Virus record (IMG/VR): IMGVR_UViG_3300009183_005162
Span: 1 to 42,221 of that record
Reading direction: 5' to 3' (one strand)
From: a virus
Length of the DNA: 42,221 bases
The notes under the pieces were generated by a model. That model searched no databases. It was not told the origin of the DNA and saw nothing but the letters and a program-made list of their open reading frames with translations. Below, one piece after another: positions 1-42,221 of the stretch. Both the position numbers and the translations under genes were made by a program. Position 1 is the stretch's first letter. Each line of letters opens with the position of its first letter.

Positions 1-17
1 ATGTGGGACGGGGATTG

Positions 18-137
18 TTAGATACTTCCCACGGTATCTTGTAGGTTCCCCGAATATTGATAGCTAGTCAATACTTTTCCCGAACCTTTTCCACCACTGA
101 GCTGGTGCGACCACTCATGATTAAATGCGTAAACCAT
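18..137 (-). CDS. Possible 39-residue ORF, unknown function
   Basis: The first 190 bases hold no gene I can recognise. The best candidate is this short minus-strand frame (begins MVYAFNHEW, ends TVGSI, stop TAA). It has no clear ribosome binding site and no family resemblance. Just inside it a short dyad (CACCA-GCTCAG-TGGTG) could form a hairpin, so this stretch may be the untranslated tail of the tRNA transcript instead. Reported only so that the segment is not left blank. Confidence 0.2.
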   Translation of the reverse strand: MVYAFNHEWSHQLSGGKGSGKVLTSYQYSGNLQDTVGSI

Positions 138-190
138 GAAACCGTATATGTTTTAGTTTAACGTCTACTCCATATAAAAACGGACGGGAT

Positions 191-262
191 ACCGCGTAGG
201 GGAATCGAACCCCTCATCATTTGGATGAAAGCCAAAGGTCCAAGCCGATAGACGGACGCGGC
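191..262 (-). tRNA. tRNA-Glu (anticodon UUC)
   Basis: The minus strand folds into a full cloverleaf: acceptor GCCGCGT paired with ACGCGGT, D arm GTCT/GGAC, anticodon stem TTTGG/CCAAA around the loop CTTTCAT (anticodon TTC, reading GAA/GAG), and T arm AGGGG-TTCGATT-CCCCT. No CCA end is encoded. It is the last gene of the leftmost tRNA group and sits about 95 bases downstream of its own consensus-like promoter at 365-393. Confidence 0.96.
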
Positions 263-358
263 AAAGTGGTTCGTTTCGTGAACCAATCGTCGGAGTTTAT
301 AAGGGAAACTCGGGAAGTAAAACCATCAGTTGTCAAATAACGTGTCGTTCTTCACTAC
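263..358 (-). other. Structured leader upstream of tRNA-Glu
   Basis: Between the promoter at 365-393 and tRNA-Glu the predicted transcript carries two hairpins: GAGTTT with AAACTC around CCCTTAT, and GGTTC with GAACC around ACGAAAC just before the tRNA 5' end. No open frame is convincing. They may be processing signals or a small stable RNA; the sequence alone does not decide. Confidence 0.35.
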
Positions 359-364
359 TCTTGT

Positions 365-393
365 AATATACACTAGTGGTGGTCGTTTGTCAA
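365..393 (-). promoter_or_regulatory. Sigma-70-type promoter for tRNA-Glu
   Basis: On the minus strand TTGACA (393-388), 17 bases, then TATATT (370-365). Transcription would start near 358 and run into tRNA-Glu. A run of five G on the minus strand lies directly upstream of the -35 box. Confidence 0.8.
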
Positions 394-450
394 CCCCCTA
401 GTTTTAATAACTATTTAATAAGTATGTTCTTTATTTATTTTAATTAATTA

Positions 451-523
451 TACCCCTGACAGGATTCGAACCTGTAACCGAGAGAGTAGAAATCTCTTGC
501 GCTTCCAGTTGCGCCACAGGGGT
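451..523 (-). tRNA. tRNA-Arg (anticodon UCU)
   Basis: Cloverleaf on the minus strand: acceptor ACCCCTG/CAGGGGT with discriminator A, D arm GCGC-AACTGGAA-GCGC, anticodon stem AGAGA/TCTCT around TTTCTAC (anticodon TCT, reading AGA/AGG), and T arm ACAGG-TTCGAAT-CCTGT. AGA is common in the AT-rich genes of this window, which fits a tRNA supplementing the host pool. CCA is not encoded. Confidence 0.96.
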
Positions 524-528
524 AAAAA

Positions 529-613
529 CGGAAGCGGTAGGATTCGAACCCACGGTAGGTTTCCCTACAAGCGATTAGTAATCGCCAGCCTTAAGCCTCT
601 CAGCCACACTTCC
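529..613 (-). tRNA. tRNA-Ser with unusual anticodon ACU
   Basis: A type II tRNA. Acceptor GGAAGTG pairs with CGCTTCC, discriminator G. The D arm reads GCTGAGAGGCTTAAGGC. The long variable arm is GTAGG-GAAA-CCTAC and the T arm is GTGGG-TTCGAAT-CCTAC. The anticodon stem GGCGA/TCGCT encloses TTACTAA, giving anticodon ACT with U33 and A37. Serine AGC/AGU codons are normally read by GCU in bacteria, so A34 is unexpected. The long variable arm and G73 support serine identity. Confidence 0.93.
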
Positions 614-637
614 AACAAATTAAACTTGACAACAAAA

Positions 638-675
638 CCTCTTGGAGTCATGTATTAAATGTACACTCCAAGAGG
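638..675 (-). terminator. Hairpin between the lysis-type operon and the tRNAs
   Basis: An 11-bp perfect inverted repeat (CCTCTTGGAGT at 638-648, ACTCCAAGAGG at 665-675) is extended by outer arms CTTGACAA (625-632) and TTGTCAAG (680-687). It lies just downstream of the minus-strand CDS ending at 700, as a terminator would. It lacks a clean U-run and overlaps a promoter for the tRNAs, so it may instead act as a boundary or processing hairpin. Confidence 0.5.
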
Positions 676-686
676 CTGTTTGTCAA
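658..686 (-). promoter_or_regulatory. Sigma-70-type promoter for the Ser/Arg tRNAs
   Basis: Minus strand TTGACA (686-681), 17-base spacer, TACATT (663-658), with CCCC directly before the -35 box. It points at tRNA-Ser (613) and tRNA-Arg. The spacer contains one arm of the inverted repeat at 638-675, so promoter and hairpin are interleaved. Confidence 0.7.
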
Positions 687-699
687 GGGGCCTATTTAA

Positions 700-1293
700 T
701 TATGTTATATCTTTACTTTCTAATAAAGTTAAAGTAAATGAATTTCCATGAATGACACTTGCTTTTTTACAAATATCCATAAACACATTAAAATCTTTAA
801 CTCTTTTAAATACGCAGCATCCTTCTGACCAGTTTTCAACGAACTCTGATTCAGTGGTTGGGTTAGACCGATGAATATTAATACCAAAAATTCCTGTATC
901 TTTTGTGGTTTCATCAAATGTCATATCTTTATTTTTATCACGCCATACGGTAACCGGTTTTGCTTGTTTTAATGCTTCATACTTGCCTTGGTGTAATCCA
1001 ATTGCATGCGACCCCCGATATTGAGCAGGAACTAATCGGGCAACGCCATTAGGATTATGGAATTCTTTCACGCCCTTAGTACCCGGATCAGTCGTACACG
1101 CCCATTCATGAAACTTCCAGACGCCATTCTCTTTATAGGATAGCGTCATCGTATCATCAAACACGTTCGTGACCTTCTTTCCCGTTGCAGAGTTTCTAAT
1201 ACCCACGATATTTAAATCTAAATTGTCCCCTTCAAACCATGCATAACTTTTTGCTTTTACTGCTTTTTCCACTTGTTCTTTTGTAACTGGCAT
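700..1293 (-). CDS. L,D-transpeptidase-like (YkuD-fold) protein
   Basis: A 197-residue protein. I chose the ATG at 1293 because AAGGAG lies 7 bases upstream; a longer reading from 1365 would overlap the neighbouring gene. The C-terminal part has INIHRSN followed some 15 residues later by NWSEGCCVF. This resembles the His...Ser-x-Gly-Cys active site of L,D-transpeptidase-like proteins, with the Cys as nucleophile. A peptidoglycan-modifying or degrading role fits the holin-like and membrane genes upstream in the same operon, but that role is inferred. No signal peptide is visible. Proteins of this kind are usually labelled hypothetical in phages. Confidence 0.6.
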   Translation of the reverse strand: MPVTKEQVEKAVKAKSYAWFEGDNLDLNIVGIRNSATGKKVTNVFDDTMTLSYKENGVWKFHEWACTTDPGTKGVKEFHNPNGVARLVPAQYRGSHAIGLHQGKYEALKQAKPVTVWRDKNKDMTFDETTKDTGIFGINIHRSNPTTESEFVENWSEGCCVFKRVKDFNVFMDICKKASVIHGNSFTLTLLESKDIT

Positions 1294-1306
1294 AATTTTC
1301 TCCTTG

Positions 1307-2422
1307 TTATTTTTTTTGGTTTTCGTTGTCTTGCGTGGCATATTTGATACCCATGATGGTACCAACTATGGAAAACGCATTCGTAAGTAATACGCTAAAA
1401 GTATTACTCCATGTAGAACCAATAACCTGTGTGTCCTTACCTGTCATCATTGCCGCCCAGTATAACGCAGTAGTAATAACCCCTACACCCATTATGACAG
1501 CCAATGCACACTTAACAATTACTTTTATCAACTCACTTTGACTTTTCTTTATCATAAAATCCAAATCAGATAATGCAGCATTTTTTTCTATTTCTATGGA
1601 ATCTTTAAGCAACTTGGAATTATTCAATTCTATCTGTAAATTTTTAGAAAGTTCATCTATCTTTGTTTTACTGTTGACTACCTCCGTAACATCTGTGGCA
1701 ACTTTAATTACTTGTACCACATTGTTTTTGTTGTCATATACCGGATTATATGATGCTTGTAAATATATAGGGGAACCGTCCACCTTTTTTCTTTCAAATA
1801 CTCCGTCAAGAAACTTACCACGCTGCAAGGTGTCCCAAAATTTACTATATTCATCGGATTTTGAATACTCATATGTTACGAAAATACTATGATGTTTTCC
1901 AATAACTGCACTTTTTTCATTATGTTTATATCCCATAGTTTCTAAAAATATAGAATTTACATCCAGTATGAATCCGTCAATATTAAACGTGATAATAGCA
2001 CTACTTCTGTGAATTGCTGTGAGTTGTTGTTTATATTTCACAGTTGAAGTTATGTCTGTGGCAACTTTCATAAATTTAGTAATATTACCACTTTCATCAA
2101 AAATAGGATTGTACGTGGCTTGAAGATAAATTAGTGAGCCATCTCGTTTTTTTCTTTCAAATTCTCCTTGATAATGTTTACCACTTTTTAATATAGCCCA
2201 AAACTTTTCATATTCTTCTGATTTGGCATAATCCTCGCACACAAATATACTATGATGTTTGCCAATTAGTAGCTCATATTCGTCTACCCCGTACCCCATT
2301 GCTTTTAAGAAAATATCATTTACACCTAAAATGATTCCCTTGAGGTCAAAATAAATGATGGCATTGCTTTTATTAATAGCCGCAAGTCTACTGTACAGTT
2401 CTTCTTTTGGTAAGTCTTGCAT
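1307..2422 (-). CDS. Two-PAS-domain sensor with C-terminal membrane segments
   Basis: 371 residues. Two tandem PAS domains (about 12-126 and 133-247) are close copies: each has GKHHSIFV, FERKK.DGS, YLQA.YNP and VATD.T. Such PAS pairs are typical of bacterial aerotaxis and chemotaxis receptors. They are followed by a short coiled coil (about 250-300) and two hydrophobic segments (about 302-326 and 338-362) with a charged tail. There is no kinase, HAMP, methyl-accepting or GGDEF output domain. The gene sits 13 bases from the transpeptidase-like gene and 4 bases from the nuclease gene, so it is part of the operon. A signal-responsive membrane protein is likely; a sensing holin or lysis regulator is speculation. 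Confidence 0.75.
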   Translation of the reverse strand: MQDLPKEELYSRLAAINKSNAIIYFDLKGIILGVNDIFLKAMGYGVDEYELLIGKHHSIFVCEDYAKSEEYEKFWAILKSGKHYQGEFERKKRDGSLIYLQATYNPIFDESGNITKFMKVATDITSTVKYKQQLTAIHRSSAIITFNIDGFILDVNSIFLETMGYKHNEKSAVIGKHHSIFVTYEYSKSDEYSKFWDTLQRGKFLDGVFERKKVDGSPIYLQASYNPVYDNKNNVVQVIKVATDVTEVVNSKTKIDELSKNLQIELNNSKLLKDSIEIEKNAALSDLDFMIKKSQSELIKVIVKCALAVIMGVGVITTALYWAAMMTGKDTQVIGSTWSNTFSVLLTNAFSIVGTIMGIKYATQDNENQKK

Positions 2423-2425
2423 AAC

Positions 2426-2854
2426 TTACCTTGTTGGTTTAATATTATCGAATACCCCTTTACTATTACGAATATCTAATAGCTCTTGTAGATTTTTTTG
2501 TTTTGTTCCACCGTCGTATTTCCACGCATAACCATTTTCAACCATTAATTCATTTATACTTTTTACATCCTTCGATAGATATAACGTTCCTAATAATCTA
2601 CCATATTTTTCGTCAGCATCTTTTTCGGTTTTTATACGAATAAGAGGTGCATTAGTTAACGTAGTTTCCAGCCACTTTTTTGCATCTAATCCTAGTTGCT
2701 TTTCTTTTAAATCTTTGGTGCGACTTTCTGGGGTATCTATCCCCGCCAATCGAATAGTTGTAGTAACGCACAAATCAAATCCCAGATCAATTTCTACTTT
2801 AATCGTATCACCATCAACAACCTTTAATAATTTTTTAATTGCATATTCATACAT
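2426..2854 (-). CDS. Staphylococcal-nuclease-like protein (thermonuclease fold)
   Basis: 142 residues from the ATG at 2854, which overlaps the stop of the upstream gene; a start at 2896 would overlap that gene further. The SNase core is complete: VVDGDTI (D14, D16), IRLAGIDTPE (R35, D40, E43) and KYGRLLG (R86). These match the calcium ligands and catalytic Arg/Glu residues of the family. No signal peptide or membrane anchor is seen, so it may act in the cytoplasm on host DNA or be released at lysis. Its place between holin-like and PAS genes is unusual. Confidence 0.85.
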   Translation of the reverse strand: MYEYAIKKLLKVVDGDTIKVEIDLGFDLCVTTTIRLAGIDTPESRTKDLKEKQLGLDAKKWLETTLTNAPLIRIKTEKDADEKYGRLLGTLYLSKDVKSINELMVENGYAWKYDGGTKQKNLQELLDIRNSKGVFDNIKPTR

Positions 2855-3134
2855 CTGTATTCTCAGTTGATTCACGTTCTGCTTTAATTTTAGCAACAGG
2901 GGAAAACTTTTCTAACCCTGCAATGCCAAACGACCCAATTGTTAACATTAAAAATGAATTGTAAATATATTCTTTAATTTCTAAATGTTTTCCTTGAATG
3001 CCGGTTATTACATCCACACCAGCAATGGCTACCATGACCGCAAACGCCATAAACCCGATAATGGTTTTTTCGTTATAGTCGTTGGTGTCTTTGAAAATCT
3101 GTGTAAACCATTTCATAATCTTCTCCGTGTCCAT
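2847..3134 (-). CDS. Small two-TM membrane protein, holin candidate
   Basis: 95 residues with two hydrophobic segments (about 25-45 and 57-76), a short charged N terminus and a highly charged C-terminal tail (KAERESTENTDV). This is the size and layout of many class II holins. AGAGG precedes the first ATG and GGAG precedes a second in-frame ATG at 3116, so two starts seven codons apart are possible, as in dual-start holins. It sits in the operon with peptidoglycan-active and lipase-like proteins. The holin function is inferred; no specific family was recognised. Confidence 0.55.
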   Translation of the reverse strand: MDTEKIMKWFTQIFKDTNDYNEKTIIGFMAFAVMVAIAGVDVITGIQGKHLEIKEYIYNSFLMLTIGSFGIAGLEKFSPVAKIKAERESTENTDV

Positions 3135-3158
3135 GTTGGTACCTCTATTTGTTATTAG

Positions 3159-3920
3159 TCACACTGTGTCAGCTAATTGCATAGATAACCTTTCTACATA
3201 TAACGTTGATGAATGGTCTGAAATATCGTTTTTTATTTTTTTAAGGAGTACATCGTGTATAGTTGTGTATATTTTTGTCATCCACGATTTTTGTGTAGTG
3301 TGTTTCTTCGGTACTTTAATGTGATGGCGAGTTCCACAGTGGTAATACCACGGGGAAATTGGCACTTTTGTCACGATGTCACCAGCGTTTACCCACCGAT
3401 GATGTTGTACTAATTTGTTAAACGCATTAATATAGGTACGATTTCCAACGCGGGGACTGCCATATGTAAATAATGCAGTTGGTATTGGCAGGGTATCATC
3501 AAGTGCAAATCTCCGTGCCATCAAGGTAGCCATTGCTGCACCTAAACTATGCCCCGTTAACCACAAATATTTTTTCTCATGGAGTGCGGTAACATGCTGC
3601 ATTACCTGCGGCCATACTTTGTCGGTATACGTTCTGAATCCAATGTGTACTTGTCCGACGCCACCACGCGATGGGGCTAAATTAATACTTAAATCGGCAG
3701 AAATATCTGACCATTGACTTGGCTCCGTTCCACGACACACCACAATAATATCAGTTGCATCTTCTACGACATATACATTACTGTCATCAGTTTCATAGTA
3801 CGAACTTGTATATCCCAACTCTTCAAATAACTTATTTGCTATTGCAGGACTTTTGTAGGCAATATTACTTAATTGTGCAAATAATAGACTTTGTTCTGAA
3901 AAGGTTTTTGTTGATATCAT
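3159..3920 (-). CDS. Class-3 lipase-like alpha/beta hydrolase
   Basis: 253 residues. The Lipase_3 signature is clear: IIVVCRGTE before the nucleophile, GHSLGAAMA with Ser125 in the elbow, FTYGSPRVGN, then NAGDIVTKVP with the likely acid Asp181, and a His in the following YHCGTRHH segment. The triad appears intact, so it should hydrolyse acylglycerols or phospholipids. No signal peptide is visible. Lipases are rare in phages; in this operon it could help break the outer or cytoplasmic membrane, but that is inference. Start at 3920 with AGGTAAG just upstream. Confidence 0.85.
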   Translation of the reverse strand: MISTKTFSEQSLLFAQLSNIAYKSPAIANKLFEELGYTSSYYETDDSNVYVVEDATDIIVVCRGTEPSQWSDISADLSINLAPSRGGVGQVHIGFRTYTDKVWPQVMQHVTALHEKKYLWLTGHSLGAAMATLMARRFALDDTLPIPTALFTYGSPRVGNRTYINAFNKLVQHHRWVNAGDIVTKVPISPWYYHCGTRHHIKVPKKHTTQKSWMTKIYTTIHDVLLKKIKNDISDHSSTLYVERLSMQLADTV

Positions 3921-3932
3921 GTCTTACCTATG

Positions 3933-4271
3933 TTAATGTTTTAACGGACCTCCGTGAATTTGTTCTAATAGTGCAATTCGTTTGTCTAATTCTGCCCGAG
4001 CAAGTGCGGCATCTTCTTTCATAACTGCGCGGGACGAAGCGGCTTCTGCCCGAATTTGTTCCATTGCTACCGTTGTTCCTTCTGACGGAATGGGTTTGTT
4101 TTCTGGGGTTACCACTACCGATACTTTACTTTCTAGTATCGTAATTTTTTGTGTCATATCTGCAAACGCCGTCCACAAATACGCAACACACGATAGTAAA
4201 ATAGGTAATGCGGCAAACGTAAGTTTTTCAACCAATTCACTTTTAGTTTTTGCAGATTCTTCCTCTGACAT
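3933..4271 (-). CDS. One-TM protein with C-terminal coiled coil
   Basis: 112 residues: a charged N terminus, one hydrophobic segment (about 17-37), a Pro/Thr-rich stretch, and an Ala/Glu-rich helix (about 68-105) likely to form a coiled coil, ending GGPLKH. The topology resembles an i-spanin or other envelope-spanning factor, and it is the first gene of the possible lysis operon. No family was recognised. No strong promoter is seen upstream; a terminator at 4304-4346 separates it from the tRNA group. Confidence 0.6.
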   Translation of the reverse strand: MSEEESAKTKSELVEKLTFAALPILLSCVAYLWTAFADMTQKITILESKVSVVVTPENKPIPSEGTTVAMEQIRAEAASSRAVMKEDAALARAELDKRIALLEQIHGGPLKH

Positions 4272-4303
4272 AATGAAATCTCAGTAAGTGATATACAAAA
4301 CAA

Positions 4304-4346
4304 AAAAGGTTCTATGTACTCTTTTTGTGAGTACACAGAACCTTTT
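4304..4346 (-). terminator. Intrinsic terminator after the Arg/Tyr tRNA group
   Basis: Arms 4304-4321 and 4329-4346 form an 18-bp stem with one A-C mismatch and a 7-base loop. On the minus strand it is followed by CCTTTTTTGTTTTG, a good U-run, so it should end transcripts coming from the tRNAs. Confidence 0.8.
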
Positions 4347-4377
4347 ATATAAATATAACCAAATAACTAATTAAACA

Positions 4378-4451
4378 TGCCCCGAGAGGGATTCGAACCC
4401 CCAACCGCCTGATCCGAAGTCAGATGCTCTATCCAATTGAGCTATCAGGGC
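4378..4451 (-). tRNA. tRNA-Arg (anticodon UCG)
   Basis: Minus-strand cloverleaf: acceptor GCCCTGA/TCGGGGC, D arm GCTC-AATTGGAT-AGAGC, anticodon stem TCTGA/TCAGG around CTTCGGA (anticodon TCG, reading CGA and other CGN codons), and T arm GGGGG-TTCGAAT-CCCTC, discriminator A. It is the second arginine tRNA in the window. No CCA is encoded. Confidence 0.95.
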
Positions 4452-4456
4452 GATAA

Positions 4457-4535
4457 GTCCGCGCGGAAGGAATTGAACCTACGTGTTACCGTCTACCCTT
4501 TCAACCGTGTATCAGACGGAGGGGATACGCGCGGA
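4457..4535 (-). ncRNA. tRNA-like RNA without a canonical D/anticodon region
   Basis: This 79-base segment between two true tRNAs has an 8-bp acceptor-like stem (TCCGCGCG with CGCGCGGA) and a T arm (GTAGG-TTCAATT-CCTTC, one mismatch). The central part does not fold as a tRNA: there is no D-loop GG and no 7-base anticodon loop on a good 5-bp stem. Instead CCGTCT can pair with AGACGG around 19 bases, or CCGT with ACGG around CTGATAC. It may be a decayed tRNA or a stable RNA processed like one, as with the non-tRNA stable RNAs C and D in the T4 tRNA cluster. Confidence 0.6.
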
Positions 4536-4547
4536 TTACTTCTACTA

Positions 4548-4630
4548 TGGTATCGGCAGGATTTGAACCTACAAGCTCTTGCGAGGGTTGATTTACAGTC
4601 AACTGAGCCAGCCAATTGCTCAACGACACC
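4548..4630 (-). tRNA. tRNA-Tyr (anticodon GUA)
   Basis: Type II tRNA on the minus strand: acceptor GGTGTCG/CGATACC, D arm GAGC-AATTGGCTG-GCTC, anticodon stem GTTGA/TCAAC around CTGTAAA (anticodon GTA), long variable arm including CTCGCAAGAG, and T arm GTAGG-TTCAAAT-CCTGC, discriminator A. It is the first gene of its transcript, starting only about 10 bases from the promoter. Confidence 0.95.
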
Positions 4631-4640
4631 GTACTCCTAA

Positions 4641-4669
4641 AGTATAATTCCCCACCTGATACTTGTCAA
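4641..4669 (-). promoter_or_regulatory. Sigma-70-type promoter for the Tyr/Arg tRNA group
   Basis: Minus strand TTGACA (4669-4664), 17 bases, TATACT (4646-4641). The predicted start near 4634 is immediately before tRNA-Tyr. Confidence 0.82.
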
Positions 4670-4677
4670 GTGGGGAA
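4648..4677 (-). terminator. Hairpin whose loop holds the -35 box
   Basis: Arms TTCCCCAC (4648-4655) and GTGGGGAA (4670-4677) pair perfectly over 8 bp. The 14-base loop contains the -35 hexamer of the tRNA promoter. It lies just after the dsbA-like gene (stop at 4711) in the transcript direction and could end that transcript, though only a short U-containing run follows. Confidence 0.5.
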
Positions 4678-4710
4678 CTAAACATTCATTAATTATGAAT
4701 ACTTATTCAA

Positions 4711-4971
4711 TTACACTGACGATTTCGTGACATTTTCGTATAAAGTCTCATATTCTTCGTGTAATGCCACTTCTTCACTAAAGTTCTGCTTGTGATACGT
4801 CTTGGCAAGTTTCGTGAATACCTTCTTATTCAGGTCTAATTCCTTGCAAATATCGTTTTTAATATTCTTCTGAAGGTCACGTTCTGCGTCCATGCGAGTA
4901 AGGGACGTGCTCATATCCTTAATTGCACCCATCAGTTTCAGTTTGTCGTTTGGATTCATTGTATTTAACAT
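4711..4971 (-). CDS. dsbA: DsbA-like double-stranded DNA binding protein
   Basis: 86 residues, highly charged and helical. The C-terminal half (NDICKELDLNKKVFTKLAKTY-HK, then EVALHEEYETLYE) matches the pattern I recall for T4 DsbA, a small late-expressed DNA-binding protein reported to aid late transcription. Its length is nearly the same as T4 DsbA (89). A consensus-like promoter at 5012-5040 lies directly upstream, inside the end of the previous gene. The homology is from memory of the T4 protein and is moderately sure. Confidence 0.65.
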   Translation of the reverse strand: MLNTMNPNDKLKLMGAIKDMSTSLTRMDAERDLQKNIKNDICKELDLNKKVFTKLAKTYHKQNFSEEVALHEEYETLYENVTKSSV

Positions 4972-5000
4972 ATTACCGTGCCGTAAATAGAGTTGATTAC

Positions 5001-5016
5001 ATCATACTTGTATGAT
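5001..5016. repeat. Dyad overlapping the dsbA -10 box
   Basis: ATCATAC-TT-GTATGAT is a perfect 7-bp inverted repeat that overlaps the -10 box (5012-5017) and predicted start of the minus-strand promoter. It could be an operator for a repressor or a hairpin at the 5' end of the mRNA. Confidence 0.4.
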
Positions 5017-5040
5017 ACTACAATGCTTTCAATTTGTCAA
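5012..5040 (-). promoter_or_regulatory. Sigma-70-type promoter for dsbA-like gene
   Basis: Minus strand TTGACA (5040-5035), 17 bases, TATCAT (5017-5012). The -35 box encodes part of the last codons of the upstream glycosyltransferase, whose stop codon is at 5018-5020. Confidence 0.75.
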
Positions 5041-6082
5041 CCCATATCTTTTCAGTTCTGGTTACATATAATCGTAACGCAATTCGTTGCCAATCTAACC
5101 ACCCAAAATATTTTTCGTAAAATAATGTTCTACCCATAGTATCCGCAATCTTCTTTGCTTTTGTTGAATCTGCCACAAAGAACTTTGGCATCCAATCAAT
5201 TTCTTTGGAGGTTACGATTGGAACATCTTCACTGACAAAATCTGCGGCAACAATATTAAAGGTTTCTGAAAACGATACCTGTAATCCAATGTCCACTTTC
5301 TTAATTACCTGTAAAAACTCTTCACGGTCTAACCACCCATGCTCGACTAATTCGTGGTGGCCACCAAGTCCATGAAAAAATGCCCGCAGATTTTTTAATA
5401 CGGTATCACCCTTCCCTTCAACACGACCAGAATTAATGTGAAATCTGCACTTTAGTCCGTTGCGTTCGGCATATTCAACTGCCGCAGCTGCCTGCATCAA
5501 ATGATTTTTCATAGGACGAATTGCACCAAAGCACCCAACATTAATAGTGCGTGTATGATTTGCAAGTTTACTATATTTTGTTGATGGTTTTATTGGATAA
5601 AAATTTGGTAAAAATATAATTTTACGGGCAAGTGATGGATGTAATGATGCCTCAAAATAATGTTCCAAGTCACGCTGTGCCAAATCCGAATTTGCTGACA
5701 CATATACATTTTTTTGATGGATATATTTATTAATCCATTCAAATGCCACTCCTTCGTTTGCTAAAAACGGCAATTCACTATGCAATCGTACAATCCATTT
5801 TACGTCTGGGTGTAGTTTGCACAACACATCAAACTTTTCGGGGACAACCCACAATGCTTCAATGATAACAATGTCAGGTTTATACTTGATGACTTCGGTG
5901 TGAATCTGATTGTTATCCACCACTTGTACTAAATCTGCCGTATAACCATTTTTAATCAGCATATCTTTTACAAACGTTGCAGAATTAAATAATCCTGAAT
6001 GCTTTAGGATGGTTGATTCTCCACCGGATTGCTGACGCAATTTCAGTATAAATAATACGCGAGGAGTTTTTTTGTGCGACAT
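5018..6082 (-). CDS. Glycosyltransferase, GT-B type
   Basis: 354 residues with a two-lobed GT-B look. The N-terminal lobe has RVLFILKLRQQSGG, VKDMLIKNGY and YKPDIVIIEALW. The C-terminal lobe has INVGCFGAIRPMKNHLMQAAAA, a nucleotide-sugar-site pattern like GT4 enzymes, and a late SFSETFNIVAADFVSEDVPIV stretch resembling the GT4 E-x7-E region. Phages use such enzymes to modify their DNA or virion, or host surface sugars; the substrate cannot be told. It stands alone between dsbA and the A1S_2505-like gene. Start at 6082, preceded by GAGAACTTCA. Confidence 0.75.
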   Translation of the reverse strand: MSHKKTPRVLFILKLRQQSGGESTILKHSGLFNSATFVKDMLIKNGYTADLVQVVDNNQIHTEVIKYKPDIVIIEALWVVPEKFDVLCKLHPDVKWIVRLHSELPFLANEGVAFEWINKYIHQKNVYVSANSDLAQRDLEHYFEASLHPSLARKIIFLPNFYPIKPSTKYSKLANHTRTINVGCFGAIRPMKNHLMQAAAAVEYAERNGLKCRFHINSGRVEGKGDTVLKNLRAFFHGLGGHHELVEHGWLDREEFLQVIKKVDIGLQVSFSETFNIVAADFVSEDVPIVTSKEIDWMPKFFVADSTKAKKIADTMGRTLFYEKYFGWLDWQRIALRLYVTRTEKIWVDKLKAL

Positions 6083-6135
6083 TGAAGTTCTCAGAGAGAT
6101 AGTGGAATAACCAGTAATAAATAGTGACGGTTTAC

Positions 6136-6492
6136 TTATTTATCGAAATTTCTCCATCCAACTGGAAGAATACAATTACTCGGTGCGTTGATGAACAGTG
6201 GAGCAATATCAGCATCATCATATCCAGCCAATCCACATCCAACTCTAGTAACTTGAAACATTAAATCTGGATTCAACACCGCATAATTAATAAACTTATC
6301 TACGTATTTTGTAATTTTATTCACCGGCAATGTGTTTAAGTTTTCGTCCTTTGTTGGAATAGCAAAACTGTTGCCTTGCATTCCAACTCCCTGCCCATAA
6401 ATTGCCCCATGTTTTCTATATGCGGTCAGTGCGGCACCTTTACCATGCCGTCCCGCAAGATTACTTCCAAATACAAATATCTGATTTTTCAT
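6136..6492 (-). CDS. A1S_2505-family phage non-structural protein
   Basis: 118 residues from the ATG at 6492, which has AGGAGATAGTT just upstream; a longer frame would run into tRNA-Cys. Motifs IFVFGSNLAGRHGKGAA, YGQGVGMQGNSFAIPTK, KYVDKFINYA, VGCGLAGYDDADIAPLF and ILPVGW match a common phage family named A1S_2505. The glycine-rich pattern resembles macro-domain (ADP-ribose-binding) folds, so nucleotide binding is plausible; its biological role is not known to me. Confidence 0.75.
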   Translation of the reverse strand: MKNQIFVFGSNLAGRHGKGAALTAYRKHGAIYGQGVGMQGNSFAIPTKDENLNTLPVNKITKYVDKFINYAVLNPDLMFQVTRVGCGLAGYDDADIAPLFINAPSNCILPVGWRNFDK

Positions 6493-6509
6493 AACTATCT
6501 CCTGTGAAA

Positions 6510-6592
6510 AGGACGAGATCGGATTTGAACCGATGTGGGATTTCTCCAAGGGTTTTGCAGACCCGTGCCTTCAACCGCTCAGCCACTCGTCC
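6510..6592 (-). tRNA. tRNA-Cys (GCA) with a long variable arm
   Basis: Minus strand: acceptor GGACGAG/CTCGTCC, D arm GCTGAGCGGTTGAAGGC, anticodon stem CGGGT/ACCCT (outer pair open) around CTGCAAA (anticodon GCA), variable region TTGGAGAAATCCCA, T arm ATCGG-TTCAAAT-CCGAT, discriminator U. Anticodon GCA and U73 are the main CysRS identity elements, but the body (D arm and long variable arm) is like tRNA-Ser. Normal bacterial tRNA-Cys is type I. It lies between two protein genes. Confidence 0.92.
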
Positions 6593-6597
6593 AGTAA

Positions 6598-6771
6598 CTA
6601 TTTGACTATTTGAACTACTTTGTTTAATACGGTGATAATATTCTTTTGTGTTAACACTTCAGTATACATACCCACTACCACAACCAATCCAAGGACAACC
6701 CACCATGTTTTTAATAGGTCAAAGATGCCTCGGATAACTTCCATTATAATTGCGGTGCTTCGGTCTGACAT
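6598..6771 (-). CDS. 57-residue one-TM protein
   Basis: A short frame (begins MSDRSTAIIMEVIRGIF) with one hydrophobic segment about residues 21-40 (KTWWVVLGLVVVVGMYTEVL) and a short basic C terminus. The stop is 6 bases before tRNA-Cys. The context before the ATG (CCGAGAACTTAA) closely resembles that of the glycosyltransferase gene (TGAGAACTTCA). An ATTTATATAG element lies 34 bases upstream. Function unknown. Confidence 0.65.
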   Translation of the reverse strand: MSDRSTAIIMEVIRGIFDLLKTWWVVLGLVVVVGMYTEVLTQKNIITVLNKVVQIVK

Positions 6772-6804
6772 TTAAGTTCTCGGTAATATGAAATATAACT
6801 ATGT

Positions 6805-6814
6805 CTATATAAAT
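6805..6814 (-). promoter_or_regulatory. Candidate late-promoter element ATTTATATAG
   Basis: The minus strand reads ATATTTATATAGACATAG ahead of the 57-residue gene. Similar ATTTATNTAG-like elements precede genes at 19627, 22199 and 38167. It could be a late -10 element for the gp55-like sigma factor; there is no -35 box. This is speculative. Confidence 0.3.
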
Positions 6815-6817
6815 ATC

Positions 6818-7180
6818 TCACCCAGTATATAAACTGTGTCTCACAGGCCTTCCCTCTTCATTAACGCACACAAATACCATTTCGTCAATATTAACGATAA
6901 TCTTCTGCGTTGTCAAATCTCTTACTACAACTTCTACTGAAACGGAAGTTTTACCAACACTTTTTAGCGCAACGCCAATCTCAACAACATCACCCTGATA
7001 CGCTGGGGCAATGAAGTTAATTGCAGAGATACTTTTTGTAACTACTCTGCGATGATTGGTTTCAACGCCCACAAAAATGGCTGCTTCTTCGTCAATCCAT
7101 GATAAGCATCGGCCTCCGAACAACGTGCCACCAGCATTTAAATCGCCGGGCTGAACCAATTTTCTGGTAAGAAATCTCAT
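6818..7180 (-). CDS. Acyl-CoA thioesterase-like hotdog protein (YciA-type)
   Basis: 120 residues, a single hotdog domain. The N-terminal stretch PGDLNAGGTLFGGRCLSWIDEEAAIF matches the acyl-CoA thioesterase pattern with the helix-capping Asn and catalytic acidic residue (D30/E31). SAINFIAPAYQGDVVEIGV and TSVSVEVVVRDL follow the family's strand pattern. Length is usual for YciA-like enzymes. It would hydrolyse acyl-CoA thioesters. An uncommon auxiliary gene for a phage; it lies 3 bases after the metallopeptidase-like gene, so both are probably cotranscribed. Confidence 0.82.
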   Translation of the reverse strand: MRFLTRKLVQPGDLNAGGTLFGGRCLSWIDEEAAIFVGVETNHRRVVTKSISAINFIAPAYQGDVVEIGVALKSVGKTSVSVEVVVRDLTTQKIIVNIDEMVFVCVNEEGRPVRHSLYTG

Positions 7181-7183
7181 ATT

Positions 7184-7660
7184 TTATGTTGTCCGTTTTT
7201 TAGGTTCGTTGACGACTTGCACTGATGCAAACGCTGTAGTGACACGTTCATATCCTAACGCAACCAGTTCTGTTTGTACTGCTTCAATACACAACTTAGT
7301 TAGTAACTTCTCAAAGTCGGTGACCGTCGATTCTTCCAATTTTCTAGTCATTTCCAACTTCTGTGGGTTTTTCCTGCACAACTCCTCCGTCCAATCAACT
7401 AGTGGCCATAAATGACAATGTACCATTTCATGGATTGCTGTTTGGATAATTTCATACTCCGACAATCGCTTAAATACCGTTAGATTTGCCCGAATACCTG
7501 CTTGCCTATATTCTGGATACGACTGACAATCGGCGGCACCTTTCATCTTTGCGGGAAACCGAATAGCAATTTTCCAATCACTCAGTCCAATAAGTGGTTG
7601 TACAATTTCAATCGTTTTAATAAATAATTGTTTTTTGGTGATACGCTTGGGAGGTTTCAT
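7184..7660 (-). CDS. Putative zinc metallopeptidase (HExxH)
   Basis: 158 residues. The central AIHEMVHCHLWPL contains the HExxH zinc motif (HEMVH) within a helix, followed by a Glu-rich region that may supply the third ligand. The N terminus is basic (MKPPKRITKKQ) with no signal peptide. The layout resembles SprT-like or other small phage metallopeptidases, but the family was not identified. Its substrate is unknown. It is the second gene of the operon beginning at 7898. Confidence 0.6.
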   Translation of the reverse strand: MKPPKRITKKQLFIKTIEIVQPLIGLSDWKIAIRFPAKMKGAADCQSYPEYRQAGIRANLTVFKRLSEYEIIQTAIHEMVHCHLWPLVDWTEELCRKNPQKLEMTRKLEESTVTDFEKLLTKLCIEAVQTELVALGYERVTTAFASVQVVNEPKKRTT

Positions 7661-7688
7661 AAAATCCCGTTAGTTATGTGTGTATGAC

Positions 7689-7898
7689 TTATAATGGAGT
7701 AATATTATCCAATGTTTGAAGTATTTTTTTCTGTACTTTCTCAGTAGACTCTTCATATATATCTACAAGAGTGTATTCCACTTGCCATGCCCGAGTAAAT
7801 AACTTTCTATTATACGCACGTTGTGTATACCATTTATATATGAAGGTAATGCACACAACAAATAATAGAATATTAGTTATTATTAAATAGTTTAACAT
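7689..7898 (-). CDS. 69-residue membrane-anchored protein
   Basis: N-terminal hydrophobic segment (LIITNILLFVVCITFIYKW, about residues 5-23), then a basic and a mixed-charge helical tail. First gene of the minus-strand operon driven by the promoter at 7925-7953, which places the start about 20 bases before the ATG. No clear ribosome binding site is seen. Function unknown. Confidence 0.6.
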   Translation of the reverse strand: MLNYLIITNILLFVVCITFIYKWYTQRAYNRKLFTRAWQVEYTLVDIYEESTEKVQKKILQTLDNITPL

Positions 7899-7924
7899 AT
7901 GACGAAGTTAGTGGTTGAGATTTA

Positions 7925-7953
7925 AGTATAATACATTGAACCGGAAATGTCAA
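7925..7953 (-). promoter_or_regulatory. Sigma-70-type promoter, leftward
   Basis: Minus strand TTGACA (7953-7948), 17 bases, TATACT (7930-7925). It drives the leftward operon beginning at 7898 and is back to back with the rightward promoter at 7973. Confidence 0.82.
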
Positions 7954-7972
7954 GTCTTTTTTAAAATACCTC

Positions 7973-8001
7973 TTGACAAATAGAATTACAGTAATTAAGA
8001 T
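7973..8001 (+). promoter_or_regulatory. Sigma-70-type promoter, rightward
   Basis: TTGACA (7973-7978), 17 bases, TAAGAT (7996-8001). It opens the rightward block of small genes from 8038. The two divergent -35 boxes are 19 bases apart, separated by a T-run and A-run, so both promoters could be controlled from one site. Confidence 0.75.
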
Positions 8002-8037
8002 TAGAATATCACTTACCATTAAACACAGGAGAACATT

Positions 8038-8250
8038 ATGGACGATGTAAAATTAAACGAATATGTAGTATATGTCAAACTTACCATAGTGGGTGAAACG
8101 CCCGAAGATGCGTTGGATTATGCAACTAGTGCAATTGCATTCACTGATTTGCTTGAACAAGACGGAGTAGTGGGAATTGAACTTCTTGAAGACACCATTG
8201 AACTTGCGGAGGACGATGATGCCGGAGACGACTCGGAACATGGATACTAA
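8038..8250 (+). CDS. Small acidic protein, unknown
   Basis: 70 residues, strongly acidic, especially the C terminus (ELAEDDDAGDDSEHGY). CAGGAGAAC precedes the ATG at a good distance. The body (YVVYVKLTIVGETPEDALDYATSAI) has an alternating strand-helix look like small alpha/beta proteins of phages. As the first gene after a strong-looking early promoter it could be a host-takeover factor, but nothing in the sequence shows that. Confidence 0.75.
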   Translation: MDDVKLNEYVVYVKLTIVGETPEDALDYATSAIAFTDLLEQDGVVGIELLEDTIELAEDDDAGDDSEHGY

Positions 8251-8488
8251 ACAGTATGTACGTAAAGTAAAGGCGGTGGCTGGAGAAATAGTATATGTAG
8301 TTGTTACATTAGTTGCGTTGGCAAAGTTGTTGCATGTTGGATATACCAAACGCACAGAGTATAACGTGGCACGTAAAGACGCCATTTGCCCTGCGTTATT
8401 CAGTATTTCACGGTCGGCACGTGACACCCTTATTGTAATGAAATCTGAACCGTTGTGTAACGATTACGTCCTTTCCAATTTAAAGTAA
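8219..8488 (+). CDS. 89-residue protein with one hydrophobic segment
   Basis: I chose the ATG at 8219 because GGAGG lies 6 bases upstream; a start at 8240 is also possible. Its 5' end overlaps the acidic gene by 32 bases in another frame. A hydrophobic segment (EIVYVVVTLVALAKLLHV) follows a basic N-terminal helix; the C-terminal part contains two Cys. Function unknown. Confidence 0.6.
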   Translation: MPETTRNMDTKQYVRKVKAVAGEIVYVVVTLVALAKLLHVGYTKRTEYNVARKDAICPALFSISRSARDTLIVMKSEPLCNDYVLSNLK

Positions 8489-8546
8489 ACGTGTAGGGGA
8501 TACTACTTATAGTTGTAAGGATATCCTACCATACTAGAGGATTACC

Positions 8547-8744
8547 ATGTTGAACAAACAAACTCTGACCGCAATAAGTAATACGTTATTGTTTATGTTC
8601 GGAACGATAGTCGGTGCGTTAATAGGGCACTCAGAAGTAAACTCGTTATTGGACCACAAACATATTATAGTTATTTTTATTGCATCGGGAATGTTTTTTT
8701 TAACAAACTATATCCCATGTCTGTTTAACCGGATTCACAAATAA
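8547..8744 (+). CDS. 65-residue two-TM protein
   Basis: Two hydrophobic segments (about 9-27 and 38-57) around a polar loop with His residues, and a short basic tail. AGAGGATT precedes the ATG. It belongs to a run of small membrane proteins (8219-9610). Function unknown. Confidence 0.65.
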   Translation: MLNKQTLTAISNTLLFMFGTIVGALIGHSEVNSLLDHKHIIVIFIASGMFFLTNYIPCLFNRIHK

Positions 8745-8750
8745 GTTTTT

Positions 8751-8783
8751 CAATAAGGTTATAGTGTTACGTAACACTTATTG
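8751..8783. repeat. Interrupted inverted repeat with perfect 14-base palindrome
   Basis: CAATAAG (8751-8757), a 6-base interruption, then GTGTTACGTAACAC (8764-8777) and the rest of the arm to TTATTG. The right half (8771-8783) can pair with both left parts over about 13 bp. It lies 10 bases before the next gene's ATG, and could be an operator or a mRNA hairpin masking that start. Confidence 0.45.
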
Positions 8784-8792
8784 AGATAACTT

Positions 8793-9134
8793 ATGATTCC
8801 GCAAGAATTTCAAACAGCTATGTATGCAGCAGGTGCCGGAACGGTCGTTGCGGCACTAGTTAAACTGTTTAATAAATTCGTAGAATCTAACGGTACTGAC
8901 CTAGAAACTCATGTGGCTCTTAGAAAAGAATTACGTGAAGAATTGGATACTGTGAAAACTGAACTGCGTCTTATTCAAACAGAATTGGATACTTGGAAGT
9001 TAAAATATTTCGACCAAGTACAAGTAACTAATGAATTAAAATTAGAATTGATTAGTTTGAGTGAAGAATTACGTGAATACAAACAAAGTACGGAGTGGAC
9101 TGCAATTAAGTTAGACCCACCCCTTGACACATAA
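8793..9134 (+). CDS. Membrane-anchored coiled-coil protein
   Basis: 113 residues: a weakly hydrophobic N-terminal segment (about 10-27) followed by a long heptad-like helix (about 38-102) rich in Glu, Leu and Lys. TTGAGATAACTT precedes the ATG. The last codons contain the -35 box of the next promoter. Unknown function; architecture like many phage inner-membrane spacers. Confidence 0.7.
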   Translation: MIPQEFQTAMYAAGAGTVVAALVKLFNKFVESNGTDLETHVALRKELREELDTVKTELRLIQTELDTWKLKYFDQVQVTNELKLELISLSEELREYKQSTEWTAIKLDPPLDT

Positions 9135-9152
9135 CACCTTACAAGGTATAAT
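9124..9152 (+). promoter_or_regulatory. Perfect-consensus sigma-70 promoter
   Basis: TTGACA (9124-9129), 17 bases, TATAAT (9147-9152): both hexamers are exact consensus. The -35 box lies in the last codons of the upstream gene and is preceded by CCCC. The spacer holds a small dyad ACCTT-AC-AAGGT. Confidence 0.9.
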
Positions 9153-9169
9153 ACATCATAGGAGCTCAC

Positions 9170-9610
9170 ATGAGCGTGTTTGAAACGGTTGTGGTAGTAA
9201 TCGGCGTAATAAATATATTACTGTTGGCATTGACATTTTTAACGTATACAAGTTTAATATCAGCAAAAGTACATATTAATCAAATGCACGTAGGAATGTC
9301 ATCAATCTTAGGAAAGGTTATGTCGTTGGAAATAGTAACATCAAAGATGGTCGCAGGATTTACCGAAGTGGTAACGTTGACAGAAGATATGATTGGTCGA
9401 TTGGACATGCCTTCAGGTGGATACAGTAACCAAGTGTATAAGACGAAAGATGGAAAGTATACCGCAAAGTCGCTCGATGAATTATTGGATAAAATAAGAG
9501 AAGATGAAGCAGAATCAGAATATTTTTCCGACACAGAGATTGATAAGTTGCGTGATATGTTTGAAGGTGATGATGAAGATGATGAAGACACTCTTGACGA
9601 TGAGAAATAA
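9170..9610 (+). CDS. Membrane-anchored protein with acidic tail
   Basis: 146 residues: N-terminal hydrophobic segment (about 5-31), a helical middle, then YKTKDGKYTAKSLDELLDKI and a very acidic C terminus (FEGDDEDDEDTLDDEK). ATAGGAGCTC is the ribosome binding site. Directly behind a perfect-consensus promoter, so probably expressed early and strongly. No family was recognised. Confidence 0.75.
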   Translation: MSVFETVVVVIGVINILLLALTFLTYTSLISAKVHINQMHVGMSSILGKVMSLEIVTSKMVAGFTEVVTLTEDMIGRLDMPSGGYSNQVYKTKDGKYTAKSLDELLDKIREDEAESEYFSDTEIDKLRDMFEGDDEDDEDTLDDEK

Positions 9611-9619
9611 TACACGTAT

Positions 9620-9796
9620 ATGATTATAAAAGATAAGAATATTCAATCTTTAATTAAAAAGATTCAAAAGAAATGTGGGAATCAACCTATTACGAAGCGT
9701 AAGTATGTTGATACTTCTATAGTAGAAACCGAAGCAGCGGGTGAAGATGCAACGGACATCTTTAGAGAAATGAAAAAGCTTTCATTTACCGAATAA
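9620..9796 (+). CDS. 58-residue basic/helical protein
   Basis: A short frame (begins MIIKDKNIQSLIKKIQKK, ends KKLSFTE) 10 bases after the preceding stop. The N-terminal half is basic, the C-terminal half mixed. No good ribosome binding site is seen (GAGAAA further up), but the spacing and codon use fit a real gene. Function unknown. Confidence 0.5.
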   Translation: MIIKDKNIQSLIKKIQKKCGNQPITKRKYVDTSIVETEAAGEDATDIFREMKKLSFTE

Positions 9797-9803
9797 ACAG
9801 TAT

Positions 9804-9837
9804 CGGGTAGTATAGTACTTAAGTAGTATACTACCCG
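9804..9837 (+). terminator. Hairpin after the 9.1-9.8 kb genes
   Basis: CGGGTAGTATA (9804-9814) pairs perfectly with TATACTACCCG (9827-9837) around a 12-base loop. No U-run follows, so it may be a Rho-type or RNA-stabilising hairpin rather than a classic intrinsic terminator. Confidence 0.5.
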
Positions 9838-10021
9838 CCCAGTACCTACGTAGACAATCGCGATTATACAATTTAAATTTATTATTAATGTACATATTAT
9901 TTTGTACAGTAAATTATAGTACCTATAGGTCTACTTCTTATAAAAGAAAAAGAAGCAAAAAGAAAAGAAACAACGTTTAAAACGTTATATTTTTAAAAAC
10001 AGTTTAAAAGCAGTTAAAGTA
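9838..10021. other. AT-rich noncoding stretch
   Basis: No convincing ORF. It contains several short dyads (TGTACA twice about 9890-9918, AACGTTTAAAACGTT about 9972-9987) and a purine-rich AAAGAAAAAGAAG tract. I see no TTGACA/17/TATAAT-type promoter. It may be the leader of the zinc-ribbon gene at 10022 or a binding site region. Confidence 0.4.
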
Positions 10022-10345
10022 ATGATACTTAAAGAGTTTAAAACAGGATGGCAGATAACGTTTGAAGAACGTATTCAATTCTTATTTACGTTATGGCCAA
10101 ATATTAAGTTAATAAGTATTAATCGCAATCATGGAATGTTACGAATTAAATTGGAAGCACTTGACAAACAGGTACAACATGTATTAGATTCCGTATCGTA
10201 CAAGATAGAACGAGAGTCGGTTCACACCTGTGAGATGTGCGGCAATCGTGGAGTACGAAGGGAAGAATTCCTCTCAGAGAAAATGTGTCTCTGTTGGAAG
10301 TGTTACGCTCTAGAGGTAGATGCCATAGAGTCGAATAATAAATAA
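10022..10345 (+). CDS. Small protein with C4 zinc motif
   Basis: 107 residues. The C-terminal half carries two CxxC pairs, CEMC (about 73-76) and CWKC (about 94-97), about 17 residues apart, as in zinc ribbons. The N-terminal half is mixed alpha/beta (WQITFEERIQFLFTLWPNIK). A nucleic-acid or protein-binding role is likely but unproven. The site before the ATG is weak (TTAAAGTA). Confidence 0.65.
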   Translation: MILKEFKTGWQITFEERIQFLFTLWPNIKLISINRNHGMLRIKLEALDKQVQHVLDSVSYKIERESVHTCEMCGNRGVRREEFLSEKMCLCWKCYALEVDAIESNNK

Positions 10346-10366
10346 TCACTATTAAGTGAGGTAGTT

Positions 10367-10648
10367 ATGTTTTACGAGAATGATGATATCCAGCCCGCAA
10401 TTAACGTTGCCACGGAAATGTTTGGTACTGTAGGAAGAATGTTGCATGGTAAGAATGTATTATACAACGTCACACTTGCCACCAGAGAGTTTGGTAAGAT
10501 TTGGTATGGTGATATGGATACTATTGCAATGAGTCCACAGACCCAGTGTGGCGCACTGAGTCAGCGTATTAATCAGACGGTGTATATGTTTGATAACAGT
10601 AATACGTTTGATTATAATGCAGCACATAAATTCTCAGCTACCCCTTGA
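10367..10648 (+). CDS. 93-residue protein, unknown
   Basis: Good site GTGAGGTAGTT before the ATG. Sequence MFYENDDIQPAINVATEMF then YNVTLATREFGKIWYGDMD suggests a compact alpha/beta protein with no known motif. Its stop codon TGA is the middle of the TTGACA of the next promoter and sits in the loop of a hairpin. Confidence 0.65.
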   Translation: MFYENDDIQPAINVATEMFGTVGRMLHGKNVLYNVTLATREFGKIWYGDMDTIAMSPQTQCGALSQRINQTVYMFDNSNTFDYNAAHKFSATP

Positions 10649-10661
10649 CAACGGGGTAGCT
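10636..10661 (+). terminator. Perfect hairpin with the -35 box in its loop
   Basis: AGCTACCCC (10636-10644) pairs perfectly with GGGGTAGCT (10653-10661). The 8-base loop is TTGACAAC, which holds both the stop codon of the upstream gene and the complete -35 box of the next promoter. The stem is followed by TAGTTGTATCTTT, a weak U-rich tail. Confidence 0.65.
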
Positions 10662-10673
10662 TAGTTGTATCTT
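10645..10673 (+). promoter_or_regulatory. Sigma-70-type promoter inside a hairpin
   Basis: TTGACA (10645-10650), 17 bases, TATCTT (10668-10673). Drives the gene at 10756 through a leader of about 75 bases. Confidence 0.75.
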
Positions 10674-10755
10674 TAATTTTGAATCTAAGTGAGTAAGGCA
10701 TTTACGGTTCTTTAATCCTTTCCTTATAAATTGTTTCTTTAACACAAGAGGTTTT

Positions 10756-11061
10756 ATGGCTCGTAACAGCACCCCAGAACGGTTTACCGTCAAGACATAC
10801 TCGGATGAAGAGTATGATCGTACCGTCAATCGCATGCGCACTTGGCTTTATAGTCTTGTCCGGCGTCGTGCATCAGGCAAAGTCACTGCCGATGACGTAC
10901 ATACCTATCTCAATCGTGAAGGTGTTCGTCCACAGCAGGTTCGCACCAGACTGAGTTTTATTAACTCGGTTCTTCGGTCCCCAAACTTTGAATCTGCCGG
11001 TATGACGAGTTCTATGCGCCCAGCAGCAAAGGGTCGGGCAATCACGGAGTGGACTGCGTAA
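10756..11061 (+). CDS. 101-residue basic protein, possible winged-helix
   Basis: Basic and Arg-rich. RTVNRMRTWLYSLVRRRASGKVTADDVHTYLNREGVRPQQVRTRLSFINSVL reads like a helical DNA-binding fold: helix, turn, GKVTADDVHTYL, then VRPQQVRTRLSFI as a possible recognition helix. ACAAGAGGTTTT precedes the ATG. A transcription or DNA-binding role is only suggested by composition and helix pattern. Confidence 0.65.
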   Translation: MARNSTPERFTVKTYSDEEYDRTVNRMRTWLYSLVRRRASGKVTADDVHTYLNREGVRPQQVRTRLSFINSVLRSPNFESAGMTSSMRPAAKGRAITEWTA

Positions 11062-11066
11062 GTAAA

Positions 11067-11095
11067 TTGAAGTTTTAAAATAACATCAGTATACT
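11067..11095 (+). promoter_or_regulatory. Promoter ahead of greA
   Basis: TTGAAG (11067-11072), 17 bases, TATACT (11090-11095). The predicted start (about 11102) coincides with the first base of the UUCG hairpin, so the mRNA would begin with that hairpin. Confidence 0.6.
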
Positions 11096-11101
11096 TATCA
11101 G

Positions 11102-11135
11102 AATAGAAATGGGGACTTCGGTCTTCATTTCTATT
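11102..11135 (+). terminator. UUCG-capped hairpin before greA
   Basis: AATAGAAATG-GGGAC-TTCG-GTCTT-CATTTCTATT: a 15-bp stem with a C(UUCG)G tetraloop, followed by TTGTCTTTC. It could terminate transcripts from 10756 or, if transcription starts at 11102, cap and stabilise the greA mRNA 5' end; T4 messages use similar UUCG hairpins. Confidence 0.7.
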
Positions 11136-11161
11136 TTGTCTTTCGCAAGAGAATATATACT

Positions 11162-11632
11162 ATGACTGATCGTGAACAATTAAAACAAGAAATTGACAGA
11201 TTAAAATATGAACTATCTGTTACTATCCCACAGGAAATGCAGTCTGCAGCAGAGATGGGCGATTTAAAAGAAAATTCAGAGTTTTCTGAGATTGTAACTC
11301 GACAGCAATTTGCTGGTATACGCCTAAATCAATTAATACAACGACTTACCGCATATAAACAGATTAATTTAAATCGTATCCCAAGAGATAAAGTAGGGAT
11401 GGGATCAATAATTACTGTATATCATGTTGAAACTGATGCCACCAAAACATTTAAATTGGTATTAGTAGAAATATCCAACGAGGAACCACCATTATATACA
11501 GAAATAACGGTGAATTCTCCAGTCGGAAAATCCTTATATAATAAATCTATTGGTGATGATGTTATAGTATTATTACCCAACGGAAAGGCAACCTATAAAA
11601 TAGTTAATTTATTGACGATCCATGATATTTAA
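11162..11632 (+). CDS. greA: GreA-like transcript cleavage factor
   Basis: 156 residues, the normal GreA length. The N-terminal coiled coil carries the conserved tip MGDLKENSEF with the catalytic acidic pair (D34, E37, equivalent to E. coli D41/E44). The C-terminal half is the FKBP-like domain (VGMGSIITVYHV, ITVNSPVGKSLYNKSIGDDVIVLLPNGKATYKI). It should bind the secondary channel of host RNA polymerase and rescue backtracked complexes. Gre factors are rarely phage-encoded; with the intact tip it is probably active rather than an inhibitor. Confidence 0.92.
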   Translation: MTDREQLKQEIDRLKYELSVTIPQEMQSAAEMGDLKENSEFSEIVTRQQFAGIRLNQLIQRLTAYKQINLNRIPRDKVGMGSIITVYHVETDATKTFKLVLVEISNEEPPLYTEITVNSPVGKSLYNKSIGDDVIVLLPNGKATYKIVNLLTIHDI

Positions 11633-11640
11633 AATGGTAC

Positions 11641-11669
11641 TTGACTTTTACTTGCCAACTATGTATATT
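11641..11669 (+). promoter_or_regulatory. Sigma-70-type promoter upstream of the tmRNA block
   Basis: TTGACT (11641-11646), 17 bases, TATATT (11664-11669), starting right after the greA stop. It would transcribe two small membrane proteins and then the tmRNA, for which no nearer promoter is evident. Confidence 0.7.
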
Positions 11670-11695
11670 AAATAAACATCCAGACAATAATCTAT

Positions 11696-11908
11696 ATGAA
11701 CACATCAAATAATCATCGGGTAACAATCGAATTGGGCCCGAGCACCTTAATCTTCGTATCTGAACTTGTCTTGATTGCATTAAAAATAATGAACTACATA
11801 TCGGTATCATGGCCAATTATATTAATACCAATTATTGCAGTCGTCGCGTGGACAACATTAATACTGTTATTTACACTATTGATGTCATTAAAAAACTATC
11901 TATTCTAA
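11696..11908 (+). CDS. 70-residue two-TM protein
   Basis: Two hydrophobic stretches (about 16-33 and 37-66) after a polar N terminus (MNTSNNHRVTIEL). No clear ribosome binding site. First gene after the promoter at 11641. Function unknown. Confidence 0.6.
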   Translation: MNTSNNHRVTIELGPSTLIFVSELVLIALKIMNYISVSWPIILIPIIAVVAWTTLILLFTLLMSLKNYLF

Positions 11909-11920
11909 CAGGAGAATATC

Positions 11921-12085
11921 ATGGGCACAATTATCATTGTAGGCGTATTAGTTATTGCGGGAGTAGTACTATGGGGCCAGCACCGCAAGATAAAGTCTTC
12001 TGTAGTGAAAGTTTCACTTGATGGACCTACCACGGGTGGAGCTGGTTCGGGTGGTAGCACGGAACAATCAGACCTTACGAATTAA
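11921..12085 (+). CDS. 54-residue one-TM protein
   Basis: N-terminal membrane segment (IIIVGVLVIAGVVLW, about 4-18), a short basic stretch, then a Gly/Ser/Thr-rich tail (TTGGAGSGGSTEQSD). CAGGAGAATATC is a good ribosome binding site. It ends 8 bases before the tmRNA 5' end, so tmRNA is likely cut from a shared transcript. Function unknown. Confidence 0.65.
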   Translation: MGTIIIVGVLVIAGVVLWGQHRKIKSSVVKVSLDGPTTGGAGSGGSTEQSDLTN

Positions 12086-12093
12086 ATTAGTTC

Positions 12094-12437
12094 GGGCGTA
12101 ACCTGGTTTCGACGGGGTGTGGATGATTAAGCTTTGTATCTCGTTTGGTAAGACGAGTAAAACAGACCAACAATTTCAAACGGCAACCAAAACTTAGCCT
12201 TAGCAGCCTGATCTTTTAGATCCGCTGCTTGACAAGATACTGATCCATATAAGGTATTTTGTAATCGAATATGGTATAACATTAGAAAATGAGTTGATAT
12301 CTAATGTAGAATTCCTCAACTCAAAACTGCGTGGGTTAGCCACTTATTAAAACGCGGTGTAGTACAACAAGTGGCTATATACATAAACACTTAATAGAAA
12401 GCAATCTCGGACGGCGGTTCGATTCCGCCTACGTCCA
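12094..12437 (+). ncRNA. ssrA: Transfer-messenger RNA (tmRNA), tag GNQNLALAA
   Basis: The 5' end has the tmRNA hallmark (AACCTGGTTTCGACGGGG). The 3' end has the T arm GGCGG-TTCGATT-CCGCC and acceptor TACGTCC, which pairs with 5' GGGCGTA, giving the G3-U70 pair that AlaRS reads; discriminator A, CCA not encoded. The tag frame at 12182-12211 reads G-N-Q-N-L-A-L-A-A-stop (TGA), with the stop in the helix AGCAGCcTGATC/GATCcGCTGCT, as usual. Pseudoknot-like pairings follow. It should rescue stalled ribosomes and mark proteins for ClpXP-type proteases through the ALAA end. The resume codon GGC is inferred from tag alignment. Confidence 0.95.
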
Positions 12438-12473
12438 CTTAAAGGTTCATGTTAATAATTTGATGAGATACAT

Positions 12474-12746
12474 ATGTTCAAATTCATTCAACATTGGATC
12501 AACACCTTGATGTTATTAATATCAACATCATCACGTAGGGAAGTTGTTGTGGGAAAGTATAATCTTTTAATGGACGAACTTGATCAAGCACGTACACTAT
12601 CAGAATTAGTACGTATTAAAAAACATATACTTGTATTTGATACATCTGTTAAAAGAATGGGTTCGCCGGAGTGGGCATCTAATTACACACGGTATTTAGA
12701 TGCTCGGTGGGATCGCCGATATAGACTATGGAAATCACGGGACTAA
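12474..12746 (+). CDS. 90-residue basic helical protein, unknown
   Basis: Begins MFKFIQHWINTLMLLISTSSRREVVVGKYN; a short hydrophobic N-terminal stretch, then helical segments with DELDQARTLSELVRIKKH and an Arg/Trp-rich end (YLDARWDRRYRLWKSRD). The site before ATG (TGATGAGATACAT) is modest. It ends 4 bases before the next start. No family recognised. Confidence 0.6.
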   Translation: MFKFIQHWINTLMLLISTSSRREVVVGKYNLLMDELDQARTLSELVRIKKHILVFDTSVKRMGSPEWASNYTRYLDARWDRRYRLWKSRD

Positions 12747-12750
12747 AATC

Positions 12751-13155
12751 ATGTTAAAACGTCGAATTAAAAAAGCATCGCGAACCGAAGTACTAAAGAT
12801 TTCAGGTCGCCAGTACCTTGTATGTAAGGAATGTAATGACGAAGAAGTCTTGGTAAGTACTGACATTGGCACCGTCACCTGCGGTCGTTGTGTCCAGCGA
12901 ATGAGTGCGCCGCCGGAAAACAGACAGTCTGCGGCGAAATCGGATAAACCACGGGGTTGGCATTTCAAGATGTATTTTGAACAGAATGGTGTGGTATATT
13001 CCAAGGGTGAGATTGTCACAGACAAGAAAGAAATTGTCAAACTCAAAAAAGCAAGCACAGAAACTCCAGTACTTAAAGTAAAGAAGTCTACTGCAAAGGT
13101 AGTAAAAAAGACAGCTGTTAAACGGAATGGTAAAAATGCTCGTACTACCAAATAA
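12751..13155 (+). CDS. Zinc-ribbon protein with Lys-rich tail
   Basis: 134 residues from the ATG at 12751; earlier in-frame starts would overlap the upstream gene. CKEC (about 27-30) and CGRC (about 45-48) form a C4 zinc site. The tail from about 95 is Lys/Thr/Val-rich (KLKKASTETPVLKVKKSTAKVVKKTAVK), like histone-H1-type tails, and should bind nucleic acid. Its 3' end overlaps the next gene by 29 bases. Confidence 0.65.
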   Translation: MLKRRIKKASRTEVLKISGRQYLVCKECNDEEVLVSTDIGTVTCGRCVQRMSAPPENRQSAAKSDKPRGWHFKMYFEQNGVVYSKGEIVTDKKEIVKLKKASTETPVLKVKKSTAKVVKKTAVKRNGKNARTTK

Positions 13156-13453
13156 AAGTTCCGTTATCTGGGATAGATTTCTCAAAGAGAATCAAGTACT
13201 TGTATACAAATATATTGTACGTGAAATTAAAAGAAATCTCACTACAGATAACGATATCATTGAATTATTTAAGTTCGAAGATGATTCCATGCATGCGTGG
13301 ATTCCGAGAAATAAGATGCTAAAGACACTTCAGAAAGCCATGAAAGTGTTTATTGCCACAGAAGAATATGAGTACGCCGGAAAAACCAATAACATCATCA
13401 AGTCCTATCATATTAATAAATTAATTAAGGACTCTACTAAATTAGAGGAGTAA
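13127..13453 (+). CDS. UVR-motif-like small protein
   Basis: 108 residues, starting at the ATG at 13127 (an ATG at 13136 is also possible). The C-terminal part (ALKTLQ-type helix, then KVFIATEEYEYAGKTNNIIKSYHINKLI) resembles the UvrB/UvrC interaction motif, a short helical hairpin. The N-terminal part (LKENQVLVYKYIVREIKRNL) is basic. It might bind host repair proteins; weak evidence. Confidence 0.55.
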   Translation: MVKMLVLPNKSSVIWDRFLKENQVLVYKYIVREIKRNLTTDNDIIELFKFEDDSMHAWIPRNKMLKTLQKAMKVFIATEEYEYAGKTNNIIKSYHINKLIKDSTKLEE

Positions 13454-13457
13454 CTGT

Positions 13458-13979
13458 ATGGGGTTTGAGACAACACGCTGCGTTGTTCTAAATTCTACGT
13501 ATGAGCCAATAGACATCGTTACTGCACAACGGGCAATGATACTAATCTTACAGGGAAAGGCGATTGTTGTTGAAGAACATCCACATTTACTCGTGCGTTC
13601 TCCAAAAATAACATTTAAATTACCCGTAATGGTGGCACTTAAGATGTTTGTTCGCGGAAGAAAGATTTATAAGACGCCGGCACCGCTTAGTCAACGTAAT
13701 TTATTCCTGCGTGACAATTATACATGTCAATATTGTAATCGTGCGAAGAAAGACTTTAACAGTTACGAGTTTTTGACGCGAGATCACATAATTCCAGAAT
13801 GCCGAGGGGGCAAAAGTTCATGGACTAATTTAGTAACGGCATGTTCAACATGTAATAACAAGAAAGCATATCATGATTTGATAGATACGGCATTGGTATT
13901 ACAAAAAACTCCAACGATTCCTACTTTGTTTGAATTGTGGATGAAACGAAATCAAAATAAAATTCAATATTTAATTTAA
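13458..13979 (+). CDS. HNH endonuclease, bacterial 5-methylcytosine-type McrA-like family
   Basis: 173 residues with strong ribosome binding site AGGAGTAACTG. VVLNSTYEPIDIVTAQRAM...GKAIVVEE in the N-terminal half and RNLFLRDNYTCQYCN...LTRDHIIPECRGGKSSWTNLVTACSTCNNKKA form a complete HNH nuclease with both CxxC pairs and the DH-x-N-type core. This is the widespread bacterial HNH type often beginning VLN.SYEP, rather than a group I intron enzyme. The specificity is unknown; host DNA degradation or packaging help are possibilities. The McrA-like label is approximate. Confidence 0.85.
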   Translation: MGFETTRCVVLNSTYEPIDIVTAQRAMILILQGKAIVVEEHPHLLVRSPKITFKLPVMVALKMFVRGRKIYKTPAPLSQRNLFLRDNYTCQYCNRAKKDFNSYEFLTRDHIIPECRGGKSSWTNLVTACSTCNNKKAYHDLIDTALVLQKTPTIPTLFELWMKRNQNKIQYLI

Positions 13980-13997
13980 CACTCAAAAAAGGTTATT

Positions 13998-14633
13998 ATG
14001 TTTACAATTACTAACACCGAAGAAAAGATTGAACAAGATTATACTAAGTTTATGGAATACATTGCTGCAGATCCTCGCGCGGAAAAGCTCAAGGAAATGT
14101 ATATTCCACTACAAGAGCAGTTAACCCTTGCGCCAGCATCGGGTAAGGTTTATTTTCACAATGCATTTCCAGGTGGATATCTAGATCATATTCTCCGCGT
14201 CACAGAAACTGCATTGAAGATTGCGGCCTTATATAAGAATATGGAAGGGGATATTAACTTTACGAAGCAAGAATTAATTTTTGCTGCTCTTCACCACGAT
14301 CTCGGTAAATTAGGACATCCAGACGAGGGCCCTTATTATGTAGAACAAGATTCCGATTGGCATCGTAAGCGTGGTGAACTGTACAAGCAGAACGAAAATC
14401 TACAGTATTTTAAGGCACCTGAACGTGGATTGTTTCTGTTGCAGAAATATGGAGTCGAAATCACACAGAATGAATGGCTCGCTATCAAATTGTCGGATGG
14501 CATTTACGATGAAGGTAATAAGTCGTATATGATTAATTACGCCCCATATGCGATGAAAACTAATCTCCCATATATTATTCACTGGGCAGATCACATCTCC
14601 AGTCGCGTCGAAAATGACAAAGGTAGATTTTAA
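13998..14633 (+). CDS. HD-domain phosphohydrolase
   Basis: 211 residues. HD motif residues are visible: H64 (YLDHILRVTE), H100-D101 (ALHHDLGKLG) and D198 (HWADHISSR). These make the metal centre of HD hydrolases acting on nucleotides or phosphodiesters. The substrate is unknown; nucleotide or second-messenger hydrolysis would both fit phage metabolism. AAAAGGTTATT precedes the ATG. A terminator lies just behind the stop. Confidence 0.85.
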   Translation: MFTITNTEEKIEQDYTKFMEYIAADPRAEKLKEMYIPLQEQLTLAPASGKVYFHNAFPGGYLDHILRVTETALKIAALYKNMEGDINFTKQELIFAALHHDLGKLGHPDEGPYYVEQDSDWHRKRGELYKQNENLQYFKAPERGLFLLQKYGVEITQNEWLAIKLSDGIYDEGNKSYMINYAPYAMKTNLPYIIHWADHISSRVENDKGRF

Positions 14634-14639
14634 TAATTT

Positions 14640-14680
14640 AAACGGACAACGTATAACAAAACGTTATATTTTGTCCGTTT
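14640..14680 (+). terminator. Intrinsic terminator after the HD gene
   Basis: AAACGGACAA (14640-14649) pairs with TTGTCCGTTT (14671-14680), with a further partial pairing inside (AACG/CGTT), followed by GTTTATATTTATTTTT. It ends the block that begins with the tmRNA promoter. Confidence 0.75.
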
Positions 14681-14769
14681 GTTTATATTTATTTTTGTAG
14701 GGATGTCTACGGAGTTCCTACGCACCATTATCCAATCGTGGAAATGGACACACAATATGGAGAAGTATT

Positions 14770-15294
14770 ATGACAAGAAAATGGACTATGCAGGCCGTAC
14801 CAGCTACTGTAATTGCCAAGGAAATGGAGTTCAACCGAGAAAATTTGTTAACCTCGTTTGACAAGTTATTTGATGACGCATTTCGTGGAACATATCCAGA
14901 TGTATACAAATCATTTGGAATTGACCCATTTAGTAAAACATCATATCCCAAGGTAAATGTGGTATCGTTTGAAAATAAAATTGAAATTGAAGCAGAAATT
15001 GCAGGATATACAAAAGATAATATTTCAGTACAGATCGAAGATAATGTGTTAAGTATTGTAGGAAAGGCTGCGGCCGCCGAAACAGACGATTCGTTAACGC
15101 ATAAAGGTATACCAACCAAAGTATATATTCTTCGGGAACTGAAACGCAGTTCGTTTAGTCGATCATTTACATTGAATGATCAGTTGGACGCAGAAAAAAT
15201 TGATGCTACTTTTAAAGATGGGTTACTCAAACTGGTTATTCCACGAAAGGTACAAGTCTCACAAAGTAAAGTTAATACGGTTACAATTAAATAA
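14770..15294 (+). CDS. Small heat-shock protein (Hsp20/alpha-crystallin)
   Basis: 174 residues. The alpha-crystallin domain spans about 58-165: PKVNVVSFENKIEIEAEIAGYTKDNISV, DNVLSIVGKA, then KRSSFSRSFTLNDQLDAEKIDATFKDGLLKLVIPR, matching the conserved F-x-R-x-F-x-L and G-x-L-x-x-x-x-P pattern. The N-terminal tail is short. TGGAGAAGTATT precedes the ATG. Such chaperones are common in T4-like cyanophages and are thought to protect phage or host proteins during infection. No TTGACA promoter is seen upstream. Confidence 0.93.
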   Translation: MTRKWTMQAVPATVIAKEMEFNRENLLTSFDKLFDDAFRGTYPDVYKSFGIDPFSKTSYPKVNVVSFENKIEIEAEIAGYTKDNISVQIEDNVLSIVGKAAAAETDDSLTHKGIPTKVYILRELKRSSFSRSFTLNDQLDAEKIDATFKDGLLKLVIPRKVQVSQSKVNTVTIK

Positions 15295-15319
15295 AACCAT
15301 TTAAATATGGAGGTTTAGT

Positions 15320-15385
15320 ATGTGTGGATGTTCATTGTGCAGCTGTAATTGTATTATTAATCCCACTAACGTAGCTATCATCTAG
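15320..15385 (+). CDS. 21-residue Cys-rich micropeptide
   Basis: Reads MCGCSLCSCNCIINPTNVAII followed by stop TAG, with five Cys among the first 11 residues. GGAGGTTTAGT is a strong, well-placed ribosome binding site, which argues for real translation. The Cys pattern could bind a metal or form an intracellular redox or membrane-lipidated peptide. Its stop codon overlaps an orphan extended Shine-Dalgarno sequence. No homologue is recognised. Confidence 0.5.
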   Translation: MCGCSLCSCNCIINPTNVAII

Positions 15386-15394
15386 GAGGTGATC
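15384..15394 (+). promoter_or_regulatory. Extended anti-16S (Shine-Dalgarno) sequence without a start codon
   Basis: AGGAGGTGATC complements the 16S rRNA 3' end over 11 bases, and AAC two bases later extends the match into helix 45. No ATG, GTG or TTG lies at usable distance downstream. ATCATC-TAGGA-GGTGAT can also form a small hairpin. Confidence 0.55.
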
Positions 15395-15437
15395 TAACAG
15401 TTACGTTACATCTAAAACTCTCTCATTTGGAGACAAA

Positions 15438-15476
15438 AAACGTGGTTGAGGTTATTTTATACCTCAATCACGTTTT
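15438..15476 (+). terminator. Intrinsic terminator
   Basis: AAACGTGGTTGAGGT (15438-15452) pairs with ACCTCAATCACGTTT (15461-15475) with one G-U, 8-base loop, followed by a T-run. It terminates the Hsp20/micropeptide unit just before the membrane protein at 15489. Confidence 0.8.
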
Positions 15477-15488
15477 CTCAAATATACT

Positions 15489-16427
15489 ATGAACACACGA
15501 TCCTCATTAATAGCAGTTACATCATTGACCGCAACCTTTGTAGCACTGTGCGCAGCCGTATTTTCTATAACTGGCATTGCGCATCTATTTGCTGGCGCAG
15601 CATTGAGTGTGGCAATTATGGCATCGGCATTAGAACTCGGTAAATTGGTGAGTATTTCTTTCTTATATCAATACTGGAAAGAACTTCCTAAACTATTGAA
15701 GTATTATTTGTCTATTGCCGCAGTTATATTAATGATTATTACCTCGGCTGGTATCTATGGATATTTAACTGCCGCATACGCAAAGGTGTCCGCAGATCCA
15801 TTGCGAAAAACTGCCGATATTCAAACAGCAAATACAAGAGTTGTCACCATTGAACAAGATATTACTCGAAAAAATGATCGACTAAATCAGTTAATTGGAT
15901 TGCGTGCGCAACAAGAAAATCGCTTGGATGGGTTAATTACTAAAAGTCAATCGGGTAACACCTCTACGATTCGTAATGCACAGTCCACATTAACTGCGGC
16001 AGATAAAAGTGTAAAGGACTTACAGAATGAAATCACCGTACTTTCAAGTGTTAGAGATAGTTTAAATACCATTAAAATTACCAAACAGGTAGAAATTGAA
16101 ACAAATGGGGATATTGGTACATTTTTATATATTGCTAAGGCATTTAATGTCCCATTGGACACCGTAGTAAAATGGTTCACATTAATAATTGTATTAGTAT
16201 TCGATCCATTGGCGGTAGCATTGGTTATCGCAGTTAATTTCTTATTAAAAAATCAACCAGCGGTGGAAGTAACGTATACTACAGAAGTACTGCTAGAACC
16301 GACTGTACCAGAGTCCACGGACGAACCCTTCGAAGTATATGTAGAGTCGTCCACAGAGGTTCCTACGAACACTGTGGAGGTTCTTAAGGAACCGGCGTGG
16401 CAACACGGTAAGCATTTTGGATACTAA
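15489..16427 (+). CDS. Four-TM protein with central coiled coil
   Basis: 312 residues. Hydrophobic segments at about 7-29, 32-50, 72-95 and 222-248; between the third and fourth lies a long heptad helix (about 110-210, with TRKNDRLNQLIGLRAQQENRL). The C terminus is acidic, Pro/Thr/Glu-rich (EPTVPESTDEPFEVY) and probably cytoplasmic. Large membrane coiled-coil proteins of this design occur in many T4-like marine phages without known function. Remodelling of the host membrane or assembly-site anchoring are conjectures. Confidence 0.75.
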   Translation: MNTRSSLIAVTSLTATFVALCAAVFSITGIAHLFAGAALSVAIMASALELGKLVSISFLYQYWKELPKLLKYYLSIAAVILMIITSAGIYGYLTAAYAKVSADPLRKTADIQTANTRVVTIEQDITRKNDRLNQLIGLRAQQENRLDGLITKSQSGNTSTIRNAQSTLTAADKSVKDLQNEITVLSSVRDSLNTIKITKQVEIETNGDIGTFLYIAKAFNVPLDTVVKWFTLIIVLVFDPLAVALVIAVNFLLKNQPAVEVTYTTEVLLEPTVPESTDEPFEVYVESSTEVPTNTVEVLKEPAWQHGKHFGY

Positions 16428-16433
16428 CATCCC

Positions 16434-16462
16434 TTGACATTACTCAATGAATGTGTTATGTT
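16434..16462 (+). promoter_or_regulatory. Sigma-70-type promoter for uvdE
   Basis: TTGACA (16434-16439), 17 bases, TATGTT (16457-16462), with CCC before the -35 box. Drives the gene starting at 16489. Confidence 0.8.
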
Positions 16463-16488
16463 TAGGTATTCATATCAAGTGAGGTTAC

Positions 16489-17388
16489 ATGCCACATACT
16501 GTGGGTTATTGTTGTATTAATACTGTATTAAATAAACAAAAAATTACCACCGGCCGCGGCATGATTCAACGTACCTTTAAAGCACGTGGGCTTGGGTACG
16601 CATCTGAGTTGGCGTTAGCAAATGCACTTGATTTGATTAAGATTATTGAATGGAATCATGTCAACAACGTCAAAGTGTTTCGTATGGGGTCTGGTATTTT
16701 TCCTTGGGCGTCTGCATATAATGTATCTGACCTTCCGGATTATGACAAGATTGTAGATACTTTGAGTACTGCTGGTAAGTTAGCAAACAGTTTTGGACAA
16801 CGTATTACTGCTCATCCCGATCACTTTGTAAAACTTGGTTCAATTAAGCCTGCTGTTGTTGAGAATTCGATCAAAGATCTTGAAATTCATTCTGCCGTAT
16901 TTGATCTTATGGGTCTTACGGCAACTCCGTATAATGCGATAAACATTCACGTTGGAATGAATTTTTCCGAAGAAGTGGCGTCTCGTTGGATTGCCGCATA
17001 TAATCGGCTGTCCCCGAATTGTAAAGCACGGTTGGTGGTAGAAAATGACGATAAAGCATCATCGTTTTCTGTCATACAATTGTTTACCTATCTGTACACA
17101 GTACTCAATATTCCCATCACGTTTGACTACTTTCATCACCAGTTTCATCCCGATGGACTATCTACACAAGATGCCGCAGAACTAGCAGCAGGCACATGGC
17201 CAGAAAATATAGTTCCATTGTTTCACTACAGTGAATCCAAAAATCTCAATGAGAATGTCACGGGTAATCCTCGTGCGCACGCAGATTATGTATTCAATAA
17301 AATTGACGACTTTGGTATGACTCTCGACATTGATCTTGAAGCCAAGGCCAAAGAACTTGCCTTATTTAAATATTGGAGTTTAACATGA
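16489..17388 (+). CDS. uvsE: UV damage endonuclease (UvdE/UvsE)
   Basis: 299 residues, full length for UvsE. VGYCCINTVL at the start, LKIIEWNHVNNVKVFRMGSGIFPWAS, GQRITAHPDHFVKLGS, NAINIHVG, RLVVENDDKASSF, ITFDYFHHQFHP and LFHYSES give the expected metal-binding His/Glu/Asp residues of the TIM-barrel fold. It nicks DNA 5' to UV photoproducts and some other lesions, in place of the T4 DenV glycosylase. AAGTGAGGTTAC precedes the ATG. The next gene overlaps it by four bases (ATGA). Confidence 0.92.
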   Translation: MPHTVGYCCINTVLNKQKITTGRGMIQRTFKARGLGYASELALANALDLIKIIEWNHVNNVKVFRMGSGIFPWASAYNVSDLPDYDKIVDTLSTAGKLANSFGQRITAHPDHFVKLGSIKPAVVENSIKDLEIHSAVFDLMGLTATPYNAINIHVGMNFSEEVASRWIAAYNRLSPNCKARLVVENDDKASSFSVIQLFTYLYTVLNIPITFDYFHHQFHPDGLSTQDAAELAAGTWPENIVPLFHYSESKNLNENVTGNPRAHADYVFNKIDDFGMTLDIDLEAKAKELALFKYWSLT

Positions 17389-18005
17389 TTAGTTTCGCAA
17401 TTACAACACACAATGAAGGTGATTACATTCAAACATTATTAAATCAACTTATTCCATTTTGTAATGAAACGGGTGATGAGATTGTTGTTGTTGATGACTA
17501 TTCTACCGATGAATTTACCTGTTCACTATTGAATGCATATGCAAGCAGTGGGGATATCAAACTAGTTCAACATAGTTTAAATGGTGATTTTTCCAGTCAC
17601 AAAAATTTCCTAATTGAACAATGTACTGGGGAATATATTTTTCAAATTGATGCTGACGAAACATTACATGCAAATTTACTACACCATGTACATGATATTG
17701 TCGGACACAACCCAGACATTGATTTATTCTTTGTTCCTCGCGTGAATGTAGTAACGGGATTAACCGACGACGATATTCAACGGTGGGGGTGGCAGGTAAA
17801 TGAATATGGGTGGATAATGTTCCCAGATTATCAAACGCGGCTGTTTAGGAACACCGCTGACATTCGCTGGCAAAATAAAGTTCACGAACGAATTGTAGGA
17901 TTTAAAACATCTGCACCATTCCCAGAAGAAGAAGAATGGTCTTTGTATCATATTAAAGACATTGAACGTCAGCGTGCACAAAATAATTTTTATACCACGT
18001 TGTAA
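17385..18005 (+). CDS. Family-2 glycosyltransferase
   Basis: 206 residues. The ATG at 17385 overlaps the uvdE stop and has GGAG upstream; an earlier in-frame start is less likely. ISFAITTHNEGDYI, DEIVVVDDYSTDEF and IFQIDADETLH are the GT-A signatures, the last carrying the metal-binding DxD. WGWQVNEYGWIMFPDYQTRLFR, then WQNKVHERIVG continue a GT2 subtype found in many bacteria and phages. Acceptor unknown: virion, DNA or host surface. Confidence 0.88.
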   Translation: MISFAITTHNEGDYIQTLLNQLIPFCNETGDEIVVVDDYSTDEFTCSLLNAYASSGDIKLVQHSLNGDFSSHKNFLIEQCTGEYIFQIDADETLHANLLHHVHDIVGHNPDIDLFFVPRVNVVTGLTDDDIQRWGWQVNEYGWIMFPDYQTRLFRNTADIRWQNKVHERIVGFKTSAPFPEEEEWSLYHIKDIERQRAQNNFYTTL

Positions 18006-18021
18006 TCACGGAGAAAATATT

Positions 18022-18555
18022 ATGCAAAAATATATCACATTTATTATAATTTTACTTGCTGCAGTATATTGTGTAAGTGAAATTCCAACATTTACAATGG
18101 TAAAGCTTCCAAAGTCAAAACCAACTCCTGTAGAACAATTTATGGGGAAGGTGTCAGACATTGAAAGTCAAGGAAATTATAAAGTCGTCAACCGATATGG
18201 GATGATGGGTAAATACCAATTTAGTCCAAGTACCGTTCGTGCACTGGGTTTTAGAGTATCCAATCAGCAATTTCTAAAAAGTCCCGATCTTCAAGATAGT
18301 GTTATGTTTGCCTATATGAAAGCAAATTATCGGGAATTGAAACACCTAATTGACCGATACGATGGAAAAACAAAACACGGTATCAAGATTACCCGAGCAG
18401 GAATTCTTGCCGGCGCACATTTTGCAGGGAGTAAAGGTGTTGTTACCTACTTGACTTCTGATGATGAATATGGTATAATTGATGGTAACGGCACATCAAT
18501 ACAAAAATACATGTCCTCGTTTAGCAATTTTAAATTGCCACCACTATCATTATAG
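18022..18555 (+). CDS. Secreted lytic-transglycosylase-like protein
   Basis: 177 residues from the ATG at 18022 (GGAG upstream). N-terminal signal segment (about 4-20: YITFIIILLAAVYCVSE). Then VSDIESQGNYKVVNRYGMMGKYQFSPSTVRALGF, with the Glu of DIES as candidate catalytic residue and the GKYQF motif of transglycosylase-like folds. It would cleave peptidoglycan outside the membrane. In the late region it may serve virion entry or exit; placement with the late sigma gene is noted, not explained. Confidence 0.75.
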   Translation: MQKYITFIIILLAAVYCVSEIPTFTMVKLPKSKPTPVEQFMGKVSDIESQGNYKVVNRYGMMGKYQFSPSTVRALGFRVSNQQFLKSPDLQDSVMFAYMKANYRELKHLIDRYDGKTKHGIKITRAGILAGAHFAGSKGVVTYLTSDDEYGIIDGNGTSIQKYMSSFSNFKLPPLSL

Positions 18556-18563
18556 GAAACATC

Positions 18564-18833
18564 ATGACAATACTAGTAGTATCTCTATTACTTGCAATAT
18601 GCACAGCAATGGGATATGTAATTTTTAATTTATCAAACAAAATTACATTATATGAGCAAACTATACAAGGTTTTTATGAAGACGCAAGTATAATACTGCA
18701 CACCATGCGCGCATTAGACGAAAAACAAATGTTCGAAACCGACGACGAAGTGGGCACATTATTTCAGCAATTGACTGATATAATTGGTACGCTTCGTCCA
18801 CTTTTATATGGAAACACTAATGACGAAAACTAA
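18564..18833 (+). CDS. 89-residue one-TM protein
   Basis: N-terminal hydrophobic segment (ILVVSLLLAICTAMGYVIF, about 3-21) followed by an acidic helical domain (YEQTIQGFYEDASIILHTMRALDEKQ). ATAGGAAACATC is its ribosome binding site. Its 3' end overlaps the late sigma gene by 14 bases. Function unknown. Confidence 0.7.
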   Translation: MTILVVSLLLAICTAMGYVIFNLSNKITLYEQTIQGFYEDASIILHTMRALDEKQMFETDDEVGTLFQQLTDIIGTLRPLLYGNTNDEN

Positions 18834-19590
18834 GAAAACTGATTTAGAAGTACGCCGGGCAAAATTGGGAAAGATGTATTTTACCACCGATACGGAAAAA
18901 GCAATTGTTGAATATAATAAATCAACAGATCAAGATGAACGAAATACCATATTTAGAGAACGAATACATGCCCCAATTGATAAATTAGCAGAAAATATTA
19001 TTAATCGGTTTAAATTTCCGTATATGAACGCCAACTTTGAAGATGTTAAAAATCAAGTGGTGTCTTTTTTAGTATTAAACCTCCACAAATTTACGGAAGA
19101 TAAAGGAAAGGCATTCTCGTATTTCTCTGTAGTAGCAAAGAACTACTTGGTATTACATAATAACAATTCGTACCGTGATGAATTACGGTCATCGTACTTG
19201 GTAGATTCATCCAACGACGAATCATTTATGTTGGAAGAAGTCTTGACGACAAAACCTGACGCAGAAACATCGAGGCGGGACACCAGTGATTTTGTGGAAC
19301 TCTTAGTTCAGTACTGGGATTTTAATTTAGATCGCATTTTCAAGAAACACCGAGATAGAGAAATTGCTAACGCCGTCGTGGAACTATTAAAACGGGCAAA
19401 CTCCATAGAAAACTTCAATAAGAAGGCTCTATATGTACTCATTCGTGAAATGACCAATAACAAAACGGTTCATATTACCAAGGTCATTAATAAAATGAAG
19501 ATACATGTATTAAAGCAAATGAAAGAGTACAAGAAATCTGGATATTTAGTTGATCCCTCCATGCTTTTCGTTTATAACTCGGAAAAGTAA
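18820..19590 (+). CDS. 55: gp55-like late RNA polymerase sigma factor
   Basis: 256 residues from the ATG at 18820 (GGAAAC upstream; overlaps the previous gene). The core, LAENIINRFKFPYMNANFEDVKNQVVSFLVLNLHKFTEDKGKAFSYFSVVAKNYLVLHNNN, matches the sigma region 2-like pattern of T4 gp55 (RFNFSGY, EMIADG, FDE, PHAYITQA). These proteins direct host polymerase to late promoters together with the sliding clamp. It is longer than T4 gp55 (185) with an extra C-terminal helical part. The candidate late element at 19593 follows. Confidence 0.7.
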   Translation: MTKTKKTDLEVRRAKLGKMYFTTDTEKAIVEYNKSTDQDERNTIFRERIHAPIDKLAENIINRFKFPYMNANFEDVKNQVVSFLVLNLHKFTEDKGKAFSYFSVVAKNYLVLHNNNSYRDELRSSYLVDSSNDESFMLEEVLTTKPDAETSRRDTSDFVELLVQYWDFNLDRIFKKHRDREIANAVVELLKRANSIENFNKKALYVLIREMTNNKTVHITKVINKMKIHVLKQMKEYKKSGYLVDPSMLFVYNSEK

Positions 19591-19592
19591 CT

Positions 19593-19602
19593 ATTTATCT
19601 AG
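19593..19602 (+). promoter_or_regulatory. Candidate late-promoter element ATTTATCTAG
   Basis: Reads CTATTTATCTAGTAGACC, 24 bases before the first structural gene; similar to the elements at 22179 and 6805 (minus). No -35 box is present, as expected for gp55-type promoters. Tentative. Confidence 0.3.
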
Positions 19603-19626
19603 TAGACCTTTTTCATAGACGACATT

Positions 19627-20010
19627 ATGGCATTTGACGAAGTTATTTTTGAAGGAAAAACATTATCAGATATGTTCTCTGATGTATATAAAAATACAAA
19701 TACGAAACGCGAGCAGATCAATAGCTTCGTGGCAAGTTTTGTAAAAATGATCCGCACCCCAGAGGATGCTGCGGTGATGGGACCAGTTATAAAAGATTTT
19801 TTGGAAGTAAATGTAAAAAATGATGAGCACATTGTACGATTGGTACAGATTGCGCAACGGTTGGTCGGTGTTTCTTCTAAGAACGCCGACACTGGTTTAC
19901 TTACAGAAGAAGAAAAATCTCAATTACTCAAGAATATTAAATCTGACTTTGAATCGGTGCTTGCTGAACAAGATGACTTGGATATTACACTGTCTGGAAT
20001 GAAGAAGTAA
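19627..20010 (+). CDS. 127-residue protein next to gp5-like gene
   Basis: An alpha-helical acidic protein (IFEGKTLSDMFSDVYKNTNTKREQINSFVASF, TEEEKSQLLKNIKSDFESVLAEQ). Its stop overlaps nothing; the next gene begins one base later, so the two are translationally linked. Position immediately before the gp5-like hub gene suggests a baseplate-assembly or hub factor, but no family was recognised. Confidence 0.7.
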   Translation: MAFDEVIFEGKTLSDMFSDVYKNTNTKREQINSFVASFVKMIRTPEDAAVMGPVIKDFLEVNVKNDEHIVRLVQIAQRLVGVSSKNADTGLLTEEEKSQLLKNIKSDFESVLAEQDDLDITLSGMKK

Positions 20011-20011
20011 T

Positions 20012-21559
20012 ATGGCAGGAGATCGGTATGTCTATCGACGTAAACCCGAGGGATTGTTATCTACGACGGATACCGCTGCGTCAGCTCGGTCGCTTACTAG
20101 TGAATTTTACGAAGCAATTGTCGTTGATGTCATATTAGATCATCACCATCCTCAATATGCCAAAAAAGATGGATATAATGTTGGTGCTATTAAAATTCGT
20201 ATTTTTTCTGTTCATAATGGTAGAAGCGACGATCTCCTTGATTGGGCAGATCCTATAGAATCTTCTATATTAGAAATGCCACTGATTGGTGAATTGGTAA
20301 TATTACATAAGATTCTTGGAATTTTTTATTACACACGAAAAGTTTTTCTTGCACATAGAATACAAGAAAACGGCATGCTGCAATTAAATAATGCTCTAAA
20401 TTCTAGAAGTGAAAAACTTAAATCAAAGATTGCCACCACAAAACAAGAATTGACATCGGATAAGTATAAATTTGGAGAATACTTTAAACCAGATAGCCGA
20501 GTTCGTCCATTAAAACATTTTGAGGGTGATTTATTAATCCAAGGGAGAATGGGCCAATCCATTCGATTTGGATCAAGTCAAATGGAACTATCAAGTCTCG
20601 GTATGGCGCCAAATATAATACTTCGCGCCGGCCAAGGAAAGGACATCGAAAAGACCGACGCGACGAAAGATAGTGTATTTGGGTTGATATTGGAAGATAT
20701 CAATAAAGACGCGTCTTCTATATGGATGACAGCAGATCAAAATGTGCCGTTTGAACCCATAACAATTAATGCAGGGTCGTTTAATCGTTCAATGCAAGCA
20801 CCTCCACAAAAATATGGCGGCGCACAAATTATATTGAACTCTGATTCAATTATACTAGATTCCAAGAAAACTCATATATTATTATATTCAAATGAAGAAA
20901 TTTATTTGAATAGTTTTAAAAATACGGCAATAGACACAGACAGTAGTATTATATTAACCGCAAATTTAGATATAGAACTGAAATCGAGTCGTAGAGTGGA
21001 TATACAATCGGATTCAGATGCCACTATTATATCTGGAAATGACGTATCAATCGTTGGAATGGGTACTATGTCATTACTGGCTAAAAAAATATATCTGGGA
21101 AGTTCTGCAAATGACGTAGAACCTACCGTAGGGGGTACAAGTTTATCAATGTGGTTGGCTAGGTTAATTCAGGCACTGATGGGCGTGGGAATAACACCAC
21201 CGCAGTTGCCGTACCAATTGACAGGTTCGCCGATACCAACTACGGTAGTACCACCACTAGTACCAGGCCCGGCCTCGTTTGTTCATACATTAGCATTTGG
21301 GTATATACCATGTCCATTATCTCCAATAGTACAGATAGGTCTTGCCGCATTATACGCCGAATTGATGCCACCAAACGCGGGATCAATTAAAAAATTACCA
21401 TATTCCGGCGCACCGTTTAATAGTTCTGATGTATTTGTGAACATGGGAAATGAAGATACATCTGCTCTTATTGAAAAAAATGAATTTAAGAAAGGTGAGC
21501 AAATAAAAACTGAAAACAGTAAGTGGAAACTTACTGATGATTACTATACAGTATTATGA
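20012..21559 (+). CDS. 5: gp5-like baseplate hub/needle protein
   Basis: 515 residues. The N-terminal part has the OB-fold look (FYEAIVVDVILD...KIRIFSVHNGR...WADPI..., LIGELVILHKI). The centre has RVRPLKHFEGDLLIQGRMGQSIRFGSSQ, typical of gp5-like tail-needle proteins of marine T4-like phages, then beta-strand repeats (IILNSDSIILDSKKTHILLYSNEEIYLNSF, IILTANLDIELKSSRRVDIQSD) that would form the triple beta-helix. There is no lysozyme domain, unlike T4 gp5. The C-terminal region is Pro-rich. Confidence 0.82.
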   Translation: MAGDRYVYRRKPEGLLSTTDTAASARSLTSEFYEAIVVDVILDHHHPQYAKKDGYNVGAIKIRIFSVHNGRSDDLLDWADPIESSILEMPLIGELVILHKILGIFYYTRKVFLAHRIQENGMLQLNNALNSRSEKLKSKIATTKQELTSDKYKFGEYFKPDSRVRPLKHFEGDLLIQGRMGQSIRFGSSQMELSSLGMAPNIILRAGQGKDIEKTDATKDSVFGLILEDINKDASSIWMTADQNVPFEPITINAGSFNRSMQAPPQKYGGAQIILNSDSIILDSKKTHILLYSNEEIYLNSFKNTAIDTDSSIILTANLDIELKSSRRVDIQSDSDATIISGNDVSIVGMGTMSLLAKKIYLGSSANDVEPTVGGTSLSMWLARLIQALMGVGITPPQLPYQLTGSPIPTTVVPPLVPGPASFVHTLAFGYIPCPLSPIVQIGLAALYAELMPPNAGSIKKLPYSGAPFNSSDVFVNMGNEDTSALIEKNEFKKGEQIKTENSKWKLTDDYYTVL

Positions 21560-22128
21560 TTATACCGACTGATCCTTTAAAAAAAGCAATGGATATCACC
21601 AAAGCCGCCGCTTCCGGCGCGCCGATGCCAGCAAATGTTACATCTGCAACTGGTATTGTGAATAATGCGCAAGCAAATCTCGACAATTTAGCAAAATATA
21701 AAGATCCAGAATTAGTAAAAAAAGAAGCCGAAGCTAGGGCGATGGCATTGGTAGCAGACAAACAACAAGAATTATTGGCACAAAAAACTGACATAGAAAA
21801 CCAAGTAACGGAGAAGTTAACATTATTAACTGACGCAGTGGCTTCGGGGTTAACGGTATATTTAGCATTTCCACCAAAATTACCGGCAATTGATGTCAAA
21901 GCATTAGCAAAAAAAGCATATCAAAAAACAAAAAAAGAAATACGAGAACTACGACAAAAAGTAAGTAAAGAAAATTTAAAAAAAGGAAAAGAAACATTTA
22001 AGTATCCGATGAAACCAAAAGAATTGTCAATCCCTAAGATACCAGAAATACCAAAATTGCCACCAATACCACCAATACCACCAATACCAAAAGTATCATT
22101 ACCCACGATACCAACATTACCGCAGTAA
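21556..22128 (+). CDS. Helical protein with Pro-rich repeat tail
   Basis: 190 residues. It begins with ATGA overlapping the gp5-like stop. Hydrophobic helix about 85-105; the middle (VKALAKKAYQKTKKEIRELRQKVSKENLKKG) is Lys-rich and helical. The end is a run of P-x-I-P units (IPKIPEIPKLPPIPPIPPIPK), which would form an extended rigid polyproline stalk. As a partner of the hub it may be a tip or tape-like element; the function is unknown. Confidence 0.7.
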   Translation: MIIPTDPLKKAMDITKAAASGAPMPANVTSATGIVNNAQANLDNLAKYKDPELVKKEAEARAMALVADKQQELLAQKTDIENQVTEKLTLLTDAVASGLTVYLAFPPKLPAIDVKALAKKAYQKTKKEIRELRQKVSKENLKKGKETFKYPMKPKELSIPKIPEIPKLPPIPPIPPIPKVSLPTIPTLPQ

Positions 22129-22178
22129 AAATACTAAAATTATAACTTCAAAATCATCGTAAAGTTTAACTTACCACC

Positions 22179-22188
22179 ATTTATATAG
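22179..22188 (+). promoter_or_regulatory. Candidate late-promoter element ATTTATATAG
   Basis: CCATTTATATAGAGAGTGTTTT ends at the ATG at 22199. Same type of element as at 19593 and 6805 (minus). Speculative; transcription start would leave a very short leader. Confidence 0.3.
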
Positions 22189-22198
22189 AGAGTGTTTT

Positions 22199-22528
22199 AT
22201 GGACAAGCAATTACTTAAAGCATACATTCGTACAATTGTCGAGGAAGAAGTTTCCAGAATTCTACCACAAATGTTGTCTGAAGCAGTGTCAGAAATTAAG
22301 CAGTTGAAAGAAAATGTAACACAGCCAACAAGAACTACACCAAAAATTGATCGTAGTAAACTAGCAGAATTGATGGGTGTGTCATACGATGGTCATACAA
22401 TACAAGCAACAACTAATAATTTACCTTCTCGACTTCCTGACAATACTCCAGCAGATGCGGACCCAGAAGTAGTGAAGGCAATTACTAGAGATTATTCGGC
22501 AATGATGAAGGCGTTGAAATTAACCTGA
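22199..22528 (+). CDS. 109-residue conserved-type structural-region protein
   Basis: Begins MDKQLLKAYIRTIVEEEVSRILPQML, a helical N terminus, followed by a flexible linker rich in Thr/Pro, KIDRSKLAELMGVSYDGHTI and a short C-terminal helix (DPEVVKAITRDYSAMMKAL). I recall similarly patterned small proteins before gp25 in marine T4-like phages, with no known role. It lies 8 bases before gp25. Confidence 0.65.
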   Translation: MDKQLLKAYIRTIVEEEVSRILPQMLSEAVSEIKQLKENVTQPTRTTPKIDRSKLAELMGVSYDGHTIQATTNNLPSRLPDNTPADADPEVVKAITRDYSAMMKALKLT

Positions 22529-22536
22529 GATAAAAT

Positions 22537-22917
22537 ATGGCACAAGCAATTGGTATTACATTACCAATACAAATTGGAAATATGGGATATTTCCAACAAG
22601 CGTTTGACACATTAACTCAAGTTAAATCAAATTTTATAAATTTGATACTTACTAGAAAGGGAGAACGCGTCCACCAACCAGAATTTGGATGTGGTATTCA
22701 CGATTATTTGTTTGAACAACTCACGCCAGAAAATATTGAAGGGGCACGACTCTCAGTAGTAAATGCAGTAGAACGTTGGATGCCATTTTTAGAACTGGTA
22801 CAATTTGAACTCAATGCGTCACCAAACGACTTGGATAATAATAGACTTCAGTTATATGTTGGTTACAGATTAAGACAGAATCCAAATATCAGAGACACTA
22901 TTATTCTAACGTTTTAG
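22537..22917 (+). CDS. 25: gp25-like baseplate wedge protein
   Basis: 126 residues, the usual gp25 length. FDTLTQVKSNFINLILTRKGERVHQPEFGCGIHDYLFEQLTPENIEGARLSVVNAVERWMPFLEL carries the conserved R-G-E-R...P-x-F-G-x-x-I-x-x-x-x-F-E motif. gp25 sits where the wedge meets the tail sheath and primes sheath assembly. It is followed closely by gp6, as in other contractile-tail phages. Confidence 0.95.
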   Translation: MAQAIGITLPIQIGNMGYFQQAFDTLTQVKSNFINLILTRKGERVHQPEFGCGIHDYLFEQLTPENIEGARLSVVNAVERWMPFLELVQFELNASPNDLDNNRLQLYVGYRLRQNPNIRDTIILTF

Positions 22918-22927
22918 GAGATAATCA

Positions 22928-24913
22928 ATGGCAGTAAATCAATCCATTACAAAAAAATTTAATCCAAACTTCAAGGACGTTAATTATTTAGCAAAAAATT
23001 TCTCTGAATATCGACAGAATTTAATAGAATTTGCTAAATCATATTATCCTAATACATATAGCGATTTCAATGAAGCATCTCCTGGTATGATGTTTGTCGA
23101 AATGGCAGCTTACGTTGGGGATGTTATGTCCTTCTACATTGACAATCAGTTTAAGGAAAATTTACTGTTGTTTGCAAAGGAACGAAATAATGTAGTGAGC
23201 ATATCGCAGGCGTTGGGGTATAAACCCAAACTTACGGCAACAGCCACGGTTGAAGCAGATATATATCAGATGGTTCCCGCACTTGGCGCAGCATTTAATT
23301 ACGAACCAGATAAAAAATTCTTTTTAAAAATACTGGTAAATTCAAAATTTTCTACCAACACTCCACCTACTCAAAATTTTCGATCAATTGACAATGTAGA
23401 TTTTTCTGATCCCGCTGATAGAAATATTCGTGTATTAGCCCGAGATGGTTCAAATGCACCAACCATGTACGTAATTTCTAAGAAGATAAAATTGGTATCG
23501 GCAGACGTAAAAACTGCAACATTTTCATTTGGGTCGGCGCAAAAATTTTCTAAGATAGAGATTGTGGATTCTAATATAATTTCTATTATCAAGGTAGAAG
23601 ATTCTGATGGCAATCCTTGGTATGAAGTAGATTATTTGGGGCAAGACTTAATTGTAGAAGAACGTAATATAGCAGTCAGAGGATCTGATGGATTTTTCTC
23701 TAGCGGAACTATGCAGTCCGGGTCACTACCTCCCGCAAAACTTGCAACGTTCCGTAAAAAACCACGAAGATTTGCGACACGAATTAACTCAAATATGAAA
23801 TTGGAACTGTTGTTTGGATCTGGAACGGGCGACACTAGTGATGAATTGGTAACATTAAATTCGACACAAATTGCAAATTCAAAATATAATCAAGTAATTA
23901 GTAATTCATCACTAGATCCTGCAGATTTTATATCAACCGATACCTTTGGTGTTGCTCCTGCAAACACCACATTGACAGTAACCTATTTAGTAGGTGGTGG
24001 AATACAATCAAATGTTGCATCTAATACCATTATACAAGTAGACGCCGTACAGATTGCAAATAATATTTCTGATTATGCTGCCGCAGAACAAGGATTGTAC
24101 AATCAAGTAGTATCAAGCGTGGCAATTATTAATGAAGAACCAGCACGTGGAGGCGGTGATACCGAGTCTGTTGAAGAAATACGACAAAATGCATTAGCAT
24201 TTTTTAACGCACAAAATCGTGTGGTGACTGATAAAGATTATTTAGTACGAAGTTATGCAATGCCGGCGCAATTTGGTTCGGTGTCGAAGGTATTTGTGGT
24301 TCGCGATGAACAAATTAATGCAATTGCCCGACAAGATTCGGGATCATTACAACTAAACAATGATCAAAATCCGTACAATGATAGGTCATATGTAGTAGAT
24401 CCCGTTGCTCCAAATGCAATTAATTTATATGTTCTTGGGTATGATGAAAAGAAAAATTTAGCAACATTAAATACCTTAGTTAAAAAAAATCTTGCAAAAT
24501 ACTTAGAACAATACAGAGTATTAACTGACGATGTTAATATTTTAGATGCCTTTGTCGTAAATATTGGAGTACAATTTCACATTGTTGTGTATCGCAACTA
24601 TAATATGAATGATGTAGTTGCACGGTGTATTGATGCAATTAAAAGTTTCTTTGATATTACAAACTGGCAAATTAATCAGCCAATTATTATGAATGATCTT
24701 CGATTGACTATTGGTTCGGTAGAAGGAGTACAAACTGTGTCTGATGTAATTATTACGAATAAATATAGATTCCAAGATGGCCGTGATTATTTTGAATATA
24801 GATATCCCATTGAAGAAGCAACGGTGGACGATGTTGTATATCCATCTTTAGATCCATGCATATTCGAAATACGGTACCCAGAAACCGATATTGTTGGATT
24901 TGCTCGTCAATAA
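22928..24913 (+). CDS. 6: gp6-like baseplate wedge protein (J-like)
   Basis: 661 residues. The N-terminal region (NYLAKNFSEYRQNLIEFAKSYYPNTYSDFNEASPGMMFVEMAAYVGDVMSFYIDNQFKENLLLFAKERNNVVSISQALGYKP) is diagnostic of gp6/baseplate J-like proteins. The GGGDTESVEEIRQNALAFFNAQNRVVTDKDYLVRSYAMP motif (about 410-450) is the conserved core. It forms the main ring of the baseplate with gp25 and gp53-type partners. AGGAGATAATCA is its ribosome binding site. Confidence 0.95.
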   Translation: MAVNQSITKKFNPNFKDVNYLAKNFSEYRQNLIEFAKSYYPNTYSDFNEASPGMMFVEMAAYVGDVMSFYIDNQFKENLLLFAKERNNVVSISQALGYKPKLTATATVEADIYQMVPALGAAFNYEPDKKFFLKILVNSKFSTNTPPTQNFRSIDNVDFSDPADRNIRVLARDGSNAPTMYVISKKIKLVSADVKTATFSFGSAQKFSKIEIVDSNIISIIKVEDSDGNPWYEVDYLGQDLIVEERNIAVRGSDGFFSSGTMQSGSLPPAKLATFRKKPRRFATRINSNMKLELLFGSGTGDTSDELVTLNSTQIANSKYNQVISNSSLDPADFISTDTFGVAPANTTLTVTYLVGGGIQSNVASNTIIQVDAVQIANNISDYAAAEQGLYNQVVSSVAIINEEPARGGGDTESVEEIRQNALAFFNAQNRVVTDKDYLVRSYAMPAQFGSVSKVFVVRDEQINAIARQDSGSLQLNNDQNPYNDRSYVVDPVAPNAINLYVLGYDEKKNLATLNTLVKKNLAKYLEQYRVLTDDVNILDAFVVNIGVQFHIVVYRNYNMNDVVARCIDAIKSFFDITNWQINQPIIMNDLRLTIGSVEGVQTVSDVIITNKYRFQDGRDYFEYRYPIEEATVDDVVYPSLDPCIFEIRYPETDIVGFARQ

Positions 24914-24925
24914 TTGAGATAATAT

Positions 24926-25966
24926 ATGAGAACTTTTCTACCAACATCACAAGACGCAACTATTTACGAACGATATCCAACATTAAATACTGGACTCGAC
25001 GAGATTATTGAAGTCGGAAAAATAATAAAATCATTAGATGGTGCTAATCAATATGCCTCGGGTTCGACGAGAATGTTGATACAGTTTGATATCCCTTCAT
25101 TACAACAATATCCAACGTCCTCAAAATATTATTTAAATTTACGAATTGCTAATGCAACGAATGTAAATCGGTATCAAAAATTAGAAGTATATCCAGTATC
25201 ACAAAGTTGGGTGGAAGGAAGTGGATATTTTTATCAAGATGTACAGAACGCAGAAGATGGTGTAACGTGGATTGATAGAAGTACTACAGCCGCGTGGGTA
25301 ACTTCGGGCAGTAATTATACGACAACAATCTCTGCATCATATACCTTTTCAAAAGTTCCGATTGAAGATGTAAAAATTGATGTTACTAATTTAATTGTAC
25401 CTGTTGTATCTGGTTCAAATATAACTCCGTGGAATGGATTACTACTGAAGTTCCCAACCACGGACGAATTAGATTCTACTAATACTGGTAACATTAAGTT
25501 CTTTTCGGGAAATACACATACTGTATTTGCTCCAAAACTGGAAATTGTACAAATAGACCAGACATTTGTTACGGGCAGTTTAAAACGTATCCCGAATGGT
25601 AATGTCACAATTGTATCAAAAAATATAAAAGAAACATATACACTTGGAGAAGTTGATAAAGTATATCTGGTGGTGCGAGAACCGTATCCAGATAAAAAAT
25701 TTGATGCAACGGGTCGATATAGAAATGTGTACTACCTACCCTCAGAATCATATTATAGGGTGCGGGATCAAGTAGCAGATATGGTATTATATGATTTTGA
25801 TCAGTATTCTGCAATACACTGCGATAGTTCGGGCTCATATATATTATTGGATACGTCTGGTTTGGAAGTTAACCGATATTATACGTTGGATTTAAAGGTA
25901 AAGTCTAGTGGATTGGTATTCTTTCCAGAATTTAATTACACATTTAAAGTAGACAGCGATGCTTAA
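24926..25966 (+). CDS. Structural protein with DNRLRE-type N-terminal domain
   Basis: 346 residues. It begins MRTFLPTSQDATIYERYPTLNTGLDEIIEVGK, followed by R-MLIQFDIPSLQQYP, LRIANATNV, LEVYPVSQSWVEGSG and VTWIDRS. These match the DNRLRE-like beta-jelly-roll fold that binds sugars or makes surface appendages. The C-terminal part is other beta structure (YRVRDQVADMVLYDFDQYSAIHCDSSGSYILLD). It is probably a baseplate-attached component. It follows gp6 by 12 bases. Confidence 0.75.
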   Translation: MRTFLPTSQDATIYERYPTLNTGLDEIIEVGKIIKSLDGANQYASGSTRMLIQFDIPSLQQYPTSSKYYLNLRIANATNVNRYQKLEVYPVSQSWVEGSGYFYQDVQNAEDGVTWIDRSTTAAWVTSGSNYTTTISASYTFSKVPIEDVKIDVTNLIVPVVSGSNITPWNGLLLKFPTTDELDSTNTGNIKFFSGNTHTVFAPKLEIVQIDQTFVTGSLKRIPNGNVTIVSKNIKETYTLGEVDKVYLVVREPYPDKKFDATGRYRNVYYLPSESYYRVRDQVADMVLYDFDQYSAIHCDSSGSYILLDTSGLEVNRYYTLDLKVKSSGLVFFPEFNYTFKVDSDA

Positions 25967-26345
25967 TATATTTAATTCATATATTCCAAAATTTTTGGTA
26001 GATCTTAAAAAGGATAACGAAGATATTATAATAGTATCCTCTTCGTATTTTTCCCCAGAGGGCGACGTATATGAATTAGATACCCGTACACTATCTCCCA
26101 ATTTATTGCAAACCACACAGTCATTACAAGAACTACAGCCGGAAATTTCAACGGTATATCCGTTTAAAATTGTAACGCCGTTAGATTTTGATGGATCAAC
26201 AATGATACAAAGTCCAAGTATGACTACTCAACCCACTGCGTCACAAGGGTATTACGCTCCCATTTATTTTGAACGATATAATCCCGACGTTGTAAGAAAT
26301 ATCGACACGCAGTTCACCGAATTAACTACTGGGTCAAGTATCTAA
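25959..26345 (+). CDS. 128-residue structural-region protein
   Basis: Overlaps the upstream gene by eight bases. Begins MLNIFNSYIPKFLVDLKKDNEDIIIVSSSYFSPEG; otherwise a low-complexity Thr/Ser/Pro-rich protein (DFDGSTMIQSPSMTTQPTASQGYYAPIYFERYNPDVVRNID). Likely a minor baseplate or fibre linker, by position only. Confidence 0.65.
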   Translation: MLNIFNSYIPKFLVDLKKDNEDIIIVSSSYFSPEGDVYELDTRTLSPNLLQTTQSLQELQPEISTVYPFKIVTPLDFDGSTMIQSPSMTTQPTASQGYYAPIYFERYNPDVVRNIDTQFTELTTGSSI

Positions 26346-26346
26346 T

Positions 26347-27210
26347 ATGCCAAATCAAGCAAATTTTAGAAGTAATATTACTACGCAAACTGAACCACGA
26401 TTTGCTGCATCAAGAATTGTAAGTAATCCAAGTGAACTAATTTTGTTCGAAGAAGTTCCCGCAAGTTTTGCATTTGATGCACAAGATAATGTGGAAGTAC
26501 ACTTTTATACAATTATTGGAAATCAATTATTGTTAAGTACGACCATTACATTAAATGACAACATAATTAAATCACACATTGTTGCATACGACGATAACTC
26601 ATACAAAAATTACATTAGAATAGATTTTACAAAATTATTCGTAGATAAAAATTTAGTATTAGTTCCGGGAGATTACAAGCTTGTACTAAACTTCTTCTCA
26701 GATGAAATTGGTAGTTACACAGATAGACGGTTAACAATAGATACTATATCACCATCACGTACTGAAGTTCAATTAACATTTAATAATGTAGTTGACGATA
26801 TAGCGCGCCGTGAAGATGAATACCTACTTAGAGAGTTTATTGAACCAGCATTTAATAAAATAGATGCAGTTGGAGTTGCACAAAAAATCTTTGAATCAGG
26901 GGTGGAATTAAATGATCCGACAGAAGGAGTAACAGCAGACACTATCGTACAAAATATAGAAATTCCAGTAATAAACCAAACATATGCAAATACTATAGCG
27001 CGGATTGATAAATTAAACTTACGTGAATCTTTTGATATACAACTAAATGACTTTCTTCTACAACTGTACACTTTTATCAGTGAAGAAATAGTTATTAATG
27101 GAGATGATCGAATCCAACAAGATCAATATGAACAAATTATTCGTTCTGTTGTAAGGGACAATATAGGAAATCTACAACAGATTATGGACATGCGCATCAA
27201 CGTAAGTTAA
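26347..27210 (+). CDS. 287-residue baseplate-region protein
   Basis: N-terminal half beta-rich (FRSNITTQTEPRFAASRIVSNPSELILFEEVPASFAF, HFYTIIGNQLLLSTTITLN, PGDYKLVLNFFSDEIGSYT). C-terminal half helical (DIARREDEYLLREFIEPAFNKIDAVGVAQKIFE and FDIQLNDFLLQLYTFISEEIVINGDDRIQQDQYEQ). It starts one base after the upstream stop. Probably a baseplate or fibre-attachment protein; no T4 equivalent was recognised. Confidence 0.65.
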   Translation: MPNQANFRSNITTQTEPRFAASRIVSNPSELILFEEVPASFAFDAQDNVEVHFYTIIGNQLLLSTTITLNDNIIKSHIVAYDDNSYKNYIRIDFTKLFVDKNLVLVPGDYKLVLNFFSDEIGSYTDRRLTIDTISPSRTEVQLTFNNVVDDIARREDEYLLREFIEPAFNKIDAVGVAQKIFESGVELNDPTEGVTADTIVQNIEIPVINQTYANTIARIDKLNLRESFDIQLNDFLLQLYTFISEEIVINGDDRIQQDQYEQIIRSVVRDNIGNLQQIMDMRINVS

Positions 27211-27222
27211 GGTATATATTAT

Positions 27223-28869
27223 ATGACAAATCCGTTCGATTCTCAATTTTTTTTAAATACCGAACAAGTAGGTGACACGGGCATCACAGGAAATGCCGGC
27301 GGTGGGATTGTTGGTGTTCCCACGCCAACACCCACCGCCAAACCAGATTTTACTGGTACCTGTCAAGCCAATGGAGATTGTGCAGAAGGATACTTCTGCG
27401 ACACCCGAAATCCAACGTTCCCGACAGGAGATTTAACGGACCCATATGGTGTATGTGCAAAAGCTTCAATTAACTATTGTAATGCAACAGATCAATCCAG
27501 CCCATGTTCTACTATATTGGGATCAGATTGGAGTGGTGAAGCAACACGCACCGTAAATGTCTTGGTGAATGGAGCGGTAACACCGGAAGGATGTATTAAT
27601 TTTCCCGGAATACCAAGTAATTGGAATACAAGTGAATGTATACAAATACTAGTTACGCCGACTCCCACGCCAACAGTCTTCTGTAATTATACAGATCAAA
27701 CAACACAGTGCTCACGATTACCAGGATTTCAAGGATACTCTGGCGAAGCAATTAGAACAGTAGTTGTTACTAATACAGTTGGCCAACCATTGCCACTGGG
27801 ATGTATTAACAATCCTATATTTGCTGGTAGTGATGCTTGGAATACTTCGGAGTGTATAGGTCCACCAACACCAACACCAACATCGACATCTACGCCACCA
27901 TCTACATATACTACAACATTAATCGCAAGTCCGTCAGAAGGTGGAACTGTTAGCGGAACAAGTTTATTAACACCAACGCCAAGTACTGTTATCGTATCAA
28001 GAATTGGTGAACGGGTAGATTTTGACGCAACTGCAAATATTGGATATACATTTACTGGGTGGGAATTACAAGGAAATTCTTGGTCTACCAACTATTCCCC
28101 TGCTATTTTATCCGATAAAAATGAAACGTATGTAGCAACATTTGCAAGAAATCCCACACAAGATGTGTGCAGATGTTATTTTGTTGCCCCGACAGTTGCG
28201 GGACAATCATTTGAAGTAACATTCCGTGAATGTGCGGCGGGATCAATTCGACAAACACAAACAATCAGTAATTTTACAAATATTTGTTCTGCTGATATTC
28301 CTGCTGCTGGCAGAAATGCACAAGTACCGCAAAATCTTGGTTCTCAATGTTCAAATACACAGACTTGTGGCGCTCCACCACCAACACCAACACCAACTTC
28401 TGTTATCGGCATTCTCCCAACACCAACTCCCATTATCGACATCCCTGAGGTATCAGTAGTAACTCCGTCGCCGACTTGGAGAGATTGTGTTTCAGAAGAA
28501 TTATTTACTGGAACTCCAACAAACCGTCGTGAAGTTACTTACACCGGACCAGGTGGGGGAACTTGTTGGGAACCACTAACTACGGTAACATTTAATCCTA
28601 GTTTAAACGAGGAATTATTATTTCAATATCAACAGGAATCTACAGAATACCCGATGGCACAAGTAATAAACGCAACAAACGCATCAACTACAATATCCTA
28701 CGAATTACAAATAATAACAAATACCGATATTACGGTTACACCAAATTTATTTATAATACCGGCCAGAGGCAGCGTACCGTTCATGGTACAAATAACACCA
28801 GATTTATTAAATAAATTAGCAACAGGTACATCTAAATTACAAATATCAGTTAACATTAGAGAATTATAA
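27223..28869 (+). CDS. Cys-rich modular adhesin with Pro-Thr linkers
   Basis: 548 residues. Layout: an N-terminal Cys-rich module (GTCQANGDCAEGYFCD, about 45-78). Two copies of a module starting CN.TDQ...CS and ending NTSECI follow (about 85-140 and 152-213). Next come an InlB B-repeat-like domain (GGTVSGTS...GERVDFDATANIGYTFTGWEL, about 236-308), another Cys-rich stretch, and an Ig-like C terminus. The parts are joined by PTPTPT-type linkers. The first gene of an adhesin trio; likely a fibre or host-binding spike. Disulfides would form only outside the cytoplasm, which is odd for a virion protein. Confidence 0.7.
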   Translation: MTNPFDSQFFLNTEQVGDTGITGNAGGGIVGVPTPTPTAKPDFTGTCQANGDCAEGYFCDTRNPTFPTGDLTDPYGVCAKASINYCNATDQSSPCSTILGSDWSGEATRTVNVLVNGAVTPEGCINFPGIPSNWNTSECIQILVTPTPTPTVFCNYTDQTTQCSRLPGFQGYSGEAIRTVVVTNTVGQPLPLGCINNPIFAGSDAWNTSECIGPPTPTPTSTSTPPSTYTTTLIASPSEGGTVSGTSLLTPTPSTVIVSRIGERVDFDATANIGYTFTGWELQGNSWSTNYSPAILSDKNETYVATFARNPTQDVCRCYFVAPTVAGQSFEVTFRECAAGSIRQTQTISNFTNICSADIPAAGRNAQVPQNLGSQCSNTQTCGAPPPTPTPTSVIGILPTPTPIIDIPEVSVVTPSPTWRDCVSEELFTGTPTNRREVTYTGPGGGTCWEPLTTVTFNPSLNEELLFQYQQESTEYPMAQVINATNASTTISYELQIITNTDITVTPNLFIIPARGSVPFMVQITPDLLNKLATGTSKLQISVNIREL

Positions 28870-29282
28870 TGAGTGTCATTCCATTTTTACTTAGTTATGA
28901 ACCGTATCAACCTCCAACAGGAACCCGTGTAATTAATTCCATAAATGATATGGTGGTAATTAGTTTTAACCCACCATCAGAAATTAATTACGCCATAGGA
29001 ACGGATCAAGAATATAATGATACAATTATTGTTCGTAATACTACATCAAATGTATCTTTGGAAGTTACAATAGAATTTAACGATAAAATTCTTAGTATAA
29101 ACACAAATAATACAACGAGTCCATATGTATTTACATTGGCGTCAGGCACACAAACTTCATTACCTGTACAATTAAAATCTGCATTTTTTGATGCACGATC
29201 AAGTGTTGCAGCAGTGACGACACCGATAAATTTTACAGTAAAAAATTTATCAAACGGGTCAGTGGCCCTTAAAACGATATAA
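28869..29282 (+). CDS. 137-residue Ig-like beta protein
   Basis: Start overlaps the previous stop (TAATG). All-beta sequence (VINSINDMVVISFNPPSEINYAIGT, YNDTIIVRNTTSNVSLEVTIEFNDKILSI, FTLASGTQTSLPVQLKSAFF). The last part has an Ig-like pattern shared with the C-terminal domain of the upstream adhesin (QVINATNASTTISYELQIITN). It could be a fibre subunit or cap. No exact family. Confidence 0.65.
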   Translation: MSVIPFLLSYEPYQPPTGTRVINSINDMVVISFNPPSEINYAIGTDQEYNDTIIVRNTTSNVSLEVTIEFNDKILSINTNNTTSPYVFTLASGTQTSLPVQLKSAFFDARSSVAAVTTPINFTVKNLSNGSVALKTI

Positions 29283-29300
29283 TACAATGGGTAAATATTA

Positions 29301-32300
29301 ATGGCAACATTGACGATTACAGCTGAAGGAGAGGGAACCGTAACGGGCGCAGGCGCATCAGTTAATAGAAATACTACATATAATGGTCCGTTTGGGTTAA
29401 CAGCAGGCCGTCAACTGACGGTTGACCCCAACCAAACATTTACGTTTAGTGCGCAACCAGTTGCAGGAAACGAATTTGTTGGTTGGAGTACTAATATGAA
29501 TATTGTCGGTGGAAATTTATCTACTGATAATATAACAGTAAGTACCGGGGGACCAGAAAATACTGGTTGGTCAATTAGTGGACTCTTTAGAACAATATTA
29601 CTCCCCACACTGGAGGAGTCCATAACGCCACGATCTACAGTTAATATCCCACCAGTTGCTAATCGGAGTACACCTAATAAATTTAGTACCACGATACCGG
29701 CAATTGTACGTGTAATTATATCACCCGCCGCAACGCCATCTCAACCGTTTACAAGAAATAACTCTATAGTAATTAATCCTTCACGAATTGATGTAAATCT
29801 TTCAGAACCATTAATTACATCGGCGTTAGAATTTTTACAAACTGCAATAGATACGTATGTAGACGAAGATCGTACCTTAAAAACATTATTAAATTACGGT
29901 GAAGATAGGCAATCGGTAGCGTTAGCATATCGGTATGGTACGACAGATGAAAATAATATATCACGGATACAGTTAAAATTATTACAACCAGTCCCCGATA
30001 ACATTATCGTCAGTTCTTCTGTATTTTTAAGCCGTGAAGTTACTAAAACATTAATTGATAAAATTCGCGTTCGATTTGCACCGGAATTAGATGCAACTCC
30101 ATACTTGCGTCCAAAAAATTTAGCAGTGCAAGCAGATTTAGATACTGGAAGATCGTTAAATAATATGACCCTGCAAAAATTGTCATTACAATCGGGGTCG
30201 GTGGGACGAACGGACGCATATCAAAATAAAACTTTTGAGGACGAAATTTTTAGACAGTGGTATTCCTATGATTTTAATTCATCAGAGTTGAATATAGACT
30301 TTACGGATTATAATAATTTTATGTTTTACGGGTCCGCTGCTATGCGACTTGAAACATTTAAAGAAAAAGTTCGTCAATTAGAAATATTAGAGGGTAGCCG
30401 TAAACAATTCTTAGCTACTTACACAGCAAATACTGCATCCGTTGGATTAATTTACGTACAAGATCAATCGGCAACATTTGCAAAACAACAAGAAGATATT
30501 ATTCGTGGATTTGATCGGTACGAGCAATATCTATACTTCACTCCATCAGGATCTAATAGTCCATATTCTGCATCTGCCTATTATGCAGACACGGGACAAG
30601 AATATAATTCAATTGGATACTGGCCAAAATCTGGAAGTGGATTGTGGACTGTTAGTAGTAATACCGTTACGAATTGGTATGAAACGCAAAGTCTAATTGC
30701 ACAACGATTTGATGAATTTAACGAAAACAATTTAGTTAATACAATTCCCTCACATCTGCGAGAAGATGATAGTTCTGGGGCCTATATTACGTTTGTCTCT
30801 ATGATTGGGCATTTCTTTGATACGATTAAACCGTTCGTTGATCAGTTTCCAAATATCTACAGTAGAAATTTAAATCCAAACGAGGAACTTTCCAAAGATT
30901 TGATCAATGAAATTGCAGAGTCTATTGGATTTAAACTACCCACATTAAATTCAATATATAATTTATCAGATAATATTCTCGGAACCGACTCGCAAGTTCC
31001 ACGTCGCGACATGACGGCTGAAATTTATAAGAGATTGTTACATAACTTGCCGTTCTTTGCAAAGGCAAAGGGTACAAAAACTGCGCTAGATACGTTACTA
31101 AAAACGTTCGGTATCGGTCCCCAACTAATTAGTGTAAAAGAAACGGGAACTCCTGAATCAAGTTCGTATCACGTATATGACGAATATACAAATGGGTTAC
31201 AATTTAATTCAACAAAAATATCATACATAAAAATACCTGTTTCGGAATCATTGAGGTCACCAACTACACTACAATTTACGTGTGTGGTTTCGGCAATTAC
31301 ATCAAGTACAACCACGTTGGTTACCGGAGATGCATTGTGGGGATTGCACATTATACCACACCCAACAATTTCTGGATTGAGCAATTTTGCACTAACTTCC
31401 GGTAGTAACAACCTACGAATACTATCAAGTAGCTATCAAGAAATAATTGGACAGCAAATAAATGTAACTTTACAAACGTACGCATCAACGGCGTCATTAC
31501 GAGTTGTTCAGTCCGATGGCGAAGATTTAATATTTAACTCCACGTTAAGTGAATCATCAAAATTTTCAACTCTATGGAGTAATACAAAATTTTTATATAT
31601 GGGCGGATCTGGAAGTAGGGTACTTTCAAGATTTGATGGAACAATTGATGAAATAAGATTATGGAATGACACGTTATCGGATGAAATAATTCTAAATACT
31701 GCATTTGATCCTGGTTCAAACGCAGGTGACACATATTCGTCTGCCGCTGATAATTTGTTAGTACAATTATCATTTAATAACATTAATAGTGCATCATTAA
31801 CAACTTCGTCAATACTAAATGAAAGTCCGTATAAAAATATAGCAGTGTCTCCATCATTACAAAGATTGGTAACTTTTAATATTAGTGGATCTGATTTTGT
31901 ACGATACAATAGAATAGTTCGTCAAGAAATGTCATTGGTGGGATCTAGTGGATATGTATCAAATAAAGTAAAGGTGGCAGCACCGCCTACATTCATAGAC
32001 AACAGTAAAGGATCAAGATTATATAGAACACAGAGTATTGTTCAACCACAAGCAAAGCGACTGCGTGCAGGACGTAATAAAGTCGTATTGGTTATGTCAC
32101 CAACTGAAATTATTAACCAAAATATTATACGTAATTTAGGATTGGAAAATATTAACGCGGTATTGGGGTCACCAACCACGTTATATACTACATTTGATAA
32201 ATCGTTAGAAACTTTAAAACGACATTATCAACAATATCATTATGCAACGGTGAATACGAATAAGTTCATACGAATTGCATCGGATGTAGGGTCGGTATTG

Positions 32301-34082
32301 AATCAAGTACTTGACTATTTTATTCCTTCAAAGGCAGCAGTATTGCAGGGAATACTTATAGAACCCAATATTCTAGAACAAGTAAAAATACCGCCCGTAA
32401 AAAATATTCGTTTTTATGGAAAAGATACGAAAAAAACCTTATCGGCAGTGGGATCGTTATCAGGTAGTCGCCCAGATTACGGAGCTACATTTAATGTATC
32501 CGATGTAATAGAATCTGCCGTTACAACCGTCGAAGGAAATTATCCAACGTATCGAGTCCAAGAGCAAATATCATTACCAAATCCAATCATAGCAAACACT
32601 GCTAAGTATAGTGCGTTATTAGATATGCAGCCCGCATTGATGACTGGTAGTTATTCAAACTTACAATCAAATGCAATAGAAACGGTATATATTGTAGATG
32701 CAGTAAGCAGCACGTATACTAAGAAACATGAAGCATGGAATTACCAAGATGTTAGTTCTTCTAGACCAGAAAGACCAGCTAATATTAATTTACAACTGTC
32801 GAACTTAAATAAAATTCAATACAATGATACTAATTATGGTAGTATAGGAGCAGAACCATACAATAGATTGTATAGTAGAAAATTATTTGCGGATGAAATT
32901 GAAACGACTAGATTGGGAGGAAATACTAGTACGTACATACCGGCGCTATACGATATACAGCCATCAACCGATTTTAGAGATGTTGGAGTATATACATATT
33001 TTAATAATGATTATGGAATTTATTATTTCCCCACCAGCGTAAAAACACCGGTATACACGCGGCTATTAAATGCGGTATGGAACATGGAAACTCAGTTGTT
33101 TGAAGGAAATATCACATGGACACCTGGCGCTAGATATAACATATATGACGTAGTATATCAATCGGTTGACAATACTAATACAAGTATTAGTGGATCAATA
33201 CTTGCAGCACAAGGTGGAAATGGAAAATATTACGTTTTTACAACGAGAGACGCATACAGACCACCAACGGATGGCTCTTCATTTTATATCGGTGGCGTTC
33301 CTTCAAATACACCACCCTCATTGGATAGAGAAAACTGGGAATTGTTACAATTTTTGCCTACACGAACTTTAACCCCACGTAGAATTGTATACGACACATA
33401 CACTATACCAAACCCAGCATTAAATAATTTTAAAACTACTACTATATCAATAAATAAAATTATAGACACGCCGGATAGATATGTTGATTTGTTTTCTCTA
33501 CCGTCAGTGGACGGTAACGCGTATATTACAGGAGACATACGAGTACAAAATATTGCAATGTTATTTGCAATACAAACTGGCGTTACTGGATTGCGGATTC
33601 GATTATACAGAACTAAAACTGATCGTGATAATGATATTACTCGATCTGTTGAAACCATGCCACTAAATTCACACGGCATGTTATTGGATATAACTATTTC
33701 TACAACCAATATACAAAATATAGGACCAATTGTAAATTTAGTGGCAGATAGTATTCCTCCTTCTGGAGAAATTTTTTATACTATAAATAACAACGATGTA
33801 AATTCTAAGGCAATTGACCTACTATTATATTACTTTGCATTAGAAATTGAACCACGAATTCCATTCGGTTATTTGCGAAAACATTATAGATTTTTTAGAG
33901 ACAACTCTACCGCAACCAAACGAAGAAATTATGTGGGGTGTTTAAATACGATTGATACCACTATTGACGGATTACCGCCGGTACAAGTATTCTTGAGTGA
34001 AGGCACCAGCTTGATATTGGCACCATCACAAGGTGTGGGAGAAATTATTACGGGTGGCGGCGGCCAATTAAATGTAACGTAA
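29301..34082 (+). CDS. 1593-residue baseplate/tail protein with LamG-like domain
   Basis: N terminus is an InlB/Flg-new-like repeat (ITAEGEGTVTGAGASV...TVDPNQTFTFSAQPVAGNEFVGWS). The middle has RDMTAEIYKRLLHNLPFFAKAKGTKTALDTLLKTFGI (about 575-610), a segment I associate with large tail proteins of marine T4-like phages. A LamG/concanavalin-like domain follows (about 640-815: ALWGLHII, INVTLQTYASTASLRVV, FLYMGGSGSRVLSRFDGTIDEIRLWNDTLSDE). The C-terminal half is beta-rich. Probably a wedge or fibre hub with carbohydrate-binding capacity. Confidence 0.8.
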   Translation: MATLTITAEGEGTVTGAGASVNRNTTYNGPFGLTAGRQLTVDPNQTFTFSAQPVAGNEFVGWSTNMNIVGGNLSTDNITVSTGGPENTGWSISGLFRTILLPTLEESITPRSTVNIPPVANRSTPNKFSTTIPAIVRVIISPAATPSQPFTRNNSIVINPSRIDVNLSEPLITSALEFLQTAIDTYVDEDRTLKTLLNYGEDRQSVALAYRYGTTDENNISRIQLKLLQPVPDNIIVSSSVFLSREVTKTLIDKIRVRFAPELDATPYLRPKNLAVQADLDTGRSLNNMTLQKLSLQSGSVGRTDAYQNKTFEDEIFRQWYSYDFNSSELNIDFTDYNNFMFYGSAAMRLETFKEKVRQLEILEGSRKQFLATYTANTASVGLIYVQDQSATFAKQQEDIIRGFDRYEQYLYFTPSGSNSPYSASAYYADTGQEYNSIGYWPKSGSGLWTVSSNTVTNWYETQSLIAQRFDEFNENNLVNTIPSHLREDDSSGAYITFVSMIGHFFDTIKPFVDQFPNIYSRNLNPNEELSKDLINEIAESIGFKLPTLNSIYNLSDNILGTDSQVPRRDMTAEIYKRLLHNLPFFAKAKGTKTALDTLLKTFGIGPQLISVKETGTPESSSYHVYDEYTNGLQFNSTKISYIKIPVSESLRSPTTLQFTCVVSAITSSTTTLVTGDALWGLHIIPHPTISGLSNFALTSGSNNLRILSSSYQEIIGQQINVTLQTYASTASLRVVQSDGEDLIFNSTLSESSKFSTLWSNTKFLYMGGSGSRVLSRFDGTIDEIRLWNDTLSDEIILNTAFDPGSNAGDTYSSAADNLLVQLSFNNINSASLTTSSILNESPYKNIAVSPSLQRLVTFNISGSDFVRYNRIVRQEMSLVGSSGYVSNKVKVAAPPTFIDNSKGSRLYRTQSIVQPQAKRLRAGRNKVVLVMSPTEIINQNIIRNLGLENINAVLGSPTTLYTTFDKSLETLKRHYQQYHYATVNTNKFIRIASDVGSVLNQVLDYFIPSKAAVLQGILIEPNILEQVKIPPVKNIRFYGKDTKKTLSAVGSLSGSRPDYGATFNVSDVIESAVTTVEGNYPTYRVQEQISLPNPIIANTAKYSALLDMQPALMTGSYSNLQSNAIETVYIVDAVSSTYTKKHEAWNYQDVSSSRPERPANINLQLSNLNKIQYNDTNYGSIGAEPYNRLYSRKLFADEIETTRLGGNTSTYIPALYDIQPSTDFRDVGVYTYFNNDYGIYYFPTSVKTPVYTRLLNAVWNMETQLFEGNITWTPGARYNIYDVVYQSVDNTNTSISGSILAAQGGNGKYYVFTTRDAYRPPTDGSSFYIGGVPSNTPPSLDRENWELLQFLPTRTLTPRRIVYDTYTIPNPALNNFKTTTISINKIIDTPDRYVDLFSLPSVDGNAYITGDIRVQNIAMLFAIQTGVTGLRIRLYRTKTDRDNDITRSVETMPLNSHGMLLDITISTTNIQNIGPIVNLVADSIPPSGEIFYTINNNDVNSKAIDLLLYYFALEIEPRIPFGYLRKHYRFFRDNSTATKRRNYVGCLNTIDTTIDGLPPVQVFLSEGTSLILAPSQGVGEIITGGGGQLNVT

Positions 34083-34140
34083 TAAAATAAACAATACTAT
34101 ATATGTATATCAGACCTCTTATTATTTGGAGTTATTATTT

Positions 34141-34788
34141 ATGGGATATTTAAATAAAGCAAGTGTCACGGTTGATGCAATTTTGACAAAAAAAGGACGA
34201 GAATTATTGTCAAAAGGTCGTTCGGCATTTAATATTACACAATTTGCGGTAGCAGACGACGAGATTGATTATTCATTATTTGATCCAGCACATCCTCTCG
34301 GCACAGAATATTACGGATCGGCAATTGAAAATATGCCCATCGTAGAGGCGTCGGTGGACGAGACACAAAATTTACGATATAAACTGGTCACGTTTGGGAG
34401 AGGACAAAATACAATTCCACTATTACAAGTGGCTCCAATTTCCATAGAACTCCGATATTCCACAAATACGTTAGGACAACAGGTAACAGTAATCACAACC
34501 GGTGGTACAAATTTAGATCAAACACTTGGCTACACCGCAGTTCTTTACGACAGAGAAGCTGCTTTATTGACAAGTAATGGTGTGGCTGGAAGTGCAACAG
34601 TACCTTTGTTTGTAGGGGAAACTTCATCAGTAAATTCACAAAATGCTATTGTGCTAACAGGAACACAATTTACTATTACGCCAAAAAACGTAAATACAAG
34701 AACAGAAACTCAATTAGTTATCATTGGTAATGAAACGGGTGCAACAAAAATAATTCCGGTAGTTATACTCCCGGCTACGATAGTATAA
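34141..34788 (+). CDS. 215-residue conserved structural protein
   Basis: Start at 34141, chosen because TTTGGAG lies upstream; an earlier in-frame ATG is less likely. MGYLNKASVTVDAILTKKGRELLSKGRSAFNITQFAVADDEIDYSLFD is a highly recognisable N terminus of structural proteins in many marine phages (often labelled virion structural protein). The rest is beta-rich (LVTFGRGQNTIPLLQVAP and AVLYDREAALLTSNGVAG). Position between the large tail protein and two fibre-like genes supports a baseplate or fibre role. Confidence 0.75.
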   Translation: MGYLNKASVTVDAILTKKGRELLSKGRSAFNITQFAVADDEIDYSLFDPAHPLGTEYYGSAIENMPIVEASVDETQNLRYKLVTFGRGQNTIPLLQVAPISIELRYSTNTLGQQVTVITTGGTNLDQTLGYTAVLYDREAALLTSNGVAGSATVPLFVGETSSVNSQNAIVLTGTQFTITPKNVNTRTETQLVIIGNETGATKIIPVVILPATIV

Positions 34789-34807
34789 CCAACACTAGGA
34801 TACATAT

Positions 34808-36010
34808 ATGACAATTTATACAACTCTTCAGACCGACGACATAGTATCAGCAAATCCCACGACTATAACTACGGGATTATTCTCAGGTGATACTGGGTCA
34901 TTTGAAAGTTTACTTTATATTAATGATGCGGTGGGCCAACAATTTAAAACTAGTGGTGAATATTATTTTGACGCATATAATATTGACCCTACAGGCACCG
35001 GCGGCGAACTTGCCGAGGTACAATTTGCCATTAGTTATGGTCACATATACGGTGGAGGAGCTCCCACGCTTGATGTAAATGAACAATCAAAATTACCGAC
35101 AAAAGCAATATACAGTCAATATAGAAATTTGTTATTAAACCCAGAAGATACGAAATTCTCTTTTCAGGGAGTGGATTCTGATCACATCTATATTATAAAT
35201 TTTCAACGGGCCCGTATACGGGAACAACTCGATCCAGGCAATTGGGAACTTCCGCTGTCCGGCGCAAGGGGAGTTCTTACTTTTATTGATGATAGTGGAC
35301 AAACACTGGGTGCCTTAACAGCTAATAGTAAAGCTGGTAGAGTATTTAATATAATTTCCGGTGCATTGTCAACTACGTCTGGATCAATTTCGTCATCAAC
35401 CAATGCTACTACATGGGGAACTGGCGGTCCTGGTTATGGATTAGTATATCCCGATCTAGGTATCATCGTACTAAATCCTAATGCAATTGGTCCGGCGGTT
35501 GGATTTTTTACAACTGGCTCAAAAACGGCAACTGGAAGTGCTATGACCGGGTCGGTTACAGTACCAATATATACTTCTGTTCTAGATTATAACGATCCCG
35601 CTATAATTGGCCCGTTTGCTCCAATTATACATGCGCTCACCGAAACTAATTGGGGTACTAATGGTTCCGCATATAATCATGCTGGATTATTTACGTCGAT
35701 CAGATCTGCTACACAAGCAACTACTACAAATAAAGGATTTAGAGCACGTTCAGCAGAAACTATTGCATCTACACATTACTTCGTGAGATTACGGAATAAA
35801 GAATATAATTATTCTAATAACCCGACGTTTTCTAATCCTAACACGGGAGTATTGGTGCAGTCGGATTTTAAAAATGATCCAAAGGTATATATCACCACCG
35901 TAGGATTATATAATTCTAGTAACGAATTATTAGCAGTGGCAAAACTTAGTAAGCCAGTTCGCAAAAGCTTCGATGAAGAAATTTTGTTAAGAGTTAGACT
36001 CGACTTTTAA
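34808..36010 (+). CDS. 400-residue fibre-like protein A
   Basis: Beta-rich with many Gly/Ser/Thr. Contains YHFDAYNI-type start region, NLLLNPEDTKFSFQGVDSDHIYIINFQRARIREQLDPGNWELPLSGARGVLTFIDDSGQ and a Ser/Thr-rich middle. The C-terminal VYITTVGLYNSSNELLAVAKLSKPVRKSFDEE repeats in the next gene. Probable baseplate or fibre subunit. Stop overlaps the following ATG. Confidence 0.7.
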   Translation: MTIYTTLQTDDIVSANPTTITTGLFSGDTGSFESLLYINDAVGQQFKTSGEYYFDAYNIDPTGTGGELAEVQFAISYGHIYGGGAPTLDVNEQSKLPTKAIYSQYRNLLLNPEDTKFSFQGVDSDHIYIINFQRARIREQLDPGNWELPLSGARGVLTFIDDSGQTLGALTANSKAGRVFNIISGALSTTSGSISSSTNATTWGTGGPGYGLVYPDLGIIVLNPNAIGPAVGFFTTGSKTATGSAMTGSVTVPIYTSVLDYNDPAIIGPFAPIIHALTETNWGTNGSAYNHAGLFTSIRSATQATTTNKGFRARSAETIASTHYFVRLRNKEYNYSNNPTFSNPNTGVLVQSDFKNDPKVYITTVGLYNSSNELLAVAKLSKPVRKSFDEEILLRVRLDF

Positions 36011-36939
36011 TGAAAGTATTCAGTACATTAGACGCAAAAGATTATACAGTAGAAGACATATACGCATCCGCGCCCATGTCCTGGGAATTACTGTCGGGGT
36101 CTAGTGGAATAAATATTACTTCTCCGGATGATTTGGATGGCGCGATCACCATTGGTCGCGCCACCAATAATCCCGTGGATTTTTATGAAAGTGATTTTCC
36201 TAAAAGAAATGAAGATTCAGGTGTATACGAATATATTTTATACTCGTCTATAAAACATTTATTTTACGACAGAGGAAACTTCTATAGCGGTTCAGTATTA
36301 GTTACTTCTAGTTTGTCAGGATTACCAAACGATTCGTATGTACTTAGCATTGGGCAAAATTTCTACGGCGAACGTGTAAAACCGGGATCGTTTGAAGTAA
36401 GTACGGAAATTGCAAATACAGTAATACGAGATGATTCACGGGGTAATTTATATTATACTAGTGCATCGGTAAATGTGTACTTGGGCAATATATTTTATAA
36501 TACAGGTATTGCAGTTATTAAGCATGATACTGGATCGGCGAATACCTCTATATCATCAATCGGATTACAAATAGTGAGTGGCACGAATGTATATGTGGAT
36601 TATAGTAGTGATGTACTACTCAATCGACATCAAGTAAATGTAAAGTTACGTCCTATGGATTTTAATTTTTCCCCGTTTAATCCGTCAATATTATCTGCAT
36701 ATACTGCGACGACGGGTAGTGTTACACAATCGTTTAATGAAATGAACATCAAACCTGCCAGTGGAAGTTCTACATGGAACTTGTATAATTTGATGAGTGC
36801 GGGGGTAATCAAACCATATGTTACCACAATTGGGTTATATAACGATAAATATGAATTGTTGGCAGTTGCAAAAACAAGTGAACCAATTCAGAGAACTTTT
36901 GATGTTAACCAGATATTTATAGTTAGGTTTGATACCTAA
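36010..36939 (+). CDS. 309-residue fibre-like protein B, paralogous C terminus
   Basis: Begins at TAATG with the previous stop. Beta-rich; the C terminus (YVTTIGLYNDKYELLAVAKTSEPIQRTFDV) clearly matches that of the preceding protein (YITTVGLYNSSNELLAVAKLSKPVRKSFDE), so both share an attachment or interface module. N-terminal parts differ, as expected for proteins with a common anchor and different heads or shafts. Confidence 0.7.
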   Translation: MKVFSTLDAKDYTVEDIYASAPMSWELLSGSSGINITSPDDLDGAITIGRATNNPVDFYESDFPKRNEDSGVYEYILYSSIKHLFYDRGNFYSGSVLVTSSLSGLPNDSYVLSIGQNFYGERVKPGSFEVSTEIANTVIRDDSRGNLYYTSASVNVYLGNIFYNTGIAVIKHDTGSANTSISSIGLQIVSGTNVYVDYSSDVLLNRHQVNVKLRPMDFNFSPFNPSILSAYTATTGSVTQSFNEMNIKPASGSSTWNLYNLMSAGVIKPYVTTIGLYNDKYELLAVAKTSEPIQRTFDVNQIFIVRFDT

Positions 36940-36954
36940 TACTTGGAGATTTAT

Positions 36955-37395
36955 ATGGACTTATTAACGCGATACGAAGCCGCCACCTCACCGACTATAG
37001 TACAGGTCAAAACTATAGGCACAGCAGCTTCACCTGGAGTAAATTTCTTAGACGGCGTTCCAAGAACACGAACTCCTTCCGTAGATACTGTACAAACAGA
37101 ATTTACTCCCAACGAGGCGGGTGCATCAAATACACCTGCGTTGACTAACGATAAGTCATATCCACTGAGCCGTTGGCTGCCAGTAGGAGTACAAAAGGGT
37201 GACGCGTATCTTACAAATGCTCGGTTCACCACAATTGGTGATGTAAGAAACGCACCAGGAACAATACTACACAAATTCTCACAATTAGCAGACAAATCAT
37301 TCTTTGCAGCAGGTGGATTATCAGAATTTGCAAAGGCACGAGCAAATCCCAACAGTAGTGGATACGGTCCTGGTCCTGCAGGTATAAACGGTTAA
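36955..37395 (+). CDS. 146-residue structural-region protein
   Basis: Start at 36955, preceded by TTGGAGATTTAT. Contains low-complexity Ala/Pro/Thr regions; C-terminal part ends KSFFAAGGLSEFAKARANPNSSGYGPGPAGING, a flexible Gly/Pro tail. DKSYPLSRWLPVGVQKGDAYLTNARF could be a small domain. Last structural gene before the endonuclease and primase region. Unknown function. Confidence 0.65.
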   Translation: MDLLTRYEAATSPTIVQVKTIGTAASPGVNFLDGVPRTRTPSVDTVQTEFTPNEAGASNTPALTNDKSYPLSRWLPVGVQKGDAYLTNARFTTIGDVRNAPGTILHKFSQLADKSFFAAGGLSEFAKARANPNSSGYGPGPAGING

Positions 37396-37406
37396 TTTTA
37401 TTATAA

Positions 37407-37988
37407 ATGGTTATGAAAAAACGCATTAACAAATTGAGCCACTCAACAGATGTCCATGCTATATTTAATGGAACAACTGATGATGTGGCTCAATTGCGTT
37501 TACCTAAACCACGAACGCCATCTGCGCAAGCCGTACAAAAAACCGCTATCCGAACGGAGTGGCAGGAAAAATTTCTGGAAAAAATAAAATCGTGTCATAA
37601 ACGCAATTTAAACAAAGTAGTGAATAAGATTTTAAAACGAATAGATTCTACTAAAGTTGCAATGGTAGCGCGATCAAAAAAACACAATGTTGAATGTAAT
37701 ATCACCGTCGAAGAACTCAGAGAATTAGTATATAATTTTTATGGGCAACAATGTAAATACTGTGATAAGATATTAAATATTAACACCTTTGTATTCGATC
37801 ATATTATTCCCATATCAAAGGGTGGGTCGAGTAATATAGATAATATTCAGTTAATATGCAAAACCAGCAATGGGATGAAAGGATCATTGCACGAAAATAA
37901 CTTTCAATTATTGCTGGATTGGCTAGAGACGATTCCAGAGGAACTGAAAAAAGATATCAGTATTAGATTAGCCCGAGGTGTGGTATAA
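37407..37988 (+). CDS. HNH endonuclease, probable homing type
   Basis: 193 residues. The HNH core is YGQQCKYCDKILNINTFVFDHIIPISKGGSSNIDNIQLICKTSNGMKGS, with the DHxIP and the Asn of the N-H region. Only the first CxxC is present; the second has become ICKTSNG, so zinc binding may be weakened or absent. The N terminus is basic. It lies between the structural block and the primase promoter, with a second endonuclease 180 bases downstream, which is typical for free-standing homing endonucleases. No strong ribosome binding site. Confidence 0.82.
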   Translation: MVMKKRINKLSHSTDVHAIFNGTTDDVAQLRLPKPRTPSAQAVQKTAIRTEWQEKFLEKIKSCHKRNLNKVVNKILKRIDSTKVAMVARSKKHNVECNITVEELRELVYNFYGQQCKYCDKILNINTFVFDHIIPISKGGSSNIDNIQLICKTSNGMKGSLHENNFQLLLDWLETIPEELKKDISIRLARGVV

Positions 37989-37991
37989 CCC

Positions 37992-38020
37992 TTGACAACT
38001 GGTGGGTATCTACATAACTT
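37992..38020 (+). promoter_or_regulatory. Sigma-70-type promoter of the displaced primase start
   Basis: TTGACA (37992-37997), 17 bases, TAACTT (38015-38020), with CCC before the -35 box. Located 7 bases before the ATG of the primase remnant. It may still serve the endonuclease and intact primase downstream. Confidence 0.75.
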
Positions 38021-38026
38021 ACAAGT

Positions 38027-38128
38027 ATGACTATACTCACACTACTCCAACAAATTATAGGGAATTATACCCAGCAGACAGATGAATATCTATTTCACTG
38101 TCCTTTTTGGTTAATAGTACGTTTTTGA
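38027..38128 (+). pseudogene. Remnant of the primase 5' end, cut by endonuclease insertion
   Basis: A 33-residue frame: TLLQQIIGNYTQQTDEYLFHCPFW, then unrelated LIVRF and a stop. This matches the N terminus of the intact primase (TLLQEVLGPYVQQNNELLFNCAFC), with 13 of 24 residues identical and about 60% identical bases by hand count. Similarity ends inside the second zinc Cys codon (TGG here, TGC in the primase), at about 38109. The promoter and start lie directly upstream, so this is very likely the original 5' end left behind after the endonuclease gene arrived. Many differences are silent, so both copies have a coding history. Confidence 0.75.
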
Positions 38129-38166
38129 ATGCCCTTTCCTATATTTATAGACATAGGAGATATAAT

Positions 38167-38940
38167 ATGCATACACGAAACTGTCCAAATTGTCATAAAT
38201 TAATTGAGTATAAATACCGAACTGGTTGGTACAAAGCTAAAAAATCAAATTCTCTGTGCAAAAGTTGTTCTGCAAAGACATATAGAAAATCAAAATATAA
38301 TATAAAAACCAAATCAATAGACGGTAAACTTTTATATGTGCGAGAATGTCCCGGTTGTAAGAAAGAACTGGTCAATATAAATTATAGAAAGTACTGGGAT
38401 GCAGTAAAATATAATAAAATGTGTAAATCCTGTGCCTCGACCAACCGGCACAACCTCAGTGAATTAAGTAACTGTGAAATTATTGACGGAATTCGAAAAT
38501 TTTATAGAAGTTGTCCAAACTGTAAAAATAAAATATATTATAAAGTACCAGAACATGCACGTAGGTTTATGAACAGCTTATGTAAAAATTGTGCTCCTCT
38601 TTCACAAAAATACGTATATCCAAATTTTAATGAAACTGCTTGTAAAATAATTGATGATTACGGTGATTTGAATGGATATAAGTTTCAACACGCACTAAAT
38701 GGTGGAGAATTTTTAGTACCAAATACACGTTATTATGTTGATGGATACGATATAGTACAAAACGTAGTTATAGAAGTTGACGAATCACATCATAAGTATC
38801 AAATAGAACATGATGCTTTAAGACAACAAGAAATTATAAAGCAATTGAAATGCAAATTCATAAGGTTGGTATTTGATGAACATAAAAATAATTACATTAT
38901 TACAAGAAGTACTAGGTCCATACGTACAACAGAACAATGA
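38167..38940 (+). CDS. Homing endonuclease with three zinc motifs and Vsr-like nuclease domain
   Basis: 257 residues from the ATG at 38167, behind AGGAG. Three paired CxxC modules (CPNC/CKSC, CPGC/CKSC, CPNC/CKNC; residues about 6-34, 61-89, 116-142) are followed by a C-terminal nuclease-like domain. There, YYVDGYDIVQNVVIEVDESHHKYQIEHDALRQQEIIKQLKCKFIRL has the D...ExD.xHH...D..R pattern of Vsr/DUF559-type PD-(D/E)XK nucleases; such domains occur in EDxHD homing enzymes. Its last 21 codons overlap the start of the primase gene in another frame. Interrupts the original primase start. Confidence 0.8.
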   Translation: MHTRNCPNCHKLIEYKYRTGWYKAKKSNSLCKSCSAKTYRKSKYNIKTKSIDGKLLYVRECPGCKKELVNINYRKYWDAVKYNKMCKSCASTNRHNLSELSNCEIIDGIRKFYRSCPNCKNKIYYKVPEHARRFMNSLCKNCAPLSQKYVYPNFNETACKIIDDYGDLNGYKFQHALNGGEFLVPNTRYYVDGYDIVQNVVIEVDESHHKYQIEHDALRQQEIIKQLKCKFIRLVFDEHKNNYIITRSTRSIRTTEQ

Positions 38941-39787
38941 ACTGTTATTCAACTGTGCATTTTGCCATCATGCAAAGAAGAAACTCTCGGTAAATATATC
39001 AAATAATAAGTGGAAGTGCTGGACATGCGGTAGTAAAGGTGGTCATATCATCTGGTTATTAAAAAAACTGAATATTTCAAAAGAACTTATTAATCAGTTT
39101 AAAGAAGTATTGGGTGATGAAGATATCAAAATCTACAAATCTACGACGGCAGATATTAAGTTATATCTTCCACACGAATATCAACCACTATGGAAAACAC
39201 AGAAAAGTTATGCATATTTAAATGCAATTTCGTATTTGAAGCATAGAGGAATTCGGTCGGATGATATATTGCGATATCGTATGGGATACTGTGAAACTGG
39301 TCCCTATGCAGGCCGTATCATTGTTCCATCTTACGATCACACCAATCAATTAAATTATTTTACTGCACGATCTTTTTACGATGGTGGGATGAAATATAAG
39401 AATCCTCCCGTCACAAAGAATATTGTGTGTTTTGAAAATATGGTAAATTGGAAGGATCAAATAATTTTATGCGAGGGCATGTTTGATGCTATATCTCTTA
39501 GGAGAAATGCTATACCGTTACTTGGCAAAACGATCCCGAAGAATTTGGAAAAAGCATTGTTACAAAACAAAGTAAAAAATGTAATTATTTTTTTGGATGA
39601 AGATGCGCAATCTGACGCTATGAAATTGGAACAATATCTTAAACAGTATGAGATACATGTCAGTGTCGTTTTAACGAAGGGTAAAGATGCATCTGACATG
39701 GGGTTCGAAACTGCATGGGAAGAAATTAGTAAATCTCGTAGTACAAATTTTAAAGAATACATTGAACAACGGTTATTAAATATATGA
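38876..39787 (+). CDS. 61: DNA primase, gp61-like
   Basis: 303 residues from the ATG at 38876, inside the upstream endonuclease gene. The zinc ribbon is C27, C30, C48, C51 (CAFC, CWTC). The TOPRIM fold carries E200 (ILCEGMFDAI) and the D241-E-D243 metal site (IIFLDEDAQSDAMK). Between lie the RNA-polymerase-like region (IVPSYDHTNQLNYFTARSF). Size is close to T4 gp61 (342). It would make RNA primers with a gp41-type helicase at the fork. AAGG lies about 10 bases upstream. Its 5' end has a different history from the promoter-linked remnant. Confidence 0.88.
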   Translation: MNIKIITLLQEVLGPYVQQNNELLFNCAFCHHAKKKLSVNISNNKWKCWTCGSKGGHIIWLLKKLNISKELINQFKEVLGDEDIKIYKSTTADIKLYLPHEYQPLWKTQKSYAYLNAISYLKHRGIRSDDILRYRMGYCETGPYAGRIIVPSYDHTNQLNYFTARSFYDGGMKYKNPPVTKNIVCFENMVNWKDQIILCEGMFDAISLRRNAIPLLGKTIPKNLEKALLQNKVKNVIIFLDEDAQSDAMKLEQYLKQYEIHVSVVLTKGKDASDMGFETAWEEISKSRSTNFKEYIEQRLLNI

Positions 39788-40008
39788 CACGTATCGAAGA
39801 AATAGAACTTGCCGCAATAGCATCGTTTGTAGATATTGCCGATATTCAAGAATTGTTAGACCTAATAGACGCTAATGATATGATATCGCCAATAACGGCA
39901 GGCATAGCATGGAAAGATTTTTGTAAAAGTTACGATGCGGTTTGGTTAGACCCCAATACCACAATGGGATTGTTTGCGGGATGGTTAATTATGGAGAGTG
40001 TAGTATGA
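39784..40008 (+). CDS. 74-residue small acidic protein
   Basis: Starts at ATGA overlapping the primase stop and ends overlapping the start of the next gene, so it is translationally linked on both sides. An acidic helical protein (MTRIEEIELAAIASFVDIADIQELLDLIDANDM) with a C-terminal WKDFCKSYDAVWLDPNTTMGLFAGWLIMESVV. Perhaps a partner of primase or of the nuclease; no family recognised. Confidence 0.7.
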   Translation: MTRIEEIELAAIASFVDIADIQELLDLIDANDMISPITAGIAWKDFCKSYDAVWLDPNTTMGLFAGWLIMESVV

Positions 40009-42221
40009 TTATACCAGTACAGTTTGATACACTAAAATCAATAGTTCACATTGCGGATACGCACATTCGTTTGTTTCGTAGGCATGAAGAATATGAAGCG
40101 GCATTTGAAACACTGTACGCAGACATTCGTAGTAAGAATCTCAAAGATTTCATCATTGTATTGGCCGGAGATATCGTTCATGCAAAGACCGATATGTCTC
40201 CAGAAATGGTGGAAGTTACTTCACGATTCTTATCTAACATTGCCAACATTGCCCCCACGATTTTAATTGCTGGCAACCACGATTGCAATCTAGCAAATAC
40301 CAATAGATTAGATAGTCTCACCCCAATCGTCAACAGTCTACAACACCCAGATTTACATTATATTAAGTATTCGGCAATCGTCACCATTGCTGATACTAAT
40401 TTTGCAATCATGTCTATTTTTGACGAGGCAACAGAATGGCCCCGTGCGCAAGAATGTGATGCACCAAATAAAATTGCACTGTACCACGGGCCTGTACACG
40501 GTTCAACGACTGATGCGGGATTTACGATTACGAATCGACATGTGCATGTGGATACATTTAATGGATTCGACGCTGTACTTTTAGGAGATATTCACAAACA
40601 TCAAATTCTTCAAGAAAGTAATCCCATCATTGTGTATGCTAGTAGCCTTATCCAACAGAATCATGGCGAAAGTCTTGAGAATCATGGATGGTGTTTATGG
40701 AATGTTCCCGATAGGTCATTTGAGTTTGTTTCACTTAATAATGATTATGGATATGTAACTTTAGAGGCATCCAACGGAAATATTACATATCCGTCACGCA
40801 TGCCCAAAAATGTGCGTATGCGATTGTTTACGGGTGACCTTGATAACACACAAGTAAAAAAGATTATTACGACTCTTCGTAACAATCATAATATCATTGA
40901 ACTTAGTGTGAATAAGAGTCGGTTTAACAAGACTATTAATCGGTCTACTACGGTTGCTCATGACGCAATGGACCTCACGGACATTTCCTTACAAAATACG
41001 CTTATTACAGATTGGTTAACTAGAAATAATACTTCGTTGGATGTGGATGTATTAAACGCAGTTCACCGTATCAATAAAGATCTCAATAGTAAAATTCACC
41101 ACGATGATCAGTCAAGAAATATTCATTGGCGACCATTAAAGTTTAAGTTTTCGAATATGTTCTCATATGGAGAAGATAACGAAATTAATTTTGCCGACAT
41201 GAAAGGATTGTATGGAATCTTTGCTGCAAACGCAAGTGGCAAAAGTTCTATTATGGATTCGTTGATGTTCTGTTTATATGACAAGACTCCACGGGCATTT
41301 AAGGGTGACCATATCATTAATAACAGAAAGGATACCTTTGAATGTGAATTGACCTTTGAAATCAATAACGAAGTGTATGGTATCAAGCGAAATGGTACTC
41401 GTAAGAAAAACGGAGATGTCAAGGTTGATGCACAATTCTGGAAGGTAACTCCTACTGGTAATGTTTCCTTAAATGGCGAAGACCGTCGAGATACAAATGC
41501 TAATATTCGTAATTATGTGGGGTCATATGAAGACTTTGTAATGACAGCATTGAGTGGGCAAACCAGCAACGCATTGTTTATTGACAAGTCACATTCGGAA
41601 CGAAAAGATCTGCTTATTCAGTTTATGGGATTGAATATCTTCGATAAATTATTTGATGCAGCACATGATGAGGCAAAGGAAATTACAGGAGTTCTCAAAC
41701 GATTTAAAAAGTCGGAAGTCACGGATAATATTGCATCTACCCATAATCAACTGACTACGGCACAACAAGAAGTGTCGCAAGTTGAAGTAGAACATATGGA
41801 ACTCAAAGAAAGTCGTGAATTACTTGATGATGTATTAATTTCTACACAAGAATTAAAACGTCCCGTTCCACCAACGTCTGGTAATCTTGTTGATTTAAAT
41901 AAGGCGTTAACTAAAGCAACAACTAATCGTAAGAAGGCACAAGAAGATGTAGCAATTGCAGAATATGCATTGACTGATAGTGAAATGAATTTAACTGATG
42001 CGTTAAGTGACTTTGAACAATACGATATGGTTGTTCTTAAGGAATCAGTTGCGAACTGGAATAAGTTAAATGATATTTTGGTAAAGGGTAATAGTGCGCT
42101 TCGTGTCGTCAATACTAAAATTGATGAAAAGACAAAGTTCAAGAATAAACTGTCCAGTTACACATATAATTTGAATTGTGATGTATGTGTCACCAATAAT
42201 GCATCAGTTATCGAAGATTTG
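40005..42221 (+). CDS. 47-46: Fused Mre11-type nuclease and Rad50-type ATPase (gp47-gp46), partial
   Basis: One continuous frame, 739 codons read to the window edge. Residues 15-205 hold the SbcD/Mre11 metallophosphatase motifs: D18-x-H20, G55-D56, G90-N-H-D93, H161 and G194-D-I-H197-x-H199. From about 376 a second protein begins (FKFSNMFSYGEDNEINF), with Walker A A407ANASGKSS (412-414 GKS; the first Gly is Ala) and the start of a Rad50/SbcC-type coiled coil. The zinc hook CDVC is at 725-728. T4 makes these as separate gp47 and gp46. It should process DNA ends for recombination-dependent replication. Confidence 0.9.
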   Translation, partial: MIIPVQFDTLKSIVHIADTHIRLFRRHEEYEAAFETLYADIRSKNLKDFIIVLAGDIVHAKTDMSPEMVEVTSRFLSNIANIAPTILIAGNHDCNLANTNRLDSLTPIVNSLQHPDLHYIKYSAIVTIADTNFAIMSIFDEATEWPRAQECDAPNKIALYHGPVHGSTTDAGFTITNRHVHVDTFNGFDAVLLGDIHKHQILQESNPIIVYASSLIQQNHGESLENHGWCLWNVPDRSFEFVSLNNDYGYVTLEASNGNITYPSRMPKNVRMRLFTGDLDNTQVKKIITTLRNNHNIIELSVNKSRFNKTINRSTTVAHDAMDLTDISLQNTLITDWLTRNNTSLDVDVLNAVHRINKDLNSKIHHDDQSRNIHWRPLKFKFSNMFSYGEDNEINFADMKGLYGIFAANASGKSSIMDSLMFCLYDKTPRAFKGDHIINNRKDTFECELTFEINNEVYGIKRNGTRKKNGDVKVDAQFWKVTPTGNVSLNGEDRRDTNANIRNYVGSYEDFVMTALSGQTSNALFIDKSHSERKDLLIQFMGLNIFDKLFDAAHDEAKEITGVLKRFKKSEVTDNIASTHNQLTTAQQEVSQVEVEHMELKESRELLDDVLISTQELKRPVPPTSGNLVDLNKALTKATTNRKKAQEDVAIAEYALTDSEMNLTDALSDFEQYDMVVLKESVANWNKLNDILVKGNSALRVVNTKIDEKTKFKNKLSSYTYNLNCDVCVTNNASVIEDL

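Follow-up and report, generated by a model that had tools for sequence, protein, structure and literature searches.

A predicted zinc-repeat endonuclease joined to a substitute primase 5' end: a probable end-replacing, intronless homing element in a phage

Homing endonucleases of the EDxHD (Vsr-like) type, such as I-Bth0305I, are phage-borne and combine a modular DNA-binding part with a PD-(D/E)XK-like nuclease. In T4-like phages, SegF, SegG and MobE are free-standing enzymes that support intronless homing, a process for which co-conversion of the flanks is the classical mark (PMC2988022). Replacement of a gene end by a homing element is known from yeast and from fungal mitochondria. In the yeast WHO system, the enzyme cuts a sensitive FBA1 allele and the downstream FBA1 fragment serves as the second homology arm in repair (PMC7282813); the gene thereby receives a resistant 3' end, and its former end stays behind as a stranded fragment (Coughlan et al., 2020, eLife, PMC7282813). 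The mORFs of fungal mitochondria were described in Allomyces atp6 and in Glomus atp6, atp9, cox2 and nad3 and, in Glomus, the native end is 91.2% identical to a relative, whereas inserted and native ends share 63.5% (PMC3630166). We found no phage precedent for end replacement in the literature searched, where absence is no proof, and no earlier report of a phage case such as the one described here, which is new as far as that literature extends.

The window analysed is a whole stretch of 42,221 bases, positions 1 to 42,221 of IMG/VR virus record IMGVR_UViG_3300009183_005162, and the parts of the primase locus described below lie on its + strand. An intact primase gene encoding 303 amino acids (38876–39787), of the DnaG type (PHROG 47, E=1.6e-43, with Toprim and zinc ribbon found), is preceded by a predicted endonuclease gene encoding 257 amino acids (38167–38940), and the primase ATG at 38876 lies within the last 21 endonuclease codons in a different frame; the sequence-only reading of this DNA had noticed this overlap, which is borne out by the ORF coordinates. 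The leader of the endonuclease gene (38110–38166) contains a Shine-Dalgarno sequence, AGGAG (38155–38159), and an inverted repeat (TCCTAT, 38137–38142; ATAGGA, 38153–38158) that could mask it, although the hairpin, present in the fold, is not significant against shuffles (z -0.88). Upstream, a short frame (38027–38128, stop at 38126–38128, translation MTILTLLQQIIGNYTQQTDEYLFHCPFWLIVRF) had been read as 33 codons resembling a primase N terminus and, in fact, a primase search of the whole record gave two matches, the gene itself and this remnant frame (E=3.7e-5, 48% amino acid identity, 29 residues). Among 1,161 ORF starts in all fetched loci, it is the sole translated 5'-end duplicate above threshold. 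The HNH (endonuclease VII-like) gene farther upstream (37407–37988) was considered as the mobile agent and rejected, because it occurs in relatives both with and without the insert; it would be a resident neighbour that forms the left homology flank. An HNH gene stands before the primase at the same place also in the more distant phages L044 and L059 (45–60% identity), so this endonuclease VII-like gene may be resident rather than a homing gene.

The sequence-only reading had proposed a search for an undisrupted primase at this locus in related phages, and such a gene is present in the viral contigs L004/L005 and L006/L007. Their gene order is that of the window (HNH, primase, SbcC-like), with one uninterrupted primase and no endonuclease, and their flank identities to the window are ~89–92% for L004/L005 and 80–84% for L006/L007; a pattern in which both frames are conserved as separate genes, with no uninterrupted primase, is thus not what the relatives have. 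Window and relatives are collinear up to 38109, the window then has ~855 extra bp, and collinearity resumes from ~38965. The remnant (38027–38109, 83 nt, delimited by the search with the primase and by alignment to relatives) is 87–89% identical to the uninterrupted primase 5' ends, its two halves sharing 95% and 78% identity with L004, and 88% and 90% with L006. As anticipated, its homology stops in the second zinc-Cys codon (TG|G vs TGT/TGC), exactly at 38109, and no match to the undisrupted primases continues beyond this point. From the collinearity with these empty alleles, we take the 38027–38109 fragment to be the original primase 5' end, cut inside the second zinc-Cys codon.

The expressed primase has another 5' end. 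This substitute copy (38876–38964, right edge approximate) reads MNIKIITLLQEVLGPYVQQNNELLFNCAFC, its start being MNIKIITLLQEVLGPYVQQ, and shares 57.6–59.1% identity with L004, L006 and the remnant, and 51.5–56.1% with L018/L026, the next relatives out. Primase codons 24–60, right after the substitute end, are 84–91% identical to L004/L006, and the primase outside the new 5' end is ~84–93% identical to relatives. The two 5' copies of the window share 59% DNA identity over 22 codons, in agreement with the difference of about 40% of bases noticed before; the extent given to the second copy had to be corrected, as it runs to ~38964. A YxQQ/HxQQ pattern is common to the window primase, L004, L006, L018 and L026 and is absent from more distant primases, so the substitute end probably came from within this near group. 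No close match to it was found among ~80 more distant primases, and a degenerate DNA pattern for QEVLGPYVQQ matched the window's own phage alone. That the endonuclease arrived together with a foreign primase 5' end, as the sequence-only reading suggested, is thus upheld with regard to replacement (an outlier end of 58–59% identity, and empty alleles), and a foreign origin, to which no donor could be assigned in these searches, is the best reading of the source.

The flanks of the insert carry a further trace, which goes beyond what the sequence-only reading had in view and supports its proposal of intronless homing. We defined as informative those sites that distinguish L004 from L006 and at which the window agrees with either. 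The window is mostly L004-like, and a left tract (38068–38109, 8/10 informative sites) and a right tract (38965–39059, 11/14) are L006-like, in total 19/24 sites vs 81/455 in the remainder (Fisher p=4.6e-10), a density not attained in any of 20,000 shuffles of the labels. The densest L006-like stretch of tract size lies exactly at the insert. With such sites on both sides of it, both flanks seem to have travelled with the insert from an L006-like phage, the left one over ~40 nt and the right one over ~95 nt. An assembler that joined two strains could produce a similar tract, but not the structure of the insert, and phage recombination without a programmed cut could likewise leave a short conversion tract.

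The 257-residue protein has three Cys4 zinc-type repeats (read from its sequence) followed by a C-terminal PD-(D/E)XK-like (DUF559/Vsr-type) domain. Its family comprises 98 distinct ORFs in the fetched DNA, nearly all viral, in varied places and several per genome. Across the 46 nuclease domains that were aligned, VDGYD is invariant, as are single N, E, H, D, R and I positions. The match to Pfam DUF559 is marginal (domain score 20.8 vs cut-off 20.6) and AlphaFold2 gave a confident model of the nuclease domain (pLDDT 85), the predicted fold of the whole protein being poor (pLDDT 53). Fold matches in the PDB are varied nucleases, mostly PD-(D/E)XK-like or of the splicing-endonuclease type, and are weak (best E 0.024, nothing below 0.001), I-Bth0305I being absent among the 50 matches listed; profile searches of PDB sequences with the endonuclease family gave no match to any solved structure. 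The earlier label "Vsr-like" is therefore reasonable at the superfamily level only, to which the DUF559 score and the fold matches point. The protein runs 24 residues past CKFIR, vs a median of 5 in 53 relatives (at most 16, one fused protein excepted), and its last ~20 residues arise where the primase start is read through in another frame. In the putative mobile unit, the endonuclease gene has no stop codon of its own and runs directly into a primase start.

A group I intron or an intein was considered and rejected: an Rfam search gave no intron around the endonuclease gene, the primase frame is intact without splicing, and the endonuclease is in another frame, the primase having its own start. 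With no self-splicing surround, an empty allele at the same site and co-conversion of the flanks, the element appears to be of the intronless, free-standing type. Two other family members, in L010:3662-7314 and L012:3611-7202, split a family-B DNA polymerase gene at the conserved DTDS region, and here too Rfam detected no group I intron. In L010:2275-3613, another endonuclease ORF is followed by a frame, in a helicase-like gene, that carries what resembles the C-terminal end of an intein (YDLEIQDNHNYIVNGIILHN-C), an arrangement that looks like a fractured, split-intein gene.

Duplicated gene ends were identified beside two more members of the family, which are independent cases. In L124 (IMGVR 3300037264_000710, 4520–5310), an exact 29-bp repeat, TTATGAGTGGAGTCACAATTTCAATTTGG, lies on both sides of a family endonuclease gene (4575–5273) and corresponds to the start of the 397-aa head gene that follows; the longest string shared by unrelated loci has a 99th percentile of 14. 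The start of this endonuclease bears a copy of the ribosome site and start of the target gene (GGAGTAAGTTATG), and the gene, of the head-completion type, relates the contig to Microcystis phage Mel-JY01 and Flavobacterium phage immuto. In L115 (IMGVR 3300025015_000034, 450–1330), the last 53 nt of the upstream gene (450–716), including its stop, recur after the endonuclease at 47/53 positions (89%), and shuffled flanks match at most 33 positions; several family members occur inside 55 kb of this contig. ORF starts across 1.93 Mb otherwise gave only low-complexity repeats and paralogous endonucleases, and flank-scan repeats in L148, L011, L103 and L129 were discarded as self-overlaps, low complexity or paralogous endonucleases. 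A duplicated end of a neighbouring gene was thus found in only 3/92 family members with readable flanks, a small share that counts against the homing model; in these cases the family would seem to duplicate a neighbouring gene end on either side. The relatives of the L124 target gene are only ~50% identical and the L115 gene is without other relatives, and neither case has an ancestral allele.

The two 5' copies of the primase might also derive from a local duplication, in which the endonuclease inserted together with a target-site-like duplication of the start of the primase gene, of which the downstream copy then diverged in place, in order to escape cutting or owing to its overlap with the endonuclease frame. 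The exact 5' duplicate of L124 indicates that identical copies do arise in this endonuclease family. However, the remnant, which is free of coding constraint, is the copy that remained close to functional relatives (87–89%), whereas the expressed and constrained copy is at ~59%; drift predicts the opposite. Moreover, family members do not conserve the overlapping tail of the endonuclease, which would thus impose little constraint. Since conservation is seen in the copy that is free of coding constraint, we regard duplication followed by drift as unlikely.

It could also be argued that ordinary phage recombination brought in a chimeric primase together with an inert nuclease gene, the nuclease not driving the exchange, as its domain has only weak links to known nucleases. 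Nevertheless, the nuclease core residues (D, D, E, H, D, R), invariant in the 46 relatives, are intact in the window protein, and the family is spread over varied places of viral contigs, with several of its 98 distinct ORFs per genome. The insert coincides exactly with the break point and has short conversion tracts on either side, and the gene-end duplication recurs in L124 and L115, which makes passive exchange improbable, more so than duplication. An assembly chimera of two strains or phages is hardly credible, even though the contigs are metagenomic and one matching contig (L003/L098, identical over 10.6 kb) joins unrelated sequence past window position 39699. The two junctions and the endonuclease/primase overlap fall at separate points of a continuous unique sequence; L004- and L006-like strains stitched together could mimic the tract but could not yield an endonuclease attached to another 5' end; and L124 and L115 have the same design in other contigs.

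We consider it probable, then, that the locus holds an intronless, end-replacing homing element of a phage, whose unit is the predicted endonuclease gene plus a substitute primase 5' end. The enzyme would cut an endonuclease-free primase near the conserved zinc-cysteine codons (~38109/38965), and the break would be repaired from an element-bearing phage, with the stranded 5' fragment and the HNH gene as left arm and the primase body as right arm. The endonuclease gene and the divergent 5' end of the donor would be copied in, the recipient's own 5' end would be left behind as an upstream fragment, and the resulting chimera would restore the open frame and lose the target sequence, becoming resistant to cutting. 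The history may have had two steps, a founding insertion in an L006-like lineage and then ordinary homing into this L004-like phage. The founding event was probably a repair from one side only: the right broken end would have copied leftward through the donor primase start and the preceding endonuclease gene, and the left end would have been joined without homology. The L003/L098 contig has the same arrangement and, given its identity over 10.6 kb to the window, may not be an independent second case.

Of the known systems, WHO at FBA1 is the closest in design: in both, a zinc-finger or zinc-repeat endonuclease gene lies beside a full-length chimeric essential gene with the old end stranded on the opposite side, the replaced end has diverged far more than the remainder of the gene, and there is no splicing. 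The features of the WHO-type design are found here, since the endonuclease gene sits between a full-length target and a stranded fragment of the same end, with a divergent new end and a fragment of recipient type. A mirror image of the WHO mechanism predicts a recipient-type remnant, a chimeric full gene, a divergent replaced end and conversion over both arms, and all of these are seen in the window. The differences are that the target is a phage primase, that the 5' rather than the 3' end is swapped and that the nuclease is unrelated; WHO proteins are intein-derived, and for the window element cutting is predicted and no cluster of successive insertions was seen. Membership of the WHO family by descent (intein-derived, HO-like, at FBA1) was thus rejected, the nuclease domain being PD-(D/E)XK/DUF559-like and the target a phage primase. 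The mORFs are alike in that an endonuclease ORF supplies a foreign gene end that takes over while the native end is stranded, with similar divergence, and unlike in that the C-terminal end is replaced, by LAGLIDADG or GIY-YIG enzymes, in mitochondria. With SegF, SegG and MobE the element shares an intronless endonuclease gene beside its presumed target, spread with co-conversion of the flank. However, the T4 enzymes lie between genes or split them, whereas the window element is inside a gene, gives it a new start and leaves a fragment. With EDxHD enzymes it shares a phage-borne, modular architecture of a DNA-binding part and a PD-(D/E)XK-like nuclease domain, here predicted; unlike them, the window enzyme is not intron-borne and has no sequence match to any solved structure.

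That phages have an end-replacing homing class of their own, parallel to WHO and built on the zinc-repeat PD-(D/E)XK-like family, with a substitute 5' or 3' end as resistance cassette and the old end as homology arm, is a generalization for which we see about even chances. If it is correct, essential phage genes, such as those of primase and a head protein, would acquire ends that differ in history, which would explain chimeric essential genes in phages that may mislead gene trees and gene calling. If the phage version, with its unrelated nuclease, recurs at both gene ends, the spare target-gene end would represent a convergent, splicing-free entry into essential genes. One small enzyme, with synthetic empty and chimeric alleles, would provide a simple test system.

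The consensus-like promoter proposed for the remnant found no support, as TTGACA (37992–37997) is without a matching -10, promoter-like sites in the region (11) are not in excess of the shuffle mean (15.5), and the 38-nt leader is poorly conserved (69% between window and L006). T4-type late promoters (TATAAATA) show no excess within the window. In Microcystis phage Mel-JY01 (L014:2394-2906), the gene of a GIY-YIG protein stands directly 5' of the primase gene, so the primase start may be a nuclease hotspot. In L003:6825-7922 (IMGVR 3300027782_000285), the sequence past window position 39699 enters an apparently bacterial enolase-superfamily gene, a chimeric contig end. By eye, the window also encodes a PAS-repeat protein (1307–2422), a GreA-like protein (11162–11632) and a small heat-shock (Hsp20-like) protein (14770–15294). 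The phage has, in addition, six tRNA genes and a tmRNA gene (12094–12438) with the tag GNQNLALAA.
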